Shown here piece after piece: positions 1-58,541 of a DNA stretch of 58,541 nucleotides. Location: positions 1-58,541 of the forward strand of contig LFSH01000038.1 in NCBI GenBank assembly GCA_001513105.1, in the 5' to 3' direction. The stretch is from Clostridiales bacterium DTU070 (lineage in GTDB: Bacteria; Bacillota; Clostridia; DSM-8532). The notes below the pieces were generated by a model. The model did not search any database and was not told where the DNA came from. It saw nothing but the letters and a program-made list of their open reading frames with translations. How positions within the stretch are numbered: the first letter of the stretch is position 1; each line of letters starts with the position of its first letter. Position numbers and translations under genes: made by a program.

Positions 1-1
1 C

Positions 2-88
2 GGTATTTCCCGACCTGTAAAAATTATTGCACGGAATTATGAAGATTCATCGCAGGACTGCATGGTTTTCAGCCCGATTAAACAGTAG
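2..88 (+). other. possible 3' end of a plus-strand CDS running in from outside
   Basis: A 28-codon reading frame is open to the left edge and ends at TAG 86-88. It would be convergent with ecfT. The residues (start GISRPVKII, end FSPIKQ) match no family I recognise. A frame of this length can be open by chance, so this is only a candidate for a gene tail. Confidence 0.2.
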
Positions 89-131
89 CCAGGGTGTAGG
101 ATTGGAAGCTGTAAAGTCCCGTCAAAATGCT

Positions 132-935
132 CTAAATGAAAAATGTCGAAACTATAAAAAGGGCAAAAAACAAAATCAATAATATGCTAATGTTTCTGTC
201 AACCCTTGTAAAGGTCAGTTCTTTCAGTCTTGTGCGCCCGATATCACCGCGATAGCACCTTGATTCCATTGCCGTTGCAAGCTCTTCAGCCCTTTTAAAG
301 GCGCTGACAAAAAGCGGTATCAGAACAGGTATGAAACTCTTAGCCTTTTCTATAAAGTTACCTGTATCAAAGTCAGCTCCTCTTGATGACTGTGCCTTGA
401 TAATTCTGTCGGTCTCTTCTAATAATGTCGGAATAAAACGCAGTGCAATTGACATCATCATTGACATTTCATGAACAGGAACCCTGATTTTTTTCAGTGG
501 TGACAATAGTTTTTCCATGCCGTCGGTCAGTGCAATCGGTGTTGTGGTAAGAGTAAGAACCGATCCTATGGTAACCATAAGAGAAAGCCTTACAGCAATT
601 ACAACAGCCTGAAATATCCCTTCAAGGGTAATTTTTATGGAACCAAGGGAAATAAGTACGGTATTTCCCGGATAGGCAAAAATATTTATTACGGAAGTTA
701 TTGCAAGAATAAGCAACAGCGGTTTAATGCCCCTCAGTGTGAATCTTACGGGAACCTCGGATATAATGAGTATAATCCCGACCAGTGCGACCATCATGAC
801 ATAACCATATATGTTGTTTGCAGCAAAAAGCCCGATAATCAAAACAATGGTCCAGATTATTTTAGTTCTCGGGTCTGCCCGGTGCAATACCGAATTTCCC
901 GGGATATACTGACCCATGGTAATGTTTTTTAGCAT
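132..935 (-). CDS. ecfT: ECF transporter T component (EcfT)
   Basis: This is the membrane scaffold of an energy-coupling factor vitamin/metal transporter. It links the ATPases to exchangeable substrate-binding S subunits. The 267 residues include hydrophobic segments near 25-60, 70-90, 105-130 and 248-266. The long cytoplasmic region carries the two Arg motifs that dock the ATPases: SRG at 184-186 and SRCYRG at 225-230. It is the last gene of the ribosomal superoperon and follows the fused EcfA gene by 66 bp, the usual Firmicute position after rplQ. No S component lies in the window, which fits a group II ECF system serving dispersed S subunits. The start ATG follows a GAGGGGG ribosome-binding site. 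I saw no clear terminator downstream. Confidence 0.95.
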   Translation of the reverse strand: MLKNITMGQYIPGNSVLHRADPRTKIIWTIVLIIGLFAANNIYGYVMMVALVGIILIISEVPVRFTLRGIKPLLLILAITSVINIFAYPGNTVLISLGSIKITLEGIFQAVVIAVRLSLMVTIGSVLTLTTTPIALTDGMEKLLSPLKKIRVPVHEMSMMMSIALRFIPTLLEETDRIIKAQSSRGADFDTGNFIEKAKSFIPVLIPLFVSAFKRAEELATAMESRCYRGDIGRTRLKELTFTRVDRNISILLILFFALFIVSTFFI

Positions 936-1001
936 AATTCCCCCTCAGACTTTATGTCCCTGATAATATAATTATCCAAAATACATTAATCCATAAACGG
1001 T

Positions 1002-2744
1002 TTATTTTTTCAGCAATCTTTTCAGTTCGGCGATTCCCTCTTCCACTGTCAGAATATCCTTTCTGACACAGGGATTTATCCCGGCAAGGTAATAGAACAG
1101 TTCGGTTATCTGCGGTACATCCAGGCCTGTTTTAGCAAGAAGCTCCCTGTTTGAAAACACTTCCCTCGTGCTGCCCGTCAGAACCAGCTCACCATGGTCC
1201 ATTACCGCCACACGGTCGCAGTAATTGGCGATATGCTCCATTGTGTGTGAAACAATTATTATCGTAGTATTTTTCTCTTCCCTGAGCTTCAGAAGGAATT
1301 TGAATATTTCCCTGCTGCCCGCCGGATCAAGGCCTGCAGTGGGCTCATCAAGAACCAGGATCTCGGGATTCATTGCAATTACACCGGCAATGGCAACCCT
1401 TCTTTTCTGGCCTCCTGAAAGCTCAAAAGGAGATCTTTCAAGGACATCCTCGGGTAATCCTGTGATCTCGGCAGCCTCAAGCACACGCTTCTCTGTTTCT
1501 GCCTCCGGAACACCCATTTTTTTAAGCCCAAAGGCAATGTCCTTACCAACCGTTTCTTCAAACAGCTGATCTTCAGGGTTCTGGAAAATCAGGCCCACTT
1601 TCCGTCTTAACTCTTTCAGTGCCTTTCCCTTCGGGGCAATGCCCGAAACACTTATGCTTCCTTCGGTAGGCGTCAGCAGGCCGTTTAAATGCTGGATAAG
1701 CGTAGACTTACCCGAACCGGTGTGCCCTATAATCCCCAGTATCTCCCCCCTGTACACATCAAGGGAAACATCCTTAAGAGCCTGCTTTTCATAGGGTGTA
1801 CCCGGCATATATATGAATGAAAGATTTCTTATTTCAATAACTTTCTCTTTTTCAGCTTCGCTGGCAGGGCCTTCAGGCGATATTAAGCTCTCACCGGCAG
1901 AAAAACTGCACCTGGAAAAGAGCTCCTTCGCCTCATCAATGTGCACAGGCATATGCCCGCCCTCTATAAGCCCTTCATTGACTGCATTAATGTAGAAATA
2001 AGAAACCTGGGGTATGTCGATACCTGCTTTTTTCAGAATTTCGGTGTTTGAAAAAACGCTTCTTGGAGTGCCATCAAGCAAAAGCCTTCCATTGTCGATT
2101 ACCAAAACCCTGTCGACCTGTGCGGCTTCATCCATATGATGGGTTATCAGGACAATGGTAATCCGGTCTTCTTTATTGAGTTTTTTGAGTATATTCATTA
2201 CATCCCGGCGGCCTGTCGGATCAAGCATTGAAGTAGCCTCGTCAAGCACAAGACACTTCGGGTTCATGGCAAGAACCCCTGCTATCGCCACCCTTTGCTT
2301 CTGTCCTCCCGAAAGCATATAGGGTGAGTGGCTTATATATTTCAACATGTTCACCTTTTCGAGGGATTCGTCCACGCGTTTGCGTATTTCTGCAGGTGGT
2401 ACTCCAAGATTTTCGGGTCCGAAAGCTACATCCTCTTCCACGGTAGTGGCTACAAGCTGGTTATCCGGGTTCTGAAACACCATTCCAAGCTGGCTCCGTA
2501 TTTCCCAGATTAAATCTTCCGCATGTGTGAATTTCCCGAAGATACAAACAGTGCCTGAAGCAGGAAGCAAAAGACCGTTTAAGTGTCTTGCAAGGGTGGA
2601 TTTACCCGATCCGTTCCTTCCCACAACGGCAACAAATTCGCCTTCGTCAACCGAAAAAGATATATTGTTTAACGCCCGGGCAGGTTCACTGTCGCCGCGG
2701 GCCATATATACATATTCCAGGTCCTTAACATCAATTGCTTTCAT
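1002..2744 (-). CDS. ecfA: fused ECF transporter ATPase (EcfA1-EcfA2 in one chain)
   Basis: This encodes both ATPases of the ECF transporter as one chain of about 580 residues. Domain 1 has Walker A GRNGSGKST (about residues 42-50), LSGGQKQR and Walker B with LVLDEATS. Domain 2 has Walker A GHTGSGKST (about 340), LSGGQKRR and LVLDEPTAG. The halves are joined by a Ser/Glu-rich linker near residues 280-300. Most Firmicutes carry two adjacent genes of about 280 codons here. The frame is open across the junction with no stop. An in-frame TTG exists at 2783, but ATG 2744 is preferred because GGAG sits 9-10 bases upstream and MKAIDVKDLEY matches usual EcfA N-termini. The gene lies between rplQ and ecfT. 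Confidence 0.93.
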   Translation of the reverse strand: MKAIDVKDLEYVYMARGDSEPARALNNISFSVDEGEFVAVVGRNGSGKSTLARHLNGLLLPASGTVCIFGKFTHAEDLIWEIRSQLGMVFQNPDNQLVATTVEEDVAFGPENLGVPPAEIRKRVDESLEKVNMLKYISHSPYMLSGGQKQRVAIAGVLAMNPKCLVLDEATSMLDPTGRRDVMNILKKLNKEDRITIVLITHHMDEAAQVDRVLVIDNGRLLLDGTPRSVFSNTEILKKAGIDIPQVSYFYINAVNEGLIEGGHMPVHIDEAKELFSRCSFSAGESLISPEGPASEAEKEKVIEIRNLSFIYMPGTPYEKQALKDVSLDVYRGEILGIIGHTGSGKSTLIQHLNGLLTPTEGSISVSGIAPKGKALKELRRKVGLIFQNPEDQLFEETVGKDIAFGLKKMGVPEAETEKRVLEAAEITGLPEDVLERSPFELSGGQKRRVAIAGVIAMNPEILVLDEPTAGLDPAGSREIFKFLLKLREEKNTTIIIVSHTMEHIANYCDRVAVMDHGELVLTGSTREVFSNRELLAKTGLDVPQITELFYYLAGINPCVRKDILTVEEGIAELKRLLKK

Positions 2745-2869
2745 CTGCGATACTCCAAAGACATTTTTGCTGAACAAAAGCAAACAGGCTTATTCATAAG
2801 CCTTGCTGCAGACATAAAAGTTCTTCCTAAAACAAAGGAGAACGAACTTCTCCGCTCTCCCCTCCATGT

Positions 2870-3406
2870 TTATTCTTTTACCAGTTCCAGTATCACCATG
2901 TTTGCCCCGTCTCCCCTTCGTTGCCCTATCTTGTACATCCTCGTGAATCCGCTTGTTCTGTTCTTTTCCTTGTAGCGGGGGGCAATCTCGTCCATCAGCT
3001 TGTTTGCGAGATTTATGTTCTTGCTATTCTCATCCTTGACCCTGTATAGCCAGGAAATAATAATTCTTCTTGCATGGAGCCGTGAAGGACTGTCTACCGG
3101 TTTCATTTCAGTCTTTTCTTCTCTTTCAACAACTTCGTAGCTTCTGTCATTCTTTGATTTCTTTGAAACAGTCATTTTCTTGCCCTTGCTGTCAAGTACC
3201 GGTGCACTTATTTTTGTCTGCTTTGTGGTAAAATTATCGCACTCCTTCACAGCCAGCGCAATCAACCTGTCTGCAATAGGCGCAACTTCTTTGGCCCTTG
3301 CTTCCGTTGTTTCAATTCTTCCATATTGAATCAGTGAAGTTACCAGACTTCTCAGCATAGCTTTTCTCTGATCGGTCGGCCTTCCCAGTTTTCTTTGCCA
3401 AGCCAT
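2870..3406 (-). CDS. rplQ: 50S ribosomal protein L17, with insertion
   Basis: L17 lies near the peptide exit tunnel of the large subunit. The N-terminus ([17 protein letters not shown]) and C-terminus ([16 protein letters not shown]) are typical. At 178 residues it is about 55-60 longer than the usual 113-120. The extra material is a charged Lys/Glu/Ser-rich stretch at about residues 52-105, placed before the LHARR segment. It follows rpoA by 26 bp and has a GGAGGGAACC-type ribosome-binding site. The insertion is in frame and both flanks are conserved, so it looks like a lineage-specific extension rather than a frameshift. Confidence 0.97.
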
Positions 3407-3432
3407 TTTGGGTTCCCTCCTTATGGTTTTTG

Positions 3433-4383
3433 TTAAGCGTCTTCAGACGGGGCCAAAGACAATCCCAGGGCTTCAAGTTTTGAAACAACCTCTTCAAGAG
3501 ACTTACGCCCCAGGTTTCTTACTTTCATCATGTCTTCTGCCGTCTTGCTAATAAGTTCTTCAACAGTATTGATTCCTGCTCTCTTCAGACAGTTGTATGA
3601 ACGTACCGAAAGATCCAGTTCCTCGATGGTCATCTCGAGCACTTTTTCCTTCTTTGTCTCTTCCTTTTCCACCATTATCTCGGCATCTTTTGCATGTTCG
3701 GTCAGGTTAATGAACAGGTTTAAGTGTTCGCTCAGTATTTTTGCGCCAAGACTGATTGCTTCATCCGGCTGGATGCTTCCGTTTGTCCACACTTCTATGG
3801 TAAGCTTGTCATAGTCGGTTACCTGCCCCACACGGGTATCTTCCACCGTGTAGTTTACCTTCTTGACAGGTGTATAAATGGAATCAATGGGAATAATACC
3901 TATTGGCTGGTTCGGTTTCTTGTTCTTTTCAGCAGGTACATACCCGCGTCCGGTGTCCACCATCAATTCCATGTATAAGCGATGATTCCCGCTTATTGTT
4001 GCTATGTGAAGGTCCGGGTTCAGAATTTCCACGTCTGCGTCTGTCTTGATATCTCCTGCTTTTATTTCGCCGTCACCTTCATAGTCGATATAAACAACCT
4101 TTTGTCCCTCTGAATGAACTTTCAGCGAAAGTTCCTTAATGTTCAGTATAATTTCGGTTACATCTTCAACAACACCGGGAATGGTTGAAAACTCGTGCAG
4201 CACGCCGTCTATCTTTATTGAAGTGACCGCAGCTCCCGGAAGAGAAGATAATAATACACGCCTCAGGGAATTCCCCAAAGTAATCCCGTATCCTCTTTCG
4301 AGAGGTTCAATAACAAACTTCCCATAGGTGAAGTCATCTGCCATCTCAACACATTCAATTCTTGGCTTTTCAATTTCTATCAT
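3433..4383 (-). CDS. rpoA: DNA-directed RNA polymerase subunit alpha
   Basis: The alpha subunit dimerises to start RNA polymerase assembly. Its C-terminal domain binds UP elements and activators. The 316 residues show the N-terminal domain ([25 protein letters not shown], split here as FVIEPLERG and [10 protein letters not shown]) and the C-terminal helix-hairpin-helix domain ([27 protein letters not shown]). The longer frame to 4443 is rejected because ATG 4383 has GGGAGGG at good spacing and begins with the canonical MIEIEKP. It sits between rpsD and rplQ, the standard alpha-operon order. Confidence 0.98.
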
Positions 4384-4494
4384 TCCAGGACCCTCCCTGT
4401 TACTTTGATTATCAAGCGGCCTGCATTCGTAATGCAAAACCACGATACGAGGGCAACCGTGAATTCAGTTGCATACTGTGTGAGGCTGTATCGG

Positions 4495-5121
4495 TTACTT
4501 CGAGTACAATTCGACGATGAGGTGTTCCTGAATCGGCAGATCAATGTCTTCTCTTTCAGGTAAGGAAATAACCCTGCCCTTCATGTTCTCCTGGTCTACC
4601 TCAAGCCACTTCGGCACAACCTTGCCTCCGGTGATGTCAAGTATTTCCTTGAAGCGTTCAAGTTTCCTGCTCTTTTCGGCCACCTCTATTACATCGCCTT
4701 CTTTAACGAGATATGAAGGAATGTTTACTCTTCTTCCGTTAACCAGGAAGTGGCCGTGAGTAACCAACTGACGAGCTTCATCCCTTGAGGTACCGAAACC
4801 AAGCCTGTACACTACGTTATCCAGACGGCTCTCAAGAATCTGAAGCAAAATTTCACCGGTAATCCCCTTCTTACGGATTGCCATTTCATAGTATTTTCTG
4901 AACTGGCTTTCGAGAACTCCGTAAAAACGCTTTGCTTTCTGCTTTTCACGAAGCTGAATACCATATTCGGATAATTTCTTTCTCTGCTGCCCGTGCATGC
5001 CAGGCGCATAAGGCCTTCTGTCTACCGAGCATTTATTGGAATAGCATCTTTCGCCCTTGAGGAAAAGTTTCTGGCCTTCCCTGCGGCAAAGTTTACAAGA
5101 TGCACCCGTATATCTTGCCAT
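4495..5121 (-). CDS. rpsD: 30S ribosomal protein S4
   Basis: S4 is a primary 16S rRNA-binding protein that nucleates assembly of the small-subunit body. In many bacteria it also represses its own operon. The 208 residues include the N-terminal Cys-containing motif ([18 protein letters not shown]) with four cysteines able to bind zinc, and the S4 RNA-binding domain ([28 protein letters not shown]). The start has GGAGGTG at good spacing. It is separated from rpsK by 183 bp, unusually wide for this operon, and that gap contains a possible internal promoter. Confidence 0.98.
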
Positions 5122-5212
5122 TTGTATTTACACCTCCGATAATAATCAAATCACTGTTAGTTCGGCCCGAATTCAGTCATAATGCTTAATATTTATATCT
5201 CAACTGCATAAT

Positions 5213-5241
5213 AATATATATATGGGCCTGTACGTTTACAA
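5213..5241 (-). promoter_or_regulatory. possible internal promoter for rpsD-rpoA-rplQ
   Basis: On the minus strand TTGTAA (5236-5241) and TATATT (5213-5218) are separated by 17 bases. The site lies in the 183-bp rpsK-rpsD gap, about 90 bases upstream of the rpsD start. The gap is AT-rich, so a chance match is possible. Confidence 0.35.
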
Positions 5242-5304
5242 GATTATCGCCAATATATGTTATTTCCATTCCAAATTACATAAGAAAATATAATCAGCAA
5301 GGAA

Positions 5305-5700
5305 TTAAACTCTTCTTCTCTTGGGAGGCCTGCAACCATTATGAGGGATGGGTGTAACATCCTTAATCATGTTAACCTCAAGGCCTGCAGCCTGCAGTGC
5401 ACGTATAGCAGCCTCGCGGCCTGAACCGGGTCCCTTGACATATACCGAAACGGTCTTCATTCCATGCTCCATAGCTGCCTTTGCGGCTGTTTCAGCTGCT
5501 TGCTGTGCTGCGAAAGGCGTGCTCTTTTTCGAGCCTCTGAAGCCCAGTCCGCCTGCGCTTGCCCATGAAACTGCATTCCCCTGTACATCAGTAATTGTTA
5601 CAATGGTATTATTAAAAGAGGAATGGATATGTGCGCATCCACGCTCAATATTCTTCTTCTCTCTTTTCTTTCTTGATCTACGAACAACCTTAGCTGCCAT
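5305..5700 (-). CDS. rpsK: 30S ribosomal protein S11
   Basis: S11 is a platform protein that contacts mRNA near the Shine-Dalgarno helix. The 131 residues match the family over their full length: basic N-terminus, [32 protein letters not shown], and the C-terminal [23 protein letters not shown] lies 11 bases before ATG. It starts 18 bp after rpsM. Confidence 0.98.
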
Positions 5701-5718
5701 TTAACTACCAACCTCCTG

Positions 5719-6087
5719 TTACTTCTTCTTGTTGGCCACTGTTTTCTTAGGGCCTTTTCTGGTTCTTGCGTTGGTTTTTGTCCTCTGACCACGCACCGGT
5801 AATCCCATCCTGTGTCTTCTTCCGCGGTAACATCCGATTTCCATCAGACGTTTAATGTTTAAAGCTATATCCCTTCTGAGATCTCCCTCAACGACATATT
5901 CCTTTTCAATAGTCTCCCTGAGCTTGCTGATCTCATCATCAGTCAAATCTCTAACGCGGGTATCGGGATTTATACCTGTCTTTTCCAGTATCTGCTTTGA
6001 ACGGGTTCTGCCTATGCCGAATATATAGGTCAGCCCTATTTCAACTCTTTTTTCTCTTGGCAGATCAACACCTGCAATACGAGCCAA
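5719..6087 (-). CDS. rpsM: 30S ribosomal protein S13 (TTG start)
   Basis: S13 is a head protein that contacts the P-site tRNA and the B1 intersubunit bridges. The frame is open to 6150, but the family N-terminus [14 protein letters not shown] corresponds to a TTG at 6085-6087, preceded by GGAGG with a 9-base spacer. The upstream 21 codons have no family counterpart. From TTG the product is 122 residues, the normal length, with GRTRSKQIL and a basic tail ([14 protein letters not shown]). It is the first gene of the alpha block after a leader of about 276 bp following rpmJ. Confidence 0.97.
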
Positions 6088-6363
6088 TGTCTTACACCTC
6101 CGAAAGTAATCACTTTTTATGACCTTTTTTTCATTTCCGGTTTTTTTCATGTACCTTGCATGTTCTGCAAGGTTTTCAGTGATTATATTATTTTAACGTT
6201 TAATTAATCAATATGACAAATTTATCTATGTTAAAGGTTCCCGGCAACAAATTTGCATTTGTTTCAGCCGCGCCGAAGAAACCCTTGTTTTCTTTCCGGT
6301 TCCGGAAGCCCCGGAACCATGTATGGTTTATTTTTCCGCTCTTACGGCAAAAACATATTAAAC
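6088..6363 (-). promoter_or_regulatory. rpmJ-rpsM intergenic leader with hairpins
   Basis: The 276 bp between rpmJ and rpsM hold no credible gene. They contain a perfect 8-bp stem (6298-6318, GGTTCCGG/CCGGAACC) soon after rpmJ, a possible promoter (6182-6211) and a 7-bp stem (6154-6172). In E. coli the leader of rpsM is the target of S4 autoregulation. Whether this one plays that role is inference from position only. Confidence 0.45.
6182..6211 (-). promoter_or_regulatory. possible internal promoter upstream of rpsM
   Basis: On the minus strand TTGATT (6206-6211) and TATAAT (6182-6187) are separated by 18 bases, about 95 bases upstream of the rpsM TTG. The predicted transcript begins just before a 7-bp hairpin (6154-6172, CCTTGCA/TGCAAGG). 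Confidence 0.4.
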
Positions 6364-6477
6364 TTAACCCTGGCGCTGTTTGTGCTTCGGGTTGTCACAG
6401 ATTACCCTTATTCTGCCTTTTCTGCGTATAATTCTGCACTTTTCGCATATTTTCTTTACTGAAGGTTTTACTTTCAT
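6364..6477 (-). CDS. rpmJ: 50S ribosomal protein L36
   Basis: This is a 37-residue protein read directly from the minus strand: ATG at 6475-6477, TAA at 6364-6366. It begins [14 protein letters not shown] and ends NPKHKQRQG. The zinc motif is present as CxxC, then Cys and His (CEKC, CDNPKH). GGGAGGG precedes the start. It lies between infA and rpsM, the standard position. Confidence 0.97.
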
Positions 6478-6516
6478 TTCCGACCCTCCCGTCATCGCTG
6501 TGCTAAAATGTTTATT

Positions 6517-6735
6517 TTATTTTCCTCTCCAGGTTATACGTCCTCGGGTAAGGTCGTATGGCGACATCTCCACTGTGACCTTATCACCGGGTAAAATCCT
6601 GATATAATGCATTCTCAGTTTTCCTGAAATATGAGCTAGGATTTTATGGCCGTTTTCAAGTTCAACTCTGAACATTGCATTAGGCATTGCTTCTATAACT
6701 CTACCTTCAACCTCAATTACATCTTCTTTTGACAA
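6517..6735 (-). CDS. infA: translation initiation factor IF-1
   Basis: IF-1 blocks the A site during initiation and assists IF-2 and IF-3. The 72-residue single OB-fold protein is full length: [15 protein letters not shown], then [19 protein letters not shown], then ending in RGRITWRGK. An AGGAGGG ribosome-binding site precedes ATG. It lies between the KOW protein gene and rpmJ. Confidence 0.98.
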
Positions 6736-6753
6736 GCAAAAACCCTCCTTCTT

Positions 6754-7050
6754 CTATATAGCCTGTAAAAGATTTCGAATTCTGCCAATGGCTTTTTGAA
6801 TGTCCGCGTTTAAAGGCGTTTTGCCGTTCCTTAAAATTTCCACAATGTCTTCAGCCATTAAATCCGTATATTTTAAATGCTTAATTCTTTTCTTTTTCGG
6901 TTTTTCAACAGGGCGTAAATCCCCGTCGCTAATCAGCACAAAATCTTCGTCCACTACGCCTATAACAATGAACAGTCTTCCTTTATCCCTGCCCGCTCTC
7001 GAATATGCGACCCTGCCGATTACAGGATTCGACCATTCCATTACAATCAT
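6754..7050 (-). CDS. KOW-domain RNA-binding protein (L14e-like)
   Basis: This 98-residue basic protein is of the type often found between map and infA in Firmicutes. The N-terminal half (IGRVAYSRAGRDKGRLFIVIG) is a KOW-like segment with the conserved Gly, as in the L14e/L6e/L27e group. A KKKR stretch follows. A role in RNA binding or ribosome assembly is inferred from the fold pattern and position; no precise function is known to me. An alternative start at ATG 7041 is possible. It overlaps none of its neighbours and has 69 bp upstream to map. Confidence 0.85.
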   Translation of the reverse strand: MIVMEWSNPVIGRVAYSRAGRDKGRLFIVIGVVDEDFVLISDGDLRPVEKPKKKRIKHLKYTDLMAEDIVEILRNGKTPLNADIQKAIGRIRNLLQAI

Positions 7051-7119
7051 CCTTTTAAAGGCTTAACTATTTTATTTTAAAGTAAGTCAGGCTATTTTTC
7101 AAGCTCTTAATGAAATTTT

Positions 7120-7884
7120 CTACCCCGCGGTAAGTATCTCGGGCTCGTTTTCTGTAACAACAATGGTGTTTTCGTAATGAGCCGACAATTTTCGATCACT
7201 GGTAACCACTGTCCACTTGTTTTTCAGCAACTCAACCTCCCAGTGGCCTTCGTTTACCATCGGTTCAATAGCCAGCGTCATACCTTTCTGAAGTCTTGGC
7301 CCTCTCTCACGTGTCACAAAATTCGGAACCTGCGGTTCTTCATGCATCTCAGTGCCGATACCGTGGCCCACAAAATCCCGGACCAGCGAATATCCGTTTC
7401 CTTCGACATACTGCTGAATGGCCCTTGATATGTCACGTATTCTCATGCCTTCCCTGGCCATTTCGATACCCTTGAAGAAACTCTCCCTTGTAACTTCAAT
7501 AAGCCTTTTTGCCTCGGGTGACACGGTGCCTACTTCATAGGTCCTTGCAGCATCCCCGTGATAACCTTCAAATATGGCACCGATATCTATACTTACAATG
7601 TCTCCTTCTTTCAAAGGTATATCATTTGGTATTCCGTGAATGACTTCGTGATTAACCGATGCACATATGCTTGCCGGAAAATCAATACCGCCGTACGGGT
7701 TTGGCACACCTTTAAAAGAAGGAAAACCGCCTGCCTTCAAAATGACTTCCTCTGCTGCCTTGTCAAGCTCTCTTGTTGTTATCCCGGGAGCTATCAGTTC
7801 CTCTATTCTCCGGTGAGCCATTGCAACTATATAGCCGGCCTTACGCATAAGGTCAAGCTCTCTTTGTGATTTTATTACTATCAT
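7120..7884 (-). CDS. map: methionine aminopeptidase, type I
   Basis: This enzyme removes the initiator Met from nascent proteins. The 254 residues show the pita-bread metalloprotease signature: the His in VNHEVIHGIPND, metal ligands in SIDIGAIFEGYHGDAART, GHGIGTEMHEEPQVPNF, and a late Glu in IEPMVNEG. There is no N-terminal zinc-finger extension, so it is a short type I enzyme. It follows adk by 9 bp, an order typical of the spc operon. Confidence 0.97.
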   Translation of the reverse strand: MIVIKSQRELDLMRKAGYIVAMAHRRIEELIAPGITTRELDKAAEEVILKAGGFPSFKGVPNPYGGIDFPASICASVNHEVIHGIPNDIPLKEGDIVSIDIGAIFEGYHGDAARTYEVGTVSPEAKRLIEVTRESFFKGIEMAREGMRIRDISRAIQQYVEGNGYSLVRDFVGHGIGTEMHEEPQVPNFVTRERGPRLQKGMTLAIEPMVNEGHWEVELLKNKWTVVTSDRKLSAHYENTIVVTENEPEILTAG

Positions 7885-7893
7885 TAAAACCGC

Positions 7894-8535
7894 CTACTCT
7901 TTTAACAATTTATCCATTATTTCTTCGGTGGTCTCAGTTATATCCTTCGTGCCGTCAAAATGTAGCAGCAAACCTTTTTTTTCGTAATATTCTACCAGCG
8001 GCTCTGTTTTCTCGTAATATGCCTTAAGTCTTTCCAGTACCGTCTGTTCCTTATCGTCATCACGGATTTTCAGTTCTTCGCCGCATACGTCACATAATCC
8101 TTCGGACTTCGGCGGGTTTGAAACAATGTGGTAGGACATTCCACACCCTTTGCACACCCTGCGCCCTGCCATTCTTCTGACAATAACCTCGTCAGGTACA
8201 TTGAGATTTATTACCGCATCCAGCTCCGCACCCATTTCCCTTAATACCTCATCCAACTGCACGGCCTGGGGAATGGTACGCGGAAAACCGTCCAGCAGAA
8301 AACCGTTTTTGCAATCATCTTTTTTTAGTCTGTCCTTCACTATACTGACTGTCAAATCATCGGGCACCAGCATCCCCTGATCAATGATCTGCTTTACTTT
8401 TCTGCCCAGTTCGGTACCTTCGTTTGCCCGGAAAATATCCCCGGTTGAAATATGAGGTATATTCAGCCTCTTTGATAAATTTACCGCCTGCGTGCCTTTG
8501 CCTGCACCAGGAGCTCCCAAAAGAATAAGTCTCAT
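7894..8535 (-). CDS. adk: adenylate kinase
   Basis: It catalyses ATP + AMP = 2 ADP. The 213 residues have the P-loop GAPGAGKGTQ at 7-16, the AMP-binding region (STGDIFR), GFPRT, and a long LID of Gram-positive type with four cysteines (CKGCGMSYH and CDVCGEEL) positioned to bind zinc. It starts 83 bp after secY, with a GGAAG-type ribosome-binding site. Confidence 0.98.
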   Translation of the reverse strand: MRLILLGAPGAGKGTQAVNLSKRLNIPHISTGDIFRANEGTELGRKVKQIIDQGMLVPDDLTVSIVKDRLKKDDCKNGFLLDGFPRTIPQAVQLDEVLREMGAELDAVINLNVPDEVIVRRMAGRRVCKGCGMSYHIVSNPPKSEGLCDVCGEELKIRDDDKEQTVLERLKAYYEKTEPLVEYYEKKGLLLHFDGTKDITETTEEIMDKLLKE

Positions 8536-8618
8536 GTCTTCCGCACCTTCTATATGCCAGGTTAAATGTGGAAGGTGAGAAAAGGTTTCTCACTTTCCAC
8601 ATCAGTTCAATCCATGGT

Positions 8619-9914
8619 TTAGTCAAGGAATCCCTTGTAATGTCTCATCATAAGCTGCGATTCTATCTGTCTGACTGTTTCCATTGCCACGCTGACCATG
8701 ATCAGCAGTGAAGTTCCTCCAAACCATACACCCGTGATTTTCGTAAAGGTCTGAAGGAGGCTTGGCAGTATGGTGATCAGAGCAAGGAAAAATGCTCCGA
8801 ACCATGTCACACGGTTTAATACCTTGGCAATGTAGTCTGCTGTAGGTTTGCCCGGTCTTATTCCCGGAACAAAACCGCCGTTTTTCTTGATGTTGTTTGC
8901 AAGCTCTATCGGGTTGAACGCAATCATTGTGTAGAAAAATGTAAAGAACATAACCAGAAGAGCATATGCAACCGTAAACCACGGTTTTTTATCAATTTCC
9001 TTAAGGTAAGTCAGGAACGGGCCTGTTTCCCTGGTACCCCATATAAGGTTAATGATTGTAGGCGGAAATGTCATAATCGACATTGCAAAGATGATTGGCA
9101 TTACACCCGCAAGATTAACTTTAATGGGTATATGTGTGCTCTGTCCGCCGTACATTTTCCGTCCAACCACTCTCTTTGCGTACTGGACGGGAATTCTTCT
9201 CTCAGCTTCCTGGACATAAACAACCAGGGCGATCATTGCCAAAGCTACCAGGATTATAAGAGCAAGAACAATGTAACCGACAGCTCCCTGTCCAAGTTGT
9301 CCTGAAACGACATACTGGTATAATATATTCACCAGGGCAGGTCCTCTGCTTACAATACCTGCAAAAATCAAAAGCGAAATTCCGTTTCCGATACCGTATT
9401 CGGTAATCTGTTCACCCAGCCACATCAGGAATGCCGTACCGGCCGTGAAGGTAAGGGTTATTGTAATGAATGACCAGACATTTCTGTTTATAACAGCAGC
9501 CTTGATACCCGTATACGTAGCTGCAGCCTGTATAAACCCTAAAATTACGGTAGCATAACGTGTCCACTGGGCCAGTATCTTTCTTCCATGCTCACCTTCC
9601 TTGGCGAGCTGTTCCAGTTTCGGTATGGCAATGGTTAGCAGCTGAATTATAATAGAGGCTGTAATATATGGTTGAATAGACATGGCAAAAATACTTGCAT
9701 TACTGAAAGCTCCACCGGAAATAATGTTGATAAAACCAAACAGTGAGCTTCCGCCCTCAGCCAGTTCTCTCAATGCTGTTGCACTTAATCCGGGAACCGG
9801 AATATGTGCGCCAAGTCTGTAAATCAACAGCATCAATACCGTCATCAGCATCTTCTTTCGAAGATCAGGAATTCTCCATGCATTCCTGATGGATGCTACC
9901 ATGTTATTCGCCAT
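8619..9914 (-). CDS. secY: preprotein translocase subunit SecY
   Basis: SecY forms the protein-conducting channel of the Sec translocon. The 431 residues contain about ten hydrophobic helices, the N-terminal RNAWRIPDLRKKMLMT segment, the plug-region sequence after the first helix, and the conserved cytoplasmic loop Arg in QEAERRIPVQYAKRVVGR. It lies one base after rplO and before adk, the classic spc order. Confidence 0.98.
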   Translation of the reverse strand: MANNMVASIRNAWRIPDLRKKMLMTVLMLLIYRLGAHIPVPGLSATALRELAEGGSSLFGFINIISGGAFSNASIFAMSIQPYITASIIIQLLTIAIPKLEQLAKEGEHGRKILAQWTRYATVILGFIQAAATYTGIKAAVINRNVWSFITITLTFTAGTAFLMWLGEQITEYGIGNGISLLIFAGIVSRGPALVNILYQYVVSGQLGQGAVGYIVLALIILVALAMIALVVYVQEAERRIPVQYAKRVVGRKMYGGQSTHIPIKVNLAGVMPIIFAMSIMTFPPTIINLIWGTRETGPFLTYLKEIDKKPWFTVAYALLVMFFTFFYTMIAFNPIELANNIKKNGGFVPGIRPGKPTADYIAKVLNRVTWFGAFFLALITILPSLLQTFTKITGVWFGGTSLLIMVSVAMETVRQIESQLMMRHYKGFLD

Positions 9915-9915
9915 A

Positions 9916-10353
9916 TTATACCACCTCTACCTTTCCTCCTGCAGCTTCAATCTTCTGCTGAGCTGTTTTTGTAAATCTGGCGGCCTGCACGGTCAGTTTC
10001 CTGTTTATCTCTCCGGAACCCAACACTACAATACCGTCATTTATTTTCTTTATGACTCCTTTATCCAGTAAAAGTTCAGCATTAACCACAGTTCCGTCTT
10101 CAAACCTGTCAAGGTCTGACAGCTTGACTTCGGTGTATGTTTTCGCAAATATATTATTGAAGCCCCTCTTGGGTACTCGCCTGTAAAGAGGCATCTGACC
10201 GCCTTCAAAGCCGGGTCTTACACCGCCGCCTGAACGCGAGTTCTGCCCTTTATGCCCTCTTCCGGCTGTTTTGCCATTCCCTGAGCCAGGCCCTCTTCCC
10301 TTTCTCTTCGGAAGTTTTTTAGGTGCACCGGGTTTTAATTCAGACAAAGTCAT
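9916..10353 (-). CDS. rplO: 50S ribosomal protein L15
   Basis: L15 is a 23S rRNA-binding protein with a long Gly/Arg/Lys-rich N-terminal extension. The 145 residues show [21 protein letters not shown] and [17 protein letters not shown], both family signatures. GGGAGG lies before the ATG. The gene follows rpmD by 14 bp. Confidence 0.98.
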
Positions 10354-10367
10354 GGGTTTTCACCTCC

Positions 10368-10547
10368 CTATATTTCTTCCACTTCAACCAGATGTTCTAC
10401 TTTTTTAATCATTCCGCGTATCGGTGGACTGTCCTTTTGTACTACGGAGCTTCCAACTTTACGAAGGCCAAGAGCCTCAACGGTGGCCTTCTGATCCTTC
10501 TTCGATCTTATAGTACTCCTTACAAGTGTTATTTTCAAATTAGCCAT
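10368..10547 (-). CDS. rpmD: 50S ribosomal protein L30
   Basis: This 59-residue protein was read directly: ATG at 10545-10547, TAG at 10368-10370. It begins [13 protein letters not shown] and contains [16 protein letters not shown] and [14 protein letters not shown], which are canonical L30 segments. An AGGAGG site precedes the start. It lies between rpsE and rplO as in other spc operons. Confidence 0.97.
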
Positions 10548-10558
10548 GGAAAAGCCTC

Positions 10559-11059
10559 CTATCCCAAGATTTCTTCGACGGTTTTTCCTCTCAACCTGGC
10601 GTATTCCTCAGCGGTACGAAGCTGAGAAAGCCCCTCCATGGTAGCACGAACCATGTTGGTAGGATTGTTCGAACCCAGGGATTTCGTACGGATATCACGA
10701 ATACCTGCAAGCTCAAGAACTGCACGTACAGGTCCTCCGGCAATAACACCGGTTCCCTCTTCAGCCGGTTTGAGCAATACCTTGCCTGCCCCGTATACGC
10801 CTATGGCTTCGTGAGGAATTGTTGTTCCAACCAAAGGAACCTTCATAAGATTCTTCTTCGCATCTTCTATACCTTTACGGATTGCATCGGGTATTTCGGC
10901 TGCTTTTCCTGTTCCAACGCCCACATGTCCGTTTTCATCACCAATAACAACCAAAGCACTGAAACGGAAATTACGGCCACCTTTAACAACCTTGGTTACA
11001 CGTCCGATATTTACGACTTTTTCTTTCAGGTCTAATGTGCTGGCATCAATTCTCTGCAA
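10559..11059 (-). CDS. rpsE: 30S ribosomal protein S5
   Basis: S5 sits at the mRNA entry channel and affects translational accuracy. The 166 residues show the N-terminal double-stranded RNA-binding domain ([23 protein letters not shown]) and the C-terminal domain with [16 protein letters not shown]-like sequence ([16 protein letters not shown]). The start has GGAGGGG. It is 26 bp after rplR. Confidence 0.98.
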
Positions 11060-11085
11060 GTGACTCCCCTCCTTTGTTCCAAGCG

Positions 11086-11460
11086 TCAGAATTCCAGGCC
11101 GGCTTCTCTTGCGCCGTCAGCCAGTTCCTGAACTCTTCCGTGATAGAGGTATCCACCTCTGTCAAATACAACAGTTTTTATTCCCTTCTTAATGGCTTTT
11201 TCGCCAATCAGTTTTCCAACTTCACGAGCTGCGGCCTTGTTTCCGGTATAGGCCAGTTTGCCTTTGAGCGCTTCATCCAGCGTGGATGCAGCAACAAGAG
11301 TCTGTCCGGACACATCGTCAATTACCTGGGCATAAATATGCTTTGAACTTCTGAAAACACAGAGCCTGGGTCTTTCAGCAGTGCCGCTGATCTTCTTGCG
11401 TACCCTGAAATGTTTTCTTTTCCGGACTTCGTTTCTATCCTCAAATTTAATCACAGCCAC
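11086..11460 (-). CDS. rplR: 50S ribosomal protein L18
   Basis: L18 binds 5S rRNA with L5. The 124 residues include [32 protein letters not shown] and [23 protein letters not shown], all family hallmarks. It follows rplF by 13 bp, with an AAAGGAG ribosome-binding site overlapping the intergenic region. Confidence 0.98.
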
Positions 11461-11473
11461 TCACTCCTTTCTA

Positions 11474-12016
11474 CTACTTCTTAACCCCTGCTTTACCTTC
11501 TTTTCTGATGATTACTTCATCAACATACTTGATTCCCTTGCCCTTATAGGGTTCAGGCGGTCTCTTTTCGCGGATCTTGGCCGCTATTTCGCCCACCAGC
11601 TGCTTGTCAATACCCTTGACAATAATCTGGTTGGGAGCAGGTACTTCAATTGTAATTCCATCGGGCTCTTCAATCTCAACCGGATGAGACAGGCCCAGGG
11701 TCAGATTAAGTTTTTTACCCTGTTTCTGCGCTCTGTATCCGACACCGTTTATCTCAAGTTTCTTCTCATAACCCTGTGTTACGCCTACTACCATATTGTT
11801 GATAAGTGAACGGGTCAGACCGTGCAAAGCTTTATGCTTCTTTAATTCGGAAGGTCTTTTAACGATAATATTGTTTCCTTCCTTTTCAATGATCATATCA
11901 GGGTGAAAAACCTGAGTGAGTGTTCCTTTTGGACCTTTAACCGTAATTTCATGTCCATTCATTTTTACTTCCACACCGGACGGTATAACCACCGGCATAT
12001 TTCCTACACGGGACAT
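11474..12016 (-). CDS. rplF: 50S ribosomal protein L6
   Basis: L6 lies near the GTPase centre. The 180 residues have two repeated L6 domains and the signature [22 protein letters not shown] near the C-terminus ([12 protein letters not shown]). The start [17 protein letters not shown] is canonical and preceded by GGAGG. The 114 bp upstream to rpsH contain no gene. Confidence 0.98.
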
Positions 12017-12130
12017 TTTGTTTACACCTCCGTCCTTACATTGAAGATGGAATCTATGCTCTCATTCCATCCTTTTCAGAACCTTCAATAATTAATTTAA
12101 TATTAAATACTGCTTTGTGACCGCACAGGC

Positions 12131-12529
12131 TTACCATATGAAAGCAAGCACTTCTCCGCCTACTCCTTCTTTTCTGGCTGCCCTGTCAGTCATGACGCCT
12201 TTCGAAGTAGAAATTATAGCAATGCCCAAACCTCCAAGTACTTTCGGAAGTTCATCCTTTCCGGCATAAACCCTGAGACCGGGCTTTGATATTCTCTTTA
12301 TCCCCGAAATAACATTGCGCTTGTTTTCAGTGTAATTTAGCGTAATGCGAATAATACCCTGTTTCTTATCGTCTATTTCAGTGAAACCCTTAATGTATCC
12401 TTCCTCAGCCAGGATTTCGGCTATTCTTTTTTTCAGCCTGGACGCAGGAATATCAACAGTTTCATGCTTCGCACTCGCTGCATTTCTGATTCTTGTAAGC
12501 ATATCCGCAATTACGTCGGTTGCATTCAT
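12131..12529 (-). CDS. rpsH: 30S ribosomal protein S8
   Basis: S8 binds the central domain of 16S rRNA and is the spc-operon repressor in E. coli. The 132 residues begin [17 protein letters not shown] and end with [26 protein letters not shown], both diagnostic. GGAGG precedes the ATG. It follows rpsN by 24 bp. Confidence 0.98.
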
Positions 12530-12553
12530 GGTTACGACCTCCTTTCGGTACTG

Positions 12554-12739
12554 TTACCAACTGGCTTTTCTCACACCGGGTATCTGACCTTTATAAGCCA
12601 GGTCCCTGAAACATAAACGGCATATACCGAATTTCCTCATATATGCATGAGGTCTTCCGCAAATTTTACACCTGTTGTAATAACGGGTTGAGAATTTGGG
12701 TTTTAATTTCTGTTTGTGGATTAACGATTTTTTTGCCAA
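12554..12739 (-). CDS. rpsN: 30S ribosomal protein S14, zinc type (S14Z)
   Basis: S14 is a head protein. At 61 residues this is the short zinc-binding form: [10 protein letters not shown] and [12 protein letters not shown] give the CxxC-x12-CxxC pattern. The zinc form is the usual housekeeping type in Clostridia. It lies between rplE and rpsH. Confidence 0.98.
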
Positions 12740-12753
12740 ACCATATACCTCCC

Positions 12754-13293
12754 TTAGCGGCTGAACGGCATTCCTAAGAGTGCCAGTAATTCTTTCGCTT
12801 CTTCGTCAGTTTTGGCGGTGGTTACAAAAGTGATGTCCATGCCGCGTACTTTTTCCACCTTGTCAATATCTATTTCAGGGAAAATCAGCTGCTCTCTCAC
12901 GCCCATTGAGAAGTTTCCCCGTCCGTCGAATGAGTTGGGGTTTATCCCACGGAAGTCACGAACCCTTGGAAGAGCTATATTAAACAGTTTATCCACGAAT
13001 TCGTACATTCTGTATCCCCTGAGTGTAACCTTGCATCCGATATTCATACCCTGGCGGACCTTGAAGTTTGATACGGACTTCTTAGCCTTTGTTACCACAG
13101 GTTTCTGGCCTGCTATCAGTGAAAGCTCGTTAACTGCCGCTTCCAAAGCCTTTGGATTCTCCTTCACATCACCAACGCCCATATTTATAACAACTTTTTC
13201 AAGCCTTGGTATCTGCATCGGACTTTTATAGTTAAATTTATCTTTCAGTGCCGGAGCAACGTCTTCCTTGTATTTGTCTAACAATCTTGGCAT
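12754..13293 (-). CDS. rplE: 50S ribosomal protein L5
   Basis: L5 binds 5S rRNA and contacts P-site tRNA. The 179 residues include [28 protein letters not shown] and [10 protein letters not shown], and end in [11 protein letters not shown]. The start follows AGGGAGG. It is 22 bp after rplX. Confidence 0.98.
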
Positions 13294-13315
13294 TGTCGGT
13301 CAACCTCCCTTCAAA

Positions 13316-13660
13316 TTACTCCCCGGATTCTTTCAGGACATCGATAACCTCTCCGCATTTTTTGCAAACACGGGCCTTCGATCCGTTATCCAGGAATTTT
13401 TTGCCCACCTTTGTAGGAGCACCGCATTTATTGCAAATCAGCATTACCTTGTCAGCATAAATAGGTGCCTCTTTGTGTATAATACCACCCTGCTGGTACT
13501 GGCTTCTGGGTTTTGCATGCTTGGTTACCATGTTTATTCCTTCTACAATTACCATGCGTTTGGATGGCAGTACTTTTATTATTTTGCCTTTTTTACCTCT
13601 GTCCTTTCCGTTAAGGACGTAAACAGTATCACCTTTTTTTACATGAACCTTGTTCTTCAT
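13316..13660 (-). CDS. rplX: 50S ribosomal protein L24
   Basis: L24 is an early assembly initiator of the large subunit. The 114 residues hold the N-terminal KOW motif ([24 protein letters not shown]) and the L24 C-terminal domain ([26 protein letters not shown]), where two CxxC pairs could bind zinc. It is slightly longer than the common 100-105. A GGGGAGG site precedes the ATG. Confidence 0.98.
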
Positions 13661-13763
13661 TCAAGTGCCTCCCCTCTGACTGGTTTTTGCATTTTCACCG
13701 TGTTTTCCTGCTCCTGAATCTTAACAGGACCATACAAAAACCGGGCATTACTCGCCTGTTACC

Positions 13764-14132
13764 TTAAATTACCTCGGGAGCGAGAGATATAATTTTCATA
13801 TAATCCTTATCTCTTAATTCCCTTGCAACAGGCCCAAAAATACGGGTCCCTCTTGGACTGCCATCATCCCTGAGGATTACCGCAGCGTTCTCATCAAATC
13901 TTATATATGAACCGTCACTGCGTCTTAAGCCCTTTACAGAGCGGACCACAACTGCTCTTACTACGTCACCTTTCTTTACAACACCGCCAGGTGTTGCATT
14001 TTTAACCGAGCAAACAATAACATCTCCAATATTTGCATATTTCTTTTTAGAACCGCCGAGCACCTTTATGCACATAAGTTCCTTTGCTCCTGTGTTGTCA
14101 GCTGCCCTGAGAATTGTCTGCATTTGAATCAA
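13764..14132 (-). CDS. rplN: 50S ribosomal protein L14 (TTG start)
   Basis: L14 forms intersubunit bridges with 16S rRNA and L19. The open frame reaches 14150, but the first codons there are the ribosome-binding site itself. A TTG at 14130-14132, 8 bases after GGAGG, gives (M)[18 protein letters not shown], the standard N-terminus, and 122 residues, the standard length. The C-terminus [25 protein letters not shown] is diagnostic. Confidence 0.97.
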
Positions 14133-14243
14133 TTCAGGCACCTCCCTCAATCCATTTTAGCTCCGTGTGTTACATATCCGTAATACAGTTGGTTTTTTGT
14201 TATATTTGTGCCGTATAACACTCAATATATATACAATAGAAGT

Positions 14244-14501
14244 TTATTTAGCTCTTTCAACTATCTCCACCAGGCGCCATCTCTTCTCCTTCGACAACGG
14301 TCTGGTTTCCATAACACGAACGGTGTCGCCGACCCGGCAGATGTTTTCTTCATCATGAGCCTTCAGTTTATATGTTCTCTTTACGATCTTCTTATAAAGA
14401 GGATGTCTTACATTATCCACTACAGCAACTACTATGGTTTTATCCATTTTATCGCTGACTACCTTGCCCACTCGGGTTTTCCTTAAATTCCTTTCAGCCA
14501 C
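14244..14501 (-). CDS. rpsQ: 30S ribosomal protein S17 (GTG start)
   Basis: S17 is an OB-fold primary assembly protein. GTG at 14499-14501 lies 10 bases after GGAGG and gives (M)[18 protein letters not shown], the expected N-terminus, and 85 residues. The in-frame TTG at 14510 is too close to the ribosome-binding site. It contains MDKTIVVAV and [16 protein letters not shown]. It follows rpmC by 24 bp. Confidence 0.97.
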
Positions 14502-14525
14502 GTGGAACAAACCTCCTTCCGGTCC

Positions 14526-14726
14526 TTAACGCTTAATACCAAGTTCCATCTCCCGTATTATTGTTTTTACACGGGCAATATCTTTTTTAACGCTTTTCAG
14601 CTTCATCGGGTTATCCAACTGATTTGTTGCATGCTGAAAACGCAGCTTAAAGAGTTCGTTCTTTAAGTCCTGCAACTCCTGGTTTAATTCAGCAATACTT
14701 TTTTCTCTCAATTCACTCGTCTTCAT
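14526..14726 (-). CDS. rpmC: 50S ribosomal protein L29
   Basis: L29 lies at the exit tunnel beside L23. The small two-helix coiled-coil protein begins [19 protein letters not shown] and contains [20 protein letters not shown], the family signature. ATG 14726 is preferred over the GTG three codons upstream because it matches the family N-terminus. The start overlaps the end of rplP by 14 bases, which suggests translational coupling. Confidence 0.96.
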
Positions 14727-15147
14727 TTGCTCCACCTACCTCTTCACGCGCTACTACCTTGCACTTGACCGGCAATTTGTGAGCAGCTAAACGCAATGCT
14801 TCCCTGGCCGTCTCTTCATCTATTCCTGCAATTTCAAACATTACGCGACCCGGTTTTACAACAGCAACCCAATACTCAGGCGCTCCTTTACCGCTACCCA
14901 TACGGGTTTCAGCCGGTTTCTTGGATATGGGCTTGTCGGGAAAAATCTTAATCCAAACTTTTCCGCCTCTTCTGACATAACGTGTCATTGCCACACGCGC
15001 TGCTTCTATCTGATTGCTGGTGATCCAGCCGGGTTCTGTGGCCTGCAGACCGTATTCTCCGTATGCTACCACGTTGCCACGCGTTGCTTTACCCTTCATT
15101 CTGCCTCTCTGAACACGTCTGTATTTTACTCTCTTGGGCATTAACAT
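14713..15147 (-). CDS. rplP: 50S ribosomal protein L16
   Basis: L16 helps shape the A site of the large subunit. The 144 residues show [35 protein letters not shown] and [19 protein letters not shown]. The first ATG (15147) overlaps the rpsC stop as TAATG and lies about 7 bases after GGGGGAG. A second ATG two codons on (15141) gives the canonical MPKRVKY and is an alternative. Confidence 0.98.
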
Positions 15148-15809
15148 TATTTGTCTCCCCCTTCCGTTTTGTCTTTCTTAACGGGAAGTACTTCACCCTT
15201 GTATATCCAAACCTTGACACCAAGTTTGCCGTACGTTGTATCAGCTTCTGCGAATCCATAGTCTATGTCGGCTCTCAGTGTCTGAAGAGGTATAGTCCCC
15301 TCATGATAATGCTCTGTTCTTGCTATTTCTGCACCGCCCAGGCGGCCGGATACAGAAGTTTTGATTCCCTTTGCGCCGGCTTTCATGGCCCTTGACATTG
15401 CCTGTTTCATAGCCCTGCGAAAGGAAATTCTTCTTTCAAGCTGGCCGGCTATATTCTCGGCAACCAGCTGTGCTACTGTTTCAGGGTTTTTAATCTCGGT
15501 AATATTTATCAATACACTTTTACCCGTTAATTTTTCAACTTCCTTGCGCAGCTGTTCTATGCCGGCACCGCCTTTTCCTATTACAATACCCGGTTTTGCG
15601 GTATAAACATTCAGCTTAATCTTGTTGGCGGCACGCTCGATTTCAATTCTTGCAATACCAGCTGCATACAGCTTTTTCTTTATATATTTTCTGATATTGT
15701 AGTCTTCAACCAAAAAATCGGCAAAGTCTTTCTTTCCCGCGTACCATTTGGTGTCCCAGTCTTTAATGATTCCGATTCTCAGTCCATGCGGATTCACTTT
15801 CTGGCCCAT
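15147..15809 (-). CDS. rpsC: 30S ribosomal protein S3
   Basis: S3 forms part of the mRNA entry channel with S4 and S5. The 220 residues begin [19 protein letters not shown], contain the KH RNA-binding domain ([22 protein letters not shown]) and the C-terminal domain ([21 protein letters not shown]). GGAGG precedes the ATG. It follows rplV by 18 bp. Confidence 0.98.
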
Positions 15810-15827
15810 TAGAAAACCTCCTTATTA

Positions 15828-16304
15828 TTACGCCTTTTCCCTTAAAACCAAGGTCAGATGGCTCGTGCGCTTATTAATTCTGTATGCGCGTCCATGAGCT
15901 CTTGGTCTTATTCTCTTCAGTGTCGGTCCCTGTGTTGCATATATTTCGGCCACATATAAATTGTCACGATTCAATCCGTTATTGTTAACGGCATTGGCTT
16001 CTGCAGATTTCAGCAATTTTTCGAGTATCTCTGCTGCCTTCCTTGGTGTGTATTTCAAAATAGCATAAGCCTCATCAAGTTCCTTGTTGCGTATCAAATC
16101 TATAACCAGTTTGGCTTTCCTGGATGATACCCTGGCATTCCTCAATACGGCTCTGCCTTCATCTTTTCCAATCCCTAAAGCCTTTCTTTCCTTCTTTGTC
16201 AGAACGGGAAGCTTTGCGGATTTTCTGCGCACTTGCCGGTATTGAGCTATAATTTCATCTTTTCTCTCCAGAAGCTCGTCCCTCGACATAACCTTTCTGC
16301 CCAC
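15828..16304 (-). CDS. rplV: 50S ribosomal protein L22 with N-terminal extension (GTG start)
   Basis: L22 lines the peptide exit tunnel, and its beta-hairpin loop is where macrolide resistance mutations arise. The core (RNARVSSRKAKLVIDLIRNK, then PTLKRIRPRAHGRAYRINKRTSH) is typical. It is preceded by about 45 extra, strongly basic residues including RRKSAKLPVLTKKERK, so the product is 158 residues against the usual 110-115. GTG at 16302-16304 is 7 bases after AAAGGAGG. An ATG six codons further (MSRDELLERK) is less well placed. Starting at the core would leave no good ribosome-binding site. Confidence 0.95.
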   Translation of the reverse strand: MGRKVMSRDELLERKDEIIAQYRQVRRKSAKLPVLTKKERKALGIGKDEGRAVLRNARVSSRKAKLVIDLIRNKELDEAYAILKYTPRKAAEILEKLLKSAEANAVNNNGLNRDNLYVAEIYATQGPTLKRIRPRAHGRAYRINKRTSHLTLVLREKA

Positions 16305-16411
16305 GTCAATTCCTCCTTTTGGCAATTGTACCCGATATTTTGCGTGGTTTCGAACAACGAATCCAAAACCCGGATCCTTGTGCTTTTATATTATCAATCA
16401 GTCAATAATCA

Positions 16412-16693
16412 TTATTTCAGCCTGCTGCTTTTTTCATCCTTGCCGTGACCTCTGTAGGTACGGGTAGGCGCAAATTCACCCAGTTTGTGGCCAACCATAT
16501 CTTCAGATATATAAATTGGTACATGCTTTCTTCCATCATGAACTGCAATGGTGTGACCAACCATCTGAGGGAATATGGTAGATGCTCTTGACCTGGTTTT
16601 CAGGACTTTTTTCTCACCTTTTTCGTTCATGGCCTCAATTTTCTTTAACAGCTTTTCATTTACATAAGGTCCCTTTTTTAATGATCTACCCAC
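16412..16693 (-). CDS. rpsS: 30S ribosomal protein S19
   Basis: S19 binds the 16S rRNA head with S13. The 93 residues begin [19 protein letters not shown] and contain [25 protein letters not shown] and [22 protein letters not shown] precedes ATG. About 107 bp separate it from rplV. Confidence 0.98.
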
Positions 16694-16716
16694 AGAACAA
16701 ACCTCCTCCCGATACC

Positions 16717-17550
16717 TTAATTAGTATTACGTTTCTTAACAATAAACTTATCGCTCTGTTTTTTCTTCTTCCTTGTCTTGTAACCCAGTGTCGGCTTACC
16801 CCAAGGAGTAACAGGGCTTGGCATACCAATAGGAGATTTACCTTCTCCACCGCCATGAGGATGGTCGCTCGGGTTCATAACAACACCGCGTACATGCGGT
16901 CTTCTGCCCATCCAGCGGACTCTTCCGGCCTTACCGATTCTAATGTTTTCATGTTCCACATTTCCTACCTGTCCGATAGTGGCTTTGCAATTCACGCTGA
17001 TCATGCGCACTTCACCCGACGGCAGCCTTACCTGTGCATAGTCATCTTCTCTTGCCATCAGCTGTGCCATGTTTCCTGCAGAACGTACAAGCTGTCCGCC
17101 TTTTCCCGGTTTCAGTTCTATATTGTGAATAACCGAACCAACCGGAATATTTGCAAGCGGAAGCGCATTTCCTACACGTATGTCGGCTTTTTCGCCCGAC
17201 ATAACCGTATCCCCTACTTTAAGACCGTATGGTGCAAGAATGTATCTTTTTTCACCATCCACATAGTGAAGCAGAGCAATATGTGCGGAACGGTTGGGGT
17301 CGTACTCTATGGAAGCGACTTTTGCCGGAATATGATCCTTATCCCTCTTGAAATCTATAATTCTGTACTGTCTTTTTGTTCCACCGCCGCGGTGCCTTAC
17401 GGTTATCTTTCCGTAGGAATTTCTTCCTCCTGTTTTCCTGACAGGAGCTAAAAGAGACTTTTCGGGCTCTTTTTTGGTTATTTCCTCAAAGGTGGACACA
17501 GTCATATTTCTTCTTCCAGGAGAAGTAGGTCTGTATTTTTTTATCGACAT
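16717..17550 (-). CDS. rplB: 50S ribosomal protein L2
   Basis: L2 is required for subunit association and peptidyl-transferase function. The 277 residues show [35 protein letters not shown], and the conserved catalytic-centre His region [22 protein letters not shown] 17550 is 8 bases from AAAGGAG; an in-frame GTG at 17559 abuts the ribosome-binding site and is rejected. It is 122 bp after rplW. Confidence 0.98.
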
Positions 17551-17672
17551 TACGTTCACTCCTTTACGTTAATTACAACTATCCGTTAGCAGGCCGACTG
17601 TAAACCTATTCAACCGAATAGCTGCTGCAACCTTTTTGATTGCGATTGCCTTAACTTATCAGTATTATCGGA

Positions 17673-18026
17673 TTACTGCATTGCGCCGAATTCCTCAATT
17701 TCGGTCTTATACTTCCTGCCTGTGCTTACCTGTTTTCCGTCCTTGTCCAGGTAGGTTACAGGTTGAGGATTAGTATCAATCTTTACGATTGCTTTCTTCC
17801 ATTTTGATGTTTTTCCAAGGTGTACGCCCAGTCTTTTTTCCTTACCGCTGTAGTTCACGGTGTTCACAGACAAAACCTTTACATTGAAAAGTTTCTCCAC
17901 GGCATTTTTGATCTGGGTCTTGTTCGCCCTGTAATCCACGATAAAGGTGTACTTGCCGTCAGCCATGTTATCGTAGGTTTTTTCTGTAATATATGGACGG
18001 ATAATAATATCTTCAGCAAGTTTCAT
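17673..18026 (-). CDS. rplW: 50S ribosomal protein L23
   Basis: L23 is the exit-tunnel docking site for trigger factor and SRP. The 117 residues include DIIIRPYITEKTYDNM, YTFIVDYRANKTQIKNAVEKLFNVKV and a C-terminal KTEIEEFGAMQ. The start overlaps the rplD stop by one base (TAATG), indicating translational coupling. It is slightly longer than the usual 95-100. Confidence 0.97.
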   Translation of the reverse strand: MKLAEDIIIRPYITEKTYDNMADGKYTFIVDYRANKTQIKNAVEKLFNVKVLSVNTVNYSGKEKRLGVHLGKTSKWKKAIVKIDTNPQPVTYLDKDGKQVSTGRKYKTEIEEFGAMQ

Positions 18027-18649
18027 TATGCATACACCTCCTCAACCTTGGCAACAGCATCCTTCGTTATAATAAACTTCTGATGCTTCAGAATATCATA
18101 AGTATTGATTGTATTCACGAGGGCTGTTTTAACAGCCGGCACGTTCCTGGCTGACTTTACAACTTTTTCATCAACCGCGGGAAGCACCACCAATGCTGAC
18201 CCTTTGACATTCAGATTGTTCAGAACCTTTACAAATTCCTTCGTCTTGATTTCATTCAATACCAGTTCATCCAAAACGATAATGTTGCCGTCCAGTACTT
18301 TTGTTGTTAATGCACTTTTCAGCGCAAGTCTTCTGACCTTCTTAGGAATTGTGTACCTGTAGCTCCTTGGCTTTGGAGCAAAAGCCACGCCTCCGCCTTT
18401 CCACTGGACAGAGCGGATACTTCCCTGACGGGCGCGACCGGTACCCTTCTGCCTCCAGGGTTTTCTGCCGCCGCCGCTGACTTCGCTTATAGTCTTGGTT
18501 GACTGGGTTCCCTGGCGCATATTGGCCAACTGGTTTACCACTGCTGTGTGCATGGCAACTTCGTTTACCTTTACACCGAATATATCATCGTTAAGGTTTA
18601 TTTCCCCTACGACTTCGCCTTTCATATTATAAACATCCACTTTTGGCAT
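18026..18649 (-). CDS. rplD: 50S ribosomal protein L4
   Basis: L4 has an exit-tunnel loop and, in E. coli, represses the S10 operon through its leader. ATG 18649 is 7 bases after GGAGG and gives [17 protein letters not shown] (207 residues). The upstream in-frame start at 18667 lies within the ribosome-binding region. The tunnel loop [19 protein letters not shown] is present. The presence of L4 and a long S10 leader invites a test of autoregulation. Confidence 0.98.
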
Positions 18650-18679
18650 ATCTGGTCCTCCTTCCATATCGTAAATGCT

Positions 18680-19312
18680 TTACGCCTTGACCGAATCCTT
18701 GATTATTAAGAGTCCGCCTCTTGGACCAGGAACAGCTCCCTTGACAAGCAACAATCCCCTGTCTGCATCAACACGGACAACAGCCAGGTTTTGTACCGTT
18801 ACCTTTTCATTTCCCATGTGTCCCGGAAGTTTCTTGCCTTTGAATACACGGCTTGGATCCGAGTTGGCACCCATTGAACCGGCACCCCTGTGGTAGCCTG
18901 AACCGTGTGTTGCAGGTCCTCGCCCGGTACCAAAACGCTTCACGGTACCCTGGAAACCTTTACCTTTTGAAATACCCGATACATCAACCTTGTCACCTTC
19001 GCTGAACATATCCTGGACCTTTAATTCCTGGCCTACTTCAAAGGCATCAATATTCTCAATGCGAAATTCCTTCAAATACCTTTTGGGAGAGACACCCGCC
19101 TTGTCAAACTGACCCTTGTCAGGTTTATTGACTCTCCTTTCGCTGATATCCTCAAATCCTACTTTAATTGAATTATATCCGTCTGTTTCCACTGTTTTCT
19201 TCTGAATTACCGATACCGGTCCCGCCTTGATAACAGTAACGGGAACCAGGGTTCCGTCCTCAGTGAAGATTTGAGTCATACCTATTTTTTTGCCAAGCAT
19301 ACATTTTTGCAT
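18680..19312 (-). CDS. rplC: 50S ribosomal protein L3
   Basis: L3 is an early assembly protein reaching the peptidyl-transferase centre. The 210 residues show [28 protein letters not shown], and [19 protein letters not shown], all diagnostic. GGAGGG lies 9 bases before ATG 19312. An internal ATG at codon 5 is also possible. It follows rpsJ by 57 bp. Confidence 0.98.
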
Positions 19313-19369
19313 TTTTTATTTCCCTCCTGTCATTGGTTCGATTTTAATCGAACATAACAAATATATTTC

Positions 19370-19681
19370 TTACAGCTTGATTTCAATATCCACACCTGCA
19401 GGAAGATCAAGCCTCATTAAAGCATCAACTGTTTTCGGTGTTGGAACGAGGATGTCAATAAGTCTTTTATGAGTTCTCATTTCAAACTGTTCACGTGAAT
19501 CCTTATACTTGTGCGGAGCACGTAAAATAGTTATTACTTCCTTTTTGGTTGGCAGCGGCACCGGACCTGAAACTTTCGCCCCGGTCCTTTTAGCTGTTTC
19601 AACTATTTTTTCAGCAGATTGATCCAAAACCTGATGATCAAAAGCTTTCAACCTAATACGAATTTTTTGTTTGTTCGCCAT
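19370..19681 (-). CDS. rpsJ: 30S ribosomal protein S10
   Basis: S10 is a head protein and also acts as NusE in transcription antitermination. The 103 residues include [32 protein letters not shown], and the C-terminal signature [15 protein letters not shown]. It is the first gene of the superoperon, with GGAGG before the ATG and a leader of about 345 bases. Confidence 0.98.
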
Positions 19682-20025
19682 ACATATGCCTCCTACTCCA
19701 TGCCTTCAGCAGGGTATCCGGCTGAAAAGCATTTTTTTGTTTGTGCAAGCAGCACTTTTGTGATGACGCAACAAGTTTTTCTCTGTACACTCTGCCGGGT
19801 GTGTCGTAACTGTTAATATATAAAACCCAGGAAAAACAAACAAGTTAATTCTAACTTGCATAACCTGGGCTCTGTAGCAACATACGTTACGCATATACAT
19901 GAATATATGCGCAGATGCAAGATGTACAGTGACTTGTCGCCCGGTTTCAATGAATCGGACATTCTCCATTGAAGTTCCCCGGATATCCGGCAATCTCCAA
20001 CTTCATCGTATGCCATGTCACAACA
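19682..20025 (-). promoter_or_regulatory. S10 operon 5' leader with nested hairpins
   Basis: About 345 transcribed bases separate the S10 promoter from rpsJ and hold no credible gene. Visible inverted repeats are: 19971-20004 (GAAGTT/AACTTC arms enclosing CCGG-ATAT-CCGG); 19890-19911 (8 bp, CGCATATA/TATATGCG); 19826-19869 (CCCAGG/CCTGGG arms enclosing a perfect 7-bp CAAGTTA/TAACTTG stem at 19841-19858, followed on the transcript by TTTTATAT); and 19706-19727 (TTCAGC/GCTGAA) close to the ribosome-binding site. The third looks like a weak intrinsic terminator or attenuator. The short frames over this stretch have no family resemblance. Confidence 0.6.
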
Positions 20026-20031
20026 GGCAAC

Positions 20032-20060
20032 ATTATACTATAGTTTTTTTATCATGACAA
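20032..20060 (-). promoter_or_regulatory. sigma-A promoter of the S10-spc-alpha superoperon
   Basis: On the minus strand TTGTCA (20055-20060) is separated by exactly 17 bases from a consensus TATAAT (20032-20037). Transcription would begin near 20025. It is the only strong promoter seen upstream of rpsJ, in the 566-bp rpsJ-rimI gap. The rest of that gap (20061-20247) is AT-rich and shows nothing I can name. Confidence 0.8.
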
Positions 20061-20247
20061 GTAGTTTTTATAAAATTTTTTGATCGTGAAAGGAAAAATT
20101 AAAGTCTGCTTTTGCTACGGTCTCATCAGGCATAAGTCCGTCATAAAGTGCCCTACTTAAACCTTTTTTAATAATAATATTTATGTCTGTGTGGAGTCTA
20201 TGGTACTATTCTGATGCAGCCAGGCTCGTGGTATCATCGTTAAACAG

Positions 20248-20700
20248 TTACGTATCCAGGTAATACCACATTATAAACGCGTCTTCCTGGTTGTCACTGT
20301 AATAGTTTTTTCTCAGGCCTTCTATTTTGAAACCAAACCTTTTGTACATTGATATAGCCGCGGTGTTGCCTACCCTGACTTCGAGCGTCAGACCCCTCAG
20401 TTTGCTTTTCCTGGCCATTTCAATGATTGTCTCCATGAGCTTTGAGCCTATTTTCATTCTTCGGTACAGGGGGTGAACCGCAATATTTGTGATATGCCCT
20501 TCATCTATTATTGTCGACAAGCCTGCATAGGCAACAATATTACCTGATATTTCAGCTACAAAATAATGGGCACGGGGATTCTGCAGTTCATCAAAAAACA
20601 TCAGTTTCGACCATGGACTTGTAAATGATTTTTTTTCAACTTCCATTACACGGTCCAAATCTTCACACTTCATCTTTCTTATTACAATTTCGCTTTCCAT
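20248..20700 (-). CDS. rimI: ribosomal protein S18-alanine N-acetyltransferase
   Basis: This is a GNAT-fold enzyme that acetylates the N-terminal Ala of S18 in E. coli. The 150 residues carry the acetyl-CoA loop (VHPLYRRMKIGSKLM, an RxxxIG variant of Q/RxxGxG/A), KKSFTSPWSKLMF near the N-terminus, and the C-terminal YKRFGFKIEGLRKNYY typical of RimI. It follows tsaB by 4 bp in a tsaE-tsaB-rimI cluster, the common Firmicute arrangement. In some bacteria this protein is annotated together with tRNA t6A genes for that reason alone. Confidence 0.92.
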   Translation of the reverse strand: MESEIVIRKMKCEDLDRVMEVEKKSFTSPWSKLMFFDELQNPRAHYFVAEISGNIVAYAGLSTIIDEGHITNIAVHPLYRRMKIGSKLMETIIEMARKSKLRGLTLEVRVGNTAAISMYKRFGFKIEGLRKNYYSDNQEDAFIMWYYLDT

Positions 20701-20704
20701 AGGA

Positions 20705-21406
20705 TTAACTCCCCGACATCAGGTCCTTCATTCTTTCGGCCTGAGATTTTCTGAGATAATTTGGAACAGCACGAAAGGCATCGGTTACCTTGCCTTCCTT
20801 CTGCATCAGCCACGCAAGATGTGCCACCGCTGCAGCCCGGTGAGTAAAAATTTCGTCCGGTGCAAAACGCGCGTTAATACCCTGCTCTTTAATATAATCC
20901 TTATATAGCGGTACCGCATCCCCTACGAAATGTATCGGCGCATCATAGCTTTTAAGCAGGCTTGTCAGCTCATCTATTGCCAGACCCGAATCTTCCTGCA
21001 GAACCGATACCGAACCGTCGGATGTTTTATACAAGCCCGCAAAAACCTGGCGGTTCCTTGCATCCATTATCGGGCATACCAGCCCGTCCTGTTCATTCAC
21101 GGTGCATGCAAGGGCCATAAGGGTTGAGACCTCCACAACAGGTTTGTTTAGAGCATAGGCCATCGCCTTGACCGTAACCACACCTATTCTCAAACCGGTA
21201 AACGAACCCGGCCCGACCGCAACTGACAAAAGATCCAGGTCTTCAGGCTTATAATCAAGCATTTTCAACAGCGACTCAATCATGGGGATAATTTTTTGCG
21301 AATGAGTTTTGCCGTTGCGGATTGAAATTTCACCTGTAAGATATCCGTCTTTTACAACTGCTGCAGACGCTGTTGCTGCTGAAGTATCCAGAGCAAGTAT
21401 TATCAT
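20705..21406 (-). CDS. tsaB: tRNA t6A biosynthesis protein TsaB
   Basis: TsaB is the non-catalytic partner of TsaD in making threonylcarbamoyladenosine at tRNA position 37. The 233 residues have the ASKHA-fold N-terminus (ILALDTSAATASAAVV) and the signature VAVGPGSFTGLRIGV. The C-terminal half, as expected for TsaB, lacks a full kinase site. It overlaps tsaE by 4 bases (ATGA). tsaD is not in the window. Confidence 0.96.
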   Translation of the reverse strand: MIILALDTSAATASAAVVKDGYLTGEISIRNGKTHSQKIIPMIESLLKMLDYKPEDLDLLSVAVGPGSFTGLRIGVVTVKAMAYALNKPVVEVSTLMALACTVNEQDGLVCPIMDARNRQVFAGLYKTSDGSVSVLQEDSGLAIDELTSLLKSYDAPIHFVGDAVPLYKDYIKEQGINARFAPDEIFTHRAAAVAHLAWLMQKEGKVTDAFRAVPNYLRKSQAERMKDLMSGS

Positions 21407-21849
21407 TCCCTATCCAGCCCCTCTATTGTAATCCTCCGTTTATTTTCGCCGTCATTTAGGCGTTCGAAATATACCCATACCGACCGGGGCGGTATCAGGT
21501 TTTTTACCAGGTCTGCCCATTCAATTACACAGATATCCCCTTCGTACAAATACTCTTCAAACCCTGTTTCAAACAACTCTTCCTCATCTGAAATGCGGTA
21601 GACATCAAAATGGTGCAGACTGAAACCCGGCCCTTTATAACTCTGCACCAGTGTAAAGGTCGGGCTTGTAATGTATTCATCTATTCCGAATCCGCGGGCC
21701 AGGCCCCTGACAAATGCGGTTTTACCTGTACCCAAATCCCCTGACAAAGCAACAATGTCACCCTTTTTTAGCTGCTTTGCCACAGTTTCACCAAGTTTAA
21801 CGGTATCTTCTTCACGTTCCGATATTACTGAGTACATCCCGTTCTCCAT
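21403..21849 (-). CDS. tsaE: tRNA t6A biosynthesis ATPase TsaE
   Basis: TsaE is the P-loop ATPase that binds the TsaB-TsaD complex. The 148 residues contain Walker A GDLGTGKTAF at about 39-48, the TSPTFTLVQSY switch, HFDVYRI and the Walker B-like VIEWADL. The gene is first in the tsaE-tsaB-rimI unit. A TATAAT at 21928-21933 on the minus strand, with a poor TTTAAG-like -35, could be its promoter. Confidence 0.96.
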   Translation of the reverse strand: MENGMYSVISEREEDTVKLGETVAKQLKKGDIVALSGDLGTGKTAFVRGLARGFGIDEYITSPTFTLVQSYKGPGFSLHHFDVYRISDEEELFETGFEEYLYEGDICVIEWADLVKNLIPPRSVWVYFERLNDGENKRRITIEGLDRE

Positions 21850-21970
21850 AATCTTAATGCCGCTGCCTGTGCAGAAGTTCTGCCCTGCATGGAGTTAAAC
21901 TTCTGACCGAACAGCCATGGTATTCATATTATAACACAGGAAAGAACTGCTTAAAACTAAGTATTTATTC

Positions 21971-22939
21971 CTATCTTACCGCCCATGGAATAATTTTTTC
22001 GACAGTATAATCCTTTGCTTCATCATCGGTAAGGATCCTGGCCCATGATACCCTTTTGCCGGTTCCTGCACCAGGACCATGGCTTTTATATTCAGCATAA
22101 AAAACAGTCTTTTCGCTTTCGGGCCTGTTCCAGTTATGCCAGCCTTCACTCTTAATATGGCTGTCCATGTAACAGTTTATAAAAACCGTTTTCGCAAAAT
22201 TCCTCCACGGCCTTCCGAGATACACCGTAGAAGGCTTGCAGTTTCCCACGAGTTTGCAGTCAATAAACACATAACCGTATTTCTCGCCTTCGGGGGTTGA
22301 TGCGGCAGTAATATACCCGTTTACGCCATTTTCGGGTTCACCTCTGTCAAGTGATATAATTGTGCAGCCTTTGAAAACCGCCGTAGCCGAGCCGAATATG
22401 AAATCCACATCCCCCTCTATTACGCAGTTCTCGTAATAATGCGCACCCATTCTTCTTTCCCTGTTCTGCCCGGGACCCTTAAATCCGTTTTTTAGGACGG
22501 GTTCGGGCGGAAGTGGTGCTGTAAAAAGAGTATCCTGATGCCCTTTAAAACAGCAGTTCCTGAATATTACACGATCTGCATCCACGTATGCGGCAAGGGC
22601 TTGCCCTTTTATTTTTCCCGGTCCAGCGGAGTTTTCAAAAGTTATATTGCTCGCCTCAAACCCATCGCCTGTGATCAGTACCGTATATGAATTGAAAGTG
22701 CCGTATTCTTCACCGTTATCAAACAGTTTCCTTGCATAATCGTCGTATGTGATGATTGTTGATTCAGGGTCCTCGCCAACCAGTGTAATATTTGGTCTTG
22801 TTATGTGCAGTTTCTCCCTGTACACTCCTTTTTTTAAGTGAATTACGACTCTGCCGTTTTTTTCGCTTTTCTTCTCCAGGTCCTTTAAAGCCTCTCCGAG
22901 CGACAGGTAGTCGCCGCTCCCGTCAGATGCCACAATCAT
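21971..22939 (-). CDS. pectinesterase (carbohydrate esterase family 8), no signal peptide
   Basis: Pectin methylesterases remove methyl esters from homogalacturonan. This 322-residue right-handed beta-helix protein carries the CE8 motifs in order: GQALAAYVDADR, GHQDTLF, DFIFGSATAVF (with the catalytic Asp pair), YITAAS, and LGRPWRNFA. It starts directly at MIVASDGSGDYLSLGEAL, the first beta-strand of the domain, and has no signal peptide, so it appears cytoplasmic and would act on imported oligogalacturonides. It has its own promoter-like sequence and lies between the holin-like gene and tsaE, unlinked to other pectin genes here. Confidence 0.93.
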   Translation of the reverse strand: MIVASDGSGDYLSLGEALKDLEKKSEKNGRVVIHLKKGVYREKLHITRPNITLVGEDPESTIITYDDYARKLFDNGEEYGTFNSYTVLITGDGFEASNITFENSAGPGKIKGQALAAYVDADRVIFRNCCFKGHQDTLFTAPLPPEPVLKNGFKGPGQNRERRMGAHYYENCVIEGDVDFIFGSATAVFKGCTIISLDRGEPENGVNGYITAASTPEGEKYGYVFIDCKLVGNCKPSTVYLGRPWRNFAKTVFINCYMDSHIKSEGWHNWNRPESEKTVFYAEYKSHGPGAGTGKRVSWARILTDDEAKDYTVEKIIPWAVR

Positions 22940-22976
22940 GGTCCAATGCCCCTTTCGTTCGTTTGTCCATATTAAA

Positions 22977-23005
22977 AGTATATTTTATGTAAATATATTT
23001 TACAA
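22977..23005 (-). promoter_or_regulatory. promoter for the pectinesterase gene
   Basis: On the minus strand TTGTAA (23000-23005) and TATACT (22977-22982) are 17 bases apart, giving a leader of about 30 bases to ATG 22939, which is preceded by AAAGGGG. Confidence 0.5.
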
Positions 23006-23073
23006 TTGCTTTTTTGAACTACGGCGGGCATACCGTAACTGACTGCGTTCTTCACCGTTTTATAAGAAAGAAA

Positions 23074-23095
23074 TGAGGTCCGGGGCCGGACCTCA
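23074..23095 (-). terminator. hairpin overlapping the holin-like stop codon
   Basis: A perfect stem TGAGGTCCGG/CCGGACCTCA occupies 23074-23095. On the minus strand it is followed by a T-rich run (ATTTCTTTCTTAT). The TGA stop of the upstream gene (23093-23095) lies inside the stem. It probably ends transcription of the holin-like gene. Confidence 0.7.
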
Positions 23096-23551
23096 CTGTT
23101 TTCTTATAATATTCCCCGACTGGTCTTTTACCAGTCCGAACAGCTTAATCATAAACTGCGGAACCGGGATTCCAAGGATGATAAGGTTCTGTATTATGCT
23201 TAACCCTTCGGTTCCGATAAGATATATATATACCGCCATTGTTATGGAATTCTCAATGGGCAGGTGCAATCCCGCATCGTTTGTCAGGTACTTGATAATA
23301 AACTCAATCAGTATTGTGATCAGTATGAGAACAAGGTATGACAGTTTTTTTAAAGCTCCCGTTATACCCTTTTTGTAACTGAAACCTCCGTTGCGTACCA
23401 AACCGCTGATAATGCCGGTTAAATAATCCAGTGCCATGAACACAGCCAGTATTACAAAAACTTCGTGCATTGAGCTGGAAACGTATGCAACAACAACTAC
23501 CAGTGCACCCAAGAACGTTTTTGTCTCAAAAGCCTGCATCAGCCTGTGCAT
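23093..23551 (-). CDS. holin-like small membrane protein (phage holin/toxin-secretion family)
   Basis: The 152-residue protein has about four hydrophobic segments: GALVVVVAYVSSS, VFVILAVFMALDYLTGIISG, LSYLVLILITILIEFIIKYL and TMAVYIYLIGTEGLSIIQNLI. The pattern FMALDYLTGIISG with a following basic loop and the GTEGLSIIQN motif is that of the phage_holin_4/TcdE-type family. ATG 23551 is chosen because GGAGG lies 7 bases upstream; the longer frame to 23626 lacks one. No endolysin, tail or toxin gene is adjacent, so its function as a holin is unproven. It may be a prophage remnant or a recruited chromosomal gene. Confidence 0.8.
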   Translation of the reverse strand: MHRLMQAFETKTFLGALVVVVAYVSSSMHEVFVILAVFMALDYLTGIISGLVRNGGFSYKKGITGALKKLSYLVLILITILIEFIIKYLTNDAGLHLPIENSITMAVYIYLIGTEGLSIIQNLIILGIPVPQFMIKLFGLVKDQSGNIIRKQ

Positions 23552-23720
23552 AAGCAATCCTCCACTCATTGACTTGTCTAATTTATTATATGCAGGTCCC
23601 GGAAATGTGACAAAATTTTTTTCCAAATGAGCCGGAACAGGTTTTATCGCTCATTCTCGGTTTATTCATACTGGCTGTATCACCGACCATGAAAACCGGT
23701 ATGCCCAAAGATCAATCCAT

Positions 23721-23747
23721 AAAAAAAAGGACCGGGAATACCGGTCC
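23721..23747 (-). terminator. rho-independent terminator after the ABC transporter operon
   Basis: On the minus strand GGACCGG-TATTC-CCGGTCC is followed immediately by eight T residues. It lies about 22 bases after the stop of the solute-binding protein gene. Confidence 0.92.
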
Positions 23748-23769
23748 GAGAGCAGAGTATTACAACAGT

Positions 23770-25290
23770 TTATTTGGATTTGCGCCAATCATCGTATTGT
23801 CTTTGCATTTCGGCAATCAGTTCATCCACGCCTGCTGCCTTAAGTTCTTTTTCAAACTGTTCAACTGTGGGCTCTACTTCAACAGCACCTGTAAACAGCT
23901 GCTTGTAGTATGTCTGAACAACATTCTTACATGCTGAAATTTCTGTTTCAACATTTGTCTTGTCGAACATGAAGCCGAGACTGTTCAGTACAAGGCCTTC
24001 TTCGTTGAATTTCAGGAATTTGTCCCACTTCTGAGGATCTTCGTTGCTCATCAGGTAGTCCTTGAACTGATCCCCGAATTTCCAGCCGTGGCCCGGGTTA
24101 TATCCGGAGTTGTCAGGATCAATGAGTTCAATAACGTTGTCGCTTATCTTCTTGTAGTGAACATTTTCAATACCATAGTTCAGCAGGTTCTTCAGGTACT
24201 TGTCGGTGTACAGCATTTCTATGAACTGGAATGCCTTTTCAGGATTCTTGGAACCTGCAGGAATTGCAAGGAGAGCACCTGTTGTTTCACGGTTTGACAT
24301 AACAGGTCTTGTAACATCAATCTGCAGCCACTCAATACCTGTCTGAGCGGTCATTTCAGCATCTTTTCCGGGTTTCAGCGACTGGGAGGCTGCAAAATAT
24401 CTGCCCGACTTCATGAGCTCAACCTGGTTCTGCATTGTAGCAGCATCCTTATGGATGTATCCCTTGTTTGCCCAGTCTCTCATAAGTTTGTAATGCTCAA
24501 TGCTTTCAGGTGCGAGGAAATGGTTAATGATTGTGTAATCCCTGTTGTCAGGATACAAAGCTCCGGGAACGTCGTCGTCACTGATACGGTCCCAGTCAAG
24601 GAGCTGGAACGGAGCGTCCATTGTTGCAATACACAATGGTGTAATTTCGGGTTCATTATCCTTTATAATCTTCAATAACGGTTCAATGGCCTCTATTGAC
24701 TTAATATTGCTGATATCCATGTTGTATTTTTCAACAAGGTCTTTTCTTACAAGCCATCCCCAGTTATGTACCTTTTCCTTGTTTGTGGGAACTGCATAGT
24801 TCTTGCCGTTGATTGCAGAACCGTTAAGGAAGTCTTCACCCAGGATATTCTTTATTGCAGGATATTTATCCAGGTAAGCGTTGAGTTCCTTGAAATAGCC
24901 GGAAGCCGCATTTACATTGTAGTTTGCCGCCCAGTTTGCAGTAAATACTATATCTATAGGTTCGCCTGCGGCCAATGCTGTGTTAACCTTCTGGTCGTAA
25001 TCGTCACCCCAACCGAATACGTACAGATCAAGTGTTACATTCAGCTTATCCTTAAGATAGCTGTTTGCCTCTTCAAGAACCTTCGGGGTATCCGGTTCCT
25101 GTCTGTTACCAACAAGGTACCAGGTGAGTTTAACCGGTGCTTCGCCTGTCTGGCCTGTTTCTCCGCCATCAGTCTGAGTTGTTCCTCCACCGTCAGTTCC
25201 GGTCCCTATTGGTGTACACCCTGATAATACGAGAGCAAATGCAAGCACTGTAATTAGCAATAAGCTGCAAATTCTCTTTGTCTTTGACAT
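23770..25290 (-). CDS. ABC sugar transporter solute-binding lipoprotein (DUF3502-type)
   Basis: This is an extracellular substrate-binding protein of 506 residues. It has a lipoprotein signal with lipobox LSGC (Cys25), a Gly/Thr-rich linker, then a large family 1-type solute-binding domain. The size and C-terminal third (KCxN-type CKNVVQTYYKQLFTGAV, then AELIAEMQRQYDDW-like end) resemble LipO/LplA-type proteins with DUF3502. It is the third gene after two permeases and has its own GGAGGG site. The substrate is not evident; an oligosaccharide is likely from the family and nearby regulators. Confidence 0.9.
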   Translation of the reverse strand: MSKTKRICSLLLITVLAFALVLSGCTPIGTGTDGGGTTQTDGGETGQTGEAPVKLTWYLVGNRQEPDTPKVLEEANSYLKDKLNVTLDLYVFGWGDDYDQKVNTALAAGEPIDIVFTANWAANYNVNAASGYFKELNAYLDKYPAIKNILGEDFLNGSAINGKNYAVPTNKEKVHNWGWLVRKDLVEKYNMDISNIKSIEAIEPLLKIIKDNEPEITPLCIATMDAPFQLLDWDRISDDDVPGALYPDNRDYTIINHFLAPESIEHYKLMRDWANKGYIHKDAATMQNQVELMKSGRYFAASQSLKPGKDAEMTAQTGIEWLQIDVTRPVMSNRETTGALLAIPAGSKNPEKAFQFIEMLYTDKYLKNLLNYGIENVHYKKISDNVIELIDPDNSGYNPGHGWKFGDQFKDYLMSNEDPQKWDKFLKFNEEGLVLNSLGFMFDKTNVETEISACKNVVQTYYKQLFTGAVEVEPTVEQFEKELKAAGVDELIAEMQRQYDDWRKSK

Positions 25291-25340
25291 AAAATTCCCT
25301 CCTTAAATTAATTTTAATATTAAAACCGAATAGCCGGTTT

Positions 25341-26291
25341 TTAACCTTTTACAGCGCCAATGGTAAGACCTTTGACGAAATATTTCTGGAAAAACGGGTA
25401 GGCAAATATAATTGGTCCTATGGATATAACAGCTATTGCCATTCTTGCGCTTTCACTCGGCAAATCGGCAAGAACCTTTGCAGACTCTGAAAATGATGCG
25501 CTACCGCTTGCAAGATACTGAATACTGTTCAGTGTCTGGTACATCAGGTACTGGATGTTATAAAGCCTGTGTTCGGTTATGAACACAAGAGGAAGCCACC
25601 AGTCGTTCCAGTATCCCAATGTACAGAAAAGTCCTATCGTTGCAAGCCCTGCCTTGCACAGCGGCAACACTATGACGAAAAAGGTTCTGAACTCGCCCGC
25701 TCCGTCAATCTTTGCTGATTCGATGATCGACTCGTGAACGGTGGTTTTGAAAAATGTTCTCATTATAATCATGTACCACGCATTCATGAGATAAGGCACT
25801 ATCATAATCCAGATAGTGTTTTTAAGCGGTATCAGCTGTGTATATACCATGTACCAGGGTACGAGCCCCCCCCCGAATATCATTGTGAAGTAAGCAATAA
25901 ATGAGAAGAAGTTCTTGTATTTAAAGCTGCTGCGGGACAGTGGATAGGCGTAGAAACATATGACCATAAGGCTTAAAAAAGTACCCAGCAATGTTACAAG
26001 TATTGAAACTCCATACGCCCTCCAGATTGTGTCACCGGCCGTAATAACATAGTCGTATGCCTTAACTGAAAACTTCTCCGGAAAGAAACTGTAGCCGTTG
26101 GCAAGCAGCTCTTTTTCATCGGTGAAGGAAATTATCGTTATTAATATAATCGGAGCTATACATACTATGCTGCAGATGATGAATACCAGGTTTATCAGTA
26201 TATTTCCGGCAGGAGATACTTTATTTCCGACTCTTCTGCTTACTAACCTTTTCAAAAAACCGGTTTTTTTAGCTTCAGCAGTTGCGTTCAT
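25341..26291 (-). CDS. carbohydrate ABC transporter permease (MalG/YtcP type)
   Basis: This inner-membrane permease of 316 residues has six predicted helices. The cytoplasmic EAA loop reads SAKIDGAGEFRTFFVIVLPL at about 205-225, which docks the ATPase. The C-terminus FFQKYFVKGLTIGAVKG is characteristic of YtcP-like permeases. It follows the LplB-like gene by 11 bp and precedes the binding-protein gene by 50 bp. No ATP-binding subunit is encoded nearby, typical of systems using a shared MsmK/MsmX-type ATPase. Confidence 0.93.
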   Translation of the reverse strand: MNATAEAKKTGFLKRLVSRRVGNKVSPAGNILINLVFIICSIVCIAPIILITIISFTDEKELLANGYSFFPEKFSVKAYDYVITAGDTIWRAYGVSILVTLLGTFLSLMVICFYAYPLSRSSFKYKNFFSFIAYFTMIFGGGLVPWYMVYTQLIPLKNTIWIMIVPYLMNAWYMIIMRTFFKTTVHESIIESAKIDGAGEFRTFFVIVLPLCKAGLATIGLFCTLGYWNDWWLPLVFITEHRLYNIQYLMYQTLNSIQYLASGSASFSESAKVLADLPSESARMAIAVISIGPIIFAYPFFQKYFVKGLTIGAVKG

Positions 26292-26302
26292 TCTATTGCC
26301 TC

Positions 26303-27277
26303 CTAAAACAGTGCTTTATCACTGTCTATTTTTCTAACAATGAAGTTTGCGGTAAATACCGTGACGCAGCCTACGATGGCCTGATAGGTGCCTGCTGCCG
26401 CTGCTATCGAGATGTTGTTGCTGTTTCTCAGCGCCCTGTAAACATAGGTATCTATAACGTCGGTCACTGTAAAAAGCTGACCGCTGTTTCTCGGAACATG
26501 GTAAAACAAACCGAAATCGGCATTGAATATCCTTCCTATTGCAAGCAATGTAAGGATAATCATCAGTGTACGCAGAAGCGGTATTGTAATATACCTAATC
26601 TGCTGCCATTTGGAAGCTCCGTCGATTTCCGCAGCTTCATAGTACTCGGGATCAAAACCCGATATTGCCGCCAGGTACACAACCGTATTGTAGCCTGTAT
26701 ATTTCCACAGCTGGAAGAAGGTAATTATAAAGGGCCAATATTTCGGTTCGAAATACCATTTCACCGGCTCAATACCGAACGCATCAAGCAGGGACCTGTT
26801 AAGGAATCCGTTTTCAATGCTGAAAAATGAAAATGCAAGGTAGCTGACCACAATCCACGAAAGGAAATACGGAAGGAACATAACGCTCTGATAAACCTTC
26901 GCGGTTCTTTTGTTGGTCATCTCATTAAGCATAATCGCAAAAGCTACAGGAATAACCAAGCCCAGCAGGATGAAGGCAAGATTGTATAGTATCGTATTCC
27001 GAGTTATATTAAATGCATACGGGCCTTTAAAGAACATTTCAAAATTCTTGAATCCAACCCATTCGCTTTTGATAACGCTGGTTATAAAATCGCCGTGAAA
27101 GCGGTATCTCTTGAAGGCTATTATAATTCCGAACATTGGTATATAGTTGTTTATAATCAGAACAACCAGCCCGGGAATCAGCATGACAAAAAGAGGCCAG
27201 TTATTCTTCAGTTCGTAGAAAAAGCCCTTGTTTGACGACGGTTTTATAATGGTAGTATCCCCCTGTTTTGACTGCAT
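26303..27277 (-). CDS. carbohydrate ABC transporter permease (LplB/YteP type)
   Basis: This membrane permease of about 324 residues is the first gene of the transporter operon. It shows the N-terminal helix WPLFVMLIPGLVVLIINNY, GFKNFEMFF after helix 1, and the EAA loop EAAEIDGASKWQQIRYITIP. LplB-type permeases often import uronate or plant-cell-wall oligosaccharides. ATG 27277 (MQSKQGDTT) is preferred over the longer frame to 27340, which lacks a ribosome-binding site. Confidence 0.93.
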   Translation of the reverse strand: MQSKQGDTTIIKPSSNKGFFYELKNNWPLFVMLIPGLVVLIINNYIPMFGIIIAFKRYRFHGDFITSVIKSEWVGFKNFEMFFKGPYAFNITRNTILYNLAFILLGLVIPVAFAIMLNEMTNKRTAKVYQSVMFLPYFLSWIVVSYLAFSFFSIENGFLNRSLLDAFGIEPVKWYFEPKYWPFIITFFQLWKYTGYNTVVYLAAISGFDPEYYEAAEIDGASKWQQIRYITIPLLRTLMIILTLLAIGRIFNADFGLFYHVPRNSGQLFTVTDVIDTYVYRALRNSNNISIAAAAGTYQAIVGCVTVFTANFIVRKIDSDKALF

Positions 27278-27344
27278 TGTCCTAAACCCCTTTTTATTTT
27301 TAATGAAAGTACCTGATATCTTTTGTGAGAAAATAGACAAAGAA

Positions 27345-27373
27345 ATATTAAAATTATATTACATTTATTACAA
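27345..27373 (-). promoter_or_regulatory. possible promoter of the permease operon
   Basis: TTGTAA (27368-27373) and TAATAT (27345-27350) are 17 bases apart on the minus strand, in the AT-rich 205-bp gap after the yesN-like gene. YesN-type regulators usually activate such promoters. Further upstream lies a short palindrome (CCAG-TCT-CTGG). Confidence 0.35.
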
Positions 27374-27482
27374 ATATAATACCAGAGACTGGTTTACGTA
27401 TGAATGGAACATATTGAACTATCTTGCAAAATATTGACCAGATTATATGCAAAATTTTACAACAAAAAAATCCACCATATTT

Positions 27483-29105
27483 TTACTCTGAAGCAGAGGA
27501 ATCCCTGTATTCTGTTGGAGACAGGCCTTCGTATTTCTTAAACAGGCGCGAAAAATAGTGGGCATCCGGAATTCCGACTATTTCTGCCACTTCGTATGTT
27601 TTATACCTGGGATCCATCAGAAGTTCCTTTGCCTTCTCAATTCTAAGCCCGTTCAGGTAATCCACGAAATTCTTGCCAAGTTCCTTTTTGAACATCCTGC
27701 TCAGGTATGATGTGCTCACATAAACATGCTCTGCAACATCATTAAGAGTGATCTGCTTGTTGTAGTTTTCATGGATAAAGTCTATGGCATTGCGTAAAAC
27801 AAGTTTAATACTTTTAGTGTTGTAACTGTTTATTTTCGATGCAATACTCATCGATACATCCATTAACAGTCCATTAAGCTCACTTAGGCTTTTGGTTTCG
27901 TTAATCATGTTGTGAAGGCTGACGACATTGATGCTTTCAACTTTCTTGTCATTGGAAGCCTGGGCTATTGAAAGCCTTATATTGTTTATATGGTTTATAA
28001 TACCGCAGTAAAAGCTTTTTATGTAATTCATGTTAATGTTCTCGAGGCTGTTTATGTATTCGGATATATCCTGAATCCTTTTTGACACTATTGACTCGTT
28101 TCCGGTCTTTATTGCCTCAAGCAGAAGCCTCTGGTACTTCTCAAGGGCCGAATAGTCATCAACCCTGAAAAAGCCGCTCAGGTCATTATAGAAAATAACA
28201 GAGTTGTTTCCTATATAAAACTTCCGCTCAAGGGCCTCAATACATTCCCTGTATTTTTTCGGAAGCTGCAGAATACCTCTGCCCTCCGAACTTACCGCTA
28301 TTGTCACGGTAAACCCGAAGCAGTTGACAAGGAGTTCCTGGAGATAATTACACTTGTCGTTTATCCGGTCGTAACAGTCGTTAATATTATCTTTACCCTG
28401 CAGTATGAATGCAACGCTGCTGTCCTTCAGCGGGATATTAACTACGCTGAAGCTGTCGGAAAACACATCCATAAAGGTGTTTATTATTCCGAACTGGTAC
28501 AGGTTCATATCATACTGGCTCAGGTTTTCATTCTCTTCGGTATCAATTTCAGCTACCAGGAGGAAGAAATCGGCTATATTCACGCCTAAAAGTTCAGCCC
28601 GTGCCAGGATGTCTTCGCCGTTCGGATAAATCTCATATATAAGGTCGTATAGGAGTTTTTCTCTCAGTACGGGAATATTCTGTTCAAAAAGTTTCTTCAA
28701 CTTGTCAAACTCCTCTGTCCTGTTTTTCTGCCTCTTCAGTTCCTCTACCGCTCTCTGGACTATTGCCGTTAAATCCTCTATCTTTGAAGGTTTCAGGACA
28801 AAATCAAAAACACCAAGTTTCAATGCCTCCTGGACATAGTCAAAATCCCTGTAACCTGTCAGAACTATTATTTTGCAGTCGGGTATTATATCTTTCACGT
28901 CATTTATCATCTTAAGACCGTCAACTTCGGGCATGCGGATGTCTGTTATAAGTATGTCGGGCCTGTATTTTTCGATAAGTATCCTGCCTTCCTCTCCGTC
29001 GGATGCCTCAGCACATATTTCGCAGCCGAACTGTTTCCAGTTGAGTATATTCCTTATGCCCTTCCTGATTATCGGTTCATCGTCAATTATCATTACCTTG
29101 AACAT
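27483..29105 (-). CDS. response regulator with AraC-type output (YesN-like)
   Basis: This 540-residue regulator has an N-terminal receiver domain (FKVMIIDDEPIIRKG, phospho-acceptor Asp55 in LITDIRMPE, conserved Lys in DFVLKPSK), a middle region of about 300 residues, and a C-terminal pair of AraC helix-turn-helix motifs (ITLNDVAEHVYVSTSYLSRMFKK; KTYEVAEIVGIPDAHYFSRLFKK). ATG 29105 has GGAGGGG just upstream; the longer frame lacks a site. It overlaps the kinase gene by 23 bases. It most likely activates the adjacent transporter operon. Confidence 0.95.
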   Translation of the reverse strand: MFKVMIIDDEPIIRKGIRNILNWKQFGCEICAEASDGEEGRILIEKYRPDILITDIRMPEVDGLKMINDVKDIIPDCKIIVLTGYRDFDYVQEALKLGVFDFVLKPSKIEDLTAIVQRAVEELKRQKNRTEEFDKLKKLFEQNIPVLREKLLYDLIYEIYPNGEDILARAELLGVNIADFFLLVAEIDTEENENLSQYDMNLYQFGIINTFMDVFSDSFSVVNIPLKDSSVAFILQGKDNINDCYDRINDKCNYLQELLVNCFGFTVTIAVSSEGRGILQLPKKYRECIEALERKFYIGNNSVIFYNDLSGFFRVDDYSALEKYQRLLLEAIKTGNESIVSKRIQDISEYINSLENINMNYIKSFYCGIINHINNIRLSIAQASNDKKVESINVVSLHNMINETKSLSELNGLLMDVSMSIASKINSYNTKSIKLVLRNAIDFIHENYNKQITLNDVAEHVYVSTSYLSRMFKKELGKNFVDYLNGLRIEKAKELLMDPRYKTYEVAEIVGIPDAHYFSRLFKKYEGLSPTEYRDSSASE

Positions 29106-30909
29106 AATACCCCTCCGTTGGCTCGCTGTTGGCCGGTATGCAGACAATTACCCTGGTGTATTTTCCTTTCTCGCTTTCAATTTTAAGCCCGTATTTATCT
29201 CCATAGAATAACTTTATTCTTCGGTTTACATTTTCTATTCCTATGCTTTTTCCTGATTCGGTCCTGAGATTTTTGAAATATGTATCGTTATCCAGCGAAA
29301 GCCTTCTGTTTAAGGCATCCAGCTCCGCTATACCGATGCCCGGTCCTGTGTCCATTACAACAATGAGAAGGTTTTCACCTTCAATATATGCCTTCAGTAT
29401 AATCTCGCCTTTTCCGCGCAGCCTGTCAATCCCGTGATAAACCGCGTTCTCAACGAGTGGCTGAATCAGAAGCCTCGGTATTCTGACTTTCCCCGCTCCG
29501 TTTAATATTTCTTTCCTGAACTGTATCTTGTCTTCAAATCTTCTTTTGATTATCGATATGTATTTGTCAGAGTACATGAATTCCTCTTCAACGGTGATCA
29601 GCCTGTCTCCCCTTCCGATGCTGGCTTCCATCAGGTCAGACAGGTCTGTGACCGCTTCACTGATCTCGGGCACATTGTTGAGCTGCGCCATCCAGTTTAT
29701 CGATTCAAGGGTGTTAAACAGGAAATGGGGATTAATCTGTGACTGAAGCGCCTTAAGCTCCGCCTCTTTCCTTGTTATCTGCTCCCTGTATACCCAGTTT
29801 ACCAGGTGGTTTATTTCCCGGGACATTTCGTTGAATGTTTTATTCAAAAAGCCTATTTCGTCATCTCTTTCATCATCTATGTACACAATCCGGTTGTCCT
29901 TCTGGACCATTTTCATACCTTTCACCAGCCGGTTTATCGGGTTTATAAAACTCATTGCTATGGACAGGTTGAAAGCCGACAGGATGACAACGGTTATTAT
30001 GCACAGAAGGAGTAAGTTCCTGCGAAGGGTATAGGCATCACGATAAAGCACGTTCAACGGAACGTAGGTTATCACTTTCCACCCCGTTTCGGTTATGGTT
30101 GTGTATGATACCAGTGCATTAAGTTCAGGATCAATCTTGGAGTCCTTTTCATTGCGGAGCCTGCCCAGCGACGAATCGTTCAGGAATTCACCGTAGTTGC
30201 TGTTTCTTGCGGCAATTAAATCGTAATTGTCGGACAGGATTATTATATTCTGCATGCTTCTTGTAAGACCGTCATAGACCGTTTTCAGGAAATTCTTGTT
30301 TACAAGTATTGCCTGCAGGCCGATTTCCCTGAAGGTATCCTGGTGATATATGGTCCTGACAAGATATATGTGATTTACAACACCATTGCTGCTTTCGGTA
30401 TACCAGGTCACCTTTCCCTGGTTCTGCCTGGCCTTTTCCAGCACTTCATCATAGGGCAGTATGTTTTTAATGCTGTTTCTTGAGGAATTGTCGTCGGCAT
30501 AATAGAACCTGCCGTCATTGGACACAATTGCTATGGACTGGATTTCGGGCCTTGAAAGTATTATTTTTTTCATCGAGTTGCTGATTTCATTTTCGATCTC
30601 GTAATCCAAAAGAGGATCGTTTGTATTTTTCTGAACCAGTGCGTTATATATTGTCTTGTCGTATAAAAGGTCCTGGGATATTATGCTCAGGTTTGACAAA
30701 TAATCATTGAAGCGAAGCTCAATCATCTGCAGTATGTCTTTCGCATAATTCGTTGACATTTGCTTTATTGTTTCTGCAGAATTCCTGTAGCTTAAGAAAC
30801 CCATAAAAATCATCGGTATTATTATCTGGATATAAAAAGCCAGCAGCAGCTTTTTCTTAATGGATAAATCCTTATAGAATTTTACTATCCTGTTTTTCAA
30901 TTGCTTCAC
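29083..30909 (-). CDS. sensor histidine kinase (YesM-like)
   Basis: This 608-residue membrane kinase pairs with the YesN-like regulator. It has a first transmembrane helix at about 18-40 (KKLLLAFYIQIIIPMIFMGFLS), a large extracellular Cache-like sensor region, a second helix near 290-315, HAMP, the LytS/YesM-type phospho-acceptor region with His in INPHFLFNTLESI, and a GHKL ATPase (PLVENAVYHGI; MDTGPGIGI). Its gene lies between a solute-binding lipoprotein gene and yesN, which suggests that the lipoprotein may present the ligand to it. Confidence 0.95.
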   Translation of the reverse strand: MKQLKNRIVKFYKDLSIKKKLLLAFYIQIIIPMIFMGFLSYRNSAETIKQMSTNYAKDILQMIELRFNDYLSNLSIISQDLLYDKTIYNALVQKNTNDPLLDYEIENEISNSMKKIILSRPEIQSIAIVSNDGRFYYADDNSSRNSIKNILPYDEVLEKARQNQGKVTWYTESSNGVVNHIYLVRTIYHQDTFREIGLQAILVNKNFLKTVYDGLTRSMQNIIILSDNYDLIAARNSNYGEFLNDSSLGRLRNEKDSKIDPELNALVSYTTITETGWKVITYVPLNVLYRDAYTLRRNLLLLCIITVVILSAFNLSIAMSFINPINRLVKGMKMVQKDNRIVYIDDERDDEIGFLNKTFNEMSREINHLVNWVYREQITRKEAELKALQSQINPHFLFNTLESINWMAQLNNVPEISEAVTDLSDLMEASIGRGDRLITVEEEFMYSDKYISIIKRRFEDKIQFRKEILNGAGKVRIPRLLIQPLVENAVYHGIDRLRGKGEIILKAYIEGENLLIVVMDTGPGIGIAELDALNRRLSLDNDTYFKNLRTESGKSIGIENVNRRIKLFYGDKYGLKIESEKGKYTRVIVCIPANSEPTEGYYVQGNDN

Positions 30910-30952
30910 CTGTTTTTTGCCTGTTTTAATATGCTCCTCAGGACCTCAGAGA

Positions 30953-30970
30953 ATATTGTGCAATGCATGG
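30953..30970 (-). repeat. solo copy of the GTGCAATGC end motif
   Basis: ATATTGTGCAATGC followed by ATGG, 44 bases upstream of the yesM-like start. It matches the left terminal repeat at 33930 over 14 continuous bases plus the following GG. Only this arm is present; no matching inverted copy occurs within the 107-bp gap. Confidence 0.5.
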
Positions 30971-31016
30971 AATCCTTAAACCTTAATCAGCAAAGGGATG
31001 TTTGATACCTGTCTGT

Positions 31017-32315
31017 TCAGCGGGACAATAATCCTTCCCGTACAGCCCTGTCGTATAATTCATCAATTTCAAGTTCACCTTCAAGGACATACGGCATTCC
31101 GGCAACAATTACCTCTTCCCAGACAGTTCTGTCTATAAAGCTGTCGGGAGGGCCTATGAACTGCCTGCTGTTATTGATAAGAAGCTGGCCTTTCCTCGTA
31201 AGCCTGTTATAATCGACCTGGTACTCCCTGATATCAACACAGCTCAGCATTCCTGTCTGCCTTGCAAATTCGGCGGCAGTCTCCTTTGATGTAAGAAACC
31301 TCAATAAACGGATGGATGCTTCCCTTTTTACATCATCATTGTATGATTCGGAGCTTATATGGAAACAACCGTTTCCGAGCCCGTGTATCATCGTATTCGG
31401 CGGGGCTTTTCCGTCGCTTAAGGTGGGGAAGTATATTATGTCCACAGTATCATCGGTTACGGGGATGTTCCCTATAAACCATGAGCCCTGCACGATCATC
31501 GCGGCTTTTTTCTCCAGGAACATGGTATTCCTTTCGTGGTTAGTCATTGTAAAGGCGTCTTCAGGAAATGCGCCGATCAGGTAAAGTTCCCGCATATATT
31601 CCAATGCTTTTTTATAATAGGTTCCAAACTCCGGATGTAACGGGTTCTCTGCAATTTCTTTCCCGGCAAGAAGTGCAATCATGTTCTGATACAGGTAGGT
31701 ACCCTCAGCAAGCGAATTGTATGCAATGGGCACTATACCGTTTTCATTGAATATTTTTACTGCATCTTTCAACTCTTCATATGTGGAGGGAACAGGAACG
31801 TCATATTTCTCAAAAAGATCCCTGTTGATAAACATGACTTCAAAAATAATCTCAAAGGGCAAACCATATAACCTGCCGTCGTACGTGGTGTATTTAAACA
31901 TACTGCTTTTGAATGAACTCTTCCATTCAGAATTCTCTTCCATAAGTCCGGTTAAGTCGGCAACCTTGCCCGCCTGAATAAGTGCCCGTATATCGGAGCC
32001 GGGCCATATTCCAAAAACGTCAGGATTGTTTCCCGAAGCAAAATCTGTTTTTATTTTAGGAAGAAAATCTTCACCAAACAGCGACTCATTTATAATTTCA
32101 ATGTCGGGGTTAGAACCGGTAAAACGGGCAAGCATCTCCTGTAATGTTTCAGCCTTGGAATCCACACCGCCCCAACTGCTGATAAAACGCAACGTGACTT
32201 TATCCTGCCCTTCCGGAATTACGATGGATGTCTTGTCTCCCGAAAACTTGCAGGCAGCCAGTGACAAAGATAAAATAGTTGATGCAGCCAACATTAACCA
32301 TTTGTCTTTTTTCAT
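31017..32315 (-). CDS. solute-binding lipoprotein linked to the YesMN sensor
   Basis: This 432-residue extracellular solute-binding protein has a lipoprotein signal with lipobox LAAC (Cys22) and a family 1 binding domain (KTDFASGNNPDVFGIWPG; ENGIVPIAYNS; GSWFIGNIPV). It is smaller and unlike the 506-residue protein of the same locus. It is the first gene before the sensor kinase and has a good promoter. It may be a sugar-uptake component or a ligand-presenting partner of YesM, as in XylFII-LytS-type systems; sequence alone cannot decide. Confidence 0.92.
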   Translation of the reverse strand: MKKDKWLMLAASTILSLSLAACKFSGDKTSIVIPEGQDKVTLRFISSWGGVDSKAETLQEMLARFTGSNPDIEIINESLFGEDFLPKIKTDFASGNNPDVFGIWPGSDIRALIQAGKVADLTGLMEENSEWKSSFKSSMFKYTTYDGRLYGLPFEIIFEVMFINRDLFEKYDVPVPSTYEELKDAVKIFNENGIVPIAYNSLAEGTYLYQNMIALLAGKEIAENPLHPEFGTYYKKALEYMRELYLIGAFPEDAFTMTNHERNTMFLEKKAAMIVQGSWFIGNIPVTDDTVDIIYFPTLSDGKAPPNTMIHGLGNGCFHISSESYNDDVKREASIRLLRFLTSKETAAEFARQTGMLSCVDIREYQVDYNRLTRKGQLLINNSRQFIGPPDSFIDRTVWEEVIVAGMPYVLEGELEIDELYDRAVREGLLSR

Positions 32316-32362
32316 GGATTGCTCCTGATAACTGTTCTGCCATAATTTCTACCAATAATTTA

Positions 32363-32390
32363 ATTATATCCTAATTGTAAGGAATATCAA
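32363..32390 (-). promoter_or_regulatory. promoter of the lipoprotein-yesM-yesN unit
   Basis: TTGATA (32385-32390) and a consensus TATAAT (32363-32368) are 16 bases apart on the minus strand, about 48 bases upstream of the lipoprotein ATG. Confidence 0.6.
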
Positions 32391-32470
32391 GAATTTATCT
32401 TTTGTCCGGCCGGAGTTTTCGGGCGGCCTGCGCACCTGAAAAAGAACAAGGCCGGCGTATCCGGCGCAGT

Positions 32471-32500
32471 AAAAAAAGGGGTACCTTGTATACCCCTTTT
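32471..32500 (-). terminator. rho-independent terminator after rubrerythrin
   Basis: On the minus strand GGGGTA-N7-TACCCC, extended by A-T pairs, is followed by seven T residues. It lies about 40 bases after the rubrerythrin stop. Confidence 0.93.
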
Positions 32501-32541
32501 CAATATTTTCAGCAGCTCAACGATATAAACAGACCAAGCGA

Positions 32542-33138
32542 TTAATATGCCTCGACGAACAATTCAAAATGAGCCTTTGGATGTGCACAGGCCGGGCATT
32601 TTTCGGGAGCTTCGGTTCCCTTATGAATATAGCCGCAGTTGCCGCATTTCCATAAAACTTCTTCTTCTCTTTTGAATACTTTTCCGCTTTCAATATTTTC
32701 AGCAAGTTTCTTATATCTTTCTTCGTGCATTTGCTCGGATACACAAACCTTTCTGAATGTGGCCGCAACTTCAGGGAATCCTTCCTCTTCGGCTATATCA
32801 GCAAAAGCAGGATACATATCGTGCCATTCTTCATGCTCGCCTGCAGCAGCAGCTTTCAGGTTGTCAAGCGTACTACCCTTGGCTACCGGGTAAGTTGCTT
32901 CGGTAATGGTAACCATAGCAGGCAGTTCATCTGCAAAACCGTCAACAAGGTACTGGAAGAACCTTTTGCCATGCTCTTTCTCATGGTCCGCTGTTTCAAG
33001 GAAAATATTTCTTATCTGCTTATAGCCTTCCTTGTCGGCTACAGAAGCATAGTAAGTGTACCTGTTCCTGGCCTGGGCTTCTCCTGCGAAGGCCTTAAGC
33101 AAATTCTCCGCTGTCCTGGTTCCTTTTAATGATTTCAT
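32542..33138 (-). CDS. rubrerythrin
   Basis: This is a non-haem iron peroxidase that protects anaerobes from hydrogen peroxide. The 198 residues hold a ferritin-like di-iron domain with ExxH motifs ([12 protein letters not shown] and SEQMHEERY) and Glu ligands in [11 protein letters not shown], and a C-terminal rubredoxin-like Fe(Cys)4 site ([17 protein letters not shown]). It is monocistronic. The AT-rich upstream region has a TTATAAT half-site near 33195-33201 that recalls one arm of a PerR box, but the second arm is poor. AGGAGG precedes ATG. Confidence 0.97.
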
Positions 33139-33207
33139 AGTATAAACCTCCTTATTATTTATAATATATGGAAATATATTGTCCTTTTATATCTAATTAT
33201 AAAATAA

Positions 33208-33849
33208 TCAACAGATATTTTCAAAAACATACGGCCTTAAAACATCCGCACAGACCCGGTATCCCTCCACTGTGAGATGAAGTCCCTCAACCGTATACTC
33301 TGATTTAAGATTGCCTGTTTCATCAATAAGGCGGCTGTATACATCAATATATACAACTCCCTTTTCCTGTGCAATCCTTTTCAAGCCTTCATTTACACGG
33401 CATATTTTTTCGTTGTTTCTCCTGCCTACAATAAATCTCTTTATCTTCCGGTCCTTTGCCTTTGACACTGGATAAACAGACTGAAGGTAAATCCTTGCTT
33501 CGGGGCATTGCTCCTGAATCCTGCCTATTATCTCAGATATATTGCCGATGATGTAATCTTCGCTTTTATTGTCACCAATATCATTTGTGCCTATCAGGAG
33601 AAACACCTTCGACGGCGACAGCTCAAAAACGCTCTGGGAAAGGCGATTAAGGACACCATCTGTTGTGTCCCCGCTTATACCGCGGTTTATAACATATGCA
33701 CCGTGGAAAAACTCGTTCAGCCTGAAAAAGTCGGTAATGGAGTCGCCGACAAACACAATGCCGCCCGGTTTTGCACATTTATTAAGTTCAATAAAGGCAT
33801 TGTCAACCTGTTTTTTATACAGGTTTGTAATTGCATCAATCAGCCTCAT
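33208..33849 (-). CDS. SGNH/GDSL-type hydrolase
   Basis: A serine esterase/acetylhydrolase-like protein of 213 residues, cytoplasmic by lack of a signal. It shows block I GDSITD (catalytic Ser), block II Gly in NRGISGDTT, block III Asn in IGTNDIG, and block V with the His in VEGLHLTVEGY. In block V the usual Asp of DxxH is replaced by Glu (EGLH), which could still serve. ATG 33849 is 8 bases from AGG and preferred to the ATG two codons earlier. Related proteins deacetylate sugars, but the substrate is not evident. Confidence 0.88.
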   Translation of the reverse strand: MRLIDAITNLYKKQVDNAFIELNKCAKPGGIVFVGDSITDFFRLNEFFHGAYVINRGISGDTTDGVLNRLSQSVFELSPSKVFLLIGTNDIGDNKSEDYIIGNISEIIGRIQEQCPEARIYLQSVYPVSKAKDRKIKRFIVGRRNNEKICRVNEGLKRIAQEKGVVYIDVYSRLIDETGNLKSEYTVEGLHLTVEGYRVCADVLRPYVFENIC

Positions 33850-33929
33850 CAGCATATCCTGCCCGTTTCAATTATTATCACAACGTCTGCCCCTCATGTT
33901 TCACGATATCTTTACCCCAAACGTCTGCA

Positions 33930-34132
33930 GATATTGTGCAATGCGAGGAAACTTTCAGCGGAGTGCAGCTTAGAGATGTGCAGTCAGAGCGAGGACCAGC
34001 AAGCCAACTGTTTGAGCAAAAATGCTACATACCATATTTTTTCACAGCATTTTTGCGAGTTTTGGCTTGCCCGAGCTGATACTTACCAGCTCTTGCAAAC
34101 GCAACGACTGTTTCCGGGCATTGCACGATATC
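33930..34132. mobile_element. MITE-like foldback element with 23-bp terminal inverted repeats
   Basis: Terminal arms at 33930-33952 and 34110-34132 are inverted copies matching at 20 of 23 positions (core GTGCAATGC). Nested inside are a 9-bp inverted pair (GCAAGCCAA 33999-34007 / TTGGCTTGC 34062-34070) and an 11-bp pair (GCAAAAATGCT 34016-34026 / its complement 34046-34056) around a 19-base loop. The 203-bp unit encodes no protein. It fills nearly the whole gap between the amidohydrolase stop and the SGNH start. CACGATATCTTT occurs both outside the left arm (33902-33913) and at the right end (34125-34136). No clear target duplication is visible. Confidence 0.5.
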
Positions 34133-34138
34133 TTTCTT

Positions 34139-35326
34139 TTATGCTCTGGAATAAACAACCTTCCCGTTTATTATTGTCAAATCGGCCTTTGTCCTGTAAT
34201 CAAAGGGATGTCCGCTAAAAATAACAATATCGGCATCCTTCCCGTTCTCAAGGCTTCCCACCCTGTCGTCAATTCCTGCCGCTCTTGCGGCATTAATTGT
34301 CACTGCTTTCAGTGCATCTTCTTCGGGCATTCCTTCCCTGACAGCAATTGCAGCGCACAAAAGCAGATGCTGCACCGGGACGCACGGATGATCGGTCATT
34401 ATTGCAACGGGTATTCCCGCTTTTGCAAGGATACCGGGCGCAGCAAGGGTCTGGTTTCTGAGTTCTATCTTCGAACGATCGGTAAGCATCGGACCTACAA
34501 TTATTTTAACGTTATTTTCTTTCAGTATGTCAGTAATCAAATATCCCTCGGTACAGTGATCAATTGTTATTTTCAGGTTGAATTCCTTTGCAATGCGGAT
34601 GGCTGTCAGAATATCATCGGCCCTGTGGGCATGAACCTTGACAATCAAGTCCCCCTTCAGGGCGGGGATGAGAGCTTCAAGACGCATATCAAACTCGGGT
34701 TTGTCATTGTTTTCTCTGTCCTTCCTGTATTCCTCCCATTCCTCCATGTATTCCTTCGCCTTGTAGAATTGCTCGCGCAAAATTGCTGCCGTAGCCATCC
34801 TTGTGCTCGGTGCATGGTTTTTCTCATGGTATACCGTTTTCGGGTTCTCCCCGAATGCAACTTTCAGTGCACATGGTTCTTTAAGTATCATCTCGTCAAC
34901 AGAACGGCCAAAGGTTTTCAATGCCGCAAACTGTCCGCAGATAACATTGCCGCTTCCCGGTCCGCTCAGAACGGTTGTTACGCCCCATTGCCGTGCCTCT
35001 TCGAAGGAACGGTCGGCATGGTATATGCCATCTATTCCGCGTAAGTGCGGTGTAACGGGATCGGTCATTTCGTTAACGTCATCGCCTTCAAAGCCAACCG
35101 AGTCCTCCAGTATCCCTGCGTGGGTATGGGCGTCTACAAGGCCCGGCAGGATGAACCTTCCTTTCGCGTCAATTATTTCGGTGTCGTCAGGGCACTCATC
35201 CATTGGCCCGACTGCTGCAATCTTTCCGTCCTTTACCAGGATATATCCGTTTTCATACTTAAGCGTTTCATGCTGTGCATCACCGTTTTCAGCCATTGTG
35301 TAAATTCTTCCGTTAATAATAAGCAT
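34139..35326 (-). CDS. metal-dependent amidohydrolase (imidazolonepropionase-like)
   Basis: This 395-residue member of the amidohydrolase superfamily has the metal-binding HxH in GLVDAHTHAG, further ligands in KVHAHRADDI and ITIDHCTEGYL, and the Asp in MTDHPCVPVQH. The C-terminal beta-sandwich ends GKDADIVIFSGHPFDYRTKADLTIINGKVVY, typical of imidazolonepropionase-like and related hydrolases in Clostridia. Histidine-degradation genes are absent nearby, so the substrate is unknown. It is intracellular, with no signal peptide, and is preceded by GGAGG. Confidence 0.9.
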   Translation of the reverse strand: MLIINGRIYTMAENGDAQHETLKYENGYILVKDGKIAAVGPMDECPDDTEIIDAKGRFILPGLVDAHTHAGILEDSVGFEGDDVNEMTDPVTPHLRGIDGIYHADRSFEEARQWGVTTVLSGPGSGNVICGQFAALKTFGRSVDEMILKEPCALKVAFGENPKTVYHEKNHAPSTRMATAAILREQFYKAKEYMEEWEEYRKDRENNDKPEFDMRLEALIPALKGDLIVKVHAHRADDILTAIRIAKEFNLKITIDHCTEGYLITDILKENNVKIIVGPMLTDRSKIELRNQTLAAPGILAKAGIPVAIMTDHPCVPVQHLLLCAAIAVREGMPEEDALKAVTINAARAAGIDDRVGSLENGKDADIVIFSGHPFDYRTKADLTIINGKVVYSRA

Positions 35327-35454
35327 AAAGTCCTCCGTTATGAATCACGCATTATATGTATGTTGCAGTTTCTATTTCTTAAAATCATACCCATTATAAC
35401 ACACGTGAAGTTGCCTAACAAACAGTTTAAATTTTTGCGGAATAATATAACAAA

Positions 35455-35490
35455 GGGATGAAGTTCTTCAGAATCAAGGAACTTCATCCC
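35455..35490 (-). terminator. rho-independent terminator after lon
   Basis: A perfect 12-bp stem (GGGATGAAGTTC/GAACTTCATCCC) with a 12-base loop is followed on the minus strand by TTTGTTATATT. It lies 20 bases after the lon stop. Confidence 0.88.
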
Positions 35491-35509
35491 GTAACCCGGC
35501 TATGCCGTC

Positions 35510-37945
35510 TCAGTGCTCCACTCCGACCGCTGCCTCATCCTTAGCTTTCTGGACATCAATATGCACGTCCTTTTTCTCCTCTTCTGTTTTATTTCTGTTC
35601 TCCGATACAGGGAAGCGGACTAATGTATGTTTTATCACCTGATCCATGGACGAAACGGGTATCAGGTTCAGTTTTTCGACGACGTTTTCAGGTATTTCCT
35701 CGATATCCTTCTCATTATCCTTCGGGAACAAAATGGTATCGATCCCCGCCCTGTGTGCGGCAAGGACCTTCTCCTTAATACCGCCTATCGGCAGTACCTT
35801 TCCCCTTAAGGTAATTTCGCCCGTCATTGCAACATTTCTTTTTGCCGGAATATTGGTCAGGGCCGAAATCATTGCCGTTGCCAGGGTAATTCCCGCAGAA
35901 GGCCCGTCTTTCGGTATGGCACCCTCCGGAACGTGTATATGCATATCATACTTCTTGTGAAAATCCTTATCAATCCCTATCATTTCAGCAATGGAACGGA
36001 CATAACTCCTGGCAATCCTGGCCGATTCCTTCATAACATCTCCCAGTTGACCTGTCAGTTCCATTGCACCCTCACCGGGCATAAGGTTAACTTCGATGCA
36101 AAGGGTGTCTCCTCCGACCGGTGTCCAGGCCAGACCGCGTACAATACCCACTTCATCCTTCTCATTGGCCTTGTCATACAGGAATATCCTGCGTCCGAGG
36201 TATTTATCCAGGTTCTTTGACGTTATGCGCACCGATTTTTTCTGACCCGACACTATCTGCCTTGCAACCTTCCGGCATACGGTGGATATCTGTCTTTCAA
36301 GGTTTCTGACCCCTGCCTCGCGGGTATAATAGTTTATAATATCCCTGATGGCGCTTTCATCAAAACGCAGTTCAGATGTCTTCAGTCCGTGGTTTTTTAT
36401 CTGCTTGGGTATTAAATGCCTTTTTGCGATCTGAACTTTTTCTTCCTCAACATAACCTGATATATCTATTACTTCCATCCTGTCCAGCAGCGGACGCGGG
36501 ATTGCATCCTTATAGTTTGCTGTGGTGATAAACATGACATCCGAAAGATCAAAGGGCATGTCCAGGTAGTGATCATGGAATTCCTTGTTCTGTTCGGCAT
36601 CCAAAACCTCAAGCAATGCAGACGCAGGATCGCCCCGGAAATCGTTCGCCATCTTGTCTATTTCATCAAGGAGAATAAGAGGATTCTTTGAACCCGCCTG
36701 CTTTATGGCTTTTATGATTCTTCCGGGCATGGCGCCCACATAGGTCCGCCTGTGCCCCCTGATCTCAGCCTCGTCTCTCACTCCGCCGAGGGACATACGC
36801 ACATATTTCCGGTTAAGTGCCTTCGCAATGGACCGTACTATCGATGTCTTCCCGACTCCCGGAGGGCCGGCAAGGCATATAATCGGACCTTTCAGGCTGT
36901 TTTTCAGTTTTCTTATTGCGAGGTATTCCACCATCCGTTCCTTTACCTTTGTAAGCCCGTAGTGGTCCTCGTCGAGGATTTTTTCAGCATCGCTCAGATT
37001 CAGGTTCTCCTCGGTTTTGTTGTTCCAAGGCAGATCAATAATCCAGTCAAGGTATGTCCGGATAACACCGCTTTCAGCTGACGAGGGATGCATTTTTGAA
37101 AGCCTGTCCACTTCTTTTAAAGCCTTGTTCTCGGCATCCGCAGGCAAACCCAGTTTCTTTATTTTTTCGCGGTATTCCTCTATTTCATCACTCTGCTGGC
37201 CGCCTTCGCCAAGCTCGTTCTGTATCGCCTTAAGCTGTTCCCTGAGATAATATTCCCTCTGGCTTTTGTCAATCTGCTGGCGAACCTTCCTGTTAATATT
37301 CTTTTCAACCTCAAGTATTTCTATTTCATTTACAAGAATTTTCAGAAGTTTTTCCATCCGCTTCCTGGGTGATATCTCGTTCAGGATACGCTGCTTGTCT
37401 TCGAGCTTTATAACCATATTCGCGGCAATTACATCTGAAAGCCTTGCATAATCTTCCATCGTTGACAGAGTAAATGTTGTATCGGGTGAAATACGGTTGG
37501 TCAGCTTCGCATATTTTTCAAAATAGCTCACAACCTGCCTTACCAAGGCTTCTGTTTCCGAATCCCTGGCCAGATGCTTCGGGCTTGGACACTCCCGTAC
37601 AGTTACTTTATAAAACGGGTCGTCGGAAACATACTCAAGAGTTTTGGCCCGTTCCAGTCCCTCAACCAGCACGCGGATGGTGTCGCCGGGAAGCCGCAGA
37701 AGCTGTTTTATCTTGGAAATTGTTCCCACCGTGTATATGTCATCCTGTCCCGGTTCGTCAAGTGCAGGATCTTTCTGCGCCGCAAGAAAAATTCTCTGAT
37801 CCTTCATCATCGCTTCTTCAAGGGCATTTATTGATTTTTCCCGGCCAACATCAAAATGAAGTATCATATGTGGAAACACAACAATTCCCCTCAGTGGCAG
37901 AAGTGGAATTGTTATTGTTTTTTGCCTGTTCTTTTCCTGTGTCAT
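35510..37945 (-). CDS. lon: ATP-dependent protease Lon
   Basis: Lon degrades misfolded and regulatory proteins in the cytoplasm. The 811 residues hold the N-terminal substrate-binding LAN domain ([16 protein letters not shown]), a coiled-coil, the AAA+ module (Walker [10 protein letters not shown], Walker [11 protein letters not shown]), and the protease domain with the Ser-Lys dyad (Ser in [15 protein letters not shown], Lys in [14 protein letters not shown]). ATG 37945 is 10 bases from AAAGGA; the TTG at 37954 is too close. No CtsR or CIRCE site is seen upstream. Confidence 0.98.
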
Positions 37946-38283
37946 CGGTATCAAATCCTTTCAATATCTCCCTTTTTCAAATCCGGGCTTGTCCCGGATC
38001 CGAATCCGGTTAATTAATAACCAGCTCTTAGCAAATATATGTGTGTGATCCTGAAAACCTTTGGATTTAGCAAAAGCATAGTTATTATGTACTATAAATT
38101 ACCAAGAGTGCAATGTGGATTTGAACGTCAGCGTTTAAATAATTATACAAGGCTATTATATTATAGCGTCTTACAGGAGCAATTTCAATGTTTTATTCTG
38201 GACATGATAGCAGGTTATAGGACAGGGATTTACGCCGCAGTTGTTGTGTTCCGAACTGATGCTCCGGTTTTTATATACCATAA
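37946..38283. promoter_or_regulatory. lon-tuf intergenic region
   Basis: This gap of about 340 bp (to the tuf terminator) holds the probable lon promoter (38160-38188) and a 7-bp hairpin near the lon start (37981-37999, ATCCGGG/CCCGGAT). A GTGCAATG string at 38107-38114 is only a partial match to the dispersed motif. I see no gene. Confidence 0.5.
38160..38188 (-). promoter_or_regulatory. probable lon promoter
   Basis: On the minus strand TTGAAA (38183-38188) is 17 bases from TATAAT (38160-38165). The leader to lon would be about 210 bases. Confidence 0.6.
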
Positions 38284-38328
38284 AAAGGGCTGCCCAAATC
38301 AACAATAATTGATTTGTGACAGCCCTTT
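38284..38328 (-). terminator. rho-independent terminator after tuf
   Basis: AAAGGGCTG/CAGCCCTTT arms enclose an inner CAAATCAA/TTGATTTG stem; on the minus strand TTTTTAT follows. It lies about 27 bases after the tuf stop. Confidence 0.9.
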
Positions 38329-38354
38329 ATCTCAGATCTTTGAATTTACCGTCA

Positions 38355-39560
38355 TTATTTAAGAACGTCAGCTACACGTCCTGAAGCAACGGTTCTTCCG
38401 CCCTCGCGGATAGAGAATGTCTGTCCTCTTTCCATGGCGATGGGTGAAATAAGGTTTATTGTCATTGTGATATTGTCACCAGGCATAACCATTTCAACAC
38501 CCTCGGGGAGTGAGATGGTACCTGTAACGTCGGTTGTTCTGAAGAAGAACTGAGGTCTGTAACCATTGAAGAACGGAGTATGTCTTCCTCCTTCTTCCTT
38601 GGTCAGAACGTAAACTTCAGCAGTAAAATCGGTGTACGGGGTAATGCTGCCGGGCTTAGCCAGAACCTGTCCTCTTTCAATTTCGGTTCTCTGAACGCCT
38701 CTTAACAAAGCACCGATATTGTCACCGGCAAATGCCTGATCCAAGGTCTTTCTGAACATTTCAACACCGGTAACTGTTGTCTTTCTCTTCTCGGTGGTCA
38801 AACCAACAATTTCAACTTCTTCTCCGACTTTCAGAGTTCCTCTTTCAACTCTACCGGTAGCAACTGTTCCACGGCCGGTAATTGTGAATACGTCTTCAAC
38901 AGACATCAGGAACGGCAGGTCAATCTGACGTTCAGGCGTAGGAATGTAATTATCAACAGCCTCCATCAGATCCAGTATCGGCTTGTATTTCGGATCGCTT
39001 ACATCGTTTGATGCGCATTCCAGGGCTTCCAGGGCTGAGCCGCGAATAATGGGAATTTCATCTCCGGGGAAGCCGTATTCGCTGAGCAGATCTCTCAGTT
39101 CCATTTCAACGAGTTCGATCAGTTCTTCGTCGTCAACCTGATCACACTTATTAAGGAAAACAACAATATAGTTAACACCAACCTGATGAGCAAGAAGAAT
39201 ATGTTCACGTGTCTGGGGCATCGGACCGTCGGCTGCTGATACAACCAGGATGGCACCGTCCATCTGGGCAGCACCGGTAATCATGTTCTTAACGTAGTCA
39301 GCGTGGCCGGGACAGTCAACGTGAGCATAGTGACGGTTCTTGGTTTGATACTCAACGTGAGAGGTGTTGATGGTAATTCCTCTTTCCTTTTCTTCGGGAG
39401 CAGAGTCAATCTGATCGTATGACTTTACTTCCACGTCTCCGAGTTCTAATGCGAGAGTTTTTGTTATTGCTGCAGTTAAAGTGGTCTTTCCATGGTCAAC
39501 GTGACCAATAGTTCCAATGTTAACATGGGGTTTTGTTCTTTCGAACTTAGCTTTTGCCAT
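38355..39560 (-). CDS. tuf: elongation factor Tu
   Basis: EF-Tu delivers aminoacyl-tRNA to the ribosome. The 401 residues have G1 GHVDHGKTT, the switch region [13 protein letters not shown]3 DCPGHADY, G4 NKCDQVDD and G5 GSALEAL, followed by domains 2 and 3 ending [17 protein letters not shown]. It is the last gene of the str unit, but a strong promoter lies in the 140-bp fusA-tuf gap, so it can be made independently. AAGGAGGAG precedes ATG. Confidence 0.99.
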
Positions 39561-39651
39561 CGAAATTCTCCTCCTTACACAGTTCGGTAACTGTTGATAA
39601 TTATATTATTAATTAGTTAAAAATTCAACTAATGTTTAACTTATAAACTAT

Positions 39652-39679
39652 ACTATACTATTTTAGCTTTATCTGTCAA
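39652..39679 (-). promoter_or_regulatory. internal promoter for tuf
   Basis: A consensus TTGACA (39674-39679) and TATAGT (39652-39657) are 16 bases apart on the minus strand, about 90 bases upstream of tuf. The following leader has a TTAGTT/AACTAA stem (39612-39631). Confidence 0.65.
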
Positions 39680-39700
39680 TATTCAGGCATTCCCCTGCCG

Positions 39701-41782
39701 TCAGGGCTTTTTGATGCCTGCAACCTGCTCCTGGATATTCCTTGGAACCTCGGAATAATGATCAAACTGCATTGAATAAACTGCTCTTCCCTGGGACCTG
39801 GACCTCAGTTCCGTTGCATAACCGAACATTTCACTTAACGGTACAAAGGCTGTTATAACCTGTGCTCCGGAACGGGCTTCCATCCCTTCGATACGTCCGC
39901 GGCGTGAATTCAGGTCACCTATGATGTCACCCATGTATTCTTCGGGGGTTGTAACTTCCACCTTCATAACAGGCTCGAGCAGTACAGGGTCAGCCTTTTT
40001 CATGGCTTCCTTGAACGCCATTGAGCCCGCAATCTTGAACGCCATTTCGGACGAATCCACTTCATGGTACGAGCCGTCAAACAGTCTGACTTTTACGTCA
40101 ATTACCGGATACCCTGCCACGACACCGGTATTCATTGCGTCCCTGATACCGGCATCCACGGCCGGAATGTATTCCTTCGGAATAACCCCTCCAACAATGG
40201 CGTTTTCAAATTCATAGCCTCCTGTTTCAAGGGGTTCGATTTCGATCCAGCAATGGCCGTACTGACCGCGGCCGCCTGACTGCCTGACAAATTTTCCTTC
40301 AGCCTTGACTGCCTTGCGTATGGTTTCCTTATATGCAACCTGGGGTTTGCCTACATTTGCCTCTACCTTGAACTCACGCAGAAGACGATCGACAATAATT
40401 TCAAGATGCAGTTCACCCATTCCGGCAATAATTGTCTGACCGGTATCCGGGTTGGTATAAACCCTGAAAGTCGGGTCTTCTTCCGCAAGTTTCTGGAGAG
40501 CAACCGACATTTTTTCCTGTCCTGCCTTCGTTTTTGGCTCTATGGCAACGTTTATAACAGGCTCCGGAAATTCCATGGACTCTAAAATTATCGGGTGGCT
40601 TTCGTCGCAGAGTGTGTCTCCCGTAGTTGTAAACTTCAACCCGACAGCTGCAGCAATATCCCCGGCATAGGCTGTCTCGACTTCTTCTCGGTGATTGGCA
40701 TGCATCAGCAGGATTCTTCCAATTCTCTCACGTTTACCTTTTGTAGAGTTCAATACATAGGAACCGGAATTCAAAGTACCCGAATAAACCCGGAAAAACG
40801 CCAGTTTTCCGACGTACGGGTCGGCCATGATCTTAAATGCCAGTGCTGCAAGAGGCTCATTATCGTTTGAGTGCCGTACAAGTTCTTCATGTTCGTCCCA
40901 GTTATCAGGATGAAGGCCCCTGACGGGCGGAACATCAGAAGGTGAAGGCATATATTCAACAATGCAGTCCAGCAGTTTCTGCACGCCCTTGTTCTTGTAG
41001 GATGAGCCGCAGGTTACCGGAATAATGTCAACATGTATTGTAGCCTTGCGAATGGCCTGTTTCAGCTGATCCTCGGGAATCTCCTCTCCCTCAAGATACA
41101 TCATCATAAGCTCGTCATCGTAATCAGCAACAGATTCCAGCAGCTTCACATGATATTCCTCGGCCAGATCCTTCATATTATCGGGAATTTCCCTTTCATC
41201 AATATTCCTGCCCAGATCGTCAAGGTAATAATAGGCTTTCATTTCGATAAGATCAATAATCCCTTCAAAATGATCTTCCTTACCTATCGGCAGCTGGATT
41301 GGAACTGCATTGGCATTGAGGCGGTTCTTCATCATCTCAATGCAATTGAAAAAATCCGCCCCCATGATGTCCATCTTATTAACATAGGCTAATCTCGGAA
41401 TCCCATACTTGTCAGCCTGACGCCATACGGTCTCGGACTGAGGTTCAACGCCGCCCTTTGCACAGAACAAAGCAACCGCTCCGTCAAGAACGCGCAGCGA
41501 ACGCTCCACCTCAACCGTAAAGTCAACGTGTCCCGGCGTATCTATAATGTTTATCCTTGTACCTTTCCAGTAAGCGGTGGTTGCAGCAGATGTAATGGTG
41601 ATGCCTCTTTCCTGTTCCTGCTCCATCCAGTCCATCGTTGCAGCACCTTCATGAGTTTCCCCAAGTTTGTGAACCTTTCCGGTGTAAAACAATATTCTTT
41701 CTGTGGTGGTTGTTTTCCCCGCATCGATATGTGCCATTATACCGATATTCCTTGTGTTTTCCAGACTATATTCCCGGGGCAT
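39701..41782 (-). CDS. fusA: elongation factor G
   Basis: EF-G drives translocation by GTP hydrolysis. The 693 residues contain [20 protein letters not shown] at the P-loop (split by motif AHIDAGKTT), [29 protein letters not shown], and domains II-V including [15 protein letters not shown]. Its length and motifs fit the canonical translocase rather than the ribosome-recycling EF-G2. It is 34 bp after rpsG. Confidence 0.98.
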
Positions 41783-41816
41783 CTATGTCCTCCTTTCAAT
41801 GTGAAAAAACTGCAGA

Positions 41817-42302
<486 letters not shown>

Positions 42303-42521
42303 TCATGATAACTGACGGATAAATCCATCGTATCACAGGTACTCGCACCGCAGTAACGGCACGTCAGCGCTCGGTAAGTTGCTCAAATATAAAAACAGGC
42401 TTGTTCAGGACATATAATACTCTCTGAAGTAACGAATCTGCAGCCTCGTTATATATGAAACAACGCCTGAAAGCGCTGTAGCATCCTGTTATTAAAGTTT
42501 TCAAAAATCGCAGTATTATGC

Positions 42522-42935
42522 TTATTTCTTGGGTCTCTTTGCACCATATTTCGAGCGCCCCTGCATTCTGTTCGCAACACCTGCTGTATCAAGAGTTCCG
42601 CGTATAATATGGTAGCGAACACCTGGGAGATCCTTGACACGTCCGCCGCGGATCAATACCACACTGTGCTCCTGCAGGTTGTGTCCGATACCTGGAATGT
42701 AAGCTGTAACTTCGATCTGGTTTGACAGGCGTACTCTGGCAACCTTGCGGAGAGCTGAGTTAGGCTTCTTCGGTGTAACGGTCTTAACAACCGTGCACAC
42801 GCCACGCTTCTGCGGACTGTTAATGAGAGTGGTTTCCTTCTTCAGGGAGTTAACTCCATACAGAAGAGCAGGAGAGTCTGACTTCTTCATAACCTTTTTT
42901 CTCCCTTTTCTCACCAGCTGGTTAAACGTCGGCAT
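42522..42935 (-). CDS. rpsL: 30S ribosomal protein S12
   Basis: S12 controls decoding accuracy at the A site. The 137 residues begin [13 protein letters not shown] and carry the streptomycin-resistance region [18 protein letters not shown] and the second site [17 protein letters not shown]. The Lys in KKPNSALRK is the usual sensitive residue. GGAGGTG precedes ATG. Confidence 0.98.
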
Positions 42936-43013
42936 TTATCATTCACCTCCTCTTACAAATTCTCTATATTCAACGCCGCCAACCGGCGGCGGAACAGACA
43001 GTCTTCAGCATAC

Positions 43014-43259
43014 TTAATCGTTTATTATTGCGGCTACCGCAGTTCCGACATCTATGCCGCATTTCCTGCCCAACAGTTTCATGCTTTCAACCCTGCAAAC
43101 TTCAATATCTTTACCGTTGCAGACCTCAAGAACTTTTGACACCAGCCTTTCCTCCGCATCCTCTGCAATGAAAAGCACACGAACCTTATTGTTTGCCAAA
43201 GCCTTCATGGTCTGCTTCAACCCCACTGTCTTACTGTGATGTTTAAGGTCGTCCAGCAC
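43014..43259 (-). CDS. L7Ae-like kink-turn RNA-binding protein (YbxF type, GTG start)
   Basis: This 81-residue L7Ae/L30e/S12e/Gadd45-family protein is of the kind found upstream of rpsL in Firmicutes. Signature residues include TVGLKQTMKALANNKVRVL, AEDAEERLVSKV and LGRKCGIDVGTAVAAI. Bacillus YbxF and YlxQ bind kink-turn RNA; this role is inferred for the present protein. The GTG at 43257-43259 lies 10 bases after GGAGGG. It is the first gene of the str unit here. Confidence 0.92.
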   Translation of the reverse strand: MLDDLKHHSKTVGLKQTMKALANNKVRVLFIAEDAEERLVSKVLEVCNGKDIEVCRVESMKLLGRKCGIDVGTAVAAIIND

Positions 43260-43333
43260 GACTATTTTTCCCTCCGTTTTTATATCTTTAAACCCGGTTT
43301 TATTTAAATCAATATTTCAGTCAATTCCGCTAT

Positions 43334-43362
43334 AAAAAGTCTGCTTTAAATAATAAGCAGAC
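43334..43362 (-). terminator. terminator-like hairpin in the str leader
   Basis: GTCTGCTT (43339-43346) pairs with AAGCAGAC (43355-43362). On the minus strand the stem is followed directly by TTTTTAT. It lies about 80 bases upstream of the L7Ae-like start, so it would act as an attenuator of the str operon. Confidence 0.6.
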
Positions 43363-43473
43363 AAACCTCTTTCCGGCTTTTAATACCAGGCTGTAAACAA
43401 TTACAGCATCCAGTTGCCCAGCCTTTGTATATTGATTACACTTTTAGCTGATATGTCAAAAAAAGCCTTTTCA

Positions 43474-43501
43474 CACAAAAACAGCATGATTCGCCATGCT
43501 G
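43474..43501 (-). terminator. second terminator-like hairpin, just after the str promoter
   Basis: A 7-bp CAGCATG/CATGCTG stem (43482-43501) is followed on the minus strand by TTTTTGTG. It may end transcription of the ABC-F gene, or attenuate the promoter at 43518-43547, whose start point lies only about 10 bases upstream. Confidence 0.5.
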
Positions 43502-43517
43502 ATTTTAATACTGAACT

Positions 43518-43547
43518 ATTGTATCACTGTAACCTTCCTTTTGTCAA
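43518..43547 (-). promoter_or_regulatory. candidate promoter of the str operon
   Basis: A consensus TTGACA (43542-43547) and TACAAT (43518-43523) are 18 bases apart on the minus strand. It lies between the ABC-F stop and the L7Ae-like gene. Another TTGACA near 43454-43459 has no good -10. The remaining leader (43260-43511) also has a 7-bp GCTGTAA/TTACAGC stem at 43390-43407. Confidence 0.55.
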
Positions 43548-43566
43548 GGAATTTTCTCAGAAAAGG

Positions 43567-43582
43567 GATATTTGCAATGCCA
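43567..43582 (-). repeat. possible degenerate copy of the dispersed motif
   Basis: GATATTTGCAATGCC resembles the terminal motif of the 33930-34132 element with one or two bases lost. It lies 13 bases after the ABC-F stop. It may be chance. Confidence 0.25.
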
Positions 43583-43594
43583 TATTCCGTATTC

Positions 43595-45478
43595 TCAGTA
43601 TACTTTTTCCGAAAGCTCTACCCAGTTCTCATACAGGCTGTCTATTTTTGATTTAAGATTCTCCTTTTCCTCGATAAGTTCCTGCAGCCTTTCATAATTG
43701 CTTGCTTCTTTTTCCATCTCCCTGTCTATTTCTGCCATTTCCAGTTCAAATGCCATGATTTCACGTTCAACTGCTTTAAGTTTCCTTTCGGCTTCTTTCG
43801 GGTTTACTCTTTTCTTAGCTGTTTGTTCAGGTTTCTTCTTTTCTTTTGCAGTTTCTGCCTGCATGCTTCTCCGCGTTGCATTCCATAACCTGTATTCCTC
43901 ATATGTGCCGTTAAAATCAGTAATTTCACCGCCATTCATATCCCATATCCTTGTTGCGAACTTTGATATAAAGTATCTGTCATGAGAAACAAAAAGCAAT
44001 GTCCCGCCGTATGATTCGAGGGTCCGTTCAATCCATTCCCTGGAAGCAACATCAAGATGGTTTGTCGGCTCATCCAGGATTAAGAGGTTTATCTCATGCT
44101 GCATTAACAAAAAGAGCCTAAGCCTGCTTTTTTCTCCTCCTGACAGGGCGGAAACCGGCTTGAATACCTCCTCACCGGTAAACCGAAAAGCCGCCAGCCT
44201 GTTCCTTGCCGTATCCTCACTCCATTCCATTTCGTACCTTACTGTGTCCAGCATTGTCAGATCGTCCCTCTCGAACCTTACTATCTGCGGCAGAAAGGCA
44301 AAATTGACGCTGTTTCCAATAATAACTTCACCCGTGTCGGGTTCCAGGTTTCCGGTTATAATATTCAAAAGGGTCGTCTTACCACATCCGTTCGGCCCCA
44401 GCAGGCCTATCCTGTCGCCGTTCCTTACCACCAGGGAAATGTCCTTCAGCACCTCGTGCTCACCATAGGCCTTGCTGACGTTCCGGATTTTTATAAAATC
44501 CTTTCCCGAGAAGTTCTTTTCCCTGAATACAGCTTTCAGTTCTCTTTCATGGAAAGGTTTTTCGGTTTTCTTCAGCCATTCGATCCTCTTTTCCATTGCA
44601 AAGGCTCGTTTGTGCATGCTCTTGTTGTCTGCCCGGTTTGCCCAGTCATGCAGCCTTTTGGCAGCCTCTTCAAGCTGCTGTATTTTCTTTTGTTCCTGTT
44701 CGTATGCCTTCAGCTGTTTCTGGTAACGCTCCTCCCTTTCCTTAACATAATACGAGTAGTTACCGTTATAAAGAACCGCCCTGCCCTGTTCTATCTCAAT
44801 AATTCTTGTAACAACCCTGTCCAGGAAATACCTGTCATGTGATATGGCCACAACCGTCCCTTTAAAGGAACCAAGATACTCCTCAAGCCATTCGCACGCT
44901 TTTACATCAAGGTGGTTTGTCGGCTCGTCCAACAGCAGAATATCAGGCTTTTTCAGTATTATCCTGCCAAGGTTTACCCTAGTCTGTTCACCGCCGCTCA
45001 GTTTGCAAAAGGGTTCATCCAGCATGCGCGGGTCTATTGAAAGGCCTTCACAGACTCTTGCGAGATCGGTTTCCATCATGTAACCGCCTTTTGATTCAAA
45101 CAACGTGGAAAGCTCACCGTATTGCTTCAGCAAGGCAGGATCCTGGTTAAGATCCAGTTTTGCTTCAAGTTCCTTCATCCTGGCCTGTATGGCCAGAAGA
45201 TTCTCAAACCCCGTATTAAGCACATCCCTTACAGTATAATCACCGGGAAATGTCGGGATTTGATCCAGTACTTCAACCTGCCTGCCCCTGGCTATAAACA
45301 CCTGGCCCTCTTCAAAAGGCTCACTGCCGCCAAGGATCCTGAAAAGAGTTGTCTTTCCCGCTCCGTTTCTGCCCAAAAGCCCAACTCTTTCACCTTCATA
45401 TATTTCAAACGAAATCCCTTTGAGAATATGATTTGCTCCGTAGTATTTATGAATATCCTGACAAACTATCTCCGCCAT
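43595..45478 (-). CDS. ABC-F family ATPase
   Basis: This soluble twin-ABC protein of 627 residues has no membrane segment. Domain 1 has Walker A GRNGAGKTT, LSGGEQTRV and LLLDEPTNHLD. Domain 2 has GPNGCGKTT, LSGGEKSRL and LILDEPTNHLD. The charged interdomain linker (about 245-310) and a C-terminal coiled coil (about 535-625) are typical of translation-factor ABC-Fs such as YdiF/Uup. Whether it is a housekeeping factor or confers antibiotic protection cannot be decided from sequence. It lies where rpoC would sit in many Firmicutes. Confidence 0.93.
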   Translation of the reverse strand: MAEIVCQDIHKYYGANHILKGISFEIYEGERVGLLGRNGAGKTTLFRILGGSEPFEEGQVFIARGRQVEVLDQIPTFPGDYTVRDVLNTGFENLLAIQARMKELEAKLDLNQDPALLKQYGELSTLFESKGGYMMETDLARVCEGLSIDPRMLDEPFCKLSGGEQTRVNLGRIILKKPDILLLDEPTNHLDVKACEWLEEYLGSFKGTVVAISHDRYFLDRVVTRIIEIEQGRAVLYNGNYSYYVKEREERYQKQLKAYEQEQKKIQQLEEAAKRLHDWANRADNKSMHKRAFAMEKRIEWLKKTEKPFHERELKAVFREKNFSGKDFIKIRNVSKAYGEHEVLKDISLVVRNGDRIGLLGPNGCGKTTLLNIITGNLEPDTGEVIIGNSVNFAFLPQIVRFERDDLTMLDTVRYEMEWSEDTARNRLAAFRFTGEEVFKPVSALSGGEKSRLRLFLLMQHEINLLILDEPTNHLDVASREWIERTLESYGGTLLFVSHDRYFISKFATRIWDMNGGEITDFNGTYEEYRLWNATRRSMQAETAKEKKKPEQTAKKRVNPKEAERKLKAVEREIMAFELEMAEIDREMEKEASNYERLQELIEEKENLKSKIDSLYENWVELSEKVY

Positions 45479-45516
45479 TGCAATTCGGGGATCTGCTCCC
45501 TTCCTTTCGGTATTTT

Positions 45517-46440
45517 TTAGGTTCGCATCTTTTTCCTGTATTCCAGGGGAGTCATGCCTGTTATTTTTTTGAAGGTTTCATTGAACCGCTGCTGGGTTGA
45601 AAACCCGACGCTCAAGGCTATTTCGCTTGCTTTTTCATCGGTATTGGCCAGCAGTTCCTTCGCCCTTTCAATCCTTGTGTTTATTAAAAAGCTGATAGGC
45701 GAATAACCTGTTTCCTTTTTGAATATGCGGGCGAAATAGCTCGGGCTCAGAAAAACATACCCGCATATATCGTTAAGGCTTATTTCCCGTTCATAATGAT
45801 CCCGGATGAACTGTACAGCCAGGTTTACAAGTTCCTTCTGCTGCGGGCTGTCTTCGAGGATGCTCCTCTCCCATTCAAGTTTTAAAACCCTTGATATCAT
45901 TACAAACAGTTCAAGTATCAGAAGGTGCACCAGGAAATCGCTTCCGAACTGCTCCTCCGACTGCTCTGCAACAATCCGGTTAAGCAGCGTAATTATATCG
46001 TTTTTATGATTAACCTTCAGTTTCAAAAAAGGGCCGGTATGCTGCCCCGTGTAAAAGTTAATGAAATCTTCAATGGATATATCCGAAGGATAGGTAATAC
46101 CTTTCCTGCTGTCCCTCATTGCAAAGGAAAAATGCAGGACAATAAATTCGCAGGTGCTGCCTTCTCGGACCTTCAGGGTGTGCATTTTGTGGGGCTTTAT
46201 AATAATGATATCATTCGGTCCGACAGTAACTTTTATGCCTTCTATTTCAAAGACCGATATACCCTTTTTTGCATATACCATTTCATAATACTCGTGGTTG
46301 CTGTGGGTTTGCGACCAGTCATCACTGAAATGGCGCTCAATGGAGTTTATAACCACAGGCATATACCCCGAGCTGTGCATAAATTCCTGCCACGTTTTCG
46401 GAAATAATTCGGAACCCAATCTGTTCGCCCCCTCAAACAT
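45517..46440 (-). CDS. AraC-family regulator with cupin sensor domain
   Basis: This 307-residue transcription factor has an N-terminal cupin-like beta-barrel (HSNHEYYEMVYAKKG; IIIIKPHKMHTLKV) and two C-terminal helix-turn-helix motifs (ISLNDICGYVFLSPSYFARIFKK; KASEIALSVGFSTQQRFNETFKK), the usual form of sugar-responsive AraC regulators. No obvious target operon is adjacent. ATG 46440 has CAGGGT directly before it. A longer frame starts with TTG at 46482. The promoter-like TATAAT at 46453-46458 would leave only a few leader bases. Confidence 0.9.
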   Translation of the reverse strand: MFEGANRLGSELFPKTWQEFMHSSGYMPVVINSIERHFSDDWSQTHSNHEYYEMVYAKKGISVFEIEGIKVTVGPNDIIIIKPHKMHTLKVREGSTCEFIVLHFSFAMRDSRKGITYPSDISIEDFINFYTGQHTGPFLKLKVNHKNDIITLLNRIVAEQSEEQFGSDFLVHLLILELFVMISRVLKLEWERSILEDSPQQKELVNLAVQFIRDHYEREISLNDICGYVFLSPSYFARIFKKETGYSPISFLINTRIERAKELLANTDEKASEIALSVGFSTQQRFNETFKKITGMTPLEYRKKMRT

Positions 46441-46452
46441 ACCCTGAAATAG

Positions 46453-48601
<2,149 letters not shown>

Positions 48602-48671
48602 TTAATACTTTAATATTCGTTTGTTCAATTTAAATTAAATATGTAGGGAAAACACTGTTCAACAAATTTAT

Positions 48672-48698
48672 TAGCACTCGTTGTGAACGAGTGCTAAT
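48672..48698 (-). promoter_or_regulatory. CIRCE operator (HrcA-binding site)
   Basis: TTAGCACTC-N9-GAGTGCTAA is a perfect CIRCE inverted repeat. It lies 110 bases upstream of groES, just downstream of a TATAAT at 48705-48710 on the minus strand, so HrcA bound here would block transcription. The -35 is weak (GTTTGC at 17-base spacing). hrcA is not in the window. The rest of the 374-bp groES-coaX gap shows nothing else I can identify. Confidence 0.97.
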
Positions 48699-48936
48699 AC
48701 AATATTATAAGGATTTCTTTTTTGTAGCAAACATATTTACTTTATGTATTTCCTCGAATATCCGCACCAAGTGCGGTTATCTGAATTTATCCGGTAATTA
48801 CTTTAGTTTTCTTCTATTATTGCCATTTTGCGTATAAACCTGGGTAACAGAGGTTGTTAAAACTTAAGTATATTCAAAAAATGCAAATAATATGCAGATA
48901 AAACATCACAACCAGTATATGCGTTTCGGAACAACA

Positions 48937-49719
48937 CTATACTATCTTATCCCTGGTATTCAAATAATATATCTCCTTTAAGCCCTCAAGGGTAAGCATT
49001 GTGTTAATCTCGTCCACACACCGGCACTGGGATGCGATAAGCCTTGAGAGGGCTCCCGTCGCCACTGTTTTTATATTGTCCTCTTTCATTTCCCTCTTAA
49101 TCTTTTCAACGATATACTCAATCTGCCCGCAATACCCGTAAAATAATCCTGACTGGACGCTGGCTATAGTGTTTTTGCCGATTACATGGGACGGCGCTGC
49201 AATTTCAACGCGGGTCAGCTTGGAGGCCTTCTCAAACAATGCTTCTGCTGAAATTTTTATTCCGGGGCATATGACACCACCTAAGTAATCCCTGCCGCCG
49301 CTTACTGCACAGAATGTTGTGGCCGTACCGAAATCAACGATTATCACCGGTGCCCCGTATAGCCTGATTGCTCCGACGGCATTTGCAATCTTGTCTGCAC
49401 CTACTTCCCTCGGGTTCTCGTATTTTATGTTTATTCCCGTTTTTATTCCTGGTCCTACAATTATCGGATCCCTGTGCAGATAATTTCTGACCGCTGTTAC
49501 GAGGGAATCCATTGCCGGCGGAACCACGGAACAGATGATTACATCCCTGACCGAATTAATATCTTCTTTTGTGTACTGGAACAGGGAAAGAAACAATATG
49601 CCTATTTCATCGGATGTCTTGTCGGGATCGGTTGAAAAAACCCAGTTATATTTCAGATTATGCCCTGAGAAAAGTCCAAGGGTTGTATTGGTGTTTCCAA
49701 CGTCTATGGTCAGTAGCAA
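48937..49719 (-). CDS. coaX: type III pantothenate kinase
   Basis: It performs the first step of coenzyme A synthesis and is insensitive to CoA feedback. The 260 residues have the ASKHA motifs LLTIDVGNTNTTLGL, GADKIANAVGA, and VDFGTATTFCAVS, with the family GGVICPGIKISAEALF. GGGGAGG precedes ATG. It lies downstream of birA and the small hypothetical gene. Confidence 0.97.
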   Translation of the reverse strand: MLLTIDVGNTNTTLGLFSGHNLKYNWVFSTDPDKTSDEIGILFLSLFQYTKEDINSVRDVIICSVVPPAMDSLVTAVRNYLHRDPIIVGPGIKTGINIKYENPREVGADKIANAVGAIRLYGAPVIIVDFGTATTFCAVSGGRDYLGGVICPGIKISAEALFEKASKLTRVEIAAPSHVIGKNTIASVQSGLFYGYCGQIEYIVEKIKREMKEDNIKTVATGALSRLIASQCRCVDEINTMLTLEGLKEIYYLNTRDKIV

Positions 49720-49789
49720 GGTTATCCTCCCCTTTTATGTGAGCAGCATGAAAAAAAGCATAAAGCCGTGCAACCTGGCGAACATTCTC

Positions 49790-50095
49790 TTACAGTCCAA
49801 GTTTTGTACTGCGGATTTGCTTGATTTCAAACTGGATTTCCTTTTCAAGTTTCTCTATATCCATCCTGATATCCTCAATGGTCTCTTCCCTTTTAGGGTT
49901 GGCTATCCTCGATACAACAGAATCGGAATTATAACGCTGGGAGGATTTTTTCTGGTATTCTGCCTTGCTGCTTTTTCTTGCATAGTTGTTTGAACCGCCG
50001 GCATCATTCTGCGGCCTGTTTTTCCTGGTATTCCCCTGCCTGTTATAATTGCCGCTCCTTCTGCTCTGATTCATATTTCGCTTGTTATTCGACAA
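49790..50095 (-). CDS. small hypothetical protein, low-complexity N-terminus and coiled coil
   Basis: From TTG 50095 (9 bases after AAGGAG) the product is about 101 residues. The frame is open to 50119 but that ATG precedes the ribosome-binding site. The first 60 residues are rich in Asn, Arg, Gln, Ser and Lys; the last 35 (IEDIRMDIEKLEKEIQFEIKQIR) form a charged helix or coiled coil. I recognise no family. Its position between birA and coaX suggests a conserved small gene of the local operon. Confidence 0.6.
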   Translation of the reverse strand: MSNNKRNMNQSRRSGNYNRQGNTRKNRPQNDAGGSNNYARKSSKAEYQKKSSQRYNSDSVVSRIANPKREETIEDIRMDIEKLEKEIQFEIKQIRSTKLGL

Positions 50096-50148
50096 TATTT
50101 TCACTCCTTCTGAAATCATCTTTTTTATTTATGCCGGAACCTTCCGGT

Positions 50149-51138
50149 TCAACCGCCATAACTGCGTATGGATATCTCCCCCGAAAGTATTGTATGGCGC
50201 ATGCCATCCGGCGTTTCTACAAGAAGCCTGCCGTCGTCCAGAATGTCAAGCGCCTTTGCCTGCCATTTATTATCACCCTGATATATTATAATATCACGAC
50301 CGATAGTTATTGAAAAGCTTCTCCAGATATCCATGAATTTTGCACCTGAGCCTTTTTCAATAAAGTTGAGATAAAGGTCCTCGAGCTCATGCAAAATCTC
50401 TGCCACAAGCAAACTCCGTGAGATTTCCCTGTCGGTATTGAGGCACAGCGATGTGGCCGTTTCTTTCAGTTCACCTGAAAAGTCATCTTCCTTTTGCAGG
50501 ACATTCAGGCCAATTCCAAGGATAATTGCCTGTACCTTGTCGGGTTCAGCCGTCATTTCAGTCAGAATGCCGCAGACCTTCCTGTTGTTGATAAGGATGT
50601 CATTCGGCCATTTTATGCCCATCCTGTCCGGGACATACTTTTCAAGAGCCCTGCATACCGCACTCGAAGCCGCAAGAGTGATGGACTGCACTGCGTCCGG
50701 AGCAAGCTCGGGCCTTAAAAGAACCGACATGTATATTCCGGCATCTGCATCAGACTGCCATGTCCTTCCCCTGCGTCCCCTGCCTGCCGACTGGTACCTG
50801 GCTATAACCACTGTGCCGTCAGGGGCTCCGTCAGCAGCCATTTTCTTTAACTCGTCATTCGTTGAATCAATTTCGTCAAAGAAAAACAGGTTTCTTCCGA
50901 GAATTTTTGTGTTCAGCTTACTGAGAACCGAACTCCTGTCGTATATGTCCCCGCTGTTGACAAGCTGATATCCAAGTCTGTTAGTTGATTGAATACTGTG
51001 TCCTTCCTCTTTCAGTTTCAGAATGTGTTTCCACACGGCCGTACGGGATATCCCCAGTTCCTCACTAATCTGCTCGCCCGATACAAACCTGCCTTTCTTG
51101 TCTGTCAGCATCTTAAGAATCCTGTCCTTTGTGTTCAA
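50149..51138 (-). CDS. birA: biotin-protein ligase / biotin operon repressor
   Basis: This bifunctional protein attaches biotin to carboxylases and can repress biotin genes. The 329 residues have an N-terminal winged helix (GEQISEELGISRTAVWKHI), the ligase core (DSTNDELKKMA; RYQSAGRGRRGRTW; KWPNDILINNRKVCGIL; GIGLNV), and a C-terminal SH3-like domain. The HTH marks it as a class II BirA. No biotin-synthesis genes are nearby. Confidence 0.96.
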   Translation of the reverse strand: MNTKDRILKMLTDKKGRFVSGEQISEELGISRTAVWKHILKLKEEGHSIQSTNRLGYQLVNSGDIYDRSSVLSKLNTKILGRNLFFFDEIDSTNDELKKMAADGAPDGTVVIARYQSAGRGRRGRTWQSDADAGIYMSVLLRPELAPDAVQSITLAASSAVCRALEKYVPDRMGIKWPNDILINNRKVCGILTEMTAEPDKVQAIILGIGLNVLQKEDDFSGELKETATSLCLNTDREISRSLLVAEILHELEDLYLNFIEKGSGAKFMDIWRSFSITIGRDIIIYQGDNKWQAKALDILDDGRLLVETPDGMRHTILSGEISIRSYGG

Positions 51139-51170
51139 CCTGTATACCCTGCCTTTCAGAAATCAAAAGT

Positions 51171-51815
51171 TTAAATCATGCCAAGTTTGTATTTCCTGAG
51201 ATCGGGCACCGGAATAGTGATATATTTCTCGGTTTCCCTGTCCAAGAAAAAAGACAGCCCCTTGCTTTCACTTAAAAAACCTTCTACCAGGCCGTTCTTG
51301 AACTGTTCCATAAGAAGGCAGTACAGTAATACCTGGTTAACCCTGTCATACCTGTCGTTGAACCTTTCAAGAATGTTGTTTACATACAGTGCTTCCGAGT
51401 TTTCGTACAGAATGGGATCATCCAGCCCTTTTCCATAAACGCTTATCTGATCTCCAAGAATGGTTGTGAAAATAAGACATTCAGGGTTTCGAAAGGATCC
51501 AAACCTGTATTTGCTGAGCGGAACCATGGTGTCTATGTATTTCTGCCTGATTTCAGGATATTCCATGCTTAGCCTGTACAGATCCCCGTCTGCTATAACA
51601 CAGTCTTCGGCGGGAATGCTAATCTTTATACACCGGTAAGCCGGATCCTTGCTCCTTCTGTCATCATTAGGATGCAGCAGTGCGCAAAAACAGGGCCTCG
51701 GTCCGTAACTCCAGGGTGTTTGCTGTTCCCTGTCCTTCCATTCAGAAAGTTTCATACCGCACTCAACCACATCATCGGCTTTTTCAGCCGGAACATAAAA
51801 ATATACAGCCGCCAT
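51171..51815 (-). CDS. unknown protein (214 residues)
   Basis: I do not recognise this family. There is no signal peptide or transmembrane helix. It starts AVYFYVPAEKADDVVECGMKLSEW (motif FYVPAEKADDVVECG), has a Cys-rich stretch PRPCFCALLHPNDDRR, then KISIPAEDCVIADGDLY. The pattern of an early Tyr strand, a helix ending in CGMKLS and a later charged loop loosely recalls ADP-ribosyltransferase-like folds, but no catalytic triad can be assigned. It lies upstream of birA and is divergent from the plus-strand gene. AGGAGG precedes ATG. A TTGAC-TGTT-GTCAA palindrome lies at 51833-51846, just before the gene. Confidence 0.7.
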   Translation of the reverse strand: MAAVYFYVPAEKADDVVECGMKLSEWKDREQQTPWSYGPRPCFCALLHPNDDRRSKDPAYRCIKISIPAEDCVIADGDLYRLSMEYPEIRQKYIDTMVPLSKYRFGSFRNPECLIFTTILGDQISVYGKGLDDPILYENSEALYVNNILERFNDRYDRVNQVLLYCLLMEQFKNGLVEGFLSESKGLSFFLDRETEKYITIPVPDLRKYKLGMI

Positions 51816-51832
51816 AAGCTCCTCCTGACGGA

Positions 51833-51846
51833 TTGACTGTTGTCAA
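51833..51846. promoter_or_regulatory. short palindrome upstream of the unknown gene
   Basis: TTGAC-TGTT-GTCAA lies 18 bases before the ATG at 51815, in the divergent intergenic region. It could be an operator; its length (5-bp arms) makes chance possible. Confidence 0.3.
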
Positions 51847-51928
51847 AACAAATATTATCAGGTCTTACTGATTTACCCGGATCAAGCCTTTGCTTATTAA
51901 TAAAGTAAAATTCCGGAAGATATGATTC

Positions 51929-51958
51929 TTGCGCAATATTTTACCATTATTATATAAT
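51929..51958 (+). promoter_or_regulatory. promoter for the plus-strand unknown gene
   Basis: TTGCGC (51929-51934) and TATAAT (51953-51958) are 18 bases apart on the plus strand, about 80 bases upstream of ATG 52039. Confidence 0.55.
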
Positions 51959-52038
51959 ACTATTATTACGTTTGCAAAATGTTTTCAAGTCGCTGTCTAT
52001 TTCCTGGCAAGCACAATCACCGGCCTGAGGGATGGTTT

Positions 52039-53421
52039 ATGTTAAGACTGTTTGATATGAACAGGGAACAGCTCAAAGCCCTGGCTGAATACAGGGATGT
52101 TCTCGATAAAGGGCAGTTTTTCAGAAGGAATTTCTGGCAGGACGAAAAAACGAAAACCGGTATTCATCCCAACTGCCAGGTAATAACAAGATATTGTTTC
52201 GAATATATTGAAGGAATAACACCTGATATGCTTCCTGGCTATAACTTAAAGCAGCTCAAGGAAATACTGGCAAAAAACAGGCTATCGGGAATGCTGCAGA
52301 CCGTTTTCAATAACGACGTGGTCGAAGTCCTTAAAAACGCTTATCCTGATGAGTTCAAAAAGAGAACCCTGGCAGAATGGATGTGGAGCAGGCACGGTAC
52401 CTGGAAGAATGACAAGTATGTAATAGAGGCCGTCCAGTATATGGTTTTAAGGGAGGGCATACGCAGGGTTGAGCTTATACCCGAATACGACTGGAAAAAA
52501 CGTCTGCTGAAGTATGGGATATACAATATTTTATCGCGGTTTGACTGGTGCATATACAAGCTTTTTGATTTTGTTTATCCCGGACGTTTTCATCCTGCCG
52601 ACTTCAAATACAAAACCAAATGGAGAACAGATTCGGTGCGGGAATCGTACGAAAACGCCTTCAGGCTTATGAGCAGGGTGTTTTCCGAAAACCGTCTTTG
52701 CGATAATGATATAATGCTTTTGAACAATGCCGGTTTCAGAAAATTAGGGCTTATAAGCATGCTTTTGACCCTTTTTGACGGCAAGCCCCTTATCGCAAAG
52801 GAGTTTTATTTCTACAGAACCATTGGAAATACTGAAAACCAGGAGAAACTCAAGGAGCAAATCAGGAAAGCCACGACGAAAAGAGAGGATGAAACTATAA
52901 AAAAGCGCCTTTCACAGGTCTCAACGGGCAGATACATATACAACCTTCATGCAAACAGCGGATTGTATTCCTACCTGAAACGTTGCGCCAGTAAACGGGG
53001 AATGAAAATAAACGAACTTGTTGCGCAGTTTGGTTTCATTTATAAAAGTTCCAGGGCCGAACAAAAACCAATTGACCCGGAAGAAATCCGGAAGCTCAGA
53101 AAAGAAGGCCTTACATATGCAGAGATTGCTGCAAGGCTTGAGAGCAATCCCACCACCATATCATCCCTGTGCAGAAAATATTTCGGCGGGGATCCTCTTA
53201 TCCCAAGGCCCATCGATGATTACATCACAGTACAGGAACTGATGGACCGGCACCGTATTGATCATAAGACAATAATGAAGCTGGTTCAGCAGAATAACTT
53301 TGAAAACCATGTTACTATCAGGCACCGTTACCTGAAAAAATCCGAAATAATCCCCTCAATTCTTGAGTATAAAAAACAAAGCCTGCACCATAAGGCTTTG
53401 ATAAACAGGTACGGGGGTTGA
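52039..53421 (+). CDS. unknown protein with C-terminal DNA-binding-like domains
   Basis: This is the only complete plus-strand gene. ATG 52039 has GAGGGA just upstream, whereas the ATG at 51979 has no site. The 460 residues begin with a basic helical region with unusual aromatic content (FFRRNFWQDE; LAEWMWSRHGTWK; LFDFVYPGRFHPADF). Two C-terminal helix-turn-helix candidates follow: RKLRKEGLTYAEIAARLES with TTISSLCRK (about 350-380), resembling resolvase/sigma-like HTHs, and ITVQELMDRHRIDHKTIMKL (about 395-430), resembling an excisionase/MerR-type HTH. The N-terminal pattern recalls uncharacterised Bacillus DUF4046-like proteins, from memory only. Function unknown. Base composition resembles that of the flanking genes. 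Confidence 0.8.
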   Translation: MLRLFDMNREQLKALAEYRDVLDKGQFFRRNFWQDEKTKTGIHPNCQVITRYCFEYIEGITPDMLPGYNLKQLKEILAKNRLSGMLQTVFNNDVVEVLKNAYPDEFKKRTLAEWMWSRHGTWKNDKYVIEAVQYMVLREGIRRVELIPEYDWKKRLLKYGIYNILSRFDWCIYKLFDFVYPGRFHPADFKYKTKWRTDSVRESYENAFRLMSRVFSENRLCDNDIMLLNNAGFRKLGLISMLLTLFDGKPLIAKEFYFYRTIGNTENQEKLKEQIRKATTKREDETIKKRLSQVSTGRYIYNLHANSGLYSYLKRCASKRGMKINELVAQFGFIYKSSRAEQKPIDPEEIRKLRKEGLTYAEIAARLESNPTTISSLCRKYFGGDPLIPRPIDDYITVQELMDRHRIDHKTIMKLVQQNNFENHVTIRHRYLKKSEIIPSILEYKKQSLHHKALINRYGG

Positions 53422-53541
53422 GGATATTACCAATGTTAACCATTACAATTTCTGGGTTTACTAAAAAGTGACAACAGGGTACTTCAAATTTAAACCAAAT
53501 TAAGTTATTATTGTGTCTGTTCTATGTTTTATTACTTGAGC

Positions 53542-53592
53542 AGGTTGAACTGTAATTTCCTTTGCCCCCCTACAGTTTAACCTACTTTTTTT
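53542..53592 (+). terminator. rho-independent terminator after the plus-strand gene
   Basis: AGGTTGAACTGTA (53542-53554) pairs with TACAGTTTAACCT (53571-53583), followed by ACTTTTTTTT. It is in the convergent gap, 120 bases after the plus-strand stop, and lacks a T run in the minus direction. Confidence 0.85.
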
Positions 53593-53600
53593 TAAACCTG

Positions 53601-54272
53601 TTAATCCACAAGATCGTTTCTGACAGCAAAAACTGCAAGTTGCGTACGATCACCGGTGTTTGTCTTTTCAAAAAGCTCGCTTATAATGTTCTTTATCCTT
53701 CCTTCACTGAGCATCAGCAGATTTCCTATCTGCTTGTTGCTTTTACCTTCCACTACAAGTTTAAGTATCTGCTTCTCCACCTGGGACAGATCCATTCTGA
53801 CTTTTTCGGTCCTGTTCTCTGACAGTGACTGGATTACAGGATTAAGCACCTTCTCGTGAAAAACCGGGTAGCCCTTGTAAACGCTTTTGATTACCATTCT
53901 TATATGTTCCTGGCCCGAGTCCTTCAGCACATATCCTTCGGCCCCGTGTTTTATGGCTTCTGTAATATAGTCCTCGTCTTCAAAGGTTGTAAACATTATC
54001 ACTTTTACCTCGGGCATATGGTTTTTTATAAGCCTTGTGCCCTCAATCCCGTCACAGACAGGCATCCTGACATCCATTATAACTATGTCAGGCCTGTGTT
54101 TGCAGCATAAATCAAAGGCCTCGGAACCGTTTGATGCAAGAGCCACAACTGAAATCCCGGGATCCTGCGACAAAAGCATCTTCATGGATTCCCTGAAAAT
54201 AAGACTGTCATCCGCAATAATGACCCTGACTTTATCTTCAGTCGTAATGCACACCTCCCTGAGAGTTATCAT
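53601..54272 (-). CDS. NarL/FixJ-type response regulator
   Basis: This 223-residue regulator has a receiver domain (VRVIIADDSLIFRES; phospho-acceptor Asp67 in VIMDVRMP; Lys in GYVLKDSG) and a LuxR-type HTH (VEKQILKLVVEGKSNKQIGNLLMLSEGRIKNII, here split as VEGKSNKQIGNLL and SEGRIKNII). The ATG at 54272 overlaps the kinase stop (ATGA). GGGAGG lies inside this frame, so initiation just downstream at an ATT or GTG is also conceivable. It is the partner of the adjacent 7TM kinase. Confidence 0.93.
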   Translation of the reverse strand: MITLREVCITTEDKVRVIIADDSLIFRESMKMLLSQDPGISVVALASNGSEAFDLCCKHRPDIVIMDVRMPVCDGIEGTRLIKNHMPEVKVIMFTTFEDEDYITEAIKHGAEGYVLKDSGQEHIRMVIKSVYKGYPVFHEKVLNPVIQSLSENRTEKVRMDLSQVEKQILKLVVEGKSNKQIGNLLMLSEGRIKNIISELFEKTNTGDRTQLAVFAVRNDLVD

Positions 54273-56029
54273 ACCGGCAGGTTGGCTACGATATTAAATC
54301 CCTTTTCCCCGTCGGAACCAAAGGTAATATTTCCTCCTAATTTCGCAACCCTTTCTTCCATTCCGGTTAATCCGTACCCCTTGACAAGCTCATCGCAGCC
54401 TTTGCCGTCATCAAAAATGTAAAGCCTTATTCCTTCCGGGTGACCCTTAATAATTATGTTAACCGTTTTGGCCTGCCCATGCCTTATTGCATTTGTAACC
54501 GCTTCCTGGCAAATCCGGTATACCGCCATTGCTCTAACAGCATCTATTGCGGGCAGGTTTTCTGATATTGAAACTTCTATTCTCGTGCCAGATGAAAGAT
54601 GATTGTTCATCAAATCATTCAGAAGGTCAACCAGGTTCGTATTTTCAAAAGATTCTTCATGCAATCCCTTCAGATAGATCCTGATATCGTTAAGTGCCTG
54701 CCTTGAAATTTCAATACCTTTGTCAAGAATGCATTTTAAGTCTTCCTGCCTGCCCTCAAGCCTTGATTTCACATTTTCTGTAAGGGCAATCAGCAGGGTA
54801 AGGGTGTGGCCCACCGTATCGTGAACTTCACGCCCCATCCGGTTTCTCTCCCTTGTTACTGCAAGCTCTTCAGCTGTTTTTGAGTACTCCTCCAGCCTGT
54901 AGTTTGCTTCGGTCAGCATTTTGTTCGCCTCAATAAGCCGTTCGTTTATATTCGTCAGCTGTATATTCTTGTTTTTTATTTCGTTCAGCAGCTGCTGTTC
55001 CTCTCTTCGATCTTCGAATATTACCATTCTTCCGCAGCAGGACCCGTTAAAATCGGTCAGTATTCCAGTTTCCACGTAAAAATCCACGCCGTTGATTTCC
55101 AGCCTGCCCTTTACACAGCAATTCCCGCTTCCCGATTCAAGTATATCGACTATTGTGTCCCGCATGCCGCCGGTTGAATTATCCCTTATAAAATCCAACA
55201 ATTTCCGAGCAGGATCGTATATGTTCAGGTTCAAACCCGGGAATGCCTCATTTATTGCATCATTAAGTCCGACCACAACATTGTCGTTGTCAATAATAAC
55301 TATACCGTCCGACATGTTCTCAATAAAATGCCTTGCCGCTACGGGAATCAGGTTAAGAAACTTTTTACGGTAAACGGCTATGCCGAAAATAACAAGTGTT
55401 AACAGTATGGCCTGCGCGGTAACGTCAAATCTCCTGTAGGGTATTATGCCTGCGAGGATCAGGATGTTTGCTGCCAGTGGAAGCAGGAGCGACAGAATTA
55501 ACAAGATGTAATTACTAAACTTTCTTCCGGCTTTCCTAAGATTTTTTATAATAATGACTGTTCCTGTGATGATGCAGAGATATGACTCAACGACATGTAT
55601 CCAGAAAACCGGCCCCAAAACCTCGCCCTTTAACGGTCTTGTTATGAATGCGCCCTCTCTGAAAAACAGGTGATGGTGTTCATTTGTAAGCAAAAAAACA
55701 TAGCAGACGGCGGGAAATAATATTATTGCAATTTTGAAAATCCTGCTGTTTAAGATTTTGCAATTGGCTATTGTAAGACAAAAATACAGCCAGCTCACAC
55801 CCAGGTAAACCACCGGAAGGAATTTAACCTTAAGTGCCAGCATTTCCTGCTCGATGTTATCCGCCATCAGCAACGGGATTTCCGCAATGTTCCAGAAAAG
55901 AATCAGGGTAATACACAGCATATAACTGTCGGTTGTCCTGCACCTTCTTCCGTTTGCAAACAGATAAGTCAGAATCATTGCAGCCAGAACAGCACATATA
56001 ACCGGTATCAGTATACCTGCCTGCTCCAT
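54269..56029 (-). CDS. 7TM sensor histidine kinase, NarX/DesK-type catalytic domain
   Basis: This 586-residue kinase has an N-terminal seven-helix membrane domain (histidine kinase N-terminal 7TM type, about 1-225), a PAS-like domain (about 235-340), a coiled coil, the HisKA_3 phospho-acceptor (His in MGREVHDTVGHTL) and a GHKL ATPase (IFDDGKGCDELVKGYGLTGMEERV, motif DDGKG). ATG 56029 is 8 bases from AAAGGAG; a longer frame to 56059 precedes that site. Its signal is unknown. It is 40 bp downstream of the UPF0280 gene and could be cotranscribed with the homocysteine genes. Confidence 0.93.
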   Translation of the reverse strand: MEQAGILIPVICAVLAAMILTYLFANGRRCRTTDSYMLCITLILFWNIAEIPLLMADNIEQEMLALKVKFLPVVYLGVSWLYFCLTIANCKILNSRIFKIAIILFPAVCYVFLLTNEHHHLFFREGAFITRPLKGEVLGPVFWIHVVESYLCIITGTVIIIKNLRKAGRKFSNYILLILSLLLPLAANILILAGIIPYRRFDVTAQAILLTLVIFGIAVYRKKFLNLIPVAARHFIENMSDGIVIIDNDNVVVGLNDAINEAFPGLNLNIYDPARKLLDFIRDNSTGGMRDTIVDILESGSGNCCVKGRLEINGVDFYVETGILTDFNGSCCGRMVIFEDRREEQQLLNEIKNKNIQLTNINERLIEANKMLTEANYRLEEYSKTAEELAVTRERNRMGREVHDTVGHTLTLLIALTENVKSRLEGRQEDLKCILDKGIEISRQALNDIRIYLKGLHEESFENTNLVDLLNDLMNNHLSSGTRIEVSISENLPAIDAVRAMAVYRICQEAVTNAIRHGQAKTVNIIIKGHPEGIRLYIFDDGKGCDELVKGYGLTGMEERVAKLGGNITFGSDGEKGFNIVANLPV

Positions 56030-56068
56030 AAAAACTGCTCCTTTTTTAAGCATTTCCATTCAGGCCGG

Positions 56069-56800
56069 TTAAAGTTTGACCATCTGTATTTTCCCCCAGG
56101 CCCCAATCCGGTCCTCAATGATTATTAAGGCACCGATAACCCCGCTTATATTCCGGGCTTTTTTTAGGGCTTTTTCAATATCACCGGCACTTTTAACGAT
56201 GTTGCCGACCGCGGTGGCCGCGGCGTCTGCGATACAGGCATCCTTCGAAAGTATTGTAACGGCATCTGCTTTTCCGAAACTCAGCGAATGACCTACCGTT
56301 GCCGACGAAGTACAGATACTTATCGGAAGGTCTTCGGGCGGCACTTTTATGCCCAGTTTTCCTGATAAACGGGATTTACCGGCAAAAATACCCACTGTTC
56401 GTTCCTGTGTTCCGGCAATATATATATCGCCGCCGTTTTCAACAATCAGTTCCTTTGAATATTTCAGCAAATCGTTGGCGACATACAGGCTGATTGCGCC
56501 GGCAATGGCGGCCATCGGCCCAACCCCGGCAATTTCTGCCGCCCGGCACATATGTTTTACTATCAGCGGGGCATCGGGCAGAGGCTTCACAGGTGAAAGA
56601 CTGCTTAAAAAAACCGGCTGCCTGCGGATATAATCCTCCACCTGCTGCCGGTACCTGACGATGCTTTTGTAAGCCTCTTCACTCAGATTACGAGTGGCTC
56701 CTATATATAAATCGGTCTGTTCGACCTTGCCTGAAAAATATACCAGGTCACTGCTGTTGAAAATTTTCCTGTAAAATCGCTGTTCACCGCTATTGTTCAT
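56069..56800 (-). CDS. UPF0280 family protein (COG2122, ApbE-like)
   Basis: About 243 residues, with GVGPMAAIAGAISLYVA, ENGGDIYIAG and TVGHSLSFGKADAVTI, the hallmarks of the UPF0280 family, which is distantly related to the FMN transferase ApbE. In Methanosarcina, COG2122 has been linked with COG1900 proteins to homocysteine synthesis. ATG 56800 (MNNSGEQRFY) has AGGG at 8 bases; ATG 56818 is an alternative. It is the third gene of the operon with the ferredoxin-like and HcyBio genes. Confidence 0.92.
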   Translation of the reverse strand: MNNSGEQRFYRKIFNSSDLVYFSGKVEQTDLYIGATRNLSEEAYKSIVRYRQQVEDYIRRQPVFLSSLSPVKPLPDAPLIVKHMCRAAEIAGVGPMAAIAGAISLYVANDLLKYSKELIVENGGDIYIAGTQERTVGIFAGKSRLSGKLGIKVPPEDLPISICTSSATVGHSLSFGKADAVTILSKDACIADAAATAVGNIVKSAGDIEKALKKARNISGVIGALIIIEDRIGAWGKIQMVKL

Positions 56801-56836
56801 ATACTTTACCCTGCTCATATCCGAATTTTTTCATGC

Positions 56837-57262
56837 CTATGCCGTCTCATTCCCTCTATGAGCCAGATGCAGAAGCCTTAAAGGACATGCCTTGATGCAT
56901 AAACCGCATACCAGGCACTCTTCCTTGTTAAACGTCAGGCGAAAATCAGGCCCGGCTATCGAAAGCGCCCTTGAAGGGCATACCGACGTACACGCCCCGC
57001 AGTGAACGCATTCTTCCTCCTGCCATGTAAGCGTACCGTTAAACAGGTGATACGTTATTCCCTGCTCGTTGATAAACTGAAGCGCCTTTTCAATACTATC
57101 CTCTTCTCCTGATACTTCCACGATCAGTTTGCCGGTTTTGTTCAAATGAATATCAGCATGAAGTATATTAACCTCAAGATCAAAATTCCGCACCAGTAAA
57201 GTCATCAGTGGGAATGTTATTTTCGAAGGCGGAAATGTCAAACTCACTTTTTCCTTTTTCAT
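56837..57262 (-). CDS. NIL-domain dicluster ferredoxin
   Basis: A 141-residue cytoplasmic electron carrier. The N-terminal 75 residues form an NIL-type ligand-binding domain. The C-terminal half has two [4Fe-4S] motifs, CVHCGACTSVCPSRAL and CLVCGLCIKACPLRLL, each of CxxCxxCxxxCP form. Such proteins are encoded next to COG1900 proteins and are thought to supply electrons for reductive sulfur incorporation. It is 1 bp after the HcyBio gene. Confidence 0.95.
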   Translation of the reverse strand: MKKEKVSLTFPPSKITFPLMTLLVRNFDLEVNILHADIHLNKTGKLIVEVSGEEDSIEKALQFINEQGITYHLFNGTLTWQEEECVHCGACTSVCPSRALSIAGPDFRLTFNKEECLVCGLCIKACPLRLLHLAHRGNETA

Positions 57263-57263
57263 A

Positions 57264-58418
57264 TTAGTTCCCTCTTTCCTCCAGCCTGTTAAGCGGTTCT
57301 GAGTGCTGCGGCAGTCTCTCCGCGGGCGCCGTTAACAGGAATTCTCCCTTTTGTACCTGTTCTTTCAGCAGCTGGGCTATTTCCCTCGCCTTTACCATGC
57401 TGGACAAAGGTGCTGTGGGTACCTTCCTGTTGTTGATGGTTACATAACCGCTTCTGAGTTCCTGGTAGGAAACTCTTTGCGAAAAGGAGGTTTTCCCGCT
57501 TTTATCAACTATGACGGTATAAATGTCCCTGTCAGACACTGCGGTTTTCATTGCCATATCTTCATCCAGCACAGGTATTGGTATGCCCACGCCGACAAAC
57601 AGCGTCGTTCCGTACTTCTCATATATCGCAGCCCGTACAAACCTGGTGGACATTTTTTTCATGTCCCCGATTATTGCCAATGTACCGGCAGGCCCCACAG
57701 GTGTGCCGTTCGGCATCCGCTCCTGGCCGGGATAATGCTGCGTACCCTCAAAAACAACATAGCCCTGGGCTCCGCCGATAAATACACGGGTTCCTATGCC
57801 AATCGTCCGGTATTCGGGATCGTTCAGCAAAGGACTAAGCTGGCCCGAAGTACAATATGTAACATTTCCGAAATTGGGCAGCAGCGTTCCCATGTATGTA
57901 TAAATGGTTTTGTCGGTTGAATTCGTGGCTGCCGCATAGTTCTGGTAACAATTCCTCGGGTTGAACATGTATGCCTGGTTCACATTGTACTTATTTATCG
58001 TAGTTGTAATGCTTTTTCTTGGATAACAGTCGGTTCCGTAGCTTTCAGCACGAAGCCGGATATCCCTGCCGCTTATGAAATCTTCAATAACATGTGCTCC
58101 CCCGTAAGCCATTCCCTGGCTCTCGGATAACTCGGTTGCGCCGATATATGCATCAACTGCCGCAATACCTGCGTATGCCATAACATCATTTAGCCATACC
58201 CTCGTCATGCGTATCGGCGGAGACGAATGCCCGAAATTTATAAAAGCACCGCTTGAACACATTGGACTGAAAGTTCCGGTTGTAACAACGTCCACCATTT
58301 GTGCCGCCTTTTTGGGCCCGTTCTCTTCCACGATGCCGATCATTTCCTCGGCGGTTACAACAACGGCTTTTCCTTCGCGTATTTTTTCGTTTATTTCATC
58401 AATTGTTTTCAAAGGCAT
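57264..58418 (-). CDS. homocysteine biosynthesis protein (HcyBio, COG1900/DUF39)
   Basis: In methanogens, COG1900 proteins take part in making homocysteine from aspartate semialdehyde by reductive sulfur transfer. ATG 58418 (MPLKTIDEINEKI) is 9 bases from GGGAG and gives 384 residues. With this start, cysteines fall at positions 54 (FSPMCSSG) and 131 (GTDCYPRK). These are the two positions I recall as essential in Methanosarcina MA1821. Further family motifs are SSPPIRMTRVWLND and YGGAHVIEDF. It is the first gene of the three-gene operon. Confidence 0.95.
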   Translation of the reverse strand: MPLKTIDEINEKIREGKAVVVTAEEMIGIVEENGPKKAAQMVDVVTTGTFSPMCSSGAFINFGHSSPPIRMTRVWLNDVMAYAGIAAVDAYIGATELSESQGMAYGGAHVIEDFISGRDIRLRAESYGTDCYPRKSITTTINKYNVNQAYMFNPRNCYQNYAAATNSTDKTIYTYMGTLLPNFGNVTYCTSGQLSPLLNDPEYRTIGIGTRVFIGGAQGYVVFEGTQHYPGQERMPNGTPVGPAGTLAIIGDMKKMSTRFVRAAIYEKYGTTLFVGVGIPIPVLDEDMAMKTAVSDRDIYTVIVDKSGKTSFSQRVSYQELRSGYVTINNRKVPTAPLSSMVKAREIAQLLKEQVQKGEFLLTAPAERLPQHSEPLNRLEERGN

Positions 58419-58496
58419 ATCCAATCGCTCCCATTTATTCAGGTTCAACGGTTTATTAAAGATAACAGCACAAATCTCAAAACTTTATTATAAAAC

Positions 58497-58524
58497 ATTA
58501 TATCAGTAATTGAAGAATTTGCAA
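58497..58524 (-). promoter_or_regulatory. promoter of the homocysteine operon
   Basis: TTGCAA (58519-58524) and a consensus TATAAT (58497-58502) are 16 bases apart on the minus strand, about 80 bases upstream of the HcyBio ATG. No SAM or T-box riboswitch is recognisable in the short leader. Confidence 0.6.
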
Positions 58525-58541
58525 TAAAACCTGTTTTTACT

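Follow-up and report, generated by a model that had tools for sequence, protein, structure and literature searches.

The S10-operon leader of Clostridia: a catalogued core extended by a predicted long-range helix, a conserved module and an internal terminator, with L4 as candidate ligand

In Escherichia coli, L4 is believed to promote NusA-dependent termination in the leader of the S10 operon and also represses translation (PMC10931766, in the passages on that operon). Among Firmicutes ribosomal protein (r-protein) leaders with an intrinsic terminator, those of Bacillus subtilis for L10(L12)4 and L20 use alternative structures, including an antiterminator in the case of L10 (same source, passages on these leaders). 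A Firmicutes S10 r-leader is also on record; numerous clostridial examples were reported in 2020, with citation of Yao et al. (2007), in a text whose relevant section does not discuss it beyond listing those examples (PMC7247131). The main text of a survey of premature terminators, so far as its accessible part extends, does not name rpsJ (PMC2965389), and the leader section of a Bacillus methanolicus transcriptome study names leaders for L10, L13, L20, L21 and others, with no S10 leader among them (PMC4342826). In Clostridium difficile, the E. coli L4 model is not supported by the data of a proteomics study, according to its own passage on the point (PMC3933415). Many core ribosomal proteins are products of the S10 operon; in the open-licence literature we found neither a test of how Clostridia balance them with rRNA nor an experimental test of a clostridial S10 leader. 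The remark in a first-pass annotation of the present locus, that such a mechanism is not established in Clostridia, therefore holds, as no experimental proof of L4 control was found in the same literature.

The stretch of DNA analysed here (the window) comprises 58,541 nucleotides of Clostridiales bacterium DTU070 (contig LFSH01000038.1). Its S10 operon lies on the minus strand, as do all the features described below, in the order rpsJ, rplC, rplD, rplW, rplB, all of them 3′ of the leader. ORF identification placed rpsJ, encoding S10, at 19681–19370 and rplD, the third operon gene, at 18667–18026; the product of the latter, L4, is the candidate ligand. The first-pass annotation had described a near-consensus promoter, about 345 untranslated bases and four inverted repeats, one of them U-tailed, and all of this was borne out. 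The promoter is of sigma-A type (TTGTCA-17-TATAAT, 20060–20032, 11/12 matches to the consensus), and the leader of 345 nt runs from about 20026, a start inferred from the −10 box, to 19682, with the Shine–Dalgarno (SD) sequence AGGAGG of rpsJ at 19694–19689. Its folding energy was −118.4 kcal/mol, compared with −89.7 (SD 4.9) for 100 dinucleotide shuffles, none of which was as good (z −5.8). The inverted repeats are at 20004–19971, 19912–19890, 19870–19825 (then UUUUAUAU) and 19732–19700. Of these, the U-tailed hairpin proved to be conserved on comparison; it was absent from the list of a simple terminator scan because that scan takes only loops of 3–8. The second repeat, GCGCAUAUA...UAUAUGCG, is predicted by folding of family leaders to be a variable hairpin. 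The fourth, the SD-proximal hairpin AUGCUUUUCAGC...GCUGAAGGCAU, was found by folding and appears lineage-specific: like hairpins were seen by eye in several relatives, with arms that have changed yet are still complementary, and it is seemingly missing in other genera of the window's family.

When the whole window was searched with cmscan at gathering scores, the single match was RF03136, the S10-Clostridia r-leader (20014–19934, 38.2 bits; gathering 35.1), and no other Rfam family was matched. The match covers all 81 positions of the model and lies, like the catalogued family, upstream of the S10 operon; the leader is a member of RF03136 and not a new family. The proposal that it could be a new r-protein autoregulatory RNA thus stands in part, in that the S10-operon leader is conserved and includes an attenuator-like hairpin, but the family had already been catalogued. 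The 81-position model ends at GCGACAA, in a leader of about 345 bases, and contains none of the helix P5, the terminator and the module described below; the attenuator-like hairpin is outside it, yet conserved among relatives. In a comparison of 16 leaders of the window's family, conservation reached well past the RF03136 model. Judged against that model, the conserved structure appears to be about three times larger than the one catalogued, and comparison gives good support for taking the structure outside the model as a feature of the class. Among 32 genomes of the window's family, 30 had rpsJ, and RF03136 was above the cut-off in 4 and at E ≤ 0.001 in 13, in a search run with stricter filters, which lose weak matches; a larger structure would help to explain why only 4/32 exceeded the cut-off. 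In one of the 13 genomes (G028) the match was to an additional rpsJ copy, on a different contig. This copy (L004, C35:1016–1503, on a 4.5 kb contig) is 69% identical, and its S10 leader is of the short form, with a score of 48 bits; it represents either contamination or a true second copy.

For wider comparison, leaders were collected from relatives and the window's family, from 80 named GTDB genomes and from a class-wide sample, the last consisting of 100 stretches from the top of the list among the matches listed (285 genomes with rpsJ), some close relatives having been passed over manually and 14 further new loci added. Of 254 loci, 13 had no rpsJ start, leaving 241 leaders, of which 227 were unique; L120 and L133 serve as examples outside all counts. 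A regular-expression finder recovered only 110/227 cores and was replaced by matrices, whose seeds were chosen by eye (3/17 module seeds were Bacilli-like); all that was kept from it were core-to-start distances for 27 P3-type leaders and the P3 motif in L088 and L091. With the core threshold set at the best of 227 mononucleotide shuffles, 197/227 leaders passed and 30 failed.

The strand that directly follows hairpin P4 (GACAAGUCACUGUACA in the window) is complementary to the strand directly following the module (UGUACAG...CUUGUUGC), which is a segment about 150 bases downstream of the 3′ edge of the core. The two strands of this predicted helix, P5, are GACAAG UCA CUGUACA (19938–19923) and UGUACAG AGAAAAA CUUGUUGC (19789–19768), both delimited by leader comparison. 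From 128 leaders with both anchors, six judged to be mis-anchored (L161, L178, L188, L189, L217 and L241) were dropped by hand before the permutation test, and the resulting 122 gave 72 non-redundant leaders, in which a leader's own strands paired at a mean of −16.49 kcal/mol compared with −12.05 for strands swapped between species (z −13.4, 0/20,000 permutations). Controls gave z −2.3 for the reversed partner, −0.4 for the segment before the module and −1.9 for the segment after it (24 leaders). As a guard against shared ancestry, 55 disjoint pairs of nearest relatives with differing 5′ strands were compared; the native partner won in 35 pairs and lost in 13, with 7 ties (p = 1.5e-5, as against p = 0.09 for the reversed-strand control). 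Complementary replacements could also be seen by eye, for example GACCAU/AUGGUC in L075, GACUU-UAAGAC/GUCUUAAGUC in L240 and AGACU/AGUCU in L064. Taken singly, P5 beat 95% of its own shuffles in 88 of 139 leaders and failed in 51 (the test covered 139/142 downstream-type leaders), and the native partner ranked first of 72 in 12 leaders and within the top five in 31. Covariation across rpsJ leaders, which the first-pass annotation had named as the check on its proposal, is therefore present in both the permutation and the sister-pair tests, and these complementary changes support a long-range helix, predicted from sequence, connecting the base of P4 with the downstream segment.

The module consists of ACACCCGG followed by a GUGU motif and in the window, where it was located with motif matrices, is ACACACCCGGCAGAGUGU, an ACAC/GUGU hairpin at 19804–19787. 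Its stem has 3 nt in common with the inner part of P5 (the first three of the P5 3′ strand), and so the two may never be complete together. A complementary change in the stem, ACAC/GUGU against ACGC/GCGU, was seen by eye in L241. Among the 197 core-bearing leaders the module was downstream of the core, enclosed by P5, in 142, inside the P3 hairpin in 42, at both positions in none and at neither in 13, seven of which had a downstream score just under the threshold. In the window P2/P3 is the core hairpin at 20004–19971, defined by the Rfam alignment and leader comparison; it is the tip of this hairpin that holds the module in Bacilli. One of the 42 P3-type leaders, L086 (Sporomusa), was judged to be spurious, and the other 41 are all Bacilli by name (41/44 Bacilli-named leaders). 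The three Bacilli-named leaders that remain are L088 and L091, which have no core above the threshold and in which the regular-expression finder detected the motif in P3, and L063, a MAG, with the module at neither position. Of the downstream-type leaders, 16 are named, and every one of these names is clostridial. A matrix made from clostridial sites, which is not fully independent because its sites came from the selection of the first matrix, scored a mean of 15.8 bits on Bacilli P3 hairpins against −6.5 for shuffles; the Bacilli P3 module was above all 300 of its own shuffles in 38/41 leaders and had an offset of 3 or 4 within P3 in 41/41, and with the same matrix no P3 loop out of 141 in downstream-type leaders scored above 9 bits.

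The leader of Bacillus inaquosorum (L084) illustrates the Bacilli form. It has the same core (39.1 bits) and the same ACACACCCGG module, but differs from the clostridial form in that the module is in the P3 tip, there is no P5 domain and the SD comes directly after P4. In the Rfam alignment of this Bacillus leader a 5-base loop is replaced by 29 unmodelled bases, which hold most of the module. A variant P3 module, seen by eye and under the threshold, makes L115, a clostridial MAG, a possible intermediate form. It is conceivable, though we put it forward as a tentative and rather doubtful reading, that these are two placements of one movable protein-recognition module, at the P3 tip in Bacilli and at the far end of P5, beyond the terminator, in Clostridia, the clostridial RNA then being a split aptamer. 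The two placements would suggest that the recognition parts of r-leaders can move in evolution.

The P4 hairpin of the window (GUCCG...CGGGC, 19960–19939) can form two registers, GUC:GGC and the UGUC:GACA pairs that are standard in the Rfam alignment. The RF03136 model pairs UGUC:GACA, whereas Bacilli leaders favour GUC:GGC: among P3-type leaders GUC:GGC is possible in 42/42 and GUC:GAC in 16/42, and the GUC...GGC hairpin closes in 41/42. For downstream-type leaders GUC...GGC closes in 120 of the 134 that matched the pattern (8 more did not match), and both registers are possible in these 120, so it is the Bacilli leaders that decide the register question. The Rfam alignment of the B. inaquosorum leader also has mispairs in P4. 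Thus P4 probably adopts the GUC:GGC register, and we take the UGUC:GACA pairing of the model to be in the wrong register. With GUC:GGC, GAC is left free for P5, and there need be no competition between the core and P5. The long-range helix, the probable correction to P4 and the module found in two places provide direct targets for binding and mutagenesis experiments.

Between the P5 5′ strand and the module, downstream of the variable hairpin, the window has the U-tailed hairpin that we interpret as an intrinsic terminator (attenuator), with the stem GCCCAGG...CCUGGGU (19870–19825) and the U-tract UUUUAUAU (19825–19818), the latter assigned by terminator comparison. Terminators were sought in the interval from the P5 strand to the module, in leaders with a long gap (at least 60 bases, 90 leaders) or a short one (less than 60, 52 leaders). 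In long-gap leaders a terminator at −6 kcal/mol or better was found in 75/90 (29/90 when shuffled), and one at −10 kcal/mol or better in 69/90 (13/90 when shuffled). A recount of all 75 terminators, with no distance filter, showed that the distance from stem end to module was 18–22 nt in 71, the exceptions being 16, 50, 84 and 95 nt, although the hairpin itself varied from 16 to 59 bases (72 terminators). The stem base GCCCAGG/CCUGGG is recurrent; the terminators of L012 and L177 have no CCC motif. Within the window's family (30 leaders, two of them cut by contig ends, with the second rpsJ copy of G028 left out) such a hairpin was present in 28/28 core-bearing leaders, always at −10 or better and 19–21 bases from the module. 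These comparisons place a predicted intrinsic terminator between core and module in the long form of the clostridial leader.

A classical attenuator would require a competing structure, in which either a part of the core or CCGGGC, the 3′ strand of P4, acts as antiterminator for the terminator arm GCCCAGG and is released by protein on the core. By eye CCGGGC can indeed pair with GCCC-A-GG in family leaders, with one bulged A. But in a test restricted to terminators 15–24 nt from the module (72/75; 47 non-redundant), a leader's own terminator 5′ arm paired no better than foreign arms with either the core (z −0.9) or P4 plus the A strand (z −1.4), where the positive control reached −16.5, a result that is weak to the extent that the core and P4-plus-A segments are strongly conserved, as nothing can be learned where nothing varies. 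There was likewise no support for pairing between the 5′ arm and the spacer (z +2.5) or between the 3′ arm and the module (z −1.6). A terminator/antiterminator switch of the L10 or L20 type was rejected, as conserved pairing of the 5′ arm with an upstream segment was not found. Together with the terminators of L012 and L177, which do not have the CCC motif that the pairing involves, these results make a classical attenuator quite improbable in our judgement.

Lacking the sign of a switch that distinguishes the B. subtilis L10 and L20 leaders, the clostridial leader is consistent with protein-assisted termination of the E. coli kind, the part of L4 being by analogy. The two share the operon, a long structured leader and a terminator inside it, and the account of the E. 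coli leader in PMC10931766, in the passages concerned, does not mention a P5, a module or a terminator–module spacing. On balance we think it probable that the clostridial long form is an autoregulatory S10-operon leader, with L4 as candidate ligand, that combines protein-assisted attenuation with translational control. An S10-operon protein, most likely L4, would bind the core, and also the module once this is present. When RNA polymerase is near the terminator it would so far have made the core alone and, because only the core is present at this stage, bound protein could favour termination without any competing antiterminator. In transcripts that escape, the module and P5 would be added and the predicted site completed ahead of the ribosome-binding region and its SD, so that excess protein could also repress translation. 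The terminator would thus divide the complete site between an early half and a late one. On the more doubtful split-aptamer reading, the first half could act during transcription and the whole site would exist only in messages that had escaped termination; a single protein could then control the operon at two successive stages, transcription and translation, and the 18–22 nt between terminator and module could set the timing.

The same structures could instead act in translational control only, with core, P5 and module bound in the full-length mRNA and the terminator either trimming transcription constantly or making a small RNA. In Bacilli the core lies close to the start codon (median 33 nt, range 29–52, in 27 P3-type leaders) and the SD follows so soon after P4 that a terminator could not be accommodated, an arrangement that agrees with control at translation alone. 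In short-gap clostridial leaders a terminator at −6 was found in only 4/52, so that the other 48 carry the module with none at this threshold, and attenuation is therefore not general. A wider scan, meant to reveal terminators that the A strand of a short-gap leader might conceal, gave 11/52 at −6 against 3.4 expected, and the idea was set aside as this excess is weak. However, the conservation of the long-gap terminator, its near-fixed distance from the module and the recurrent GCCCAGG/CCUGGG base exceed what an unregulated stop would need, and we consider control by translation only to be unlikely for the long form. It is highly unlikely that the leader is simply a structured 5′ UTR for protection or processing of the mRNA, with no feedback control, given the long-range covariation and a class-wide module that, though differently placed in Bacilli, is always upstream of rpsJ in the leaders compared. 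A U-rich run 14–20 nt before the module was also noticed, at an unchanged distance, in short-gap leaders with no terminator hairpin (43 leaders), where it is perhaps a structural linker.

Within the preferred reading, protein-assisted attenuation together with translational control, the most likely ligand is L4, the product of the third operon gene, a choice made solely from operon content and analogy. The genes of other r-proteins are also downstream of the leader, and the confidence of ligand predictions is said to vary greatly (PMC7247131, in its discussion of such predictions), so another operon product (S10, L3, L23, L2 or a later one), or something other than an r-protein, is possible but less probable as ligand. 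Against this, the E. coli S10 operon is regulated by L4 (PMC10931766, passages on that operon), and precedent of this type is described as the best method currently known (PMC7247131, same discussion).

Resemblance to rRNA was assessed by primary sequence against the 23S and 16S loci of a relative from the same genus, where the core and module matched no better than shuffles (p 0.28–0.85; against 23S, p = 0.30 for the core and p = 0.85 for the module). By eye, 13 bases of P4 look like part of the 23S sequence (GAAACCGGGYGAC), although Bacilli do not have them; by our own estimate chance can yield such a resemblance at this search size, and we regard it only as a lead. The window's own assembly, for which a completeness of 99.95% is stated, had no 16S or 23S rRNA that could be found. 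A further candidate helix, P1, in which the 5′ end GUGAC would pair with GUCAC of the P5 strand, was rejected: it gave z +0.7 in 88 leaders across the class, with a reversed-strand control of z −3.7 indicating that composition alone can move the statistic, and the pairing was constant in near relatives.

The genes directly upstream of the S10 operon in the window are rimI, for an N-acetyltransferase, and the t6A genes tsaB and tsaE (21849–20248); unlike this neighbourhood, several other leaders follow, by eye, the end of an apparent EF-Tu gene. An ORF at 22939–21971 is pectinesterase-like and adjoins another, at 23626–23093, that reads as a small holin-type membrane protein, both assignments being readings of the translation only.
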